64,000 nt of DNA from Paramecium tetraurelia. Taxonomy: Eukaryota; Ciliophora; Oligohymenophorea; Peniculida; Parameciidae. The stretch lies in contig NW_001798984.1 of NCBI RefSeq assembly GCF_000165425.1, positions 188,539 through 252,538 of the forward strand, read 5' to 3'. Below, piece by piece: positions 1 through 64,000 of the stretch (its first letter is position 1; every line of letters begins with the position of its first letter). A program made the translations under genes and the position numbers. The notes under the pieces are model-generated. The model made no database searches and was not told the origin of the DNA. It saw only the letters and a list, made by a program, of their open reading frames with translations.

Positions 1-754
1 ATCTAATTAAGGTTTCCACTTGTTGTAGAAGAGATCATTCAATATGACCATTGCCATATCACATCTCATACCATCTGACATCGAAGCTATCTTCTTCACT
101 ACAGTCTTGAGGTAGTTCCTAGTATCGTTGTTCCAGTAATTCCATTGAGCGGTGTCTTTCCAAAATCCATCCCATTGGTCACCACCGTAACTAACTCCAT
201 CAGGTAAGTAATATTCTGAGTCATAGGGTGTTGGAGTATTGGGTGGAGCTCTTATGAAATAGTCAATATTTGATGTTCTATATGGACTATCGATTGCAGA
301 ATGATTAGGAACAAAATCGAGCATGAGCTTTAAACCCATAGCATTAAGTTTTTATCTCAGATTTATAATATCCTAGTCTGTCCCGAGTTCTGAATTACAG
401 ACAAATTCTGTGATTGCGTAAGGTGACCCAATGACATCATCAATCGTAAAATCAGGCAAGTTGGACTTATATTCATTCGCATGTGCTCTATCAAAGTCCA
501 ATCCGTATTATCCAAGTTACCAAATACCTAAATTAACAATAAAACTCACCCATTAGCCAAACATAATCAACTCCAATGTCTTTCAGATGTTGAAATTCTT
601 CCATGGGAATATCATTCAATTTCGAAATATTTCTTCCGTATTTATTAGTTAATTCATATAGCCAGGGTCTCAATGATAATTCATAGATTGTAGGGTTGTA
701 TGCATACACCAAAACATTCATTAATAAAACTCCAATGACAAATTTATACATCAT
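1..754 (-). CDS. secreted GH13 alpha-amylase-family glycosidase (3' part beyond window)
   Basis: Reads leftward from ATG at 754 and runs off the left edge, so the C-terminal part is missing. The first 18 residues (MMYKFVIGVLLMNVLVYA) look like a signal peptide, suggesting secretion or delivery to lysosomes or food vacuoles. GH13 landmarks are visible: an N-terminal YNPTIYELSLRPWL strand, conserved region I as DFVPNH and region II as GMRCDMAM, whose Asp is the usual catalytic nucleophile. A 22-nt intron (528-549) must be removed to join VWLMG to VWQLGQYGLDFDRAHA. TAA and TAG occur in frame and are read as Gln. Substrate (starch, glycogen or another alpha-glucan) cannot be told. The family call is firm; the enzyme subtype is not. 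Confidence 0.85.
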
Positions 755-852
755 ATTAATAAATAAAATCAATTTATTAATACAATTCTTTTGATTAATT
801 ATTAATTGATTAAATGGAATAAACATAATATTCTTAATTCTAGGAAAAAAAT

Positions 853-2188
853 ATGATTTGGAATAACCACTAAAACATTTCTGTTAATCTCTACTCTTAA
901 ATCTTATCAATTAATTAATTTAATTTTATGTTTTTTCTAATTAGTAGAAGGATACTATTCAAAAATGTCAATTGTTCTGGTGTTTAACTTATATCGACTC
1001 TTTTATTAATTCGATTCTAAGCTCATTCCTTATCTGTAAAAAAGTAATTAAAAATTTCTAGATTGCAATTAATAAACTTTCTAATTAATTTTATAATAAT
1101 AATCATATTTACAATACAGATGAATTGCCTTTGTTTAAAGTAAAATGTTTTTAGTTTTTTTCTAAATTTTCTCAAGAATTTAAACCAATTCTTAATCCAA
1201 TTGATAACTTATTGTTTGTTATTGGCCCATTTAGTGGAGCTCATGTAAAAAATTAAGCTAATAATTCATAAATTTATATTTATTTGATGACCTTCATTAA
1301 ATTACAATGGTTGGATATTTTATTCAATTCATTGATCCTATATACCTAAGTATTTATGAATCGTTTTATATTCCATTTTACAAATATCAACTTTATTCTC
1401 TCTTAATTCTTAAATAATTTAAATAGAACATAACAAGAAAATGAGAATCAATTTCAAATGATTATGTATTATCTGTATTATTTCGGTTCACTATCTACTT
1501 CTATACTTTATCCCTTAAATCAAGGAAAACAATTATTAACTCATACTTCATTCTATGTATATTCACATTTTTCAATATTTAATTAAAAGAGTCCCTTACA
1601 TACTCTTATTAATGCAATTGACACACTTAATTCCATATCTCTCTTTATTTAATGAACTATTAATTAGTGGAACATCTTGATCTTAATGCTGAAATGCACT
1701 TCTTCGAAATTTCTATAATTTTTATTTCATTACTATTTTTTTTCCACAAACAATTATTCACTGAAGGTATTTTTTATTAGGCATCTAATGAAAAGAATTT
1801 GTTTTCCTTTACATAAGGTACAATTGAATAAAAATCTATCCAAGCTATTGGAACTTACTTATTAGGAACTTCATATTTCCAAACTCAATTTAAATTGGTT
1901 AACTTTAAGATTATAAGAATAGACCTTTCCGCTAATTAATTTGTTTTCTTGAAATCTCTTATAATAGATAAGGTCCTCAAGACTTCTAATTATAGGTATT
2001 CTAATTTTAATCAATCAAATCAATAAAACTTAATATACGATAACGATATTCACATTAAAATTATTGCTATTTTTATCACACTTCCAAATATATTACTATT
2101 TCTATCTCTTAATTTACTCAAATTCGAGAAGATGATTTTTAATATGAATGGTGAATGGATCTCATCTATATTAAATAGAAAAACATGA
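853..2188 (+). CDS. hypothetical protein, unrecognised, possibly membrane-associated
   Basis: A plus-strand reading beginning MIWNNHQNISVN and ending ILNRKT before TGA at 2186. A 26-nt GTA...TAG intron near 1038-1063 joins two stretches in different frames. Coding-like segments include LLFVIGPFSGAHVKN and, downstream, LVEHLDLNAEMHFFE, followed by a very hydrophobic stretch (ISIIFISLLFFF) that could be a membrane span. Between about 1560 and 1670 I could not find an intron that joins the frames cleanly. It may contain a missed intron, a sequencing error or decay. No family recognised. Both neighbours are separate genes, and the reading overlaps neither. Confidence 0.35.
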
Positions 2189-2292
2189 ATTAGAATTTAG
2201 ACTTATATTAATAAATTGCTTATATAAGGGTTCGCTCTTTCAAATTAAATTAATTTATCATTAACTATATTGTATATTAATGTATTATTAAG

Positions 2293-2709
2293 ATGATTAA
2301 TATTGAAACTGAAAAGGATGCATTAATATTCAGAAATTAAGAATTAATTATTTTTTATTCTGATAAATAAATTCAAATTAAACTAAAAAAATTATTTAAT
2401 TAAAAGGGCATTTAAATATTCGTAAAGAACATGGTTATCACTTGTTTAATTATTTAAAAATCAGTATTAGAAGTGGAATGTTTAAGGTTAATTTACACAT
2501 ATGTAATATTCCATGACTTCTTATAGATTTAAAATGATTTCAAAAGCTGGAATTATAGCAACGAGAAATTGAAAAACAATAATTTGAGTAAGAGTGAACT
2601 CTGCAACCTTATGGTTTTAACAATCATTTAAAAAAATTATGAACTTTCTTTAAGTCTTCAGCAATTAAATTAAAAATTTTCAGTCTGTTTTTCATAAAAG
2701 CCGAGCTGA
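2293..2709 (+). CDS. hypothetical protein of about 138 aa
   Basis: An open frame without TGA from ATG 2293 to TGA 2707, beginning MINIETEKDALIFRNQELI and ending FSQKPS. A 24-nt GTA...TAG stretch near 2502-2525 could be an intron of frame-neutral length, which would shorten the product by 8 residues. Charged residues (NEKLKNNNLSKSELCNL) look protein-like, but there is no recognisable motif, signal peptide or membrane span. The 100 bp separating it from the preceding reading are typical for this genome. It may instead be a fragment of a larger gene. Confidence 0.35.
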
Positions 2710-3213
2710 GATTTCCATTGAACATCATTATTTAATAAGAAGTGAGGAATAAACTCCAAAATTATAGTTTAGAGTGATTATCAATTGAGAAACAATAGGA
2801 GCAAATTTGATATTTTACCTATTTTTGATTTCCCACTAGTTAATTAATTAATTAACAAAATTCTTTTTTTTTGGTGGTATAAGCATGAATAAATTATAAA
2901 GATTGAAATTTTAACATCGTTTTTGTTCTCTTTAGTAATATAATACAATTATGAAATTTTTGATCTCTTTAATTGATTCAAAGATGACTAATTCTTTTAA
3001 TAAAATTCAGGATTAATAATACAGAATGAATTTAAAAATTCACTGAAATTCACTGACTGCAGTGAATGTCAAATTCGTGTAGAAATCTATCTGGGATGCC
3101 GATAATTGTGAAATTTAGTATCAAATTATTACATCAGGACTCTTTTATTTAACAAAAGAAATTTCATTAAATACATTATCATTAAATCTTTTTTTTTACA
3201 ACCCCATCACTAG
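2710..3213. other. intergenic region with palindromic repeat, no gene seen
   Basis: About 500 bp of AT-rich DNA between the 2293 reading and the HTH gene. No convincing open frame in either direction under the ciliate code. It contains two tandem copies of an AATTCACTGA unit and a perfect 8-bp inverted repeat (see 3048-3067), plus runs of TTAATTAA. It is probably the 5' region of the HTH gene at 3214. Confidence 0.5.
3048..3067. repeat. 8-bp inverted repeat ATTCACTG / CAGTGAAT
   Basis: Perfect arms ATTCACTG and CAGTGAAT separated by 4 nt. The left arm overlaps a direct repeat of AATTCACTGA starting near 3038. It lies about 150 bp upstream of the start codon of a helix-turn-helix protein, so it could be an operator-like or transposon-end-like site. 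Function is inference only. Confidence 0.45.
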
Positions 3214-3979
3214 ATGATTGACATGAATATCAAGCCAGAAAAGAAACAGAAGTATAAATCTGTGAATTCAGAGGAAAGATCGAAAATCATAAATTATTTT
3301 ATTGAAGGTTCACTATCAGCCTCTCAGGTACAATTATAATCAATATAATTAGATTGCTTAGATCACGGGGCATAACCTTTCTACAATAAAAGCTATTTTT
3401 CGAATATACAGAAATGAAGGAAGAATAAATAAAAAAGAAAAAAGGGATCGGGAGGTCCATATCTAAAAAAATGTAGCAGTTTTTATTGTCGATGACTAGT
3501 ACTTATGATATTCATTATTATTTAGAACAAGATCTTTGAAGTTTATTTCCAAATAACACATGAAACAAGAAGTAATTTTAAGAAGTCATGATAAATTTTG
3601 TGAATCCTAAATTGATATACTCAATGAAACCTTATAGAAGTCAGCTAGTGAAGTAAGAAACAATTTGAACAGTTTTCAATCAAAAAGGAATTTTGACTAA
3701 GCCTTATAAAGAATGTTAACAAATGGTAAAAAAGAAGATGATTTTATCAATATATCCTCAAATACTACTTTCTAACTAGATGCCAATACTCGGGTTAACG
3801 TGTCCAAAATTTCAAATTTATTAAAAAATAAAGAAGACTAACTTTCTAAAAAAGCCCCCTTACTAACACCTTAAAAGACTTGGTTTAAATAAGATCATCA
3901 ATTAACTGATCTCAAACGAGTTTTTGAGTTATAAGTACAGGAATATCTAGGAAAATCTCATTCTGATAATTTAAAATGA
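3214..3979 (+). CDS. helix-turn-helix protein with transposase-like DNA-binding domain
   Basis: ATG 3214, TGA 3977-3979, about 237 aa after removal of introns 3328-3352 (25 nt) and 3499-3525 (27 nt). The N-terminal part (about residues 15-75) has the layout of the homeodomain-like HTH of Tc1/mariner transposases: EERSKIINYFIEG, then ASQIAQITGHNLSTIKAIFR as helix-turn-helix, then IYRNEGRINKKEKR as a basic tail. No DDE/DDD catalytic domain follows. The rest is charged and probably helical (QIDILNETLQKSASEVRNN) and rich in Lys, Asp and Ser. It is therefore likely a domesticated or independent DNA-binding protein rather than an active transposase. Role unknown. The palindrome just upstream is a possible autoregulatory site. 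Confidence 0.65.
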
Positions 3980-4679
3980 TTTTAAATTTTATTCAGAATT
4001 AAAATCTATAATTATTGTAAAATAATCTCCTATTCTAAGTAATATTATTTATTATTCCATTTATATATCAAATACTCTTTACACTAAAAAATGGTGTTCA
4101 ATTCTGTATTGAATTTCGATAATCAGCTAATTAAACTTTTTAATTCCATAGGCGATAAATTAATTTAAAAGATGTACATTATTAAATAAATTTTTACACA
4201 ATATAAATAGTACCAAAAAAGATTACAATTGACCAAATTTCAATTGATGTTTTATTAAAAATATTCTATAATTTACTCCACTATTTCATCCTTATTTCTG
4301 TGAAATTTGGCGAATCCCCCCCTATTATATTTAACCACATGATCACTTCTATTTTGCAATAAATTCCCTTCGCACTAATAAATTAACAAAAAGTTATATA
4401 TATTCTAAATTGTATTTTTTCAAAAACTCTTATTTTTTCTTATAAAGAATATCATCATTGGTTTCAAACTTAAAAGAAATTACTGTTTCCTCCCCATAAA
4501 TTTCTTGGACTAACCCTTAAATCTTGGAACTTCCATTAAACCTAATTCTAATTTATTTAAGTTTAGATCTTATGCTAGACAATTGGAATATCATAATCAC
4601 AGGCTAAACATACTAATTAAACTATTAAATATAATTTCAGTTCTTTGAAGATTTCTATTGCTTTGACAACATAACATAA
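3980..4679. other. mostly non-coding AT-rich region with one weak open frame
   Basis: A 70-codon open frame lies at 4091-4303 on the plus strand (MVFNSVLNFDNQLIKLFNS...), with no recognisable features. It is the only candidate and is not well supported. The rest, 4304-4679, shows no convincing reading on either strand. A homopolymer of seven C at about 4316-4322 is unusual in this AT-rich DNA. The region probably holds the 5' flank of the gene at 4680. Confidence 0.35.
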
Positions 4680-5091
4680 ATGTTCAATTTTAGAAACATA
4701 GGATATTTCACAAAGCTTATTTCTATCATTTTATTGATGTTTCTTATGTTAATCAAATTCCTATTCTTAAAGGATCAAAGATTATACAAATACTGGTCAG
4801 CATTGATTAGCGCTTAATCATTTGAATATCGAACAAATAATCTTAATAATTATCTCTGTAATAGTAAATGACAATTCAGCTTCTCTTAATGATATTCCGC
4901 AGATGCTGCAACTCTCAATCCAAAATGAGAAATTTTGGATAGATCTAATAGTGTTTTACTCTAAAGGAAGTGAGGTTCCTCCTGATGGAATAAATACTAT
5001 TTTTAGTTCAGATGGTTTAGAAAGAAGTCCTTCAGTTTATAAACATTTTAGAGAAGTGGTTGTTTGTCGATTTATTGTTCTATAAGATTGA
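4680..5091 (+). CDS. small single-pass membrane protein, hypothetical
   Basis: ATG 4680, TGA 5089-5091, about 129 aa after a 22-nt GTA...CAG intron near 4858-4879 joins two frames. The N-terminus is followed by one hydrophobic segment (LISIILLMFLMLIKFLFL) that is a likely signal anchor. After it comes a soluble part with EKFWIDLIVFYSKGSEVPPD and a C-terminal SVYKHFREVVVCRFIVLQD. No family recognised. The downstream exon has balanced codon use unlike the flanking spacer, so I regard it as real. It converges with RPL12, leaving only 47 bp between the stop codons. Confidence 0.6.
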
Positions 5092-5138
5092 TCATAATTA
5101 AAAGTTAATGTACTTATGTGTATAATATTATGTATTTT

Positions 5139-5685
5139 TCATTTTTCAACTTTAAGCTCTCCAGAATTGATTTTTCCGATGATTGCCTTAACTGGTTAAC
5201 CATCAACTGTAGCTCCCAAGGATTATGCAGTTCCTAAGACTTATTTAACAGTTCCAGTGAAGGTTTTGGCCAATGATTTTTCTTCAACAGCTCTGGCAAC
5301 TTTGATGACTTATTCAAGAGTCAAATTTCCATTGTGTTTAACATTCTTGGTCTTCTTTCTATCTCTTTCGTATCCCTATAATAGATAAATTGGATGATTT
5401 ACTCCGATTTCCTTAATGAGTAATGCACTTGATGTTGGAATGACTGTGACATCAGCATTTCTGTTTTAACATCTCAAATTAACCATAACTCTGATACCCT
5501 TCCATTTACCACTTTCAGCAATAATCTTATCACCAACTTATTTTGGATTCTGTTTGATAAGCAATAATAATTACAAGACCGAGGGGTCCCAACTTGGGAG
5601 CAAGAGTGGAAGCAGGACCTCCTTCTCCTCCGAAGACTTTAATGTTGATCAATCTAACTTCATTTGGGTCGACTTTGGGAGGCAT
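5139..5685 (-). CDS. RPL12: 60S ribosomal protein L12 (uL11)
   Basis: Starts [20 protein letters not shown] at 5685 and ends with GELKVEK before TGA at 5139. A 25-nt intron (5550-5574, ending CAG) interrupts the conserved KLGPLGL / NPKQVGDKI junction. The whole uL11 fold is present: N-terminal domain with [18 protein letters not shown] and C-terminal rRNA-binding domain with [19 protein letters not shown] and [13 protein letters not shown]. Length (about 172 aa) fits the eukaryotic family. It binds the GTPase-associated centre of 25S rRNA at the base of the P-stalk. The partner stalk protein uL10 is encoded far away at 36.1 kb. Confidence 0.97.
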
Positions 5686-5742
5686 TAAAAAAGATTTAAA
5701 TTTTTTTAATTCTTCATTAAATCTCAATATAAAACACAAGAA

Positions 5743-6660
5743 TCAAGCATTCTTTCTGAAGTTTGCACTAACAATTGATGGAGGCCAGAATTCAACTCTA
5801 TTTGTTTAAGTTCCTCCAAACTTCTCCTCAATTTACTCTTTGTTCACAGATTAAAACAATTATTTCACCTAAATAATAAGTATTAACAATACATCTCCTT
5901 TGACAAATATTATTTTTTATTAAGTAATCTCCTCCAAAAATAATTTTGCCATATTCCAAGTCACATTTAACATCATAGTTGTATTAAAAATGAACATTCT
6001 ATACAATCTGGATCTGTAGTTATTTTATAAATAGGACATCACTTACTTTAAAGCCTTAGAATAATAATAACTAGATTTACATTAATCTAAAGTCCAATCA
6101 TTCCTTTATAATCAAGATCAATTAAAATGACCCAATTTTCAACTTTGCCTGGTACCATCATATCATTAACAACAACTTATAAGAAGTAGGTCAATCCTCT
6201 CAGATATTATTCAAGACTCATTGAATTAAAATTAACCTTATATGCATTCAAGACAATTATGGGTCTGTAAGAATGATCTCTTCCTTAGATGTAAATAATT
6301 CCAGCTTTCTAATGATTATTATGGGAAAATTACTAGAAATTATTCAACCTGTTCATCGTAGTTGATGGGTAAGGTTTTTACCCATTCTTCATATTGTTAC
6401 ATGGTTGAAACAGTCTAATCTTTTTTGAAATTGTTGGCTTATAAGAATCTCAAAATTTATGGCCTTGTCCAAATGGGATTTTAGAAAGGGCCTGCTTCTT
6501 CAAGAAATTTATTAATGGCAGCATTATCTTGCTCATCTAGTTCTCCTTCAAATAATCTTCTAATGGTATGTTTTCCAATTTTGGTCTTTTTCTCATCAGC
6601 AGTTGGTTCATAATTAAGAATTTCTTGATTTGGTTTAATTAAAGGATATGATTGATCCAT
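5743..6660 (-). CDS. Sec14-like CRAL-TRIO lipid-binding protein
   Basis: Starts MDQSYPLIKPNQEILNYE at 6660; TGA at 5743-5745. The N-terminal helical CRAL-TRIO-N part shows FLEEAGPFQNP and RPQILRFLQANNFKKDQ. After a 25-nt intron the lipid-binding domain follows: GRDHSYRPIIVLNAYKV, VPGKVENWVILIDLDYKGM, a RMFIFNTTMM strand, then KLFLEEITQQKI and FGGTQTNRVEFWPPS near the end, which match the Sec14 core order. Such proteins move or present phosphatidylinositol and other lipids between membranes. At least one further small intron is likely near 6035-6060. It lies 57 bp upstream of RPL12 on the same strand. Confidence 0.85.
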
Positions 6661-6696
6661 AATATTATTAATAAATATTTAAATTATTTATTCCTT

Positions 6697-7697
6697 TCAA
6701 CCACTCTAAGAATAGCATTCGAAGATTTGAGGATTGAATGAGTGTCTGATGTTCATTCCTAAAATCAAGAAATTATATTATAAATAAATTAATATCAGAC
6801 TTTTTATTGTCTTGGAACATTCCTGATAAGAAGTTGTTATTGTTGATTGGAATTTCTGCTGCTGTTTTTCTGTTTTCCATAAAAGTATAACTATTATGTG
6901 GATTGAAGCAATTCCATCAATTTATCTCTATTTGAATGTTTTTTTAGTAGGTCCGATGCCTTTTTCCCTTTTAATGATTACAAGTCCTTTTAGGCCTAAT
7001 TAATAAGCTATATAAAGGTACTCCATTTTCAATTAGGAATTTAATTATCTAATAGTTGATGTCAGCTTCTTTCTAATTCAATTCCATCCTTATTGAACAT
7101 AACTACATCAGGAGATTGAACCCGTGAGTTTTATCGACAATCCAATTGATGTCGGCTCCGTAATGAAGTAACAATTCAGCCATTTTGAAACAAATTTTTC
7201 GATTTTCAAATACATTTTTTTCCTTTTGAAATATATAATAGTATGTTAAAGTACTTCTTCTAATCGTGCAAAACACATAATAAACGCAGTCTAATTAAAG
7301 GTATTGGGCTTGTTAACTTCAGCTCCAGCGTCAAGGAGTATTTTTAGAATTTCATAATTTCCTGTCATGGCTGCAATCGATAATGGAGTTTATCCTGAAT
7401 CCATACTTGCTAAATCAACATCAACTTATGTATTAGAAAGCAACAGTTTCACTATCTCAAGTCTTCCCAAGTAACATGCACAAATCAAAGGTGATATTTT
7501 CTAATCTACTTCAATCTCATTAAAGGACTCCAAAAAATTGATATTTGCTATTTGAAACTCAACCATAAATACCTTTATTTATGCCCAATTCTTTGAGAGT
7601 ATCATAATCATTTTGATGGATTAGATGTAGAATTAATTGCTAATTTATATTTAAAACATACTTGCTCTGATAAGGTTTTTTCTTCTGCTTAAAACAT
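6697..7697 (-). CDS. ankyrin-repeat protein
   Basis: Starts MFQAEEKTLSEQ at 7697. Introns of 22-25 nt follow codon 12 and again before ANINFLESFNE. At least four ankyrin repeats are readable: KISPLICACYLGRLEIVKLL, then GQTPLSIAAMTGNYEILKIL with LDAGAEVNKPN, then KMAELLLHYGADINW, then YQIIKFLIENGVPLY. The C-terminus is polar and Asn/Gln-rich (PINNNNFLSG). I place the end at TGA 6697-6699 (...IFECYSQSG), but the last intron is not resolved, so this end is tentative. Ankyrin repeats bind proteins; no other domain is visible, so the partner is unknown. Confidence 0.75.
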
Positions 7698-8010
7698 TAA
7701 TTACTTAAAAATATATAAAAAAATTAATGATTCAAATTATCACATTCTGTAGATATAAAATTCTTGTGTACCTAATCTTAAATCCAATAAAAACACTAAG
7801 GGCATTCTAATCATTTCAATCGAATCATTTTATTAAATTTCACACTCTTTCATATAAATTCTAATAATTTGAATTATAATCAGAGAATTTTTTGCATAAA
7901 ACATCATTAATTAATTGTCTATTGTAAAATAGACATGTGTCTATCTACTATTTCTCATACAAATAGTAATTTATAATGAATTTATAATGAAATATATATA
8001 TTTCAGCAAC
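7698..8010. promoter_or_regulatory. intergenic 5' region of the ankyrin gene with repeated TGTCTAT sites
   Basis: 313 bp with no open frame of note. It carries three copies of the 7-mer TGTCTAT in alternating orientation at 7916-7944 and a duplicated ATTTATAATGA unit near 7970-7990. The only gene that starts next to it is the ankyrin gene (start at 7697), so any regulatory role would be for that gene. Confidence 0.4.
7916..7944. repeat. triple alternating repeat of TGTCTAT
   Basis: TGTCTAT at 7916-7922, its reverse complement ATAGACA at 7929-7935, and TGTCTAT again at 7938-7944. The first pair can form a hairpin with a 6-nt loop and the second a near-perfect palindrome with a 2-nt centre. 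The spacing suggests a protein-binding site or a cruciform; no direct evidence. Confidence 0.5.
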
Positions 8011-8342
8011 TCATTGTTAGACTTCATTTTTTACTTTTTATAAGTTATTAGCATCGATTTCAGGATATTAAAAGGGATTATGGAGTTTCAATCCTCTTTG
8101 ATCTAATTCATTAACTATGTCATTTGTAGTTAATTATAGCTTTTCATCTGGATCCTTCTCTTTTTTTCTCATTCTATCTTAGATTAATTTTTAAACCATG
8201 GAATCTGTCATTTCGATCATCCATTTATCAGTTAGATGAGCTTTAATTTAAGAGCACTCAAACCTATTAATTTATAGCAATTTTAATCGTTTGTCTAAAA
8301 TCCGCTGGCTTCCAAAATTTCCTATATCAGAAACTCAGACAT
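8011..8342 (-). CDS. TAF10-like histone-fold protein (TFIID/SAGA), tentative
   Basis: Starts MSEFLIQEILEASGFQTND at 8342 and ends KVKNEVQQ before TGA at 8011-8013, about 102 aa once a 23-nt intron is removed. The order of elements resembles the TAF10 histone fold: a GF-x-T-x-D turn after the first helix, then LIAHLTDKWMIEMTDSMVQK as the long central helix, a charged linker, LQLTTNDIVNELDQRGL, and a final HNPFQYPEID matching the 'KP-x-Y' end of TAF10. Yeast and human proteins are longer at the N-terminus. The putative intron ends AAG rather than TAG, which weakens the model. Another small histone-fold TAF or an unrelated helical protein is possible. Confidence 0.45.
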
Positions 8343-8450
8343 ATTTGGTTTTTTTGAGTTTGTTTAGTAAATCAGACTATCTATGGATCCAGTAAATTGA
8401 GTTTTCTTTGAGGGTGGGATGTCTGATTATTATTAATTCATAATAATATT

Positions 8451-9163
8451 ATGGAATATTAAGAAATATTGGATGGTTTTCAATTAATATGCAATGAATT
8501 ATAGGGTTCTTAGAATTACAAAATTGTAATGGAATTGTATAACAGGTCAGCTAATTTGTAAGAGCTATTTGAACATGGGTTGATAATAGAGGGTACACAA
8601 TATGATTTTGATTTGATTGAACACATAGATGTAACATTATCAGATTGAGTTTTTAGAATACGAAATTAGCATTAGACAAATTTGTTTAGAATATTTTGGA
8701 TTCAGATGCTGTGGTTTAAGGACATAGAAAAATAACAAGTGCTTTTGCTTCTCTAAAAAAACGATTGGTTTAGCAGGAAGAGTAATAAAAAGTGGTAATG
8801 ACAAATTCTCAGGTTATTGCGCCTAATCCCATTTAATAATAAACACGCAATAAAGCTAAATTATTTGACACGTAGCCAAATAGTGAAAATCTAGATAGTG
8901 AATTGCAAGAGGAGATCTTTAACATTACAAAGAGAATGAAAGGAATGGCTGTAGGTCTTTCAGAATAATTGAAATTTGATAACAAAGTCATTGATAAAAT
9001 ATTGCATAAACAAAATGCAAATTAGACCAAGTTGAAATTTGAAGAAAGCAAACTAACCAATCTTATGAAATCCAAAAGTTTAAGTTGCTCCTCACTATTT
9101 TTAATGCTTACTACATCCATATTTTTGTTCATCTTTGCCGTCATCTTCATTAGAATTTCATGA
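8451..9163 (+). CDS. USE1: USE1-like tail-anchored SNARE
   Basis: ATG 8451 (MEYQEILDGFQLICNELQG), one 26-nt intron (8631-8656), TGA 9161-9163, about 228 aa. The C-terminal third has a SNARE-like coiled coil, EEIFNITKRMKGMAVGLSE then FDNKVIDKILHKQNANQTKL, directly followed by a single membrane anchor (SLFLMLTTSIFLFIFAVIF) and a short tail. That order, the KRMKGMAVGLS stretch and the DN-K motif match USE1/SLT1 (ER Qc-SNARE of Golgi-to-ER retrieval). A Gln/Lys-rich linker lies before the SNARE motif. Another tail-anchored SNARE cannot be fully excluded. Confidence 0.7.
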
Positions 9164-9245
9164 ATGTATATAAATTATTAATTATTGCTAATAAAACTTA
9201 ATTTTATATATATATTTTTATTTGCATTAAAATTAATTTAACGGA

Positions 9246-10927
9246 ATGAATAAAGAAAATGTTTGCCAAGCCTTTAGGACAGTTAAAGTTAGTAATCGTG
9301 AACTAGAAACCTTGGTTAATTCACGAGTTAATTAGTTGTAGAGATAACTCTAAGAAAAAGAGTAAGAAATCGCTTAATTACAACAATGTAATCCACCTGC
9401 CCATTCTCGTTTAATGGAAATCAAGGTGGATGCCATTTAAACAGAGAATCATCAATTGAGAAATTAGGTTAATCACTATGAATCTATGATTAAAACTCTT
9501 CAAAATAAATGCAATTCATATTAAAATCAATTAGAAACCATATCCAATCTGCTCCAAGATACTCAAAATACCTTGGAATTCGAAAGATAAGCCAAACAAG
9601 CCTTAGAACTCTAATAATCCAATATCTAACTTGATGCAGAATCAGAAAAATCAGTCATCAAAACATAAATTGATTTGTTAAGAAAAGAGAAATATCAATA
9701 TTAATCTTAATTTTAAGAACTTGAGTTATAGTTGAAATAATAATAATTATCCAATATGGAACTTACTTAAGAATTAAGCACCCTCAGTCATTCATTTTCA
9801 TAATTGCAACTATCATATTCAAAAATAGAAGAAAAGGCATATGAATTGGAATCCAAGAATGAAATCTTAGTTTCTTAATTGGATGTATACAAGACCTAGA
9901 ATGAATAAATGAAATCTCAGTTGCAATAATCGAACCCTAAGAATGTAGAGAAGCAATTTTAATAGAATGATAGAATCTAAGAACTTGAAGGCAAATTGAG
10001 GTTATCTTATGAAAATACTTCACAATTCTAATAGTTGTTGAATGAAAAATAAGAACTTATTAAGAAATTAGAAAAATAATTATAAAGACAATAAAATTGG
10101 AATGAGAATAATAATATCTTATAGGATTAACTAGAGAAATCTTAATTTGCTCTAGAAGAAATGTAGTTTGAAAATTAGAAAATAGCCAAATATCAACAAT
10201 AATAAATAGAATAACTGAAGAGACAATTAGAGTTGCAAAGTAATAATAATGAAGAGTTGATAGAAACCAAATAATAATTATAAAAAATGAAATCTGAATT
10301 TGAAAATTATAAATCTCTTAATGAAAGCAAAATAAATGATGTAAATTATAATTATTAACAATAGATTAACTCAAAGTCCATGATAGATTAATAGAATTAA
10401 TGGAATTTAGAAAAATCCAAATTGGTGAGTTAAATATAACATTTATCAAGTTAAGTAGAGGTTTAATAAAATTAAACTTATGATTAATTAGACGCCGGCC
10501 CATACAAATTGAAAGTTAAATGGCATTGAAATACGCAGCCGAAAAAGTCTAATTAGAAAATCAATTATGGGCTGTTTAAGAATAATTGGATGGAATATCA
10601 AATTCTATTGAATTATATGTTACTAAAATCAGTTAATTAAATATTGAAAATGATTAATTAAGAGAATAATTAATTGAAAATTAGAATAATTCAAAGCAAA
10701 TATTGATTTTAGAATAATAAATTCGTAACTTTTGTGTGGAGATTGAAAAGCTCAAGAGCATTATTATATAAAAGAGTGATCAAATAGAATTTTTAACATC
10801 AAAAAAAATATAGACTGAATAATTGGTTAATTATGTATCAGAGTTGGAAAGAAAAGTAAATCATTTAAGTTAAGACAACTAAAGATTAAATGCAATAATC
10901 ATTTAAAGATGCAAGAACTCTTGGTGA
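9246..10927 (+). CDS. long coiled-coil protein
   Basis: ATG 9246 (MNKENVCQAFRTVKVSNREL), TGA 10925-10927, about 550 aa. Almost the whole sequence is heptad-rich and Gln-rich, e.g. LQEKEQEIAQLQQ, HQLRNQVNHYESMIKTL, KQELIKKLEKQLQRQ and LVNYVSELERKVNHLSQDN. Most Gln codons are TAA/TAG. No other domain is seen; such proteins in ciliates are often structural or basal-body components, but that is inference. Near 10490-10530 the frame shifts by one nucleotide across a locally GC-rich patch (around 10495-10503) and an in-frame TGA at 10527 appears. I found no GT-AG intron that repairs it, so a sequence error or an unusual intron is possible there. Confidence 0.75.
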
Positions 10928-10981
10928 ATAAACAACTATTATTTTACTTTCAAATATATATATCATCATACTTATAATCAA

Positions 10982-13057
10982 TCAATTTTATCTTTTCTTA
11001 AATCTCAAAAAACATCTGGGCAATGATTTTGTAGATTTTTTAGAGTAGCTATTATAGTTTTTTTCAAAAAAATTGAAGTTAAATTCTTGCAAAGTTTAAG
11101 CTACTTACACTGTTTAAACTTAGGCAGTCTTATATTCAGATGAGTGTCTAATTCTGTTGGTTTTGACTTATGTAATTACAAATTTATGTTACTAAACTAA
11201 TGGAGTAAGGATTTTATCTTAAGGCCTATAAAGTGACATGGTTCTCAAATCAGTTCTACATCTAGAATCATTTCCTGGACTATTTAATTTGGTTGAAGTA
11301 TTCTATGGAGCAGATAAGTTAGATTGAGTTAGGTGCAGAATGATTTTTCTTGCATCAGCCAATGAATTGGATTGAGTTCTTCTTAATAATTTTTTAGTTT
11401 CTTTGTCATAATCAATTTCATGCAGTGAATCTTCAGTAAAATCTAAATTCAATAATGTTTCTACTGCATTTTTTTCTTTTTAGTTATAATAATTAAACAT
11501 AATTATTTAATAATAAATCATGATCCAACCTTTTTAATTTGCTCTTGTATTTACTCAGGTGTTTTTAATGGAATGTATGCATCAATTTTTGTATGTTGAG
11601 GCAAGCGTGACTGTAAAAATGATATCAAAAGAATACCCTCTACTCCATTAAATCGACATTGAAGAACTTTTTAATAATAGCCCCAATCTTTCTAGTTTCC
11701 TATTTGTAATTTACAAGATCCTTATCATTTCTTTTGATGTAACTTTGTAACGAGTACAACTAATACTAAGATGTAGATTAATACTTGAACTTTTGATAAT
11801 TTAATTTTCTCACAACTCTTCAAAGCAATCATTAATTCATTGATCTTAATAAATCCAGTATTATCTTTGTCTTATCTTCTAAAATGTTCAAGTAAAAACA
11901 CTTCCATTTTACTCTTCTAAGCTTCCAATAACCCTTTGACTAAATTCTCAAAGATAGTTTCCTCTAACACTTTATCACTAGTCTCATACTCCACAGCCTT
12001 ATCCCCAATAATTTCCATGATTTATTTGATTTCATCTTCCGTAAAGAATTATTACTAGATTAGAGAATATCAATATACTTCTTCTAGAATTTATTGGAAA
12101 ACATTGGAAGGAATAGAATGAATCTCATCCTCATCCTTGAGTTTGCATTATTCTACTATTTTTTTATAGACATTTCTAAGATCAGTTGAGAGCATCCATT
12201 ATGCTTCGAATCTGCTTTCCTCTTCCTTCTCTCTCAATTCCTTAAGTGCTTAATTCTGACAATAGATTGAATGCAATGTTTCAATTCCAAAAGAGGAAAT
12301 GTCTTTGAATTACAGAATTCCTGTTCTTGATACATCCAGTCTATTGAGGGTGTCCTCCAATTAGTGTTTACCTAGATGTAGACCCATCAACTAAAATAGT
12401 TAGCCTCCCTCTTCATAGGAGATTACTCCCATATCATCTTTATCAATTTATCTGAAACATTAATATAGAAGTTCAGTTAGCATTTTGATTTCTCTGATTT
12501 TTTCTTCTTCTGTGATTGTGAATTGATTTACTAATTCTTAATCGTGTTCCAATAATTCTGGCTGAACGACTAAATTCTCCTTTTCTTATTCTGGTTATTT
12601 TTCATATAATACTTCATCCATTCTCTTATTAATAATTCTAGTTTGTTCAAATTCTGTTCCTAGAAACATGATTCTACAAGTTCGATCTTTGCGTGCTAAT
12701 ATAGTTTCAATCCATTTCTTGAAAATATAAGGATTTGCTTACTTCCATTTATGAAATTCGAATAGTTCGATTGACCAAATGAATAAGTGAATCGTTTTCA
12801 AATCTGAATGACATTGTTCTTTCAGATGGATCTGTCAGATCTGGAATATAGAAATACACTTTCACTGTTGCAACAGGAATGGGATTTGATGGAGTAGGTA
12901 ATGAGAAAACTGTCATGAAACTATATATAAATTCAATGACTTACGTGTGTCCTGAGGAAGTTTCTTCAATATAGCTTGTGTAATATAAGTACTTCTTTGT
13001 CCATTGACTTACGAAATTGTTGATCAAGTGAATGCTTCTTTCTAATAAATCTGTCAT
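10982..13057 (-). CDS. EF-hand protein with coiled-coil and basic C-terminal region
   Basis: Starts MTDLLERSIHLINNF at 13057, TGA at 10982-10984. At least six introns of 19-30 nt are needed. The N-terminal part is beta-rich (VATVKVYFYIPDLTDPSERT), then a central helical part carries two clear EF-hand loops: DKDDMGVISYEE and DKDNTGFIKINE, with Asp at positions 1 and 3 and Glu at 12. The helical linker ALKELREKEEESRFEAQW lies between. The C-terminus is Ser/Thr/Arg-rich and probably disordered. Ca2+ binding is expected; the role is unknown. Ends converge with the coiled-coil gene, 54 bp apart. Confidence 0.75.
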
Positions 13058-13105
13058 AAAATGTTATTTATTAATTAATTATTTGCAAAAACAAATTAAA
13101 TCAAT

Positions 13106-14272
13106 TCAGGAGCAGAGATCATTGATTTACACTATTTCTACTAGACTTTTGGGCATGCTAATCTATGTTAATTATAAATACAATTCATCCATATTTTTAT
13201 ACAATTTGAACATCTTCAGCTAAACCAATATATCTAAATCAGCAGACAATTTTAGTTTTGATTAACTCATAATCTTTAATACTTTCGATTCCATTTTAAG
13301 TTTAATTTATGACTATTAAGCTTAAAATGCCAGAATCGGAAACATCATCTTGTTTTCACTCTAGTTGTTCTAGTTTCTTTACACTAGATTCTTCAGAGCC
13401 GCAACTTTGATGAACAACTCTTGTAATCTTTTCTTTTTGTCCCTAATAACATTCTTCTAACTGATCTACAGGCAATTATATCAATATTATACTAATTACT
13501 CTTTGAACATATCAGTTTCATTCCTTCTCATCCTATGTTTGCAATACACATCAGAAATCACTCGTTTACCTTCCTTCCTCAACACCTTAGAAGCGATCAT
13601 AACATTTAAAGCATCATAAACTCTTCTTTTGATATTTTGTTCATCTTTAGGCTTGTAACTCAATTTTAATTCATACATTATCTAATTCCACTATTTATCC
13701 ATCAGAACCTAAATCTTATATCAATCTTTATGCAACATCCTTATAAGAAGTGGATTTCAATTCCAATACTATGTCTCTCACTTTGACACTCAAATTACGT
13801 AGTCCTTTTAATAATAATCACTAGATACCTTTCTAACTTCGTTGAGGAGTCTAATCTTGATAGAATGCTAAATTTATTGATTTTTTTTCGATCTTCTCAG
13901 AATAATATCTCCTTGTTTATTCATTCCTACGTTTCTGTGGCGTCATTTACGTAGTATTAATTTAAACAATTTAAAATCCCTATTACTTATTTTGTGACTA
14001 TTTGATCACAACTTGTTTTAATTGGGGAGATTGATTATTTGATGTTTACAGATCAAACATTTTTTATAAAGGTTATTGATCAAAAGGAAAAATATCGTCT
14101 GCATGCTGTATGGGTTATGCAATGTAATAATCTTGCAAGACCATATTGTTCGGACTGAGGTGAGCACGAAATAAAATGGGACTGTAAGGTTGAAACAGAA
14201 TCATATTGGATTAACGAAGGTTCAGAGGAGATGATTCCATTTCAGAATGGAAATCATTTGGAGTCTAATCAG

Positions 14273-14276
<4 letters not shown>
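13106..14276 (-). CDS. TFDP: DP transcription factor, partner of E2F
   Basis: Starts MTDQTPNDFHSEMESSPLN at 14276. After a Gln-rich N-terminal region and RRNEQTRRYY, the winged-helix domain is clear: KGLRNLSVKVRDIVLELK, TSYKDVAQRLIQDL, then NPKDEQNIKRRVYDALNVMI and ASKVLRKEGKRV, which carry the RRVYDALNV core that E2F and DP share. It is followed by the DP-type dimerisation helix KKKRLQELFIKVAALKNLVQ and the DP beta domain, ending at TGA 13106-13108. Introns include 24, 25 and 39 nt. DP binds E2F to control S-phase genes in the nucleus. The RNQNNQ after the helix and QELF...ALKNLVQRN are diagnostic for DP rather than E2F. Confidence 0.9.
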
Positions 14277-16331
<2,055 letters not shown>

Positions 16332-16362
16332 TTGAAATATTAATTAAAAATTAAAACTTACA

Positions 16363-17010
16363 ATGAAAAACCAATAACAATAATAATCTGGCAATTCTAA
16401 TGCTGCTTAGATAAGAAAGAAGCTGCTTAATAACTAATAAGTTTTATCAGAAAGTTAAAAGAATGAAATCAAAAAAGCATTTGATTATTTTGATACAGCA
16501 GGATCAGGCACCATAGAGGCAACAAATTTAAAGGTCGTCTTGAGAGCCTTAGGCTTTGATCCAACTTAAGAAGAAATTGGAAAACTTATCAAAGATCTTG
16601 GTAAAGGAGATGTTAAATATGATGCACAAAGAATAGATTTCTAAGAATTTTTAGAGATTATGATGGTTAAAATGAGTCAAAAAGATTCTCTGGATGACAT
16701 TAAAAAAGCATTCAATCTTTTCAAAGATGGCAACAACCCCAAAGTATATTTATGAATATTCAATTAGAAAATAATCACATTTGATTCCTTAAAGAAAGTG
16801 ATCTAAGATTTGGATGAAGATATGACTGATTAATAAATCCTCTAATTGTTAAAGGGAGCTCAATCGAATACAAATGAATTGAAAGAGATGGATAAAGATG
16901 GGAAAAAGGAGAAGAAACAACCTGAAGATGAATACAAGATAGAAGTGTCAGAAGATCAATTCATTAAAATCTTAACTAGAGATCTTAATGATGACAAAAA
17001 GAAATTATGA
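16363..17010 (+). CDS. centrin-like EF-hand protein
   Basis: ATG 16363, one 24-nt intron after NNPK (about 16744-16767), TGA 17008-17010, about 207 aa. After a Gln/Asn-rich start come centrin-like helices: [20 protein letters not shown] with [20 protein letters not shown], the hallmark centrin spacing, then [20 protein letters not shown] and [10 protein letters not shown]. The second half is divergent and carries a Lys/Glu-rich insert ([14 protein letters not shown]). Only the first EF-hand loop ([12 protein letters not shown]) looks near-complete. Centrins act at basal bodies and in contractile fibres of ciliates. It is divergently transcribed from the kinesin-13 gene, 31 bp apart. Confidence 0.75.
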
Positions 17011-17089
17011 AACTTAATTGCATATTTTAACAATCATTCTTCCCTCATACAATCAACTATCTAATACTTGCATTATTTGATATAAAATT

Positions 17090-17380
17090 ATGCAAAGATT
17101 GGCCTATATCTGGGTTTTGGCATTTAGAATGTAACCTTAGAATATTAATTTGAAAACATCTGCCAAAAATGAACTCACTCAAAACTTATTTAGAACCAAA
17201 TTATTAAATAAATAATATTATTGTATGGGTTATAACTATTAATATAACATTAAAATTTAGTTAATGTTTTATTTTGTATGCCTTTTTCTATTAGCATTTA
17301 TTTTCATTATTCTGAAAAAATTCTTAAAACCGATTGAAGCCTATTACAAACTAGAAACATTAAAACTTTAGTAGTATTGA
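17090..17380 (+). CDS. small protein with one membrane span, hypothetical
   Basis: An uninterrupted frame of 96 codons from ATG 17090 (MQRLAYIWVLAFRMQPQ) to TGA 17378-17380. The first 15 residues are hydrophobic and could be a signal or targeting sequence. A second strong hydrophobic run (LMFYFVCLFLLAFIFIIL) followed by KKFLKPIEAYYKLETLK looks like a single membrane span with a basic cytosolic side. No family recognised. The size and single span would fit a small respiratory-chain or organelle membrane subunit, but that is only a guess. Confidence 0.5.
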
Positions 17381-17532
17381 ATATTCAAGTTTTTGCATCA
17401 TGGCTGATTTTTTTAGTATTTTTTTGATTAATAATTATTTAATTAACTAATATAGTTTATAATATAAAACTAATAGAATTTCATAAAAATTCAAAGGGGA
17501 TGTTTCTCTATTAAAAATTAACATTATAAAAT

Positions 17533-18423
17533 ATGTCCAATAGAAAATAAAAAAAACCACTTAAGCATTAAGAAAAGGAAAACTAAAAAGAAAATAATAG
17601 AGGAAAACCTTGTGATATTTAAAATACAACCTTAAATATTCCTAATATCTGGACGAATGATTAGACTTGTTTGAGACTTCTAAAATATTTATCAGACATA
17701 GGAAGACACAATTGTTTGCATTAAGCAGGCAAACCAGGTAGTAAAGATAAACCAGGTAAAAAAGTCAAGCTAGAAAGTGAGAATAAATACGACTTGAATA
17801 AATCAGAGATCGAAAACACAAGAAAGTACTTTGAAAAGTCTGAAGAGTTCGCTGGTGAATTATTTGGCCATAAGTGTGAGACAAAAAGATGTATAGTGTT
17901 CTTTTTCAGATCAAATGCAGATTATAAAATCAATAATTATGATTTTATAAAAACTAGTCCCTAGGATTGTTAAGATGTTCTAATTAAGTTATCAGCCTTA
18001 TTGACTCACAAATTTCTTATGGATCTAGTCACTATCTTAAATTAATCTAACAATATTCCATACCTAATTGATACTTTTGTTACACAATGGATCACGCCTT
18101 CATAATATTCTCCTATAATCTAAAATTTATTTATAAAATACATGATCGATACTATGAAGGAGAAAAAATCGATGGAAGACTTTGAGAAAAAAACCAGAGA
18201 AGACATGGAAAAAATCTTTTTTAACTTTCTCTAATCACCTATTTTCAAAGAAGAATTAGAAAAATTTATCAGAGAAATCAAACTCATTTTTAATAGAGAA
18301 AATGATCAATATTAACCATAAGATTTTGAAGATTTTGAAGGTAATCAAGGTATTTTACAAGAAGAGTTGGGAGAAGATTAAAGATAATCAGAATTCGTTC
18401 CATTTTTACTGGAAGAATTTTGA
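17533..18423 (+). CDS. unknown protein, first of a tandem paralogue pair
   Basis: Intronless frame of 296 codons, ATG 17533, TGA 18421-18423. It starts with a very basic, probably disordered segment (MSNRKQKKPLKHQEKENQKE). A conserved core follows: IPNIWTNDQTCLRLLKYLSD then IGRHNCLHQAGKPG, later CETKRCIVFFFRSN and a helical part LIKLSALLTHKFLMDLVTIL, ending in acidic EEFL-type sequence. The downstream gene at 18780 has the same core in the same order, so the two arose by tandem duplication. I do not recognise the family. The RHN-x-LHQAGK motif with flanking Cys and His might bind metal or nucleic acid, but this is speculation. Confidence 0.7.
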
Positions 18424-18779
18424 ATATTATATATAGCAACTCTTTTCTAAAATATTATTTATTCTATATTAAAATCTAATTGGATTATATATGTTGGTTA
18501 TTTATTCTATATAGCAATTTATTAATTCTATTCCAACTCAGTTAATTAATATTAGTATTTAGGTGGAATTTGTTCTATAAAATATCATATTTAAATTTTG
18601 TTTTTTGAGTGGTAAAAATACCACAATTTCTTATTTTACTATTAAAACTGAGTTCATTCCAATTTTCCACTTTAATTAAAAGCAATATAGAAAATGTTCA
18701 TTAATTTAATTTCCATAGAATGAATTTGTAATAGAATTACTTATGTATTCTTCTGTGATTTGATCATTTTTGTATATAA

Positions 18780-19565
18780 ATGAAGAAGAATTCTAAAAAA
18801 GTACACAAAGTAGAAAATTACAGTAAACCAAAAACTGAAAATAGAGGAAAACCATCATAATTAAAAAATATTTAATTAGAAGCTCCTGAAATATGGACGA
18901 ACTCGCCACCTTGTGTTCGTCTAGTCAAATACTTAAGTGATATGGGAAGACATAATTATTTACATCAAGCAGGTAAACATTCAAATAAGGTTGACAACAA
19001 TAAGAGGTAAGAAAATGATTTGGATACAAAGCTACGCTATGAATACGCCTAGGAAATAGTAGAGAAATTGTTTTCTATCTAATGTGAATCCAAAAGATGT
19101 TTCGTCTTTTTCTTTAGGAGTGTTGATTAAGAAAAAGTGATTTACGATTTTTAGGAATATATCCAAAATCAAGAGTTCTTATTCATTATACATTTGATTT
19201 AGCCCCTATTATCCTAAAAATTCATTGAAGATCTTATCTCCATCTTGAATTCACAAGACAATTCAAGTTCTGCAGTTGATCTGCTATTATAAAGTAAGGA
19301 TGATCCTTCAAAATATTCACACATAGTTTAAAATTTTTTTATTTAGAAATAACTCCAAACAGGGCTGGATAAGAAAACAAATAAACCCAATATTGAAGAG
19401 GTAATAAATGAATTTGAAGAATTTTTAAAAGATCCTTAAACTAACTAGTTAGTTTATGATTTTGTTAGTGAAATATTAAGAATATTTTAATCTTCAACAG
19501 CTTATCTACCAGACATAAATGAAATGTGTGAGGTTGTTAATGATTTTTAGTGCATATATCAATGA
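18780..19565 (+). CDS. unknown protein, second of a tandem paralogue pair
   Basis: Intronless frame of 261 codons, ATG 18780, TGA 19563-19565. Shared blocks with the preceding gene: basic start MKKNSKKVHKVENYSKPK, then ENRGKPSQ, then APEIWTNSPPCVRLVKYLSD, MGRHNYLHQAGK, CESKRCFVFFFRSV, and a helical block LIQPLLSQKFIEDLISILNS. Divergence is high outside these blocks, which suggests an old duplication with both copies kept. The 356-bp spacer between the genes is AT-rich with no open frame. Function unknown. Confidence 0.7.
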
Positions 19566-20294
19566 ATTTTCATATTCTTACAAAATATATAGTAATTCTA
19601 TTAGAAATTTAAAAGCAAGAGATTAAAATAATTATCAGTATAAATTCATTAATTAAACATATGATAATTCTTTATATTTTTATTTTTAAATAAGTTTATA
19701 AATAAAAATTATTTACTGCTTTAAATAAAATGTAATTGACTAGAAAGTTAAAAAATTAAATGAAGCAAGGAGTCTTTAAAGAATAGTATTAGTAAATTAT
19801 AATTTATCGAAATTGATTAATTAATAATATTAATGATGATAATCAAATGAGTAGGTGTGACTTGAATTCTTAGAGTTGAATTGTCTAATGTATATGGTCA
19901 TATTCTAAAATACTTAATTGACTTTTCTTAGAAGTATCTTGATCACTATAAACTTAACGATCTAATGATTAAACGAATATTGGCTCTTTACTTTTACTTA
20001 TTAAGTATTAGTCAAATTATGAATGAGCATAGCCTAAATTTGAAGATGAAGTGGAAGATGATGAAATCGGAAAGTAAGGTAAAATGGAAAAATGCAATTA
20101 AGAGAATAACAATGATATAATATAAATATGGGTTTGATGATTGATTGTTGAATATAATAATTAATAAAAAGAAGCTGAGTTTAATATGGGTTCTAATAGT
20201 ATCTTAAATTACGTAATAAAAGGTTTATAGTATAATGCGTAATATAAGAGTGCTAAATATAGAGTAAGGGTCGTCATAAATAAAATCATAAATA
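19566..20294. other. spacer with a possible small gene near 19.7-20.15 kb
   Basis: A coding-like plus-strand stretch occurs at about 19885-20150: VYGHILKYLIDFSQKYLD then LNDLMIKRILALYFYLLSIS and EHSLNLKMKWKMMKSESK, ending at a TGA near 20148. A 23-nt GTA...TAG sequence just before it could be an intron, but I could not find a start codon in phase upstream. It may be the remnant or second exon of a small gene. The rest is AT-rich spacer ahead of PEP carboxykinase. Confidence 0.3.
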
Positions 20295-21999
20295 ATGCAG
20301 AATCAAGACCTGGCAACACATAATCTGCTACAGAGATGGGGACTTAACAACGCTACTGTATACAGAAATCCTAGTGTTCCACTCATCTATTAACTCTCTA
20401 TGTTATAAGCTGACGGATCATCTACTAGGCCAGATTCTATAAATAGCACAGGAGCATTGGTGGCTTATTCAGGCAAGAAGTGTGGGTAAATAGTTAATAA
20501 TAATGATGTAGACGAGTGCCTAAGGATAAAAGAATCATCAAAGACTAAGGGACAGAAAAAGATGTCTGGTGGGGAGATGTGAACATAGCTTTGAGTCCAG
20601 AATCCTATGGGGAAGTGGAGAAGATTGCTTTGGAGTATTTGGGAAGCAGAGAAAGAGTAATGAATGCTTTTGTATATTTTTAGTTGTTCATTATCGATGG
20701 ATATGCAGGATGGGATGTTAACCATAGATTAAGAATCAGAGTATTTTGCACAAGACCATACCATGCATTATTTATGAAGAATATGTTAATCAGACCAACT
20801 GAAGAGGAGCTCAAAAAAGACTTTAACGGAGACGTTGATTTCTACATCTTCAATGCAGGACCTTAAATAATAGAGAAGCCTATAGAAGGAGTTACATCTG
20901 AAGGATGCGTAGCTGTGAATCTGACAGAGAGAAAGATGGTTATATTGGGCACTCAATATGCTGGGGAAATGAAGAAGGGAGTATTTGGAGTTACTCATTA
21001 TCTATTTCCAAAGCAAGGAGTCCTCACATTACACAGTTCAGCCAATGAAGGAGAGAATGGAGATGTCACTTTATTGTTTGGATTGAGTGGAACAGGCAAA
21101 ACTACATTGAGTGCTGATCCCAAGAGAAATCTCATAGGAGATGATGAACATGCTTGGTCTGATCATGGAATTTTTAATATTGAAGGCGGTTGTTATGCTA
21201 AGTGTGTTGATCTTTCTAAAGAAAAAGAACCTGAGATTTTCAATGCCGTAAAGTTTGGAGCAGTTTTAGAAAATATTGAATACTTATCTAATGAGACCAG
21301 GGAAGTGGATTTCTCAAATATCTCAATCACTGAAAACACTAGAGTGAGTTATCCCTTAGAATTCATACCAGGAGCCAAGTTTCCAGCTTAGGGAGGACAT
21401 CCAAAGAACATATTCTTTTTGACTTGTGATGCATATGGTGTTTTACCTCCAGTCTCTATGTTGACACCTGAATAAGCCATGTATCATTTCATCTCTGGTT
21501 ACACTGCCAAAGTTGCAGGAACTGAGGTTGGAGTCAAAGAACCCTAAGCCACATTCTCTGCTTGTTTTGGAGAAGCCTTTTTAGCATTACATCCAACTCT
21601 CTATGCTAATATGCTGGCTGAAAAAATCAAGAAGCATGATACCAAAGTGTGGTTAATTAACACAGGGTGGTCTGGTGGAAAGTATGGAGTGGGATAGAGG
21701 ATGTCATTGAAATATACTAGAGCTATAATAGATCTAATCCATAATGGAGAATTGAAAAATGCTGAATTTGAGAACTTCCCTATTTTTAACTTCAGAATTC
21801 CTAAGGCTGCCAAGAATATTCCTTCAGAGATTCTTAATCCAAGGAATACATGGAAGTATAATATTGATTTAATATATTTAGAAATCCAGATGAATTTGAT
21901 AAACAATTATTAGAATTAGCTTAAAAGTTTTAGGTCAATTTCAAAAAGTATGAAGATAAAGCAACAATAGAAGTTATTAGTGCAGGTCCAAAATTGTGA
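20295..21999 (+). CDS. PCK: phosphoenolpyruvate carboxykinase (ATP-dependent)
   Basis: ATG 20295, TGA 21997-21999, about 540 aa. Three introns: 20486-20511, 20657-20683 and 21856-21881. Diagnostic ATP-type motifs are present: [10 protein letters not shown], a kinase-1a P-loop [11 protein letters not shown], kinase-2 GDDEHAW, the Mn/substrate loop around [10 protein letters not shown], and [10 protein letters not shown]. The GTP-dependent animal enzyme lacks this arrangement. It converts oxaloacetate and ATP to PEP, CO2 and ADP, the entry step of gluconeogenesis, or runs in reverse in some protists. Length and motif order are complete with no lesion. It is followed 63 bp later by the SAC1 gene. 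Confidence 0.97.
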
Positions 22000-22062
22000 T
22001 TATAATTTGTATCTATATTGGATTTGTTAGTATATTTGCTACAACATTATTATTAATATTAT

Positions 22063-23565
22063 ATGCAGAAGGAAATTTAAAATTATATTGGAGATTTTAG
22101 TCTTGATTATACGAATGCTGCTATCTTTGGAAAAATGTAATTGCAAGTGAATAAATACTTAATTCTCGTTGTTAATTCATAATGTGTTGGTTAATTATTA
22201 GGACATGAAATCTATTTGATTAAATAATTGGTTTTCTATCCTTTATCAGAAAGCGAAGTCATCCACAAAAACGATTAAGTCTATATTGACATGATCAAAT
22301 CCATAGTGTGTGACGACTCCAGCTATTACAGTTTGACTTATAATCTTACGCATAGTTTACAACTTAAGAAGAATAGGAATCGATTTGCAATTAATCACAA
22401 ATACTTGGAAGATATAGAAAATAAGACTTATGTAATCAACGGATGTGTCCAAATCTACAACAATGCCACACTCACATTTTGTTAAATTGTCAGAAGAGAA
22501 TGTTTAAGACAAGGCCGAAGATTTACCCAGAGAGGATGTGATTAACAGGGAAATTGTACCAATTACACTGAAATCGAGGATGTCTATTAAATTAACAAAT
22601 CCACATACTCCTTTGTTTAAGTGAGAGGATCACTACCTTTCAAGTGGTCCTAAGTACCATATTTGAATCCAAAACCCAGTATTGTAAATTTAACATTAAA
22701 TATACCTAGTAAATTGATGGCAATTCAGATAATAATATTGAACTATGCAATGCACATCTCTTTACCCAAATCTCATATTACAGAGAGATGTTCATATTGA
22801 ATTTAATTGATCGCAAAGGGAAACAATAGAAACTAGGAAATTATTTCTAATAAATCTTGGAGTCTTTCCAGAGAAGAGAAATCTAATATTTTTGGTTTGA
22901 TTTTCATTAAGAAAGAGCCAATCTTAATAAATTGGTAGATGAAATTAGTTCAGTCTTGGAATAATATGGCTATTATTAAATAGCTAATTAAAACACTAAG
23001 CTAATTTCTGAATAAAAGGGAGTTTTCAGAGTGAATTGCATGTCCTGTATTGATAGAACAAATGTGGTGTAATATTTAATAAGCAAATTCATTTTAGAGG
23101 AAATCATTTAAGATGCTGGATTAGAAGACTCATTAGAATCCATACATAAGAAAATATGGATCAATTCAGGAAATCAATTAAGTAAATTATATTCAGGTAC
23201 TAATTCATTGAAGAATGATTATATCAAATATGGTAAATAAACTAAGTGTGGGATGATTATCGATGCAACATTGTCAACTAAAAGATACTTCTTAAATCAT
23301 TTTAATGATTATCACATACAAAATAGCATTGATTTAACTCTTGGATTATGGGATATGAACGATTCTCGATTTCACAATTACAAATTTGAAAACTCTCTTC
23401 AAAAATGCCTACTCATAGTATTTAATACTAACTATTAATTAGTTTTTTTTGCTGATGTTAGTGTTCAATTTTTTAAATTTGGGTATTCTAAGTCCAGCTT
23501 TGTCATTTTTAGTACTAAATTACTTTCCATAGGTATATTAAGTAAGATCAATATTAACATAATGA
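22063..23565 (+). CDS. SAC1: SAC1-like phosphoinositide phosphatase
   Basis: ATG 22063 (MQKEIQNYIGDFSLD), TGA 23563-23565. The Sac domain is complete: RRFTQRGCDQQGNCTNYTEI and VQVRGSLPFKWSQVP, a central QKGVFRVNCM block and catalytic CX5R as CMSCIDRTNVVQ (about 23039-23075), then YGKQTKCGMIIDATLSTKRY. An intron of about 31 nt lies after PKPS and a 25-nt one near 23419-23443. Removing the second reveals a C-terminal pair of hydrophobic stretches (FFLLMLVFN; ALSFLVLNYF), the membrane anchor typical of ER/Golgi SAC1. It dephosphorylates PI4P. The start could lie a little upstream. Confidence 0.9.
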
Positions 23566-23862
23566 TGCATCAGGATAGATTAATAAAATTATTGAATTAT
23601 ATTAAATCAAAATAATTATAAATAGTAAACTTATACAGCCGATTATATAAATTGTAATGCATTCCTTAATTATTCTATTAGCTTTTTAATGATATTCTAT
23701 ATTTGAAGATAAAATTAAATTTAAATATGTAAAAAATAACTCCTTTTCTACTGATTATCCTAGTTTCCTATTATATAATGCAATATTAGGTCTATAAAAT
23801 AATTAAGATAAAGTTATCAGGTATAAAATTCTCATAAACATAAAAATTGTATATATATATTT

Positions 23863-25829
23863 TCATTTTATATTAAAAGAATCCTGATTATTTCTCCCAA
23901 TGACTCCTAATACTCTGTAGGGCTGAAATTCATTAGCATAAACTCTTCGTTAACTACTCAAACTGATTGCTCGAGTCTGGCGTTATTTGGGACTCATGCA
24001 TTCTAAGGCTAGATTGCTGAGATCTAAAATTGGAGGGGCATAGAATTCTCTATCCACAGAATGCTTTTAATTTCGAGGACGCAATGAGGGATTTGGATTA
24101 TTATGTTAAGAACTAGCCATGGAAGGGAGATGATTTAAAGGTTTCAATTGTATTTTGAATGCATTTTTAGTCAACGGAGATTATTGTCTAATGTTATTGT
24201 TGTTGTACTCTTATTATGAGACTTAGATTACATTGTGCATCTATTGATAATTGGTTTAAATGATGTCTTCATTCAAATACTATTTTAACTATTATTTTTT
24301 GACTCTTCTTTTTTTCAGTGTTTGTGGGGATTTGGTTGGACTTGGAGTGGTTGATTATTCTAATTGTTTTTCACTATTTTATTAATGTGATATTTTAATA
24401 TCTTAAATTAATTATTGATTATCTTCAGTGGTTTGATTTAGTTTAGTTGATTAAATTATTAATTATTATCTGATAATTGGCTTTTCTTGTTTTTCTTTAT
24501 TCCTGTGAACTGATAATTTCATCATTTGCTCCTACTCTATGTCTTCGATCACAGTAGGTGTTTGATTCTACAGATTCAAGTTGACCACTCTAATTGGCTA
24601 TTTGGAAGTGAAGGGTAATAATAATTTGGAAGATTACAGAATGGTCGAATGTGATTACTTGGTTGAATCTATAGTAGTGTGCAGATCAATGCGAGTATTT
24701 TAATCCATTTTATTGGAAACACATGAGATTTTGCTTTTCTGATCTTCAGTCAAGGATTTCTAATAGTCTGCAAAAAGTTAATCATAATTGCCTAATAAGA
24801 ATTCTTACTTTTTGATTTGATTAATCTTCTTTGACATTTCATTATAAAATTCCTTATCGTTCAACTATTTCTTGTATCCCATCTTATTCAGTAGCATTAG
24901 AGTGAGAATGAATTTGTGTAACTTTTGCGATTGTTTCCACTTTTGAAATTGCTCCTCCATGGTTAATGGTTCATCATTACCGCAATTGAACCAGGGATGT
25001 AACAATGCTTAAGTGGCACTGTATCTTTTGGTTGGATTGATTTCTGTTAACCTTCGAAATAGACTATATTATATACTCTAGATTAATTATGTCAAAATTA
25101 CTCATTAAGATACGTTTTGCATTGTTCATGCATCTGCAATTGTGATTAACTTACATCACAGCCCTTTTTATAATAAGGGTGTTATCCAACGATCAGTTGA
25201 TACATAATCACTCCAGCAGCCCATATATCGATGGCCTTGTTGTATATCTTATTATTTAATTATTCAGGTGCCATATAAATGAGTGTTCCACATTGTTTAG
25301 TCATTAAGGAGGCGTATCCTGTGCTTAAGCCGAAATCTGTTACTTTGACGAGGCTCAAATCATGAGTGACGAGTATGTTTTCAGGCTTGAGGTCTCTATG
25401 GGCGATGTTATTGTTATGCATGTATTGTAAGGCATTGAATATTTAATACATTATGTATTTGATCTGCTCTTCGGAACACTTGGGGATGGAACTTAAAGAG
25501 CCTACGAATAGATTGATCAGATGTACCTCCCTAAATGAGTTCCATTTCGATAAGTATCCTGGACTCAGTCTCATGTACTCCAAAAAACTTCACAATGTTG
25601 GGATGTTGCAACTCTTACAAAATATGAGCCTCCTACAATAGTTACTCCAATTGCAACAGGGATTTCTTCTTCATTACCTAGAATAAGTTAGGACATGGAC
25701 AAATACTTTGACTGCCACCAATTGTTGGGTCTCCTTATTTAGGGCCTTCAACACAGTCCCAAAGGACCCTTGACCCAAAAAGCCTTAGAATTCAAACAGA
25801 TCAAATGAGAAATCAGGATTGTCATTCAT
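23863..25829 (-). CDS. serine/threonine protein kinase (CAMK-like)
   Basis: Starts [19 protein letters not shown] at 25829, TGA 23863-23865. The catalytic domain is complete and should be active: Gly loop [12 protein letters not shown]-type [45 protein letters not shown] and HPWF. Introns of 21-29 nt interrupt it. A long tail of more than 300 residues is rich in Gln, Ser, Thr and Asn (TIDSTKQSHSTIL) with a coiled stretch ([16 protein letters not shown]). No EF-hands follow, so it is not a CDPK. The start codon is only 17 bp from that of the next kinase on the opposite strand. Confidence 0.85.
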
Positions 25830-25846
25830 GATTAATAAAATTAATA
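25830..25846. promoter_or_regulatory. 17-bp divergent intergenic region between two kinase genes
   Basis: Only 17 bp of pure AT/G sequence lie between the two ATG codons. Both genes have their kinase glycine loop soon after or in a consistent frame with these starts, so both ATGs are plausible. Promoter elements must then overlap the coding sequences or be shared. Confidence 0.5.
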
Positions 25847-27303
25847 ATGGGATGTGTATGTGAGAAATCGAAAAGAGTACAACCTGAACCAGCATAAATA
25901 GAAGTCCATCCCTGCGAAACTGCTCAACCTCAATCTTAAAATGTGAAATAAACCTCTCTTAAGAAACTGAAAATACCCTAAGTAGCTTATTGATGTGATT
26001 TTGTAGAAGAAGAAGAAAGTAAGGGAAACCCAAAAACTGGTCAAGAGTACCAATGAAGATGTAAATTAATTATTAAATGGAAGGGAGTGAAAATGATTAA
26101 CGATTACATTTTTGATGAATTCCTTGGAGAAGGAGCATTTGGCAAAGTCAAATTGGCATTCAAAAGATCAAGTGGCTAAAAATATGCTATTAAAATCATG
26201 AGGAAAAGTAAACTACGACGATAAAGAGAGTATATTAAGGATGCTAAGGGAAGTAGGACTGACTATTTAATTAGATATGGTGATCAAGGATGCTCTCTAA
26301 GATGTAAGAAGAGAAATTGCCATCATGAAGAAACTCAGACACAAGAATTTAATACAATTGTTCGAAGTCATTGACAATCCAAACAACGATAAACTATTCA
26401 TGGGTATTAACTTGTCTCATTATCAGTCCTGGAGTATGCTGAAGGAGGACAAGTGATCGAATGGGATGATGATGAATGCAAGTTTTATTAGGTCAATGAG
26501 TCAGTTGTACTTGATGAACCATTACTCAATTAGATATTTCGTGATTGTATCAAGGGTCTCAATTATTGTAACAGTCCTTCAATTCTATCATCTAGTGCAC
26601 AAGAATGGAGTGGTACACAGAGACCTAAAACCATAGAATGTTCTCTTGACTGATAATAAAACTGCTAAAATTGCTGACTTTGGAGTTTCCACTATGGTCG
26701 GCAGTAAAAATGACGTCTTGGATAATACTCAAGGGACTTATTACTTCATGCCCCCAGAAGCTTGTGATAAGGATAAAGTTAAAGATGGCTATTCTGGTAA
26801 GGCTGCTGATATCTGGGCCTTGGGAATTACATTTTTTGCATTCGTCTATTTAGATGTTCCGTTTACAGGTTCCTCTATTCCTGATATACTTCACAATATC
26901 GCTCATAATCAGTATAAAATTCAAAGATTCTTAGAATTACATTCCCAGAAAGAAATGATATTAGTGATGGTCTCAAAGAGTTTCTCCAATTTATCTTATA
27001 AAAAGACCCTAAGGATAGACCTAAGATACCTGATATAGCCAAACATCCATGGTTGAATGCTTAGAATATGAATCTATGGGATGAAATGTACTCACTCATA
27101 AAATATATAGAAACAAAGAAGAGCAAACTGACATGGAGATCGCGTAAGCAGATATAGATAATGCTTATTCATTGAGTTCGATAATGATGATTAAAAATTG
27201 GGCATTCAAATGGAGAACCACCTCCAATCTTAAAAAGATTACAAATATCCAATAAACATAGGCATAACCACAACAAATCAATTCAGAATAGATAATTAAA
27301 TGA
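25847..27303 (+). CDS. CaMKK-like protein kinase with N-terminal acylation signal
   Basis: ATG 25847, TGA 27301-27303. It begins MGCVCEKSKRVQ: Gly2 fits N-myristoylation, Cys3 and Cys5 fit palmitoylation, so membrane attachment is likely. Kinase core: GEGAFGKVKLAF, YAIKIMRKSKL, HKNGVVHRDLKPQNVLL, DFGVSTMVG, NTQGTYYFMPPEA and DIWALGITFFAFV, with QKDPKDRPKIPDIAKHPWL at the end. The insert after the VAIK region and the GVS after DF match the CaMKK/SNF1-activating family. Seven introns of 22-28 nt are needed. It could activate AMPK- or CaMK-type kinases; the substrate is inferred, not shown. Confidence 0.85.
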
Positions 27304-27333
27304 TAAAAATGAATAATAAATTATTTTACTCAA

Positions 27334-28890
27334 TCAATCAGTTAAAACCATAATATGACTAAAACCCAAAGCAATATCCTTAATCTTAATATTTTCCAAT
27401 CCCAATTCTGGAATCAACCTAGTGTATGTTTCATAATATGGGACATCCATGTATCTCAAGTCTTCTCCCCCCCAAATAATGCAGTCTCCTTTACTTGTTA
27501 AAACCGCAGATCTATCAAATTTAGCATATATCTTAACGATCTTCTCATCTGCATCAAGTGGTAAATTGATTTCAGTTTAGCCACTAAACTCAAAATCAAA
27601 TTTAGACTTCACTCCCATCTAATTGTGCAATAGACAACCAAAAAATATTAGTCTATTGTTGCTAGTTAATACTAGATTGTGAGCTTATCCTGAAACAATC
27701 TATTAAATTGATTCATCAGGTTGTAGATCTAAAAATACTTCTGTAGGTTCTTTTATTCTATCTATTTCATTATTCATTCCACATTATCCATACATATTTT
27801 AACCACAAGCATAAATTCTATTATCAGAAACCTACAAAAGAGTGTGATGAGCACCAGAACTAATCCTCTAGATCTTTTGATTGCCAATATCCATCAATTA
27901 TCTATGCTATGTAAATTCAACTAAGAACAACTATTAACTTTTAATCAATACCATAAATCTATTCTTAGTCGTTCCTTCTTGTTTCAGTAAATTAATAATG
28001 ATTTTTTTTGCCAGATCCATACACAACTCCTCCTTCAGTCAATAACAAACTGTGTTAATAACCACATGCTACTTAAATCACCTTATCTTTAGTTGGCAAT
28101 TACAATTATTTAAACTAAAATTAATACTTTAATTCACCATTCCCCAACTAGCCTTTGTAGTTTTCTCCCATCCCATAACATACTCCATCATTCATCTGTA
28201 TTATAATAAAACTGCCTCCGACTGCAAATGATTTGATTGGAGCATCCATAATAGGCTTATTTAATAGAACTGGTTGAACAATGCCACCTCTCATCGATAA
28301 CATTGTACCAAGAGGAGAATATTTCTAATGTTGACTCTGATTATAATACTTGCCATAATTAACATAGAGTGGGATTTCTCTTATAAAATGAGAGTGTTCT
28401 ATTTTCAGTCATTGTGTCTAATTGCCAACCCCAATGTAATAATTGTCCATCTTACAATAATGCAAATGATTATGTCATGTTGGCTTCCAGTTATTTAACT
28501 CCCACGTTTTACAAATCAGGAACGAGTGCAAACTGCTCTAGACTTTTGAAATTGCCTTGTCCCAATTAGCCCATAAAATTCAAGCCTTTTGCAAATACTT
28601 TCATTAATTAAAATGTAAGATAAATAAAAACCAAAATTATTCCTCGAAAAATTATTCGATTTATTAGAGGTATATTCAATTGTAAATAGTCTGGTGAAGC
28701 AAGTAACATTATTCAATGGACTGTCGATAAAGATGCTATCAAAATTATTAATCGAGTACAATTGATTCGCGACATCCTACCCAACATTTTCAAATAAACA
28801 TCTTATAAGAGCTTTACTAAATAGATGAATCTTTACAATTTTAAGAGTACAAAGGATGAAAGTGGCTTTACTGTCTTTATTAATCCACAT
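27334..28890 (-). CDS. RCC1-repeat (beta-propeller) protein
   Basis: Starts MWINKDSKATFILCTLKIVK at 28890, TGA 27334-27336, about 480 aa. RCC1-type blades are seen in order: VFAKGLNFMGQLGQGNF, LLQDGQLLHWGWQL, MNDGVCYGMGENYKGQLGNG, LLLTEGGVVYGSGKK, LQVSDNRIYACGQNMYGQCG, LVLTSNNRLIFFGC and LTSKGDCIIWGGEDL. The first joins across a 34-nt intron. Each blade has the V/L-T-x-x-G-x-V-x-x-W/F-G pattern. RCC1-like proteins may be guanine exchange factors or scaffold proteins; nothing shows which. No extra domain is attached. Confidence 0.85.
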
Positions 28891-28923
28891 TTTACTCAGA
28901 GTTCGCTGAATCTTACATAAATC

Positions 28924-29504
28924 ATGGCAGAGAAACGAACCATTAAAAAGTCAAAGAAGGAAGACACTAAGAAGAGAAGTGAACTGCAACAAGAACATGA
29001 ATAGCTCAAATAAAAATTGATGGCATTGTTCAAGTATTAAGTGACTCTTTAAAATGAAATCAAAACATAATTGGAAATCCACAAGCATCTTCAAATGAGA
29101 GTGGGCATAATTAAAAAATGTATTTATCATCGCAAAGAGAATGGATTAAAGAGAAGAAGAAAAATTTATAATTTTTTGAATTCCTTTTTTACACATCTCA
29201 AATCTTCAGTTATATGTATTCATTTAACATTTACAGAAATTAGGTCAAAAATTTCTAATTTTGAATCATGATCTAATTTGTTAATGTGATGACAACGATG
29301 AAGAATAATGTCTAGACTTTTAGAATTTCTAGGTCATTATATCAAACACCTTACTTGACACCAAGAAACCTTACAATTTTCTAATAAAATTCTATAAGAT
29401 AATTACAAGATTTATTCTACGACGAAGATAATAAGCCAAAGTCTTTTTTATAATTAACACCTGAATAATAAAAATAATATATTGAAACTATCTGGGATGA
29501 TTGA
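28924..29504 (+). CDS. small coiled-coil protein, exons incompletely resolved
   Basis: ATG 28924 opens with MAEKRTIKKSKKEDTKKRSE then a coiled coil (LQQEHEQLKQKLMALFKYQ). A second coding block at about 29267-29504 reads MIQFVNVMTTMKNNVQTF, then RSLYQTPYLTPRNLTI, LQDLFYDEDNKPKSFLQL and ends QQKQYIETIWDD before TGA 29502-29504. The two blocks are in different frames and separated by an AT-rich stretch near 29095-29260 in which I could not fix the intron. They are one gene with unresolved introns or two small genes. Starts 33 bp from the RCC1 gene, divergently. Confidence 0.5.
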
Positions 29505-29715
29505 TTTATATACATATATATAAATAATATCATTTGATTAATCAGACCTCTTCATTATCCAAGATAATAATTACACATATATTTTATACGTCAATCTTAG
29601 CTAAAATCACATAAATCAAATTAGAGATTATAATTCTTAATTAGAAATTTATGCTTTTATTAGTTGATTTTAAATTGTTTAAATTAATACACATTTTTAT
29701 TAATTTTATTAATTA

Positions 29716-30366
29716 ATGATTAGCACTCCAATAAATAATACTCAATCAGAAATCAAAGAATACATTGACAAAACCCAATAAACTATTCATGCTCAAAAAT
29801 AAATTGTTGATATCCTTGATGCTCAAATTGACCAATTATTCAAATTATAAAATATCAGAAATCAAATTGATTAAACTTCTAATTACACTTAGAATTTAAT
29901 AATCGAACTCAAAAAATAAGAAAAAGAGTTAGAAGGTATATCATCAGAGTAGGATGAGTTAATAAGAACATTAGAAAAAGCAGTTGCAAGTGAAGAGTAA
30001 GTAGAACATGATGCTGCTCGTTTGCATCAATAAGAAAAAACTTTAATTTAGAGAATGTCTAATTACATTTAGGAAGTATAGCAGTAAAATATTTAATTAG
30101 ATTAAAAGCGGTTAAAACACAAGTTTAAACTTAACATAAACATATTTTTAAGTTTTAGATAAGCAAGCCTAAAAATGAATGTATATAAAATGTATTAAAT
30201 GTTTAAAAATTATTTAAAACAACTTCTTTTCATTAATCTCAAATATTATGAAATAAATCTTAGGTATTTTGAGAGAGAGTTTAGACTTTAACAAAATAAT
30301 AATTATGCAAAAGCAATATTGACTATTTTTATGTATAAATTCTATTAACAATTGTTCACAGTTTGA
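29716..30366 (+). CDS. small coiled-coil protein
   Basis: ATG 29716 (MISTPINNTQSEIKEYIDK) with a strong coiled coil over about 130 residues: TIHAQKQIVDILDAQIDQLF, NLIIELKKQEKELEG, DELIRTLEKAVASEEQVEHD. Gln codons are mostly TAA. After about 30120 the frame stays open to TGA 30364-30366 but becomes hydrophobic and AT-rich, and candidate introns there make the true end uncertain. No family recognised. It could be a cytoskeletal, kinetochore or intraflagellar component; sequence does not tell. Confidence 0.5.
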
Positions 30367-30767
30367 TACATAACAAATAAATTCTAGGGAAAAAAATTTA
30401 ACCTGGATTCTCAACTTAAATCAAATATTTATATTATTGTATACAAAATTAATATAAAATGAGATAAATTAATTTAATTTAAAAAAATCTATTAGTTCAT
30501 TTAGTGTTGGCGAATCAATCTATTTAACAATATCTATCTCTATATTTCATTACAATTTCGTTTATTTCATCATAGTCATTCCAAAAAGATAACTCTGAAA
30601 ATAACGACAAATTTAAAAGCAGAATCAGTTATTTAATTGCTTAATGGATATGCTGCCATTTTGTAAGCTAGAGTGCGTTCCATTCTAGTAAAAGCTGATT
30701 ATATTGAAGTATTGTTTTCTGTTTATAATAAATTTTATTATTGAAGTTTGAATAATATAAATATTCC
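30367..30767. other. intergenic AT-rich spacer
   Basis: About 400 bp before the HSF gene. The only open stretch, near 30645-30745, is short and has no protein-like features. I see nothing else in it. Confidence 0.4.
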
Positions 30768-31704
30768 ATGAATAATTAACCAAAAAACGAAAATAGAAGC
30801 TTTATGAAAATTCTAATTCAAATTTTAGATGTATTTTAAATAAATATTAAGAATTAATCATTATAAAATATCATTAGAAAGAATGAAGATAATAATGGAT
30901 TCATTGTAGTAAATTAAAAAGAGTTTGTTTAAAAGATCCTATTCTAATATTATAAGTCAAAAAAATTTGCTAGTTTCCGAAGGTATTGTTATAGCTAAAA
31001 TCGAGATCTTTAAACTCTTATGGATTTTAAGTCTATAAATTATAAAATGGGTAAAAGCTATTCATTAATAAGAATATTATTTCAATCAATACAAATATTC
31101 ATAAAAGAAGTTAAACTACAAATTTTTAGAATTATTACTAATAAATAGAATCTGATCATCAAATTTTATTTTTATAACTTTCTTAGTTGAAAAGAAGTTA
31201 AGAATAGATGGAGGAAAATATTAGAAAACTACTTTCCATTCAATAGGAATTAACATAAAAGTTGCAAATTACAATGATAGTAAGAAAATTCTTGAATATT
31301 AGAAATATATCCAAGGTATATTAGATTCCTATCTAACAGGTAAGAAAGCAGAAAAATTTGTGTTACAATTTTGTTTTTCAATAAATAATAAACAATTCAG
31401 TAACTTATTGATATATTCATTAGAAAAATTCATGAAGAATATATTTAAAAAAGCATTATCCTTACCAGATATAAACTACTACCCAATTAATGATTAATAA
31501 TTAGAAATATCGAATCACAAATACTCAAATATTGGATTCTTAGATTAAAACATAGAACCAATCTTTAATATAAATAACTTTTTCTCACTTTAATAATTTA
31601 ATAGTATGTTTTTAAGCAATCGTAATTACGACAGTATAGAGAAAGAGGAAGATTATGATAGTAATTTAAGTAATTTTTTTTGTTTTAATCAAATAGAAAT
31701 GTGA
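30768..31704 (+). CDS. heat-shock-factor-type transcription factor
   Basis: ATG 30768 (MNNQPKNENRSFMKILIQ), end near TGA 31702-31704. After a 21-nt intron and one of about 23 nt, the HSF DNA-binding domain can be read: IIRKNEDNNGFIVVNQKEF, VQKILFQYYKSKKFASFRRS and LNSYGFQVYKLQNGQ, which match the HSF pattern of recognition helix (NF-SFVRQLN-YGF). A heptad-rich oligomerisation region follows (IESDHQILFLQLSQLKRSQE; ENIRKLLSIQQEL). The usual Trp of the first beta-strand is absent. The C-terminal half is Asn/Lys-rich and less certain. HSFs form trimers that control stress genes; ciliates have several. Confidence 0.65.
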
Positions 31705-31728
31705 TTTTAATAATGTATTCTAATTCTC

Positions 31729-33686
31729 TCAGTAATTAACAATCTCAAAATTGTCTGATTTAGCCTTTTGATATTTTTTCAAATAATTAATCAATACTTT
31801 GCTATTTTTATTTACATTCTGTTAAAATAGTCTCGATTGGTTCTTATCTAATATACTAAAATTACAATTAATGCTATTACCTCTAGATAATCGACGGGAG
31901 ATTTTTAAAGAATTTATGTAGGACTCAATTTCAAAAGGTATGAGACAATTAAAGCTAGACTAAATAAGACTTAAATAATAATCTCTTATTAAGTTTTGAG
32001 ATCGTTTTGGATTATCTAATTGTTTTAAATTTATTACATTAAATGTAGGCACTTTTGCAATAAACAGTTTTGTCTAATCTCTCAATAGTTCAAATAAAGT
32101 ATATTATGAAGTTTTATTGATGATATCTGATATTTTCTAATCAACATTTCCTTTCATCCTTGCTCTTTCTAGATTTGTTTGGGATAACCTCAACATCTAA
32201 GAGAATTACGAATCTATAATTTTGTGTTCTTCATCTATTTTTTTCTAAAAATTATCATATTATTCTTGTAAATTTTGATTGAAACATTGTTCAAATTTGG
32301 TAGCATTTTTAATCTCATCAATCTGTTAAATTAATGATTGTGAAATGAGATAAATAATCTTTAAGATTACAAATTATAAGGTAAATGACTGAAATTCCTG
32401 ATCAAAGAGTCTTACATAGCTTAGAGTTGCTGATAGACTCGAATACATATTTCTATCATAAACTAACTAAAATACCGTTATTCAATGTAATAGTCTACTT
32501 ATTTCTTTAATAAATTTGTTCGTTGAGATTTAAAAAGATCTTTTACGATGGATAATTATTTTGAAAATTACTCAGATTCCTCATTCAAAGCTAAAATACA
32601 ATTAAATCATTTCAAATTTTACCATTATCACTTTTTTGAGCAGGTTCTTCTATATTATTATTGACAGCTTGATTATTTTATTCTATCTCTTAATAAAACT
32701 ATCTATTCTTTTCACAATCAAAGGTCTTTGTTACGAGATCTGATCTTGTAATTAATTTATTGATGGAAATCGATAATAGTGTAGACTAAACAATATAATC
32801 ATTGGCAATGTTGAGTAATTTCAACAAAGGATGAGAGTATACTTATGACCAATTTAATCTTTGACTGGGTTCATACTTAAGAGTTAATTTGAGAAAATCA
32901 ATTGTTTCCATGCTTACAGCTTGATCTTGGCAAGTGAAATCCTATTATGATAATTCTATTTACTATGTTATTTTATTTGATTTTTTCAATCAATTCGGTT
33001 TTTGTTTCACCATTAAATGGGAATCTCTTGAATATCATTTTAAAGTAGAGAACACTTGCAGTGTATAAATCAGAGGCCATAGAAAAAATTGTTTAATTTT
33101 GTAGAATTTCAGGTGGAATTATTTCTTTGACAATTCCAAATTTTTTGAAATCCTCTTCAGTTTACATATTTGCTAGTTAATCAGAACAGATGTTGATCTG
33201 TCCTATTTTAATTGAGTCGTTGCTTTTAAAAATGTTCTTAGGACTAAGATCTACAAAAGTAATCTTATTTTCATGCAAGGCTAAATATGCTTTTTTATCT
33301 TACATTTTAATCCATTTAAGATTTCTCTAAAATAACATTTCGCTTTATCTTCATTTATATTTGATGTATTCATAATATCATCTAAAGTCCCTTAATTTAG
33401 TTATTCCATGAATATATAGTAATTATTTTCTGACTCTACGAATTCAAGGTATTGAATGACATTTCTACTTTAAACCGAATAAATTTTCTTGAAATTCTAA
33501 AGAATATTAGGGATTATCGGAGGCTTTGCAATTATTTAACACACACATTATCCACTTTCGCCTGTAAATTAATTTCTGGAAATGTATACCTTTTTCTGGG
33601 TTTAGTTTGAGAGCATTATGATAGACTCGCTTTTAGTTTGCTAATATTTCTTATTGAATCAAAAAGTCTTTGATCTATTTATTCAT
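31729..33686 (-). CDS. protein-kinase-like protein, probably a pseudokinase
   Basis: Starts MNKQIKDFLIQQEILANQKR at 33686, TGA 31729-31731. A kinase-fold N-lobe reads CQIIAKPPIIPNILQNFKK and SVQSRNVIQYLEFVESENNY, then FMEQLNQGTLDDIM. The catalytic loop is degenerate: where HRDLKPEN is expected the sequence has FVDLSPKN, keeping only Asp and Asn, and the DFG position reads GQI. PPEIL and SMASDLYTASVLYFKM correspond to APE and the DxWS region. A long helical C-terminal half follows (LRLSQTNLERARMKGNVDQK). Loss of the HRD His/Arg, the Lys and the DFG Asp predicts no phosphotransfer. Ends 24 bp from the convergent HSF gene. Confidence 0.65.
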
Positions 33687-33732
33687 TGATAAAAATTATA
33701 AGAATATTTATAAATATTTGTAAACAAAATCC

Positions 33733-34630
33733 TCAAACTTCTACTTCAAATTTGAATTACAGTGGGAATAGTTGATCAGTGTTTTATGAAAATTGCAACT
33801 TATTTGAAACTTAGTATTTCATTCTATTATATTTTCCTGAAATTCCAATAATCCCGAATCCATTTTGGTTGAACTAAATCTAAATGTGAAACTAATACTT
33901 TAGTAATCAGGAATAGATTTTCATCAACCTTGTGTCTCAATCCAAAATTTAAAGAAGTAGTATATTTGTTTAATTTATAAGTTCTATTGATTTTGAATGC
34001 CAATTGAGTGTTTTCTTTGAAAGGTGATTAAATCATCATGCTTGATTCATTTTATTAACTAAGTTATTAGAAACATAATAGATTACTAGCAAAATTTGAT
34101 TTTTCTATCTCCACTTTCTGCAAATTGACAGAATTACGAGAATTATAATTACTTATTTTTGAAACACATTTCAAGGATTGTTTTCATCTTCCAATCATTC
34201 CATAAGTATTTTTTTCTAGCAAAGAAATTGAAATCAGATGACTTTTGCGTTTTGTTGTATTCACAATAGAATTAATACTGTTTCTCTAGAGTCAGTTTGA
34301 ATCCTGCATTAAATTATTGGAGAACATCAACAACATTGGGAGATTTGACAAATAGTTTGATAGTTTCATCAAGTTTGTAAGTGGCGAAAATGCTGTAAGT
34401 TGAATCATTAGCAAAAGTATTGATTAAGCTGAACCTGGGAGTGATGTATTTAAATTTGGCTTAGGCAGCAAATTATTGATTGGTTCCATTGCATCTGGCT
34501 GAATAACTCTATTTAATTGAATAAGGGAATAAGATACAAAGGGTTCCTCTTTGTCTTTGGATTTGAAGACAAACTCAGTGTTGTGATTGTTTAGGCGTAA
34601 TAAATTGGAGTCTTTTGGATATTAATGCAT
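33733..34630 (-). CDS. beta-barrel (mitochondrial porin-like) protein, tentative
   Basis: Starts MHQYPKDSNLLRLNNHN at 34630, TGA 33733-33735. Introns (for example 29 nt after KEEPF) are needed. The sequence is a run of alternating polar and hydrophobic strands: NTEFVFKSKDKEEPFSYSAR, FAAQAKFKYITPRFSLINTF, STYSIFATYKLDETIKLFV, VLQQFNAGFKLTLEKQYQF, and a C-terminal LFPLQFKFEVEV that resembles the sorting strand of VDAC/Tom40-type outer-membrane barrels. No signal peptide, as expected for that class. The family match is by pattern only, and it might be another beta-rich protein. Confidence 0.45.
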
Positions 34631-34660
34631 AAAATATTCAATAATATATATTTTAATAAA

Positions 34661-35091
34661 ATGTAAAATAATCCTGTGCTATAAAAGTTTCTATAGAACA
34701 ACCCGTTCGTAGAAGGAATTGTCTTAATGGATAAGGAAGGAATAGAGTAAGAAATATAGAGAAACTTAGAATTATAGCCGCATTCTAAAATGAAAATAGC
34801 AAGTTGAAAACAGGAGCATAATCATTGATGTATGTGGTGGCTATTCAATAATGCAATGAAAATTTAAGAAAACTCTCAGATTCTGAAACTAAGCAAATCA
34901 CATTAGTTTATGAGTATTAAATGCTTTGTAATCTTAGTGAATGGATTCTCTATTTCGAAATTTGGACCCATTCAATTTTGATATTTTACTGTAATATCAA
35001 AGCAAATATTGTGTCATTAAAATAACTTGGTCAGGAATTAAAGCGTATACTTTCCCCGTATAATGATTTATTAGAAAAATAGCAAAAATGA
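34661..35091 (+). CDS. LAMTOR3/roadblock-type small protein, tentative
   Basis: ATG 34661 (MQNNPVLQKFLQNNPFVEGI), TGA 35089-35091, about 120 aa. The layout matches MP1/LAMTOR3 of the Ragulator complex: a short helix then VEGIVLMDKEGIEQEI as the first strand-turn-strand, a central helix (SMMYV...CNENLRKLSDSE), strands QITLVYDEWILYFEI and SILIFYCNIKANIVSLKQL, and a last helix QELKRILSPYNDLLEKQ. At least one intron (about 22 nt near 34910-34931) is needed, and a second one in the first half is unresolved. Another roadblock/longin-like protein is possible. It would act at lysosome-type membranes in TORC1 signalling if the call is right. Confidence 0.45.
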
Positions 35092-35115
35092 ATTAAATAT
35101 ATTTAATCATATATT

Positions 35116-35934
35116 ATGTCCTTGAGAACATTTACATTGTTATGCTTGTTGTATATAGGCTATTGTAAAGAATCAGGGGAAAAACATCTGAAAATTCTTA
35201 CATAGTCAATAGGATCAATGTTAGTTTCTGAAATTGGTGACAAAGTATATCTATATTTTGAGATAAAAATAGACTTTCTTCTTAGCAGCAATTTTGTCAA
35301 TGAAGTTTAATAGACTAGCTGTTTTTGCTGGAGCAACAGCAGCCCTAGTCTTAATGACAGGAATCAGTTGTGCTTTCGGTATAATAGTTCCAACTCTCTT
35401 GCCCCGCTTTTATACTGCAATAGTCGTGACGATTATATTTTACTTCTTTGGAGCTAAATTACTCTTCGATTGGTATCATATGGAGAATGACGGGGATAAA
35501 GAAGAATTGAAATAAGTAGAAATGGAGCTTGAAGAATTGGACAAAAAATTACTGAGTAGCCACAAAATTATTGATCCTGAAAATCCCTCAGAAGGACAAA
35601 AATCAAGTAATAATCTATGTAGATAGATCCAGATTTGTCAGCTGTAGTGCCTATTCAATAAATTATATGGTAAGCATTTATCATGACCTTTTTGGGAGAA
35701 TGGGGTGATAGAAGTTAAATTACTACCATAAGTTTATCTGCTGTTTAAGATACAGATATCGTGTTTCTAGGATGCAGCTTAGGCCATCTAATGTGTACAA
35801 CAATAGCTATACTTGGAGGAAAACTCTTAGCTAACTAAATCTCTGAAAAGACCGTTAATTTGGTTGGAGGAATTGTGTTTATCATTTTTGGGTTGATGCA
35901 TACTTACGATTTAATGACAGGACACTTAGATTGA
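35116..35934 (+). CDS. GDT1: Gdt1/TMEM165 family Mn2+/Ca2+ transporter (UPF0016)
   Basis: ATG 35116, TGA 35932-35934, about 255 aa after introns of 28 nt (following SEIGDK) and about 20 nt. It starts with a signal peptide (MSLRTFTLLCLLYIGYC). Two copies of the family's E-x-G-D-(K/R) motif are seen: SEIGDKTFFLAAILSMKF and GEWGDRSQITTISLSA, in opposite topological halves, each followed by transmembrane segments (VFAGATAALVLM; CSLGHLMCTTIAIL; LVGGIVFIIFGLM). A charged loop sits between the halves. These proteins exchange Mn2+/Ca2+ for H+ at the Golgi or related membranes. All key acidic residues are intact. Confidence 0.95.
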
Positions 35935-36140
35935 TATTATACAAATATAGATAACAATTAAATGATTCATCTCATTTCTTAAAATTTTAAAAATTAATCA
36001 AATCAAGATAAAATTTTTCAGAGTAGGCTAAAAATCACTTGATTTTATTATAGCTCTGTAGATACAGAGTGGGAAATATAAAAGTTTATAAAACTTGAAT
36101 TGTTTATAAAAAAAAAAGAATATCTTATTTTTAAATATTA

Positions 36141-37188
36141 ATGGGAAAGAAGGAAACAAAGGATAAAAAGCCTGCTTAATTCAAGTATTTCATTTGTGAA
36201 TTGCTATTAGAAAGATCTATGAGTTGTTATCAAAATACACTTAAGTGATTATCGTTGGATTGGCTAATGTTGGATCCAAATAAGTGTAAGACATTAGAAG
36301 AATTTTGGCTAAAAGAAATGCTCTTCTCGTGATCGGAAAGAATGTAATGAAGCAATTCTATATATAGACATTATTTAAGAAGGTTTTGGCAACAAGAGTG
36401 TAAGATTTACCAGAAGGCCATGAATATTATGAAGAATTAAAGAAGTTTGGAGCTGCAATTAAAGAATTAGATGTCTTGAAGAATTAAGTAGCTGGCAAAG
36501 TAGGATTTATTTTCACTGACACCGCTGTCTTTGATCTTAAATCTGTCATTGAAGAAAATAAGGTTGAAACACCAGCAAGAGTTGGTGCTGTTGCCCCAAT
36601 TGATGTTGTTATACCACCTGGACCAACTGGTATGGACCCAGCTTCAATTCAATTCTTCCATGCATTACAAATACCAACCAAAATCGAAAAAGGATAAATC
36701 TAAATTACCAAGGACTTTGTGGTTTTGAAAACAGGATAAAAAGTTGGTTAATCATAAGCTGTTTTATTATAAAAATTGGGAAAGAAGCCATTTTTATATG
36801 GAATGGAAGTGTTGTCCTGTTATGACAATGGATCTATTTTGAATAAATAATAAGTATCCGTTAATTTGAATGATGTTCTTGCTAAATTCTAAAAGAATGT
36901 GACAAACATTTCTGCAATCTCATTGGCTAATGGTATTTTGATATATTCATATTTTTAGGTTGGGTGAATGAAGCATCAGCTCCACACGTTTTGGCTAATG
37001 CTTTCAAGGAATTGGCTGCCATTGGATTGTAATCAGGATTTATTTTTGATCAAATCAAACAATCCAACGCTCCAGCTCCAACCTCAGCCCCTGTTGCTGC
37101 CAAAGTTGAGGATAAACCTGCTTAATAAGCCCCAGCTAAAGCAGAAGAACCTGAAGAAGATGTTGATATGGGTGGCTTATTCGATTGA
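36141..37188 (+). CDS. RPLP0: 60S acidic ribosomal stalk protein P0 (uL10)
   Basis: ATG 36141 (MGKKETKDKKPAQFK), TGA 37186-37188. Three introns: 36185-36210, 36344-36367 and 36933-36958. The uL10 rRNA-binding domain is complete: QVIIVGLANVGSKQVQDIRR, NALLVIGKNT, then VGFIFTDTAVFDLKSVIEEN and APIDVVIPPGPTGMDPASIQ. After the WVNEASAPHVLANAFKELA helix that binds P1/P2 comes an Ala/Pro/Glu-rich hinge and the C-terminal stalk tail EEDVDMGGLFD. The tail is slightly shorter than the usual SDDDMGFGLFD, lacking one Phe. It recruits elongation factors to the ribosome. Confidence 0.97.
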
Positions 37189-37221
37189 TAAAGTATAGTA
37201 AAAATAATAATATAAAATACA

Positions 37222-38402
37222 ATGAGTTTATTGGAGAAATTTCTTGAAATTTAGAATAATCTCTCGAGTTCTCAATTATTCGCTGTTAATCTTAAAGGGT
37301 ATCTAGTATAAAAATACAATTTATAGGTTCGAGTAATTTTCTGAGGAATTATTTTGTCGCGATTCTAATTTCACTTAAATTGATAACTATTCTCTATGGT
37401 AACTCAATGAATACACTTTATAGCATTTGTTAGGAAGAATCGATACAATTAAAAGGTTTGATTGCAAATTTCAAAATAGAGTTCAACATTGATCCTCAAA
37501 TAATATAATTAAATTCGTAAGAGCAAGTTCTCAAAGTTGATAAGCGCTATTAGGTTCATTTCGTGTGCTTAGAATTGTGGAATTTCCTAATGAAACATGT
37601 TAAAGGAGGTTTTTATTATTATAATACTTTTATAGGGCCATGCATACCTCTATACACCATAGAAATAAATGAGATCAGAAAAAGCACTATTCATGACTTT
37701 ACATTTCTATCGCAACACGACATTTAAGATTTGCCAAAGGGTCTTGTAATACCTGTAGACATGACATAAATGGAGTTCTTGATTTAAAATGAAAATGATT
37801 CGTTTACTTATATAACAAAGGTTGTACCCTTAGCTTTTACAATCGAATAAGTTATAAATAAGATACTCTCACCACAATTCAACGTAACAAATCATTTGTG
37901 CTTTAACCAAACCAGCAGGAAGGTCATATTAAATAAAACTTCAACTTTAATCTATGAATTGGAGTTTAGATCTCTATGGTTTATTAAACCCAACCAGAAA
38001 GACAATGGATTTTCAGAGAATTTCGATGAAATCACAATGTAGTAGGATTTTCAAAATCACATACCTGGTTCAACAGAATCGACCTTTGAATCAAGGGAAA
38101 TCCAATCTATACTAGACAGTTCAAAATCAAACGAATTCGAAGATGATATCAATCCCAACAACAACAGCAATTTGAGTATAACTTTTAAATATTTAGTGTT
38201 GAGAGATATCAGTGAATTCAAAAACGAAATAGAATCCATTCTATAAAATCACAAACAACAGCCTCTTATACTACTGAAGGAAGAATAGGCTATCGAGAAT
38301 ATCAATCAAATAATTTTGTAGATTGAGTAGGAAAACTGTTTCAAAAAAGAGTAACAAGAAGAAGGTACTAATGATGAACTTATCGATTATTAAGATATTT
38401 GA
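37222..38402 (+). CDS. DUSP-domain-like protein, otherwise unknown
   Basis: ATG 37222 (MSLLEKFLEIQNNLSSSQL), TGA 38400-38402, about 374 aa after two introns (about 29 nt near 37289 and 27 nt near 37608). Around residues 115-150 a block KVDKRYQVHFVCLELWNFLM then KHVKGGPCIPLYTIEI resembles the end of the DUSP domain of ubiquitin-specific proteases (VSKELWEYLH-x-x-YGGGP). No peptidase domain is attached. The second half is Ser/Asn/Glu-rich (SKSNEFEDDINPNNNSN), partly helical and probably disordered. It may be an adaptor for ubiquitin pathway proteins; this is inference from one block. Confidence 0.55.
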
Positions 38403-38415
38403 TTTCATTATAAAT

Positions 38416-40011
38416 TCAGTCAGTTTTAATATGCTTCTTTATTCTATCATTTATTTAATATTGATTCTTAAGACGTTGATTACATAATTCTCTCAGAACC
38501 AAATCCGTGATCTCTCCATTCTCGTTAAATTCAACTTCCTTGTTTGATAAGCTATTTTCTGAAATCAATTCTAAAATCACTTGTTAATAGTCATCAATTA
38601 AGAATTTGAAACACTTCAATTTACAAATAGGACATTTCCAAATCTTTTTGTCTTTTTAATCATCAATTGCAGTGATAAAGTTCTCCAAATCGAAACACTG
38701 TAGATGATTACAAAATCTGCCTCTGGCTGGAATATTAATTAATTATAAAGTGATAGGACACAATAGACTGATTCTTATTGATTTTATTTTGACATCCTTG
38801 TTGGTAGAGCATTCTTATTTGAATAATTTGAATGAATCTTCAATACTTAAATAGTTTTTATGATATTGTTTAATATCTAATAAGAATTCTTTGGCATTCA
38901 ATTAATTTATGGAAAATATACCTATAAAATAAATACATTAATGTTATATTCTAAATTATTTTTTCAATTCCTCATTAGATTTATACTCAATCAAAGTAAT
39001 TCGATTTTATTCATTATGTTTGATATAATTAGTGATATTGATGGAATCATCCTTGCGTTTCTTAACACTATAATTGATGCTCAAAGGTTTAAACTCAGCC
39101 AGTTTGACACCATTCATCTATAATTCCCCATAATCAGGCCAAGTGATTTCATTCAATCCATCCTTGCCGTCTATTCTTAAGCATCTAATCTCTAATTGAG
39201 ACCCTTTGTACTTAACTGGACAATGGAATAAAAAATGTTTTTCGTTTTTGAATTGAAGAAACTACTGAAATGTAGATTAAACTATTTAATCTATCACTTT
39301 ATTTTAAGGATTTAACATAACAAGTGTACAATACGGACAAATGAAGTCTTGAATATCATGATTAATTTGTAAACAAAATCCATGAAAATTCTATGAGCAG
39401 ATTTTACATTTGAGAACTTTAGAACTATTTAATTTAGCCTTAATTTAAACATATAAACCTGGCTGCGAGTGACAATAGCATTTTAGAAAATTAATATCTT
39501 ATTGCGTTTCATTTTATTTATCATTATTTGTTTGAGAATTTCTCATTTAATTTAATAATTGTTGTTCTTTATCTTTAATAAGTTTTAATTTGTCACGAAT
39601 GCCTTCGTAATAGATATGAATTTATTTATTAATGAATTTTGTTAGTTCTTCTAAAATTGAGTAAGATTTGATGATCTTGTCTTCATAATAAAACATTGTG
39701 ATTGTAATCAATTATCCTAAATATATAGGTCTTGTTGGATTAATATTAGTGGATTATAAACTGCATTTCTTCATTCTAAGTAGATGACTGAGTAAACATT
39801 CAGTTAATTTTGGGATGAATTGTTTATCCTATTTATATTTATTACCACCTAGACACTTAATGATATCTTGCTTTTTTTACGTTGAAATTTAGTCAACTTT
39901 CAATTCAAGACAACCTTGTCTGATAAATTCAGGAACTTTGAGTTCAATGTCTTATTTAATTGTTAAGAGTTCCTTAGATATCTCATCTTGAAGTTAATTA
40001 TTTTAGTTCAT
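38416..40011 (-). CDS. PIAS/SIZ-type SUMO E3 ligase (PHD, PINIT, SP-RING)
   Basis: Starts MNQNNQLQDEISKELLTIKQ at 40011, TGA 38416-38418. A PHD-like finger in the middle carries YCHSQPGLYVQIKAKL, VLKCKICSQNFHGFCL and FICPYC, then a PINIT-like region FHCPVKYKGSQLEIRCLRID with MNGVKLAEFKPL, and finally an SP-RING: SLLCPITLQLINIPARG, RFCNHLQCFDLENFI and WKCPICK. The C-x-H-x-x-CFD core is complete. PHD plus PINIT plus SP-RING is the plant SIZ1 layout rather than the animal PIAS one. It should move SUMO from UBC9 to nuclear targets. At least one intron near 38940 is needed to join the PINIT and SP-RING exons. Confidence 0.85.
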
Positions 40012-40055
40012 ATTTTAAATAATTCTACAGAATTTAATAAAGAAATTAATTTTTA

Positions 40056-41414
40056 ATGAAAATTTTAAGCAAGAAAATAATAAAGGGAGTTGGATTCATA
40101 AAAGTAGTGCCTGAAGAAGATGATGACTTTTGGCATTTGTATAATCTATTGTCTGTTGGAGATATAATAAAGACAAGCACACACAGAAAGATAGTGAAAG
40201 AAAGTAATTATAGATATGATTGATTAGGTTAAACTGGTACTAAGGTTTCTGAGAAAAGAAGGATATTTGTATTTTTAAAGGTTCACGAAATTAATTATTG
40301 GGCAGATCAATATCTATTGCTATCAATAAAGGGCAGAAATTGCTAAGAATCTCATTGGTTATCTTTGGGCTAATTTCATACCTACGAAGTTGAATTGAAT
40401 TAGAAAATCGTAATATACAAAGAAAATTGGGATAGATTTCATTATGCCATCTTGGATTAGATCAAACAATAGTAAACTTTATCAGAGGTGGCAGCATTCA
40501 TAATGGAGGAAGGAGTAGGTCACTTATGTTTGATAGGATCAGCTACTACTAGATTGAAGTAAAAAGTAGAGAAATAGATAACAAAGAAGAGAAGTGCTAA
40601 TGAGTAAAGAGAGAAGGCAATGGAAGAGTTTTTTAAAGCATGTTTAGCAGCCTTGGAATAAGATTCATTATTTGAATAAGTAAAATGTTTGATTGTGGCA
40701 TCTCCAGGGTAATAGTAATGAATATCATATAGATATGTGAAGGATGATTTCTATTAGTTTCTGAGAAATATATTTTAAAAGGAGGAGAAGTATAAGGGAA
40801 AATAGAAAATGTTAGATAAGATCTTTCTAGTAAGATCAAGTTCAGGCTATTTGAACAGTTTAATGGAAATTCTATAGGATCAATAGGTTTAGTAAAGATT
40901 AGAAAATACAAAGTAAAATATTCGAAAAATATTTAGAGCTATGCAAGAAGTGATGATCTTGGAGAAGTTCTTTGAGTAACTTCGAATAGATATAACTAAA
41001 GTTGCTTATGGAAAGAAAGATGTTGAATTTGCTCATAGTCTTGGTGCAATTCAGACTCTATTAATAAGTGATAAAGTGGCAAGAGCCAAAGATCCAAAAG
41101 TAAGGAGATAATGGCTGAAAGTGATTGAAGAGATCAAGAACAAGGGTGGAGAAGTGTTTATCTTCTCTAGTTTACATCCTTCTGGAAAACAACTGAACAA
41201 CTATACTGGAATAGCAGCTATTTTATATGTTTCAGTTTCGTTTGATTATGAAGATGATGACGAAGATGAAGATGAGCAAGAACCAGTTGGTTAATAGATT
41301 CATTAACAGTAACACTAACATGCTTAAGATGAATTCAAAATGGACATGGTAGTCTAAAAGAAATTTGAAGAGTTCGGCATGGAAGATGGTGATGATGTCG
41401 ATGATGATATTTGA
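40056..41414 (+). CDS. PELO: pelota (Dom34), ribosome rescue factor
   Basis: ATG 40056 ([20 protein letters not shown]), TGA 41412-41414. It has the three eRF1-like domains: N-terminal [20 protein letters not shown], central [18 protein letters not shown] and [13 protein letters not shown], and C-terminal [20 protein letters not shown] with [18 protein letters not shown] and YTGIAAIL. The end is acidic ([10 protein letters not shown]), as in other eukaryotes. It has no GGQ motif, so it rescues stalled ribosomes with Hbs1 rather than hydrolysing peptides. A 24-nt intron near 40205 and at least one more after 40870 are needed. It lies back to back with the SIZ-type ligase gene. Confidence 0.93.
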
Positions 41415-41452
41415 ATGTTAATATACAATTATATAGATAAAAATATAACATC

Positions 41453-43651
41453 TCATCTTCTACTATAAGGATACTTCTTTCTGGCCTTATACAAACCAAG
41501 CTTCTTTCTTTCCACTTATCTACTGTCAGTTCTGGTTAACAGTAACTTTCTGAATATTTTCTTGATACTTGGACACATTTTAACAATGGCTCTACTCAAA
41601 GCTGAGCAGATGCATTGAGATTATGCTGACTAACTACCTCCTCTGATTACACTAATGTTTACAATAAGATTATTACACATTCACATCTACTAAACATGAA
41701 AGATGAGCCAATTCTAATACTCTCAAGGCTGTTCTTCTGTATATTGGATGAGTAAAGTAATTGATTAAGTTCTTACCATTTACAGTCACTTCTCCTACTC
41801 CTTTCTTTAGTTACACATAACAAATTGATGACTTTCTTCTTCCTCTTCCCACATAATAAAGTAGAGAAGATTCACTATAATCTTTTTCTATTAATTAATC
41901 AATTTAGATTGCACTCTTCTCCTTGAAATCCTCAATCTTAACTTCTTCTTCAACTACATCCTCAAAATCTGGATCTACATCATCAGCCATCATAGCTGTG
42001 CTTGGTACTTCATAAGTATATGGATTTATGTTGTCACTAAAAGCTTACAATCCATCATTAATTTATTCTCTATTTAATTTGAATATATTTGTTAAATAAT
42101 GGTGGAAGAATTCCAAATTGCTTGGCTGTTGGAATTCTTTGTATAATTCAACTGAAAATTGATACTCATCTTTTTTCACTTCATCTACCTTCTCCTCAAA
42201 GAATTCCTTAACACTAACATATAATAATTCAATACTGTCTATTATAGGGTTGTTTCTTGATGTCCACAAAGGTATCTTGCTATTTGTTGAGCTTGACTTT
42301 AGGGAAGATAGTCTAAAATGAAGACCCAAAATCTTTCCAAAACAGACTTTGTCCTTTATTCTTCTCGACATCTTAAAACACAGATTCGTACCCCTTAATC
42401 TTATTTTTTGGATCATTATACAAATCCTTTATGAATTTAGGTGCACCTAATAACAAAAAGTCAATATTGTCAACAATATCCTATAATTTGACAGGATCTA
42501 CGATTCTTTAATTAACTTTCTTGGCTTTCATTTGAAGTTACAAAGATTAAGTATCTAGATTCTTGAGGTATTTATGTATTTATTTGAATTCCCAATTTTA
42601 TTGATCTTTAGCATTTATTTACTTTCTTGATTCTTTAGGTTCTTATTATTTATTGGCTAATCTTTTCAAATATGCTCGTTTAACAAAATTTAAATTAACC
42701 TTATCTATAATTGTCTATTCAGTTTATAAAGCTTCTTGACCATCAGAGGGTCTGATGTATCTCATTTTTAATAATCGCTCGTCATCTGATATTTCTTCGA
42801 CGGTGCATCCAGATTCATAGAATTCAAGATCTTTTAGATAGGCCTTTCCAAAAGTGAGTTATTGATTTTTATCATTATATTTAGGGTCATAAATTTAAAA
42901 ATCTTCTAAATCCTTTTACAAATTTTCTCTTGCCATCTCTTCAGCTACTGCTTTCACAGAATTAGTATCGACGTATTTATTTAGAATTGCTTCGTCATTA
43001 ATTTTCTTATCAAAATCTTAAGCATCATCGCCTAAGATTGTCTTTCTATCTTCCTCTGGTAATTTTTTTATTCCTTCTAAAAATCTATCAAAAACAACCT
43101 TTCTAGCTTTGGCTATATATTCAGGTGTTTCACTTTTCACCAACAAATCTTGAGATGTTCGTAGAAGTTCAGTTTCTGACATAACTCTCTATATACTAAA
43201 CATTATACAAGTACCATCTAAGATAACAATCCTTGAACTTTACGATTATACTCTGCTTCATATTATTGTCCTCTTTTCAATTTTATATCATAAACAAAGT
43301 CATCAAAGAATAATCCTAAAGGACAATTGGTCTCTTCATCAATGTAGACATGCTTCAATACATTTTATAGTAGATTTTAGCCATCCTTTTCAGTCATTTC
43401 CAATTTGTTATCCTATTTAGGTTGCATGTCTCTCACTCGTCTAAGGTTAACTAATTTAGATACTGTGTGACTCTGGTTTTGATTTTCGCCAATTTCTTCT
43501 TATAGACAGCATGCAATTGCTTCTGTGAATCATCATAGGAGGTGATCTTGGGTCTGTAGGCCAAGTCTTCCTTTTCTGGATAGAGTGGAGGCACAAAAAA
43601 GAAATTTCGTTGTGCTACACAGAACCTCGCTCTGCTCACTAATCTGAGCAT
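41453..43651 (-). CDS. mitochondrial ribosomal protein uS9m with a very long N-terminal extension
   Basis: Starts MLRLVSRARFCVAQRNFFFV at 43651, a typical basic, Arg/Phe-rich mitochondrial presequence, and ends YPYSRR before TGA at 41453-41455. The last 150 residues are a bacterial-type uS9: YYVGRGRRKSSICYVQLKKG, EVTVNG, YFTHPIYR, VIRGGSQSAQSQCICSALSR, LLTRTDSRQVERKKLGLYKA and RKKYPYSRR. About 550 residues precede it, largely helical and charged (FDRFLEGIKKLPEEDR; SIELLYVSVKEFFEEK). Cytosolic uS9 lacks the LTRD-x-R-x-ERKK end, so it is organellar. Four or more introns; the junction near 43440-43460 is not fully resolved. Confidence 0.85.
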
Positions 43652-43732
43652 AATTATTTAAATAAATTATTTATGCCTAATTTATATATAAATATTTAAA
43701 ATATTGCATTTATTCATTAATTAAAATTAAAG

Positions 43733-46700
43733 ATGCGAATTCCCTAAGCTTACTATGAAAGCATGGTTAGAAGATATAAGAAGTCTAAGCATGTCGATTC
43801 AACTGATTACTCTTGGATTGAAACAACCAAGAAGCCTCTTGTAGAAAGAATTTAAGATTTTGCATAATGCAAACAATTGTAGGATCCCATGTATACACGC
43901 ATCATCTGTGAAACAATTGACACAATATTCGAAGCAGCAGTTGCTTTATTTCAAGACCAAGACCAGACCCTCTGCATTCAATTGCTGGGTGAATCCGATT
44001 CTATTTAAATTTGGGATTTGTGTTTATTGTGTTGCGATTACATACTCAAGTCAACAAATTCAAAAATACGTATTTCTATTTAAATAATTTAAAGTCGACA
44101 TGTTTTTTAGTTATGAACATATTTTGACTCTAATATTTCACAATCCAGATTATGAAATATAAAAAATATATAAGTTGGTGCAATGCATGCAGTATTTGAT
44201 TGAATCAATGAATGCATCTAAAGCCTGTAAATTTAAAAGTACTGATTAAATTATTAATCATAGTTGAATAATTTGAGAAAGTCTTTATAAGATTCATGTA
44301 TATTAGCGCATTTTTGTAAAGGAATATCTACAATTTGTCAGATTAGGAATATCAGGAATTATTTTAATATTCTACTGACAATTACAATCTCAAAATCACC
44401 ATCCCAAATGAAGACATGAATATTTATCAAAGGTATTTGGAGCTGAGCAACATCAGAAAAATACTCAAGTCTCCACCAGTAATCTTAGACATTCCCTTTG
44501 ATTGTACCAAAAATCCATTGGACCAAAGTTTATAGATTGCAGCTGAAATTAAAGTCTAAAAAGATAGTATACTATTTGATTAGATCTTCATCCGATTACT
44601 TTGTCAATATTCTATTGATGAAAAATTGCTGCAAAAGATGTTCTTAAGAAATTTCATATTTCATTTTAAATGCACTTTCTCAGAATTGCAGTTAATCAAT
44701 CCCAAATTTATGACAGACATCACCAATAGGTTGATAGATCAAAAGGATTTCCTATTTTTATTAATAAGGAAGATTGCTAGCGAAAAGGATTTATTTTTAG
44801 AAGATACCTTGGTGGAGAGTTACAAATTTATTAAATCAAAGCAAATTTAATTATATGAGCATAACACATTCTTGGATAAATTATGGTTATTTGAATTATA
44901 AGGAATACAAGACACTTTAAATTGGTGGAAGAAAGAATTCAAAATCACTGAAGGGAATTTCTATGATAGTAAGATGGAATTAAATGATAAATTAAAATAA
45001 TTGTTCTTTTAATAATTGTGTGATCAACAATTTACATAGATGTTTAAAAAATAACCAAACTATACATAATGGAATTTCATCATTATTCAAATCATAAGAA
45101 AATCATTAGTATAAGATGATGGAACCAAATTGCCATATTACATCTTAAATCCAATCTTAACCTATTCTGTCAATCTGATCACTGAATTGCCTGCCAATAA
45201 CCAAAACCAGCAATTGGATTATCAATTAGAAAGTCAGATAATTTAGGGATTAATGGAGATCCTTAAGAATTGTATTAAGAAGCCCCAAATTCAATTATAA
45301 ATCAGAGCAATTCAATTATTAAATCAATTGGTGACATACTATAAACAAGAATTTGATTAAGTGTAGATTCAAAATGCATAGTCCGAATTCCTGATACCAG
45401 TTCCTGAACGATATCACAAATTATTAACTGAAATCTGGTCAAACAAAATTTTAGAAGGTACTCTACTTGCAGCTCAAGAACTCAATGAAACATTATACAC
45501 CTATTTGATTACATTATTAGCTATAACAATGGGAGAGAATCCTGCCAGAGTAAGATAATTCTGTGAAAATAATAGTTTGTAACTTCTGATCGACAAAATT
45601 TTTGAATTATTGAAGATATGCTCAAGAGCATCCCCATTAATAGTAACAATTATAAATTTGTTGATTGCAATCAGTACTAATGAATAAGCAATTTCATTAA
45701 CTTAATAATCGAATAATAGTGGAGATAAATAAGAAAAAGATAATTTGATTAAGAGGATATTTATCAAGTGTTATTTGCCTTCAGTCGAGTTAATAAATGA
45801 CCCAACAGTGAGTGATGATTTTGCCAAGAAGATTATTATGCTGTATAGTCAAAGCATGTTGGCAAAAAAGTAAATAGAGAAGGTGATAGAGAACACATTT
45901 GTTCAGATATCATCATTGGTGGATTTGAGTAAAGATAAGATAGAGGAAATTGTGAGTAATTAAGATAAGCTACAATCCTTTTATAGTTCTTCAAAAAGCT
46001 TGTAGGCATTATTACAGTTGTTCATGCAATTACAACCAGAGAGGAAATCTTCATATCGATCATTCCAAGGATATGAAGAATTACAACTAGAGGAAGCTTA
46101 GAGATAAAAGGATATATTGTTCAACTCTCTTTTGAAGAATTAAAAATTCGTAGAAGCCTTGGAGAAGATAATTATGAGTCCAATTCTGATAGGTAGTAAA
46201 AATAAGGATACCTATGTTGAACACTACGTTGGCATTTTGTGTAAGAAAAATAAGTTGAATCCTTATACTTCTTTATGGAAGGAATTGGATTTAATCTCTT
46301 AAAACTATATGGTAATAGGTGACTAGAAGATAATCGATATTGGGAAATTAGTGGATTATGATGCCTTATCCATCCATATGAGTGACAAATACTTTTTTAG
46401 AAAAATCATCAAACACATATCTCCTTAAACTTACAGAGGATTCTACATATTGAGTCGTTTCCACTTGATACATTATTTGATTAAGATGTGTGTGAATTAG
46501 GGTGTGGGATAAAATTAAGATGCCCATCTAATGATTTCATAATTGTTAGAAATCTATTTTCTATCCTCACAACATGCTGGTTTCCATGAATCTATTATGA
46601 TGTTTATGTCAGCTAAATAATAGGTCCAGAAACATCAGACTAGTTATGATGAGGACTCTTAAATAAGGAGAAGAATTAGTAAGGATAATTTGATTCCATT

Positions 46701-49700
46701 GCAATCATCCTGTTTGGATTTGATAAGCAAATTGTAATAGCATGCAGAACAAAAGGATTTTGTGGTCAAGAAATATGGGGAAATAACTTAGTTGTTCTTT
46801 TAGAATTTCTCAGAAAAGTGTCAATAACTTAAACAAGCTCAAGGAATTTAAATTGTTTCAATTGTAACTTATTTGTAAGATATGTTAAAATCATTCAAAT
46901 TCCTCTAGAATTTGTTTTTGAGTTTAGAACAACAGTACTAACCATTACAATTTGCTGTAATCTGTTTCCAAAATAGCAATTTCTTTTTGTCTTTGGTTGA
47001 GATTCTATAACATTTGGATAAGATCTAAAGACAGTAATAATTTAACGGAACAAAAGAATAAGAAATTATTAGAAAGATTTTACCTGGATTTATAGAAGCC
47101 ATACATCAACACATAGATAACATTATCAAACTATTGATTTTTAAGAAGATTTCAATCGATAAGATACAATTGTCAGATTAATTAATTCAGGATCCCTAAT
47201 AATTGGATATTGTATGCAATGAAATCTTTGTAGCTTAGGCATCAATAGTCAATTAAATGATTGATCTTCTTCTTTACAATAATTGCGAAGGTAGTTTAAA
47301 GACGCTGTTGGAACAACTAATATAGAGATTTTATTCAATCAAAGATCTATAAGTTTAGGATATGAGAAAGATAGCTGGAACTGAGACAAAAGAATAAATA
47401 ATTGGAAATAAGGATATTAATACAATTTTATCTGGTACTGATGGAAGACAAGAATAGAAAAAATCTTTGTTTGATCGACCTGAAATCAAGGCCATGATCG
47501 ATGACATTTGTGATATGGGATTCAAATAACAATTAATCAAGAAAGCTATTCAAAGGATTGAAATTCCTGAACCTACTATGATCATTGATATGTTGATCAA
47601 TGAGAGAATATCTGATGATGAAGAAGAGCAAGAAGATCCTTTTGAATTAGTGAAGAATGCAGAGTAAAATCAATAGGTTTAAGACTAATAAGATCAATAA
47701 TAATAAAATGTAGAAACTGAAACACAAAAAGAACAGAAGGAAATCTAGGCTTTGGATTAAGAATAATTTATGAAAATTTTAATATAAAATTTCCCATTAG
47801 CAAATACCTAATTAAATATAACAGAAAGGTTTTTGGGATTCATTGGTGATTTCTAATCAAAATTAGATTAAAATCTTAGTAAACTATTAGATTAAAATTT
47901 ACATAATCAAAAATCAAGTGGCAATTTGTTGGAATATCTATTTACAATTGCCAAGAGGTCATAACATATAAATAAGATTATTGAGTATATTTTTATGATC
48001 TTGAATCCCTTAAAATAAGATAAATCTTCTTAAGATTTAAATGCTACCATGATTCAATATTAGAAAGCATTACAATGGCTCAATTTATTGCAATAGATCG
48101 CTCCTCAAGAACATGAAAAACTATATTCGAATTTGGCTTTAATAGATCAAGAACCATAATCAAAGTATGTGCTCCAATTTCAATCTATGATTACAATTGG
48201 TTTTGCATTATCAAATGATATCTTCGATTAGTTTAAAAAGATTGGAAAATTAGAGTTGGACCAATTGAAACAACTTAAAATTTCAGAAATGACCTATACA
48301 GAAATCTATCAACAAGCACAAACAATAACTAATAATCTTAATATGCTATTTGAAACCAAGCAAACCACATTAAAATTATTCTGTAAAGAATTGTTAGAAG
48401 CACAAAAGTACCTTACCAAGTTTTTCTTGAATCTGCAAAATAAGCATGACTAATTAATTGAGAGATATTGGAATCAAATACTTATATATCTAGAATTTTT
48501 AATTTAAGTTTGCACAAACAATCTAGAATTATAGGAATACTCATAATAAACTTAGAACTTCCTTGATGAATTAGAAACAATAATTAGCAATAATTAATAA
48601 TTAAAATAATAAAGAGATTAATCTCAAAATAACATTTAATTAAGATAACTCATTTAAAGAAGATTCAATTCTGATAAACAATTGATCACATTATTATTAC
48701 AATGCTTAAATAATTTTGGATTGCATAATCAAGGCAAATTGTTCAGCATGTTAACCAAAAAGTAAACAAATTAAAAATAATCGTTATTGGACACTCTACT
48801 ATAATTGAAATTTTATAGCAGTCATTTAGAATATGAGGAATCTCAACCAGTGTTTCTTGAAAACTTAATCTATCTAGTCGCGATTGATAGCAAAACTACT
48901 AATGATTTAGTTTTCTAAATTTTGAAATAAGTTATGCTCAACGAACATATCGATTGGCATGCTCAATAATTAAAAAATACAGAAGATCTCAGCTAAATAC
49001 AATTCCCTTAAAAATTTATTGAATGTCCATTATAATATTTATTATAATTCCATCCTGTTTTAATTAATAACCCAATAGTCTATAATATGATAATAGAGCA
49101 ATAAGGTTTATCAATTACTGACAAATTTTCAGAATTACAAAGAATTCATGCTCCAAAATAGTCATTGCCTTAACCTACAGGGAAATTAACAAAAGAACAA
49201 GAGAGATTATTGAAGGAAAGAGAAAAAGAATTATAAGCTTAACCTTAGACTGACATTATCATTAGATACGAGGTCGAATAATTGATAGAGCCATAATTGA
49301 ACGAACACTTCATTGATTTAGTCAATATTATTGCTTAAACAACAATAGATAGATTTTTTGAAGAGAATTGTATTTTGATAGAATAGATATTCAAAATCTA
49401 ATGTAATCAATACAAGGACGACAATAGGATTTATCTTTATGGCTGGGATCAACTATTGAGAATAATTGAAATGCTCATTATTAAGATTCCTTAATTGGTA
49501 TTATATCTAAGACAATATTAATTTGTTCTACCGTCTAACTCAAAAACTGATTAGAAAAAGATCACTTTCATAGAATTTGTAATCAAATATTTGACATGGG
49601 TGGGAGGAGATAAATTGGCTAACTTTATGCACAACTACATCAGTGACATAAACTTGTTGTCTATTGGATATGGAGTCACTATTGCATAAGAGGTTTTACA

Positions 49701-52004
49701 ACTATTATTGAATGAATTGTAAATAGACATCAATTAGGAATAGATGATATAGAAATATTATCACATTTTATAACTATTAACCTTATTCACCTAGACTTTA
49801 ACCATGTAGAATTGCTGCATGATCTTAACAGATCAACGATCATAATTAAACATAATTCCTTAATTGATTGACACCTTGAATAAAATTAAAAATTGTGAAA
49901 ACAAGTAATTTGTTAAGACATATCAACAGACCATAGCCAAAGCATTGGAACCATTTTTGTAATCATAAATATACTATGATCACATTCAATATGGTAGATA
50001 TGGTGAAGTGTTCAGATTGCAATAGAGTATTACTGACAATCCATTCAAATATCATTATTTGCATTGTCTAAAAAATCAATTGATTTGTTATTCTTTGTAT
50101 CCCGGTTTTAAGAGTACCATAGGATCAGCATAGCATTTCATTTCTCATTAGCAAGTTCAATAAACTTTGAAAGATGAACACCAATAAGAATTAGTTTGGC
50201 CTCTTTATTAATCGAGGAAAAACTATAATAATCAAAGATAGAATAACTAGAAGTAATAAGAAGAAGACTTGAGTGATTCAGATTCAGATTAAGATATTCT
50301 TTAAGTAGATAATAATTAAATCAAATACAAAGCTAACTATTCGAATATTAATTCCTGGGGTTCTGATTACTATTATTATGACAATAATGATTTCATGTCT
50401 AAATACAGCATGAATCGAGATGATGACAGGGTTTAACGTGAAAATCAATAAAACATTTTCCCATAAAAAGACCTTAATATCTTATTTTGTAAAGTTGATC
50501 CACAGACTATTACTTTTAATTTACCCCCCTTATAAATCACAAAAGCAAGCATCTAATATAATTCCAGCGATTATAAATAGTGGATCACCTCTATTGTAGG
50601 ATTGTACTATAGCTCTAATGAATATTTTGAAAATAAGAAGTCTTTGATTTCTAAATCTTATGAAAATCAACTTAAAATCACAGTGGAAAATATTAATTAG
50701 ATCAATAGGATTTTATTGTCCTCAAATTATTATAGAAATAGATCAAATGATTTTATGCAATAATATCTCTCATACTATTTGAATGGAACACTCAATAACC
50801 TGTAAGTCTAGGCAAGTATTTGCTTCTATTCTAAATTTGGTTAGCCTCCTAATTAATTATAATAAGATTACCAAGCAAATTCATTGTCAATTAATATCAA
50901 TGAATCAAAATAACAATAACACAGAATTTTATGTTAAATATCATGCAATATTCTCCAAAGCAGAGTAGTTTTGAATGGAATGCCAAATGATTTACAAGAT
51001 TAAAACTTACTCAAAGCCAAACTATCAAGTTTATTACATCCTGAAGAACATCTTATAATTCAACCAATTATCTTGTAAATTCCAAAAAGATAATTTGCTT
51101 AACCTGATCCATAGCAACTATTCACCTATGATAATTTGGTTCTTGAAATTTTCATAAATCTACTCTTAGATGCAAATAATTTCCCTCAGTTTCCCTTTAA
51201 CTTATTCAGATAGATTTGTAAATGTCCCCGACTTGGATTTAAATTATTAATTTAGCTATTACTATTATTTTAGGAACAAAAACACAATTTAGATTTAACT
51301 TTGAGAATCTTGTATCTTGTAAGTCAAAAAATCCCTTCCACTATTCTTAGAGATTTGTTATCTGAATAATTATAGGTGAGTCCCATCTTGAATAGAAGAG
51401 AAAAAGCTAATCTGGCCAAGGTCTAAGAAATTAAAGAACAATTTGTGATTGAGGAAGAAGAAAATGTAGATGAATAACCTCAAGATGAGGATCCTGAGAA
51501 TCCTTTAGTCTTCTTAATTAACTAACTCAACACCTATTGTGAGAAAAATATTTCATTTATGAAACTATTTCATAATCCAGAATCTTATATACCTTTAGAA
51601 AAAAGTATAATTAATTTTATCTTTAGACATACTCTTGACACCATTATTAGCTAGCTAAACTGGAATGCATTTGTCTTACTTGCTATAAATCATCAGAGGT
51701 TCATTAATAGTGATTACTGAAGATCCCAAGGATAAGAATAGAAAGCATGATGAAGATTATTTATCAAAAATATAGAGAAGATAAGCCACAATCTTTACAA
51801 ATAATAACCAAGATGAACCCAATCATAAATTATTTGATCTTGTCTCTTAACTCAATAAACATGAGTAAGACGTAAATTTTGAAGAAATGATCTTCAAAAC
51901 ATTTGGAGATAGATATTCTGATAACTAATATGATTAATGGGAGCCAATATCTTACTTTAGTAAATAGCCTTTTTCATTTAGATAACATGAACTATAATAA
52001 TAAC

Positions 52005-52087
<83 letters not shown>

Positions 52088-54513
52088 TAATATTAACAAT
52101 AATTATAACAATAGTAATAATAATAATAGTAAAGATTTATTCTATAAAATACATCTATATTTTCAATGCCACAACCTCCCTAACCTTTACTACCTTAAAC
52201 ACTCCCTTAAAATCATCCTCCGATACCCTCTATATCAATACTTTAATAACAACAATAATCATTATAATAATTCTAATAATAACGTCAAAATTAATCATAA
52301 ATTTTGCAATAATCAGGAGCATAACAAGTTAGACAATTTTATGATAAGTTCTTTAAAATGAATGAAAATTAATAGGATTAATCTTAATCATATTAATAAT
52401 ACCTTAAACAGTTTTACGATAATATTATATAATCAAGACAGTAATAATAAAATCAGCAGTAATAAGAATAACAATAGAATCAGAATCAATAATAAAATTT
52501 GATACAAGAATAGCAGCCATAATAAGCTGAAGAAAAATTCTTAAATAATATTGAGGAGTTAGATGAATCAGACTCGAAATAATAAAAAAGAGAGAGAAAA
52601 GTGAGTGCAAAGATATCACATGTAGAAATCGATATAATTACCGCATTGTGCAAAATTCTGAATAACCATTTACTTAGAGATTGCAATTCTACTGAAATTA
52701 TTAACATACTTAATACATATGCAAATGATAGATTAAAAATAGAACATGCTATAAATGAATTGACAAAATATATAATATAGCAATCAAAGATATTCAATTA
52801 TGAGTTGGATAGAAAAAGAAAATAACTTAGAGAAATCACAAGCTAATTAGAAAAGGTGGCCGAGCATGGTCCTGAAAGATAATAGTAGTTGTCTCAATAA
52901 GAAAATGAAATAATCAGAGAACTTAATTAAAAAACACCAGATCCTAGTATCATTCAAAGATGTTTTATAGCAATAACAGGGTTTTTGAATATTAGCTTAA
53001 GTATATCAGATTAATAAAAATAATCTGCAAATAAACCAAGTTCATAATAAACTAGATAACAAATTTAATTAGATAAAAAGAAATATAAATTGCATTAACA
53101 AGGTAAAAATGTAGATGACTCATAAGAAGTTGACATTTTATCTAAGAAAGATATTAGAAAATAATTCATTAATATATTGTAAACAAGATAAACTCATCAT
53201 TTGTGGCTTAACGTAGTGGAAACATTATTATTGATTTTCAATTGTAAAGGTCAGAGATCATTAGAATTGTTATAGAAAAAACTTTACCCTCTTTTAGAGT
53301 GTTTCTTAAGGCTTTACTAAAATGTACATGACGATTCAAATAATTCAGATTCCCTTATTTCAGGTTCTTCTGATCCTAACTTTTTTGAGCGAAATGCAAG
53401 TGGATCTGCCACTAACTCATTGTAATTTGGCTTATTATAAACTCAGAACATTCATTTGAAGCGTTCATTTTCTGCAGTAAGAAATGAAAACGAAATGTAA
53501 ATGAAAATAGATGAACTATTCACTTATCTTTGTATTAATGGTAAACGACTCATTAATCATTTGATTTCATAAAGGCTTCAGTAGGTTACTATAGACCACA
53601 AGTAAAATTAGAATTCAAATCTCATCAAATTATTCAAAGAGACAGATCCTTTGGCTTTTGTTTTCTTTAAAATGAGTCAAATAATTTCTTTCGAGAATAA
53701 AAAGCACTTATTTGAATTAGATTTAGAGGCTTTGAAAATAAGTGAAAAATCAAATACTCGATCAAGAGGTAGATAAAATGAAACTATTGAAATAAATGTT
53801 GTTAGAGAAACAAGGCTATAACAATCGTTGGAAAAGGTTATTAATATTGATAAGGCGAAGTTTAGAAAATGCGATATTAAAATAAGATATCAAGGAGAAA
53901 AAGGTTAGGATGAAGGTGGCATTAGAAAGGAGTGGATGACTAATCTTGTTAAAGATATCCTTTAAACAGATAAATTCGAATTAACACCTAAAAGATTTTA
54001 CAAAATTAATCCAAATAAAAAAGCATAAGAGGATTTGAATCATTATAAACTATTAGGCAAAATAGTTGCTAAAAGTATTTACGATGGATTGCTTTTACCT
54101 GTTTATTTCATCTCCCCTATTTTTAAATAAATTCTTTAGAAAAAGCCTAGCTTTGATGATCTTGAGCATTATAATGAAGGATATTATGACACCTTTATAA
54201 AATTCTTAAATGATGAAACATAAGTTCAATATAAAGATTTATTTGAATTTTGGATTCCAGAAGAATATGCAAGTCTAATAGAATAAAACAAAAAACTTAT
54301 CTTTGCTGATCTACTTTAAGACTATATAGAAAAGAACCCTATTGAGATAAAATAAGAATAATAATCAGAGTAAGATTCTAAATAGGAGCCTTTATAAACT
54401 TAGGAGTAAGATTAACCAAAATAATAATCATAAGAATAATAATAGCAATAGGAATAATAAGAATAATAATAATAATAGCAATAGGAATAATAAGAATAAT
54501 AATAAGAATAGCA

Positions 54514-54547
<34 letters not shown>

Positions 54548-55973
54548 GAATAATAATAAGAATAGTAATAAGAATAATAATAAGAATAATAATAAGAATA
54601 ATAATAATAGGAATAATAATAGAAACAATAATAATAAGAAAAAAAATAGCAATAGTAATAAGAATAACAATAGTAATAATAGGAATAATAAAAATAATAG
54701 GAATAATAAGAATAACAGGAACAATAGCAATAGGATTCATAACAACAAGAATCATAGGAAGAAAAACAATAAATTTTGGAATGGGAATAACAAAAATATG
54801 AATAAGAAATACTATTGTAATAATAATTGCAACAATAATATCACTTCTAGAAATATTTATAAATATAAGAAGAATTAAAGAAAGAACAATTATTAATTTA
54901 ATAATAATAATAGTAATTATTAGATTAATATTTGATTTCTGAAACACAAAAACTATAATTCCTTACTCAGAATGCATTATAATAAAAATAAGAAGACTTA
55001 CAGTAATAAGAGGCATCATTATTAGAGCTAAATTTCGAATAATATGAATAATAATAATAATTATTATTATATCTATAATTGCAGTAAGAACATTAACGTT
55101 AATCCTAAAAACTTATGGAAGAAGAATAATAACGATTGGAATAGTAATAAAAATAATAAGCAGAATAAGCAGAATAAAATTAGGTAGAATCAGAAGTGAT
55201 GGTTCCACTCTTAAAAGCTCAGTCAGAGGGAAAATAATATAAAATAAAGAAGGAATCTGAAGACATTACAGCTGAAGATATGGAAAATAGGGAGAAGAAA
55301 AGACTTATTAGAAAGAATAAAAAAAAATAGTTGAATGATGAAGTTGTAAAATGCATTAAATTGTAAGAAGTGTTTGATAAATAAACTGCTCTTGTATCAA
55401 TTAAACATAAAAGATTAATTTGTGAATTTATTAGTAAAAGGATTATGTTGGAGGAGATCAAAAATTAAATTTCAGCATTAAGAGAAGGCTCCTTTGACAT
55501 TTTATCTAAAGAGCTTTTCTCTTACATGGATTGGAGAGATCTTTAAAAACTGATAATAGGAGTTCCTTCAGTAGATCGGTAATTTATTTTAATATTCCTT
55601 TAGTGGAAGATTTATAAGCAAATACTGAATACATAAATTACGATAAGAATAACTAAACAGTCTAATGGTTTTGGGAAGTCTTGACGACCTTAAGTGACTC
55701 TGAGAAAGCTGATTTCCTAATGTTTGCAACAGGAAGTCCTCTAGTTCCTTTTGGAGGATTTAAGAATCTAAGAGGTCCAAATGGTCCAAGAAAGTTCTCT
55801 ATTTCGAAAGACTTTAATAATGAACATTTTATTAAGGCTCATGCATGGTATTTATATTATTTATTTCTAGCTTTAATCGTATTGATTTGCCAGAATATTC
55901 TTCTAAGGATATATTAAGAGAAAAATTGCTAAAATCTTTAAAAGAATCAGGTTCAGGATTTGAATTAAGTTGA
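43733..55973 (+). CDS. giant HECT-type ubiquitin ligase (HUWE1/Tom1/UPL1 family)
   Basis: ATG 43733 (MRIPQAYYESMVRRYKKSKH), TGA 55971-55973, about 4000 aa. The N-terminal two thirds are helical armadillo-like repeats. A UBA domain lies near 47470-47600 (EIKAMIDDICDMGFKQQLIK). A conserved block near 51660 (ASQTGMHLSYLLQIIRGSL) is UPL-like. The HECT N-lobe starts near 53880 (GEKGQDEGGIRKEW; YKLLGKIVAKSI; LPVYF), then a Gln-rich insert, then the C-lobe: FWEVLTTLSDSEKADFLMF, TGSPLVPFGGFKNLRG, AHACFNRIDLPEYSSKDILR and a final GFELS. The catalytic Cys codon is split by an intron. Many introns of 22-37 nt occur near the ends; the middle is nearly intron-free. Confidence 0.92.
51995..52132 (+). repeat. 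(TAA)n microsatellite encoding poly-glutamine
   Basis: Within the HECT ligase frame this is 46 codons, 44 of them Gln. From 51995 to 52090 there are 32 Gln codons in a row, 30 TAA and two CAA, including 26 consecutive TAA codons (52007-52084). The frame is fixed by coding sequence on both sides (PISYFSKQPFSFRQHEL before, RFILQNTSIFSMPQPP after). The other two frames would read Asn or Ile repeats, but they end in TGA within about 300 bp. Confidence 0.9.
54349..55215 (+). repeat. Gln/Glu-rich low-complexity insert inside the HECT domain
   Basis: About 290 residues, over half Gln, with interspersed Glu, Lys, Leu and Ser. TAA and TAG dominate the Gln codons (GAA/TAA alternation around 54420-54720). 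From about 54780 the sequence becomes more complex and coiled-coil-like (YEQEILLQQQLQQQYHFQK; NRLEQQQKQQAEQAEQ type). It sits between the HECT N-lobe (ending near KNPIEIK) and the continuation QTALVSIKHKRLICEFISKR, so it lies in the domain's middle. Confidence 0.85.
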
Positions 55974-56840
55974 TATATTAATAATATTATTTCTTATAAA
56001 CAAGTATTCAAGACTTTCATTGGCTTACAGTTAGATATAGAATAATTTTAACCTTATCCTACCAAATGGTTTGCTCAGAAAATATTTTCTATGTTTTCTA
56101 TAATACAAAAAGTACACCCCAACACTTGTTAGTTAATATGATGTAATCATCATAGACATTACTATTAATTGCTATAAATGATTTTCAGTTTTAATGCAAA
56201 ATAGCGATCCTTTCTTATAATAAGTATAAAAATCCTAATAAATAAGAGTAGCAGCTGAGATAAGTTCGCTCAAAATTATAATAAATACTTATTATTGTTT
56301 ATTTTGCATATCAACTTATTTGAGATATGCAAAATTACCAATTGGTTATTAATATCTTACCCTACTAAAATAATAATGGATGTCAGCTAGTATAAAAGAT
56401 CCAGAATAGAGATTCACAATCGCAACAAGAAAGATCAAAAATGATATACAAATCCAAAATGATTAATCACAATAATAGAAATCTCCTTCTATGATGTAGA
56501 TCGTTGCCCATACAATTAAAAGTATTAACAAAATAACAAATTTAGTTCTTTTTGATAACTAGTATTCCTATTAAACATACATTTTCGTAAAACGAATCAT
56601 TTTTGTTTTGCATAATAGTAAAATTTTCTAAGATTAAAACAACTGATAAGAGCCTTGATATTCTAAGTGCACCCATAAATAAAGTTAATTATTTAATTAT
56701 AAATGCCAAATAAAGCAGTTCTAAGTCAATAAAATTGTTTACATTAGAATGTAAATAAATAAAAAAATATTCCTCTCTACTTTATCTAATACATCATTAA
56801 TGTCTTTTCTGATTCTATACGATGCAATTAACATATTCAT
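55953..56840 (-). CDS. multi-pass membrane protein, hypothetical
   Basis: Best start is MNMLIASYRIRKDINDVLDK at 56840, with MGALRISRLLSV at 56676 as an alternative. A 22-nt intron near 56731-56752 and another after DSFYEN are clear. Four hydrophobic segments: NIFLFIYIL, FVILLILLIVWATIYII, WICISFLIFLVAIVNLY and VFIIILSELISAATLIY, with a basic C-terminal part (YYRKHRKYFLSKPFG). The reading stays open to TGA at 55953-55955, which overlaps the 3' end of the HECT gene by about 20 bp; a nearer stop is possible. No family recognised. It also contains a perfect 12-bp hairpin (56301-56335). Confidence 0.55.
56301..56335. repeat. perfect 12-bp inverted repeat (hairpin)
   Basis: Arms ATTTTGCATATC (56301-56312) and GATATGCAAAAT (56324-56335) are exact reverse complements, separated by 11 nt. 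It lies inside the reading of the membrane protein at 55953-56840, at a place where an intron might also be drawn. It could form a hairpin in RNA or DNA. Confidence 0.7.
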
Positions 56841-56938
56841 TAATAAAAACCCAGTTAGAAAATGCTAAACAACCTTATTAGATTGTGAATTCGTAATTCA
56901 TTAAATTAAATTACACAAATTATTTATATACAATTTAG

Positions 56939-59900
56939 TCAACATTCAGTTTAAATTCGAATTCTCTTCATTTCTCGACTAAACATAGATGATTTGTTTC
57001 GTATTAGTGAGTTGATGTTACTGTTATTATCTAAGGATTGATTAATTTCACAATCTTGATTTGTCACAAAAAAATGACTCGGTTTAATATTTAATTGATT
57101 TTTCGAAAAGTAAGGTAAAGTTAACTATCTATTTTTTGTGGTTGAGCGTTATTAGATTGGTCCAATCAAAGACTTTAGTTTATTTTTTATCCTTTGATTC
57201 TATCCATCCTCGCATTAAGTAATAGGAGATGTATCTAAATTGCTTTGTTCTTCTGTGCTTCGTAGAGTAGTCTACTTGATAAATATTTAGATTACCTCGA
57301 TTTTTATCATTTTTGAGTCATCCTACTTGCTTTAATTTTATTCAGGTTGTTAACTTAATTAGTTCTGAACATTCTTGTTCCTTTATAGAATAAAAAGAAA
57401 AAATTTACATATTTCTAAGCCTATGAAACAATTAAAAACGAGACTGGCTTTATAAATTAAATGAAATCGCTTTACTCATTGCTCTTGAGTCCTCTAAATG
57501 CTTACTTAGATAACTCTAATACTCTTATGCAGATTTGTCCTATATTTAATACATTTTATTTAAAGATGTATCAATGTATTCATATTATTTTGATTTATTC
57601 ATTTAACAATGTTAAATAATATCCCTTGTTCTATTTTTTATCTTTTGATTATTAAGAAATGATTACATCAATAGATTTAGTAGTATTATTATCTGATTAT
57701 TTTTTAACTTAAGGAATCGGTAAATCAATTCTGCAATTCTTTTTTGTACTATACAATAATGCCAAACTTTTCTCGCATTTCATATTTCTCCACTTAATAA
57801 AGGCCTCCACATTTTTCCAATCACTCAATGGTTTTGTATACAACTTGTTACATAGGGGTTACACTATTCCAACTGGTTCGCTTGATAAAATTAGCTAGAT
57901 TACTTGAGAGTAAGAGGGCAGTGAGCTTATATTTCTTTAATCAAACTCTTTCTTTGAGACTTCATTTAGATAATAAATTAACTTAATTATTGTGTTAACT
58001 AATTCAATCAAATTAATAATCATCCAAAACCGCTAATATGTTTAATTATGCTATAATTTGTCATATGTCTTTTGCTTTTATTTTTAGTTTATCTAATCTC
58101 TGTAAAAGTACCTATATTTTTTAAACTATGTAAATCTTTTGAGAATGAAGGCTTTAAATTGAATTCATCCTCTCTTATTTTCTTACTTTGTTAGAGTGAT
58201 CTGTGGCTTTTTGAATTTGATTGCAATTTTACCAAGGTCTTAGTAAAATTGGCTTTCGTCTCTCTTTAAGTTTATAAACCTGATGATGGAGTATATGCTT
58301 TTGAATATTTCCTCTCTGTTTATGATCGATGTATCTTACTAATAAAATCAATAATTTACAGATGTAAATGTTACAGGCAGACTGACTTTTTGAATGGATT
58401 CATTTGATTACAAATTCTCAGTCAATACGTTTTGTTTGAGATTTTGATTTCTAATATCAAATAGAATAATGTTACAATGATTATAATTTTTTCAACAATT
58501 AGTCTTTTGTTAATTGTTTTAAATTATATGTATGCTAAGATGTATTATCAATTTCAATATGCTTATCTAGAGATTGTTAGAATTTCGAAAAGGAGTTGTC
58601 CAGAATTGAAGACATCTTACTGTCAAATTATGATTCTTAGAATTCGAGTCTATGTTTTTACTTGTTTAATTGATTTTATCTTATATGCCTCAATAAAAAT
58701 GATGTGCTCTAATTAATAACATAAAGTAGTAACATTTTTAATTTTCTTATATTCTTCATTTTCAATATTTACATTTTATATGGTATCAAAAAATTGTTGA
58801 TCTGATCTATGAATTTTGTACTGCTAACACAATTTAATTGCTAATCTTTTATCACATTTGAATAATCTGAGCTTGATAAATTAATCACAATCTGTCCATT
58901 CAATGGGCTTCCTAGAAAGATTGGGAAAGTCGTTTATGTTAAGTTTTTTGTGTTCTTTGTTTTATTTAAAGAGATTGTGTTCATAAGTTTTGAGTTCTTT
59001 TATAATACTTTTTTGAGGTTTCATCAAATTTATAATGATATTTTCTAAGAAATAAAAAATTATAAACAAATCTCAGAGAGTTCCTGTTTTCTTGAATAAC
59101 AATATGCGAAACGAATTACTAATAAGATAAAAATAGAATTTATATATATTGATATAGAAGTTGATCTCACCTTAAATCGATTTAGCTTTTTTATTGATTA
59201 GCGTGATTCATTTTCACTATTGCTTTTGCTTTTGATTGCTAAATCATTAAGATGTTTAATTTACTTAATTCTCCCAAACTTCCTTAGAACTCTTAAGAAA
59301 TATTTTATTGATGTCTTTTGGTTTTATTGGAACTATAGGAGGTGATAACTATTGTGACATGGCACTTTGAATAAATCTCTTCTTTCCATTCTTTATCTCT
59401 GATTAGGTCTTACATATTTAGTACGATGAGAGAAGGTTTTTTTGGTTTTTTACCTGAGTCTTAAATAGTCTATCAGTTTAACTCTAAAAAGATTCTGAAT
59501 ATACGTATAAATTTACAGTTATTCATATGACCTTAAAGGTCGAGATAGCTTTTTAGTTTTTAAGTTGACTCATGTGATTTATATTTGCCTAGACCATAGT
59601 TATCTTCCTTATAATCTTTTACTTGCATCTAAGATAGCAAATAATATTACAGCACTAATTGGTAAATTAATTCGATGAGAAAAGTCTTGTTGTCGTTATT
59701 CACAAGTTCTAAAATGATAAATTTAACATACTTTAAAATTCTTTTCGAATCCTTTTAAGAACTTTCGTTATTAGCATTATATCTAATATTTGATGAACAT
59801 CTTTTCTCTGGTGATTGAAATTTGTCTAAACTTGGAATCAATGTTCTTTTGGTATTTGAATCTTCTCGTGACTTTCTCTCTGTGGCATAATTTTTTGGTC

Positions 59901-60114
59901 TGGTTATTTCACTCTTGATTGGTGTAGTATTTTCCTTAAAAATTTCAGAACTCTAATGTAGTTTCTTATAAGCCTCATTGTTAGGATTTCTCTTCCCACT
60001 CAATACTGTTGGATGCTATTTTTTGCATGATGAATTTAGAGCCTCATAATTGCTTGTAGTATCTTTCTTATTGGTTAACCTTAAAAACAGTTGGTATTTG
60101 TCGTATTATTCCAT
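56939..60114 (-). CDS. large hypothetical protein, many small introns
   Basis: Starts MEQYDKYQLFLRLTNKKDTT at 60114; the last coding block I can follow (SREMKRIRIQTEC) ends at TGA 56939-56941. Coding-like blocks in all three frames are joined by GT...AG introns of 21-53 nt. The N-terminal 250 residues are Ser/Lys/Asn-rich and basic (SEITRPKNYATERKSREDS). A more structured central part includes IEWTDCDQFIKLRLFKCDK, RLAIKLCQQYKIHRSDQQFF and INREEIFKSIYSIIRF. I recognise no domain. Whether it is one gene or two adjacent ones is not settled. No signal peptide or clear membrane span. Confidence 0.45.
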
Positions 60115-61107
60115 TATATTGGCTAACAGATAATATTTATTTATATAATTTATTATAGATTTATAAAATCAAAAGAATTCATTATATTATCTTAAATGAA
60201 TTCTGCAAAAATGCTTAAAGTTGTTTCAATAATTCAGACAAATCAATGATACTTAAAGGAAATTATTTTTTTTTATATAAAATAATAAATTTTTATAAGA
60301 AATTGGGAAAATAATAATTAATTCAAAGATTTTTTATTGAAACTAGATGAAAGTAGATAGATGTATGATTTTTATACCTTTAATCTGTCGGGATTTATTT
60401 AAGAATTATTGAAGATTCAAAAATTCTAAGAATTTAAATAATTTATACTATTTTAACCAATAATGATTAAAATTCTTATGTATATACACTTTATTATGTA
60501 TATATAAGATAAAGTTGAATAAACATTTAAGAAAATAGTGTAATTGCTGATTATAAACATGAAATAAGAATTCACCATCCAAAATATTAGATTAAAATAT
60601 TATAGGAGAATGTTTGTTTGTTGAAGAAGTTGTCAATGCAACTGTAGGAGAAGAATAACTAATATATATATATAAGCCATTACCACTTGAGTGATTATTA
60701 AAACAGACAATAAACCAAAGAAAAAAATTAAAAATGTTATGAAATAGTTGGAATCATCTTAATTTTCGTAATGAGAGTATATGTTATATGAGGCAATTTT
60801 AGAAATAAGCTATAACATCAAATGTAAAAACATCAAGAAACTTAGATTGTTTGATTTTGCTTATATGATAAATCCAACTCTATAAAAATTATAATCATAG
60901 AATTATCTAAATTTATAAATCTATCAAGCAATAAAAAGCTAATAAGTTCATGATTCAGATGCTAAATCAAACACCTTTCTTAAAAGAAAGATTAAGGACC
61001 TTCACTCTCTTAAAAGTTATCCTGTTAATCCTATATATGAATCTAATTATTCAAACTATTTTAAATTTTTTTGATCTACTTTAAAATCTAATATTTTTCT
61101 TTAACTT
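60115..61107. other. gene-poor kilobase, possible decayed small gene
   Basis: A very AT-rich kilobase, the longest gene-poor stretch in the right half. Short coding-like pieces on the plus strand at 60560-60880 (IIGECLFVEEVVNATVGEE; TDNKPKKKIKNVMKQLESSQ) lie in different frames with several TGA codons between them. They could be a small intron-rich gene or a pseudogene. The flanking part 60115-60540 holds TATATATA and GTATATA runs and shows no coding signal; it is the 5' region of the large gene ending at 60114. Confidence 0.35.
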
Positions 61108-62271
61108 TCAAACTTCTGATTCTTGTTTATTCTCACTCAATTCTTCTTCTTGAATTATTATCTCATTAAAGTAGATATCAATAGATATGTTAGTATCAAT
61201 ATAAAGAACAATAATATCTCTTTCATTAATGAATAATAAACTAGCTGTATCATTTCTAGAATTTTGGTCTTCATCAGATTAATTAGTTTGAAAACAATCC
61301 TTCTCCTGTCTAACTTTATCTATTAATTAGTTTAGTTTTTGACCTTTCTATAAACTCTGAATTTTATCCATCAAGTTTGTCATCAATTTAATTTACGTTA
61401 CTGTTAGGATTATCTTTGATTTAAGTTATGTTTCTTCTTCCTTCATTATGTAAGATGAGATGATTCACTTAATCATTAATTTATAGTTCCCTCACCTTTA
61501 TTCTACTTAACTTAGACAAAATCCATAGAATCCTATATTTTAATGCACATTCTAATTAGTGGACTTAATAACTTTTTAATAATCTACATATATGATTCAA
61601 TAAATGCTAAATTTATGCTAAAATTTAATTAAATTGAACATAATTTATCCTTTTTGATGAGAAATAGAATTCGTTGACATCTTGAGATAATATATTATAT
61701 TCATCCTACAATTTGACAATGTTTACTTTGCGATTTGCATCGTATTTGTTTTTTGATAGAAAGACTATGAAGAAACGAGGATTTAGACTTTAGTTATTAG
61801 TTACTTAGTTATTTCTTCCAAAAGTTTATCCATTTGTTTTTATCAATCATGGAGAATAATAAATTTGATAGATGCAGGAGGTTCTTTAAAAAAGAAAAAA
61901 CTAGGATTTTAAGCCTTAATTTCTTTCCTATTTTAATTAGGTTAAACAAGTTTTTTAAGTTAATTTCTATCTTTTAGCATCATAAAAAACTGAAATACTA
62001 TTATTGGTCTTTGTGCATGTGATAAATTCACTATTTTGATAATATTTGGTCTAATTAGGTTATTTATCTTCTCTTAAGTATTATAGAGTGAAATAGACAT
62101 ACTTTATTCCAATGTCTATTTGGTGAAGGATTATAATGATTAAGAATATTCTATGAAATTGAGTCTTCGATCTAATTTTATTCAATAGAGTCTTAATTGA
62201 GGCTGAAATTATATTCTCTTGGTTATAATTTTTAAAGCAGATATTCTTAAAGAATTATCTTGAGGTTTCAT
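61108..62271 (-). CDS. hypothetical protein
   Basis: Start tentatively at MKPQDNSLRISAL (62271); TGA 61108-61110. Coding-like blocks: IKTLLNKIRSKTQFHRIF, YLREDKQPNQTKYYQNSEF, NNSISVFYDAKRQKLTQKTC then LTQLKQERNQGLK, and a C-terminal block NSRNDTASLLFINERDIIV with acidic end IIIQEEELSENKQESEV. The middle (about 61430-61850) has TGA codons that need introns I could not place. The protein is basic, then acidic at the end, with no recognisable domain. Orientation agrees with its downstream neighbour on the same strand. Confidence 0.45.
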
Positions 62272-62368
62272 ATAAATAGTGTAATTATTTATTATCTTAA
62301 TAATTAAAGGAAGTTTAATATATAAAATAATCAAATAAAAAATATTAAATATTTATACTATAGATAAT

Positions 62369-63476
62369 TCATTTATTTTGTACCTTAGGATGCTTTTTTG
62401 CTTATAGCAATAAATCTTCCACGTCTTTCTAAGAATAAGATTGGTATATACAGTTTATTAATCTAAGTGCAACAAACATTCGCTTAAATTATTGACTATC
62501 TGATCCCATTCAGACTCTTCCTTTTCCAACCCTAGGATTTTCTCTTGTATTTTAACTACGTAATTGATTTTACGTTCCAAGCCATCCAATTCCTTGCCCA
62601 ATTATTTAATGGAGTCAATGAGTGATTCTTCATCTATTTCTAAAATTATATATTAATAGCAATAATACCAAAAGATGTATCCTGTTAAGTAAGTTAATCG
62701 ACAAGGGCAATTAATTAGGCATGAGTTTCGTCTTATTTTTTGCTGATATTCAAAAATACTTTATTCCATTCATTATAATAGTTTTCAACCTTCTATGTAT
62801 GATTTCTGCGATCCCCTTTCACCAAAGTTCTTTGCAATTATTATGGATTTGAATTGATTCCAAGTGTAGTAGCTGGCTATTATTATTGCTAGATATTCTT
62901 CAATGAGTTTTTCTCAATTAGTTACAAATTCTTTTAATTTTTCTCTATCTCCTCTTTGTTTGCTATTGCTTTAGTCAAGTTTTCAATATGTATTTTAGTT
63001 TGTTAATTAATTTAATTTAATGTGTAGTTTTTTGGTTATGCAGGTTGCTATTATGCAGTTGATGGAGTTTGTTATGGTTATTATCCTAAACCTAAGGGTT
63101 GTTATTATTGAGGTTATCCAAGTAAATTGGGTTATTAGGTCTGTCCTAATTGTGGTATTTATTATTGCGGTTGTCCTAATAATGAATTTGTTTATGGCTA
63201 TTATCCTGTTAATAAAGTTTATTACTATTATCCTAAAAGTGGCTATTATTGTTATTATTGCTGTCCAAATATTCCAGTTGATTATTAGTTGTTTCCGAAG
63301 GTATTGGTCTATTGTGGTTATCCGAATATTCCTTATGGTTGTTACTATTACCCTAAGGGATTTTGATTCTGACCAAATAAGTTATTGGTAGGTGCAGGGT
63401 TGTTGAAAATTGAAGAAGTTAGGTTGCCTTATTGTTAGGTTGGAGCATTGTTGGTACCTGGAATGTTTCCAAACAT
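62369..63476 (-). CDS. FG-repeat nucleoporin (Nup62/54/58 channel type)
   Basis: Starts MFGNIPGTNNAPTQQQGNLT at 63476, TGA 62369-62371. The first 150 residues carry FG and LG repeats in a Gln/Asn/Pro background: NNLFGQNQ, GIFGQPQ, NTFGNNQ, GIFGQQQ, LLGQQQ, QLGQTQ, LLGQPQ and GLGQQ. The Gln codons are mainly TAA. The rest is coiled coil: KIHIENLTKAIANKEEIEK, VENYYNEWNKVFLNISKK, IDEESLIDSIKQLGKELDGL and LGLEKEESEWDQIVNNLSE, ending KKHPKVQNK. FG part plus C-terminal coiled coils is the layout of central-channel nucleoporins. Which member it is cannot be fixed. Introns near 62460 (23 nt) and about 62650. Confidence 0.8.
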
Positions 63477-63591
63477 TATTAATTTAAATTTTAAGTAAAA
63501 TGAAGAAAAATTATTTTGACAAAATAAGTATACAATTCTTATTTAACACTACTAATAGAAAATTGTAATAATTATTGTTACTTTTTGAGCT

Positions 63592-64000
63592 TCAATTGTT
63601 GGTGGATTATGAATTATTTGTGGATAATAGATTGCTCAATTTGCTTTATACAATCAATTTAAATTTAGCCTACTTATTGAAAACTAATTACTTGATAACA
63701 AGGATTATATTTGATACATCCATATTTATTATTATTGGTGCATGGTTGGGATTCAGTTTGAAAATCTTCAATTTCCATTTGAGGTTGTTCAATTGTTGAT
63801 TTTTTATGATTCCCTTCTTGGATATCCTTTAATCTCATAAATCCTTTTCTCCTATTCTTCACCTGAGATTAGTTTTCAGAATCAACCCTTGTTAAGATCA
63901 TATCTTCAAATTGATATTCATCTTATTCATTCTACCATTCTTAGTTTCAACATAAATACCTTTATTTCAATGCCATCTTTATAGGTTTTTCTTTGTAATT
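63592..64000 (-). CDS. partial hypothetical protein, 5' end beyond window
   Basis: Enters from the right edge and ends at TGA 63592-63594 (...STNNSQSTNN). Two introns of 20 and 22 nt are needed. The visible part is polar and charged: DEYQFEDMILTRVDSENQSQ, then KNRRKGFMRLKDIQEGNHKK and EQPQMEIEDFQTESQP. A CTNNNKYGCIKYNPCYQ stretch has three Cys that could bind metal. No domain recognised. Its 3' end lies 115 bp from the start of the nucleoporin gene on the same strand. Confidence 0.5.

Follow-up and report, generated by a model that had tools for sequence, protein, structure and literature searches.

The TAA-rich tract at positions 51995-52132 of the analyzed window (a 64,000-nt stretch of the Paramecium tetraurelia genome, located on contig C31, with a G+C content of 27.9%) is, very probably, a translated, in-frame poly-Gln segment in the low-complexity linker of a HECT ligase; a (TAA)n microsatellite that underwent slippage would have given rise to it, and the ciliate genetic code tolerates it. 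This assignment draws on comparisons of genomic sequence. Replication slippage of the microsatellite would generate the tract; (TAA)n would be tolerated in the coding frame because TAA encodes Gln in the ciliate code; and the tract would then be translated as poly-Gln, most likely as a flexible linker that is mostly neutral or only weakly selected. Under the standard code, a (TAA)n repeat is impossible in its own frame within a gene; here, such a repeat is allowed in frame, with the result that poly-Gln is encoded by an AT-rich triplet repeat.

Structure of the TAA tract

When the open reading frame 51635-55684 is translated with TAA and TAG as Gln codons, 26 TAA codons follow each other in succession at 52007-52084 of the forward strand and form the bulk of an unbroken run of 32 Gln codons (51995-52090; 30 TAA and 2 CAA). 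The codons TAT, TAA, CAA, TAA and TTA come next and lead into a second Gln block of nine codons (52106-52132) that consists of six TAA, two TAG and one CAA; altogether, 44 of the 46 codons in 51995-52132 encode Gln. Tandem Repeats Finder reports the same segment (51994-52132) as a period-3 array of 46.3 copies with 88% matches. The initial annotation had already counted 26 TAA and 32 Gln codons and had described the locus as a TAA microsatellite through which the reading frame of a HECT ligase passes. The counts were correct when re-read in the open reading frame, the codon count bears out the microsatellite, and the placement agrees both with the frame and with the homology of a duplicate gene on contig C171 that is described below. 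The two features that define the tract are:

51995..52132, forward strand: whole poly-Gln tract, with runs of 32, 3 and 9 Gln separated by one TAT and one TTA
52007..52084, forward strand: pure TAA run of 26 codons (an 80-nt pure array when the two preceding bases are counted)

When the window is described by a first-order Markov model, (TAA)26 is expected to start about 2e-28 times on both strands of the 69-Mb genome, and the probability that 26 Gln codons are all TAA is 6e-9 if codons are drawn as in the coding set (where TAA accounts for 48% of Gln). The run is thus far beyond chance; repeat slippage is its natural source.

The HECT ligase gene

The gene model that harbors the tract extends from an ATG at 43733, an inferred start codon, to a TGA at 55971-55973 and was assembled from open frames, GT-AG introns and the comparison with the C171 duplicate. 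The predicted protein comprises about 4000 residues (3923 up to position 55573), and the poly-Gln tract begins at about residue 2731, within a low-complexity linker that precedes the HECT domain. The features of the gene are:

43733..55973, forward strand: HUWE1/TOM1-like HECT ligase gene, ATG to TGA
44070..44094, forward strand: predicted intron, 25 nt (frame change and GT-AG; the spliced model is free of stops)
44239..44263, forward strand: predicted intron, 25 nt (frame change and GT-AG; the spliced model is free of stops)
51605..51626, forward strand: intron, 22 nt, joining exon 44264-51604 to the tract-bearing exon (frames match on both sides)
53987..54262, forward strand: HECT N-lobe, positions 21-115 of the Pfam profile PF00632 (E 3.6e-14)
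54371..55250, forward strand: a further Q/E-rich insert, located within the HECT domain and holding a TAA/TAG-rich array (54420-54772)
55603..55815, forward strand: HECT domain, positions 196-261 of the Pfam profile
55848..55870, forward strand: intron, 23 nt, read from the sequence, splitting a Cys codon that presumably encodes the active site of the HECT domain

The intron immediately upstream of the tract-bearing exon has a counterpart in the C171 duplicate, also of the GT-AG type and 25 nt long. Removal of the predicted intron 55848-55870 would join a Cys codon (55846-55847 plus 55871) and yield HACFNRIDLPEY, the presumed HECT active-site motif. The Q/E-rich insert within the HECT domain is about 290 residues long and includes an array with a 33-nt period; in the duplicate, the insert comprises roughly 60 residues.

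Searched separately, the pieces of the protein that match PF00632 score 53.5, 66.5 and 31.3 bits against a curated cut-off of 23.9, which identifies the product as a HECT protein; a Pfam search with the 1313-residue piece taken whole returned no row. The best match of the C-lobe in the PDB is HUWE1, and the N-lobe is matched best by NEDD4 and then by HUWE1, with the alignments of TOM1 and of a single HUWE1 chain beginning about 45-55 residues farther upstream than those of NEDD4. The C-lobe that is closest to HUWE1 and the model of about 4000 residues resemble the giant HECT ligases of the HUWE1/TOM1 type, whereas two features set the Paramecium protein apart: the Q/E-rich insert interrupts the HECT domain, and the 2446-residue N-terminal part has no match among PDB sequences (at E 0.1 with the single sequence and E 1 with a two-row profile) and hits no Pfam family. 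We therefore use "HUWE1/TOM1-like" as a putative name and do not claim membership in the subfamily. With a mean pLDDT of 34.7, an AlphaFold model built from a two-row alignment for the 595 residues from the KRERK motif to the HECT N-lobe was of poor quality.

Near the 3' end, a GT-AG intron at 55579-55603 is out of frame with the next HECT exon; the corresponding intron of the duplicate keeps the frame. The exon downstream of this intron is strongly conserved between the two copies (pS 0.85, pN 0.06). Assembly error, odd splicing and a recent lesion are all possible causes of the frame break, and this copy of the gene may be damaged or misassembled beyond about position 55579.

Genome-wide census of TAA arrays and decoding of TAA

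To place the tract in its genomic context, pure AAT-type arrays of at least 34 nt were counted by their left edge across the 69-Mb genome, giving 57 + 53 + 23 = 133 arrays; a backward control by the right edge gave the same total (22 + 69 + 42 = 133). Altogether, 115 of the 133 arrays were examined (39 of 57, 53 of 53 and 23 of 23), and the phase in which each would be read was scored from the codon bias of the flanks after masking every rotation of the Gln codons, along with the complements, and omitting 18 nt. The Gln phase was assigned to 82 of the 115 arrays, as opposed to 11 in Asn, 7 in Tyr, 11 in Ile (7 ATA and 4 ATT) and 4 in Leu phase; under a strict margin of more than 6 nats, 60 of 69 arrays were in Gln phase. 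Random anchors in the window, used as a control, spread evenly over the six phases, and among 84 held-out coding stretches, the masked score identified the correct frame for 74. The excess of the Gln phase corresponds to p = 3e-38, a value that overstates the independence of the arrays because some of these are located in duplicate genes or in the same gene. Pure (CAA)11 and (CAG)11 repeats, sought across the genome, were not found.

The interruptions of the arrays provide a further line of evidence. Among the 152 interruptions in the 82 Gln-phase arrays, there are 81 CAA and 41 TAG codons, and not a single TGA; among the 25 interruptions in the 33 other-phase arrays, there are 3 TAG and 4 TGA (Fisher p 1.8e-4 against the Gln-phase arrays). 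Given that TAG and TGA are each one A-to-G change away from TAA, the lack of TGA suggests that the Gln-phase arrays are translated.

The decoding machinery that can be predicted from the genome is compatible with this reading. A tRNA pattern search identified at least 10 genes built on one backbone, 6 with the anticodon TTA and 4 with the anticodon CTA, that is, at least six predicted genes for a UAA-reading tRNA. These genes come from the search with a gap of 13, which produced 23 matches, 10 from the TTA/CTA family and 13 with an Arg or Lys tRNA sequence; the single match obtained with a gap of 14 was not accepted as a tRNA. ARAGORN detected no tRNA in the 64-kb window, and the Rfam tRNA search, in which 63 of 4582 candidates were scored and 62 matched, included no Gln tRNA among the 19 examples fetched. 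The eRF1 encoded on contig C11 carries EAASIKD in place of the TASNIKS motif of a solved eRF1 chain; motifs of domain N, TASNIKS included, are described as important for stop recognition (PMC4482090).

The phase bias and the interruption pattern, taken together, bear out the reading of TAA as Gln in the initial annotation. Two other ideas fared less well. The data do not support the tract as exceptional: by length, it ranks only 16th among the 115 examined arrays, many of which are similar, and the longest array, of 148 nt, is in the Gln phase too. Nor does the tract appear to place an unusual demand on the TAA-reading tRNA, because TAA outnumbers every other Gln codon of the coding set (351 of 725, followed by 217 CAA, 121 TAG and 36 CAG); the at least six tRNA genes with the TTA anticodon are in line with this conclusion.

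A gene that combines eRF1_1 and eRF1_3 domains is located in the window itself, at 40059-41414 of the forward strand, about 12 kb upstream of the tract. Presumably, this is a Pelota/Dom34-like gene; TGA codons near 40221 and 40719 suggest that it contains introns.

Length differences between arrays in duplicate genes

Similar flanks were detected for 19 pairs of arrays, 5 of which (L078/L124, L122/L164, L122/L163, L138/L139 and L163/L164) were excluded as lying in the same gene or as sharing repeats only. The 14 measured pairs consist of 9 pairs with the Gln phase on both sides and two anchors, one pair without a second anchor (L073/L169) and 4 pairs in other or mixed phases. When the distance was measured between BLAST anchors, which were permitted within Gln-rich sequence, the difference, of 45 to 93 nt, was divisible by three in 8 of the 9 Gln-phase pairs, L057/L146 being the exception; with unique 12-mers lacking 3-nt periodicity as anchors, the count was again 8 of 9 (45 to 87 nt), the exception being L047/L082, and the measurement of L075/L080 relied on a single left k-mer. 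The two methods agree on a multiple of three in seven Gln-phase pairs. At a chance of one in three, the probability of at least 8 of 9 is about 0.001, although Gln-rich flanks can favor steps of three. For the 4 pairs in other or mixed phases, the remainders modulo 3 were 0, 1, 2 and 0 with BLAST anchors or 2, 2, 0 and 1 with 12-mers.

One of the pairs lies close to another pair of HECT matches on the same contigs: the arrays L050 (contig C58) and L059 (contig C138) occupy the same place in duplicate genes, are both in the Gln phase and measure 92 and 41 nt, with anchor distances that differ by 81 or 84 nt.

The duplicate gene and alternative readings of the tract

The C171 copy of the ligase aligns with the gene in the window in one frame on both flanks of the tract and itself lacks a long Gln run at this place, where it encodes few Gln. 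The shared residues include SQLN and FGD before the tract, and SILQQ, LQQFQQ and KRERKVSAK after it. The duplicate has a run of its own about 70 residues farther on, consisting of 26 Gln codons (TAA along with two TAG and one CAG), and another Gln run inside the HECT domain. Since the duplication, one of the two copies has either acquired the tract or lost it.

Judging from codon substitutions between the two copies, the ligase gene is under purifying selection. In the N-terminal 2171 codons, pS is 0.80 and pN is 0.18 (pN/pS 0.23); the 110 codons just upstream of the tract show a dN/dS of 0.14, with third-position changes accounting for 58 of 117 in the Gln frame. The signal is weaker immediately downstream, where dN/dS is 0.455 over 31 codons and third-position changes in 91 linker codons amount to only 44 of 108, and from 52532 onward pN/pS is 0.17. 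Conserved coding sequence thus flanks the repeat in its own frame before and after, if less strongly so downstream, and the combination of one-frame homology with the codon signal indicates that the sequence around the tract is coding.

The duplicate also bears on what, if anything, the tract does. Conceivably, it is a selected tuning element whose length determines how active or soluble the ligase is or which partners it has; the long Gln runs that both copies carry in the same linker and inside the HECT domain would fit this possibility. However, these runs are in different places, neither the position nor the length of the tract is conserved between the duplicates, and similar arrays occur at many loci, an observation that tolerance explains at least as well. 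Accordingly small is the weight we give to selected tuning, which we regard as unlikely.

It is even less probable, and indeed very much so, that the tract is untranslated, being part of an intron or located between two genes. GT-AG pairs that span the tract do exist, but the shortest is 155 nt long and the shortest that keeps the frame 243 nt (51872-52114), whereas the introns predicted in the ligase gene and in its duplicate are only 22-26 nt; the pure run at 52007-52084 contains no G and, consequently, no splice site. Moreover, the duplicate stays homologous as coding sequence in a single frame before and after the tract, and the interruptions of Gln-phase arrays are devoid of TGA.

Decoding in another phase, for example, of AAT as poly-Asn, is the least probable reading: even with standard decoding, 51903-52361 forms an open frame, and a 22-nt GT-AG pair just before the tract (51960-51981) would shift the frame if spliced, but the homology with the duplicate keeps to the Gln frame on both sides and the third-position changes upstream favor that frame, even if those downstream do so less clearly. 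The in-frame, translated poly-Gln tract of slippage origin is, then, the reading that we prefer.

Relation to previous work

The expansion of poly-Gln in ciliates is already published, and the new emphasis here is on TAA itself as the unit of slippage. A 2024 eLife study (PMC10942620) describes ciliates in which TAA and TAG encode Gln as having expanded both their poly-Gln motifs and their usage of Gln, gives TAA as the commonest Gln codon of P. tetraurelia (46.7%), and suggests a link between the reassigned codons and the avoidance of CAG slippage. The present census differs from that study in that the reassigned TAA itself is the pure repeat unit, in 133 arrays, with no (CAA)11 or (CAG)11. 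A 2020 survey of simple sequence repeats in nine ciliates, four of them Paramecium (Microorganisms, PMC7285179), considered coding codon repeats of at least 10; its printed Table 3 gives Gln repeats as CAA or CAG only, 0-3 per genome, and has no row for TAA or TAG, and thus, as far as that table goes, would miss the class of TAA arrays. Among the matches listed in a search of the open-access literature, no title beyond these two papers concerned TAA repeats as a poly-Gln unit.

On balance, we lean toward the view that poly-Gln in this genome grows chiefly through a former stop codon, as suggested by the repeats being of TAA rather than of CAA or CAG, by the drift of array length in steps of three and by the exclusion of TGA. 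If so, the reassigned code created a class of repeat instability rather than avoiding one, which bears on the published suggestion that ties reassigned codons to the avoidance of repeat slippage in ciliates. A repeat census in which TAA is not counted as Gln would overlook the principal class. The TAA arrays would also offer a natural test of whether poly-Gln instability needs CAG or can involve any repeatable triplet.

Some long arrays do not score as Gln phase, among them L158 (91 nt) and the arrays L130 and L132 (47 and 54 nt); these are possibly non-coding and would make useful controls.
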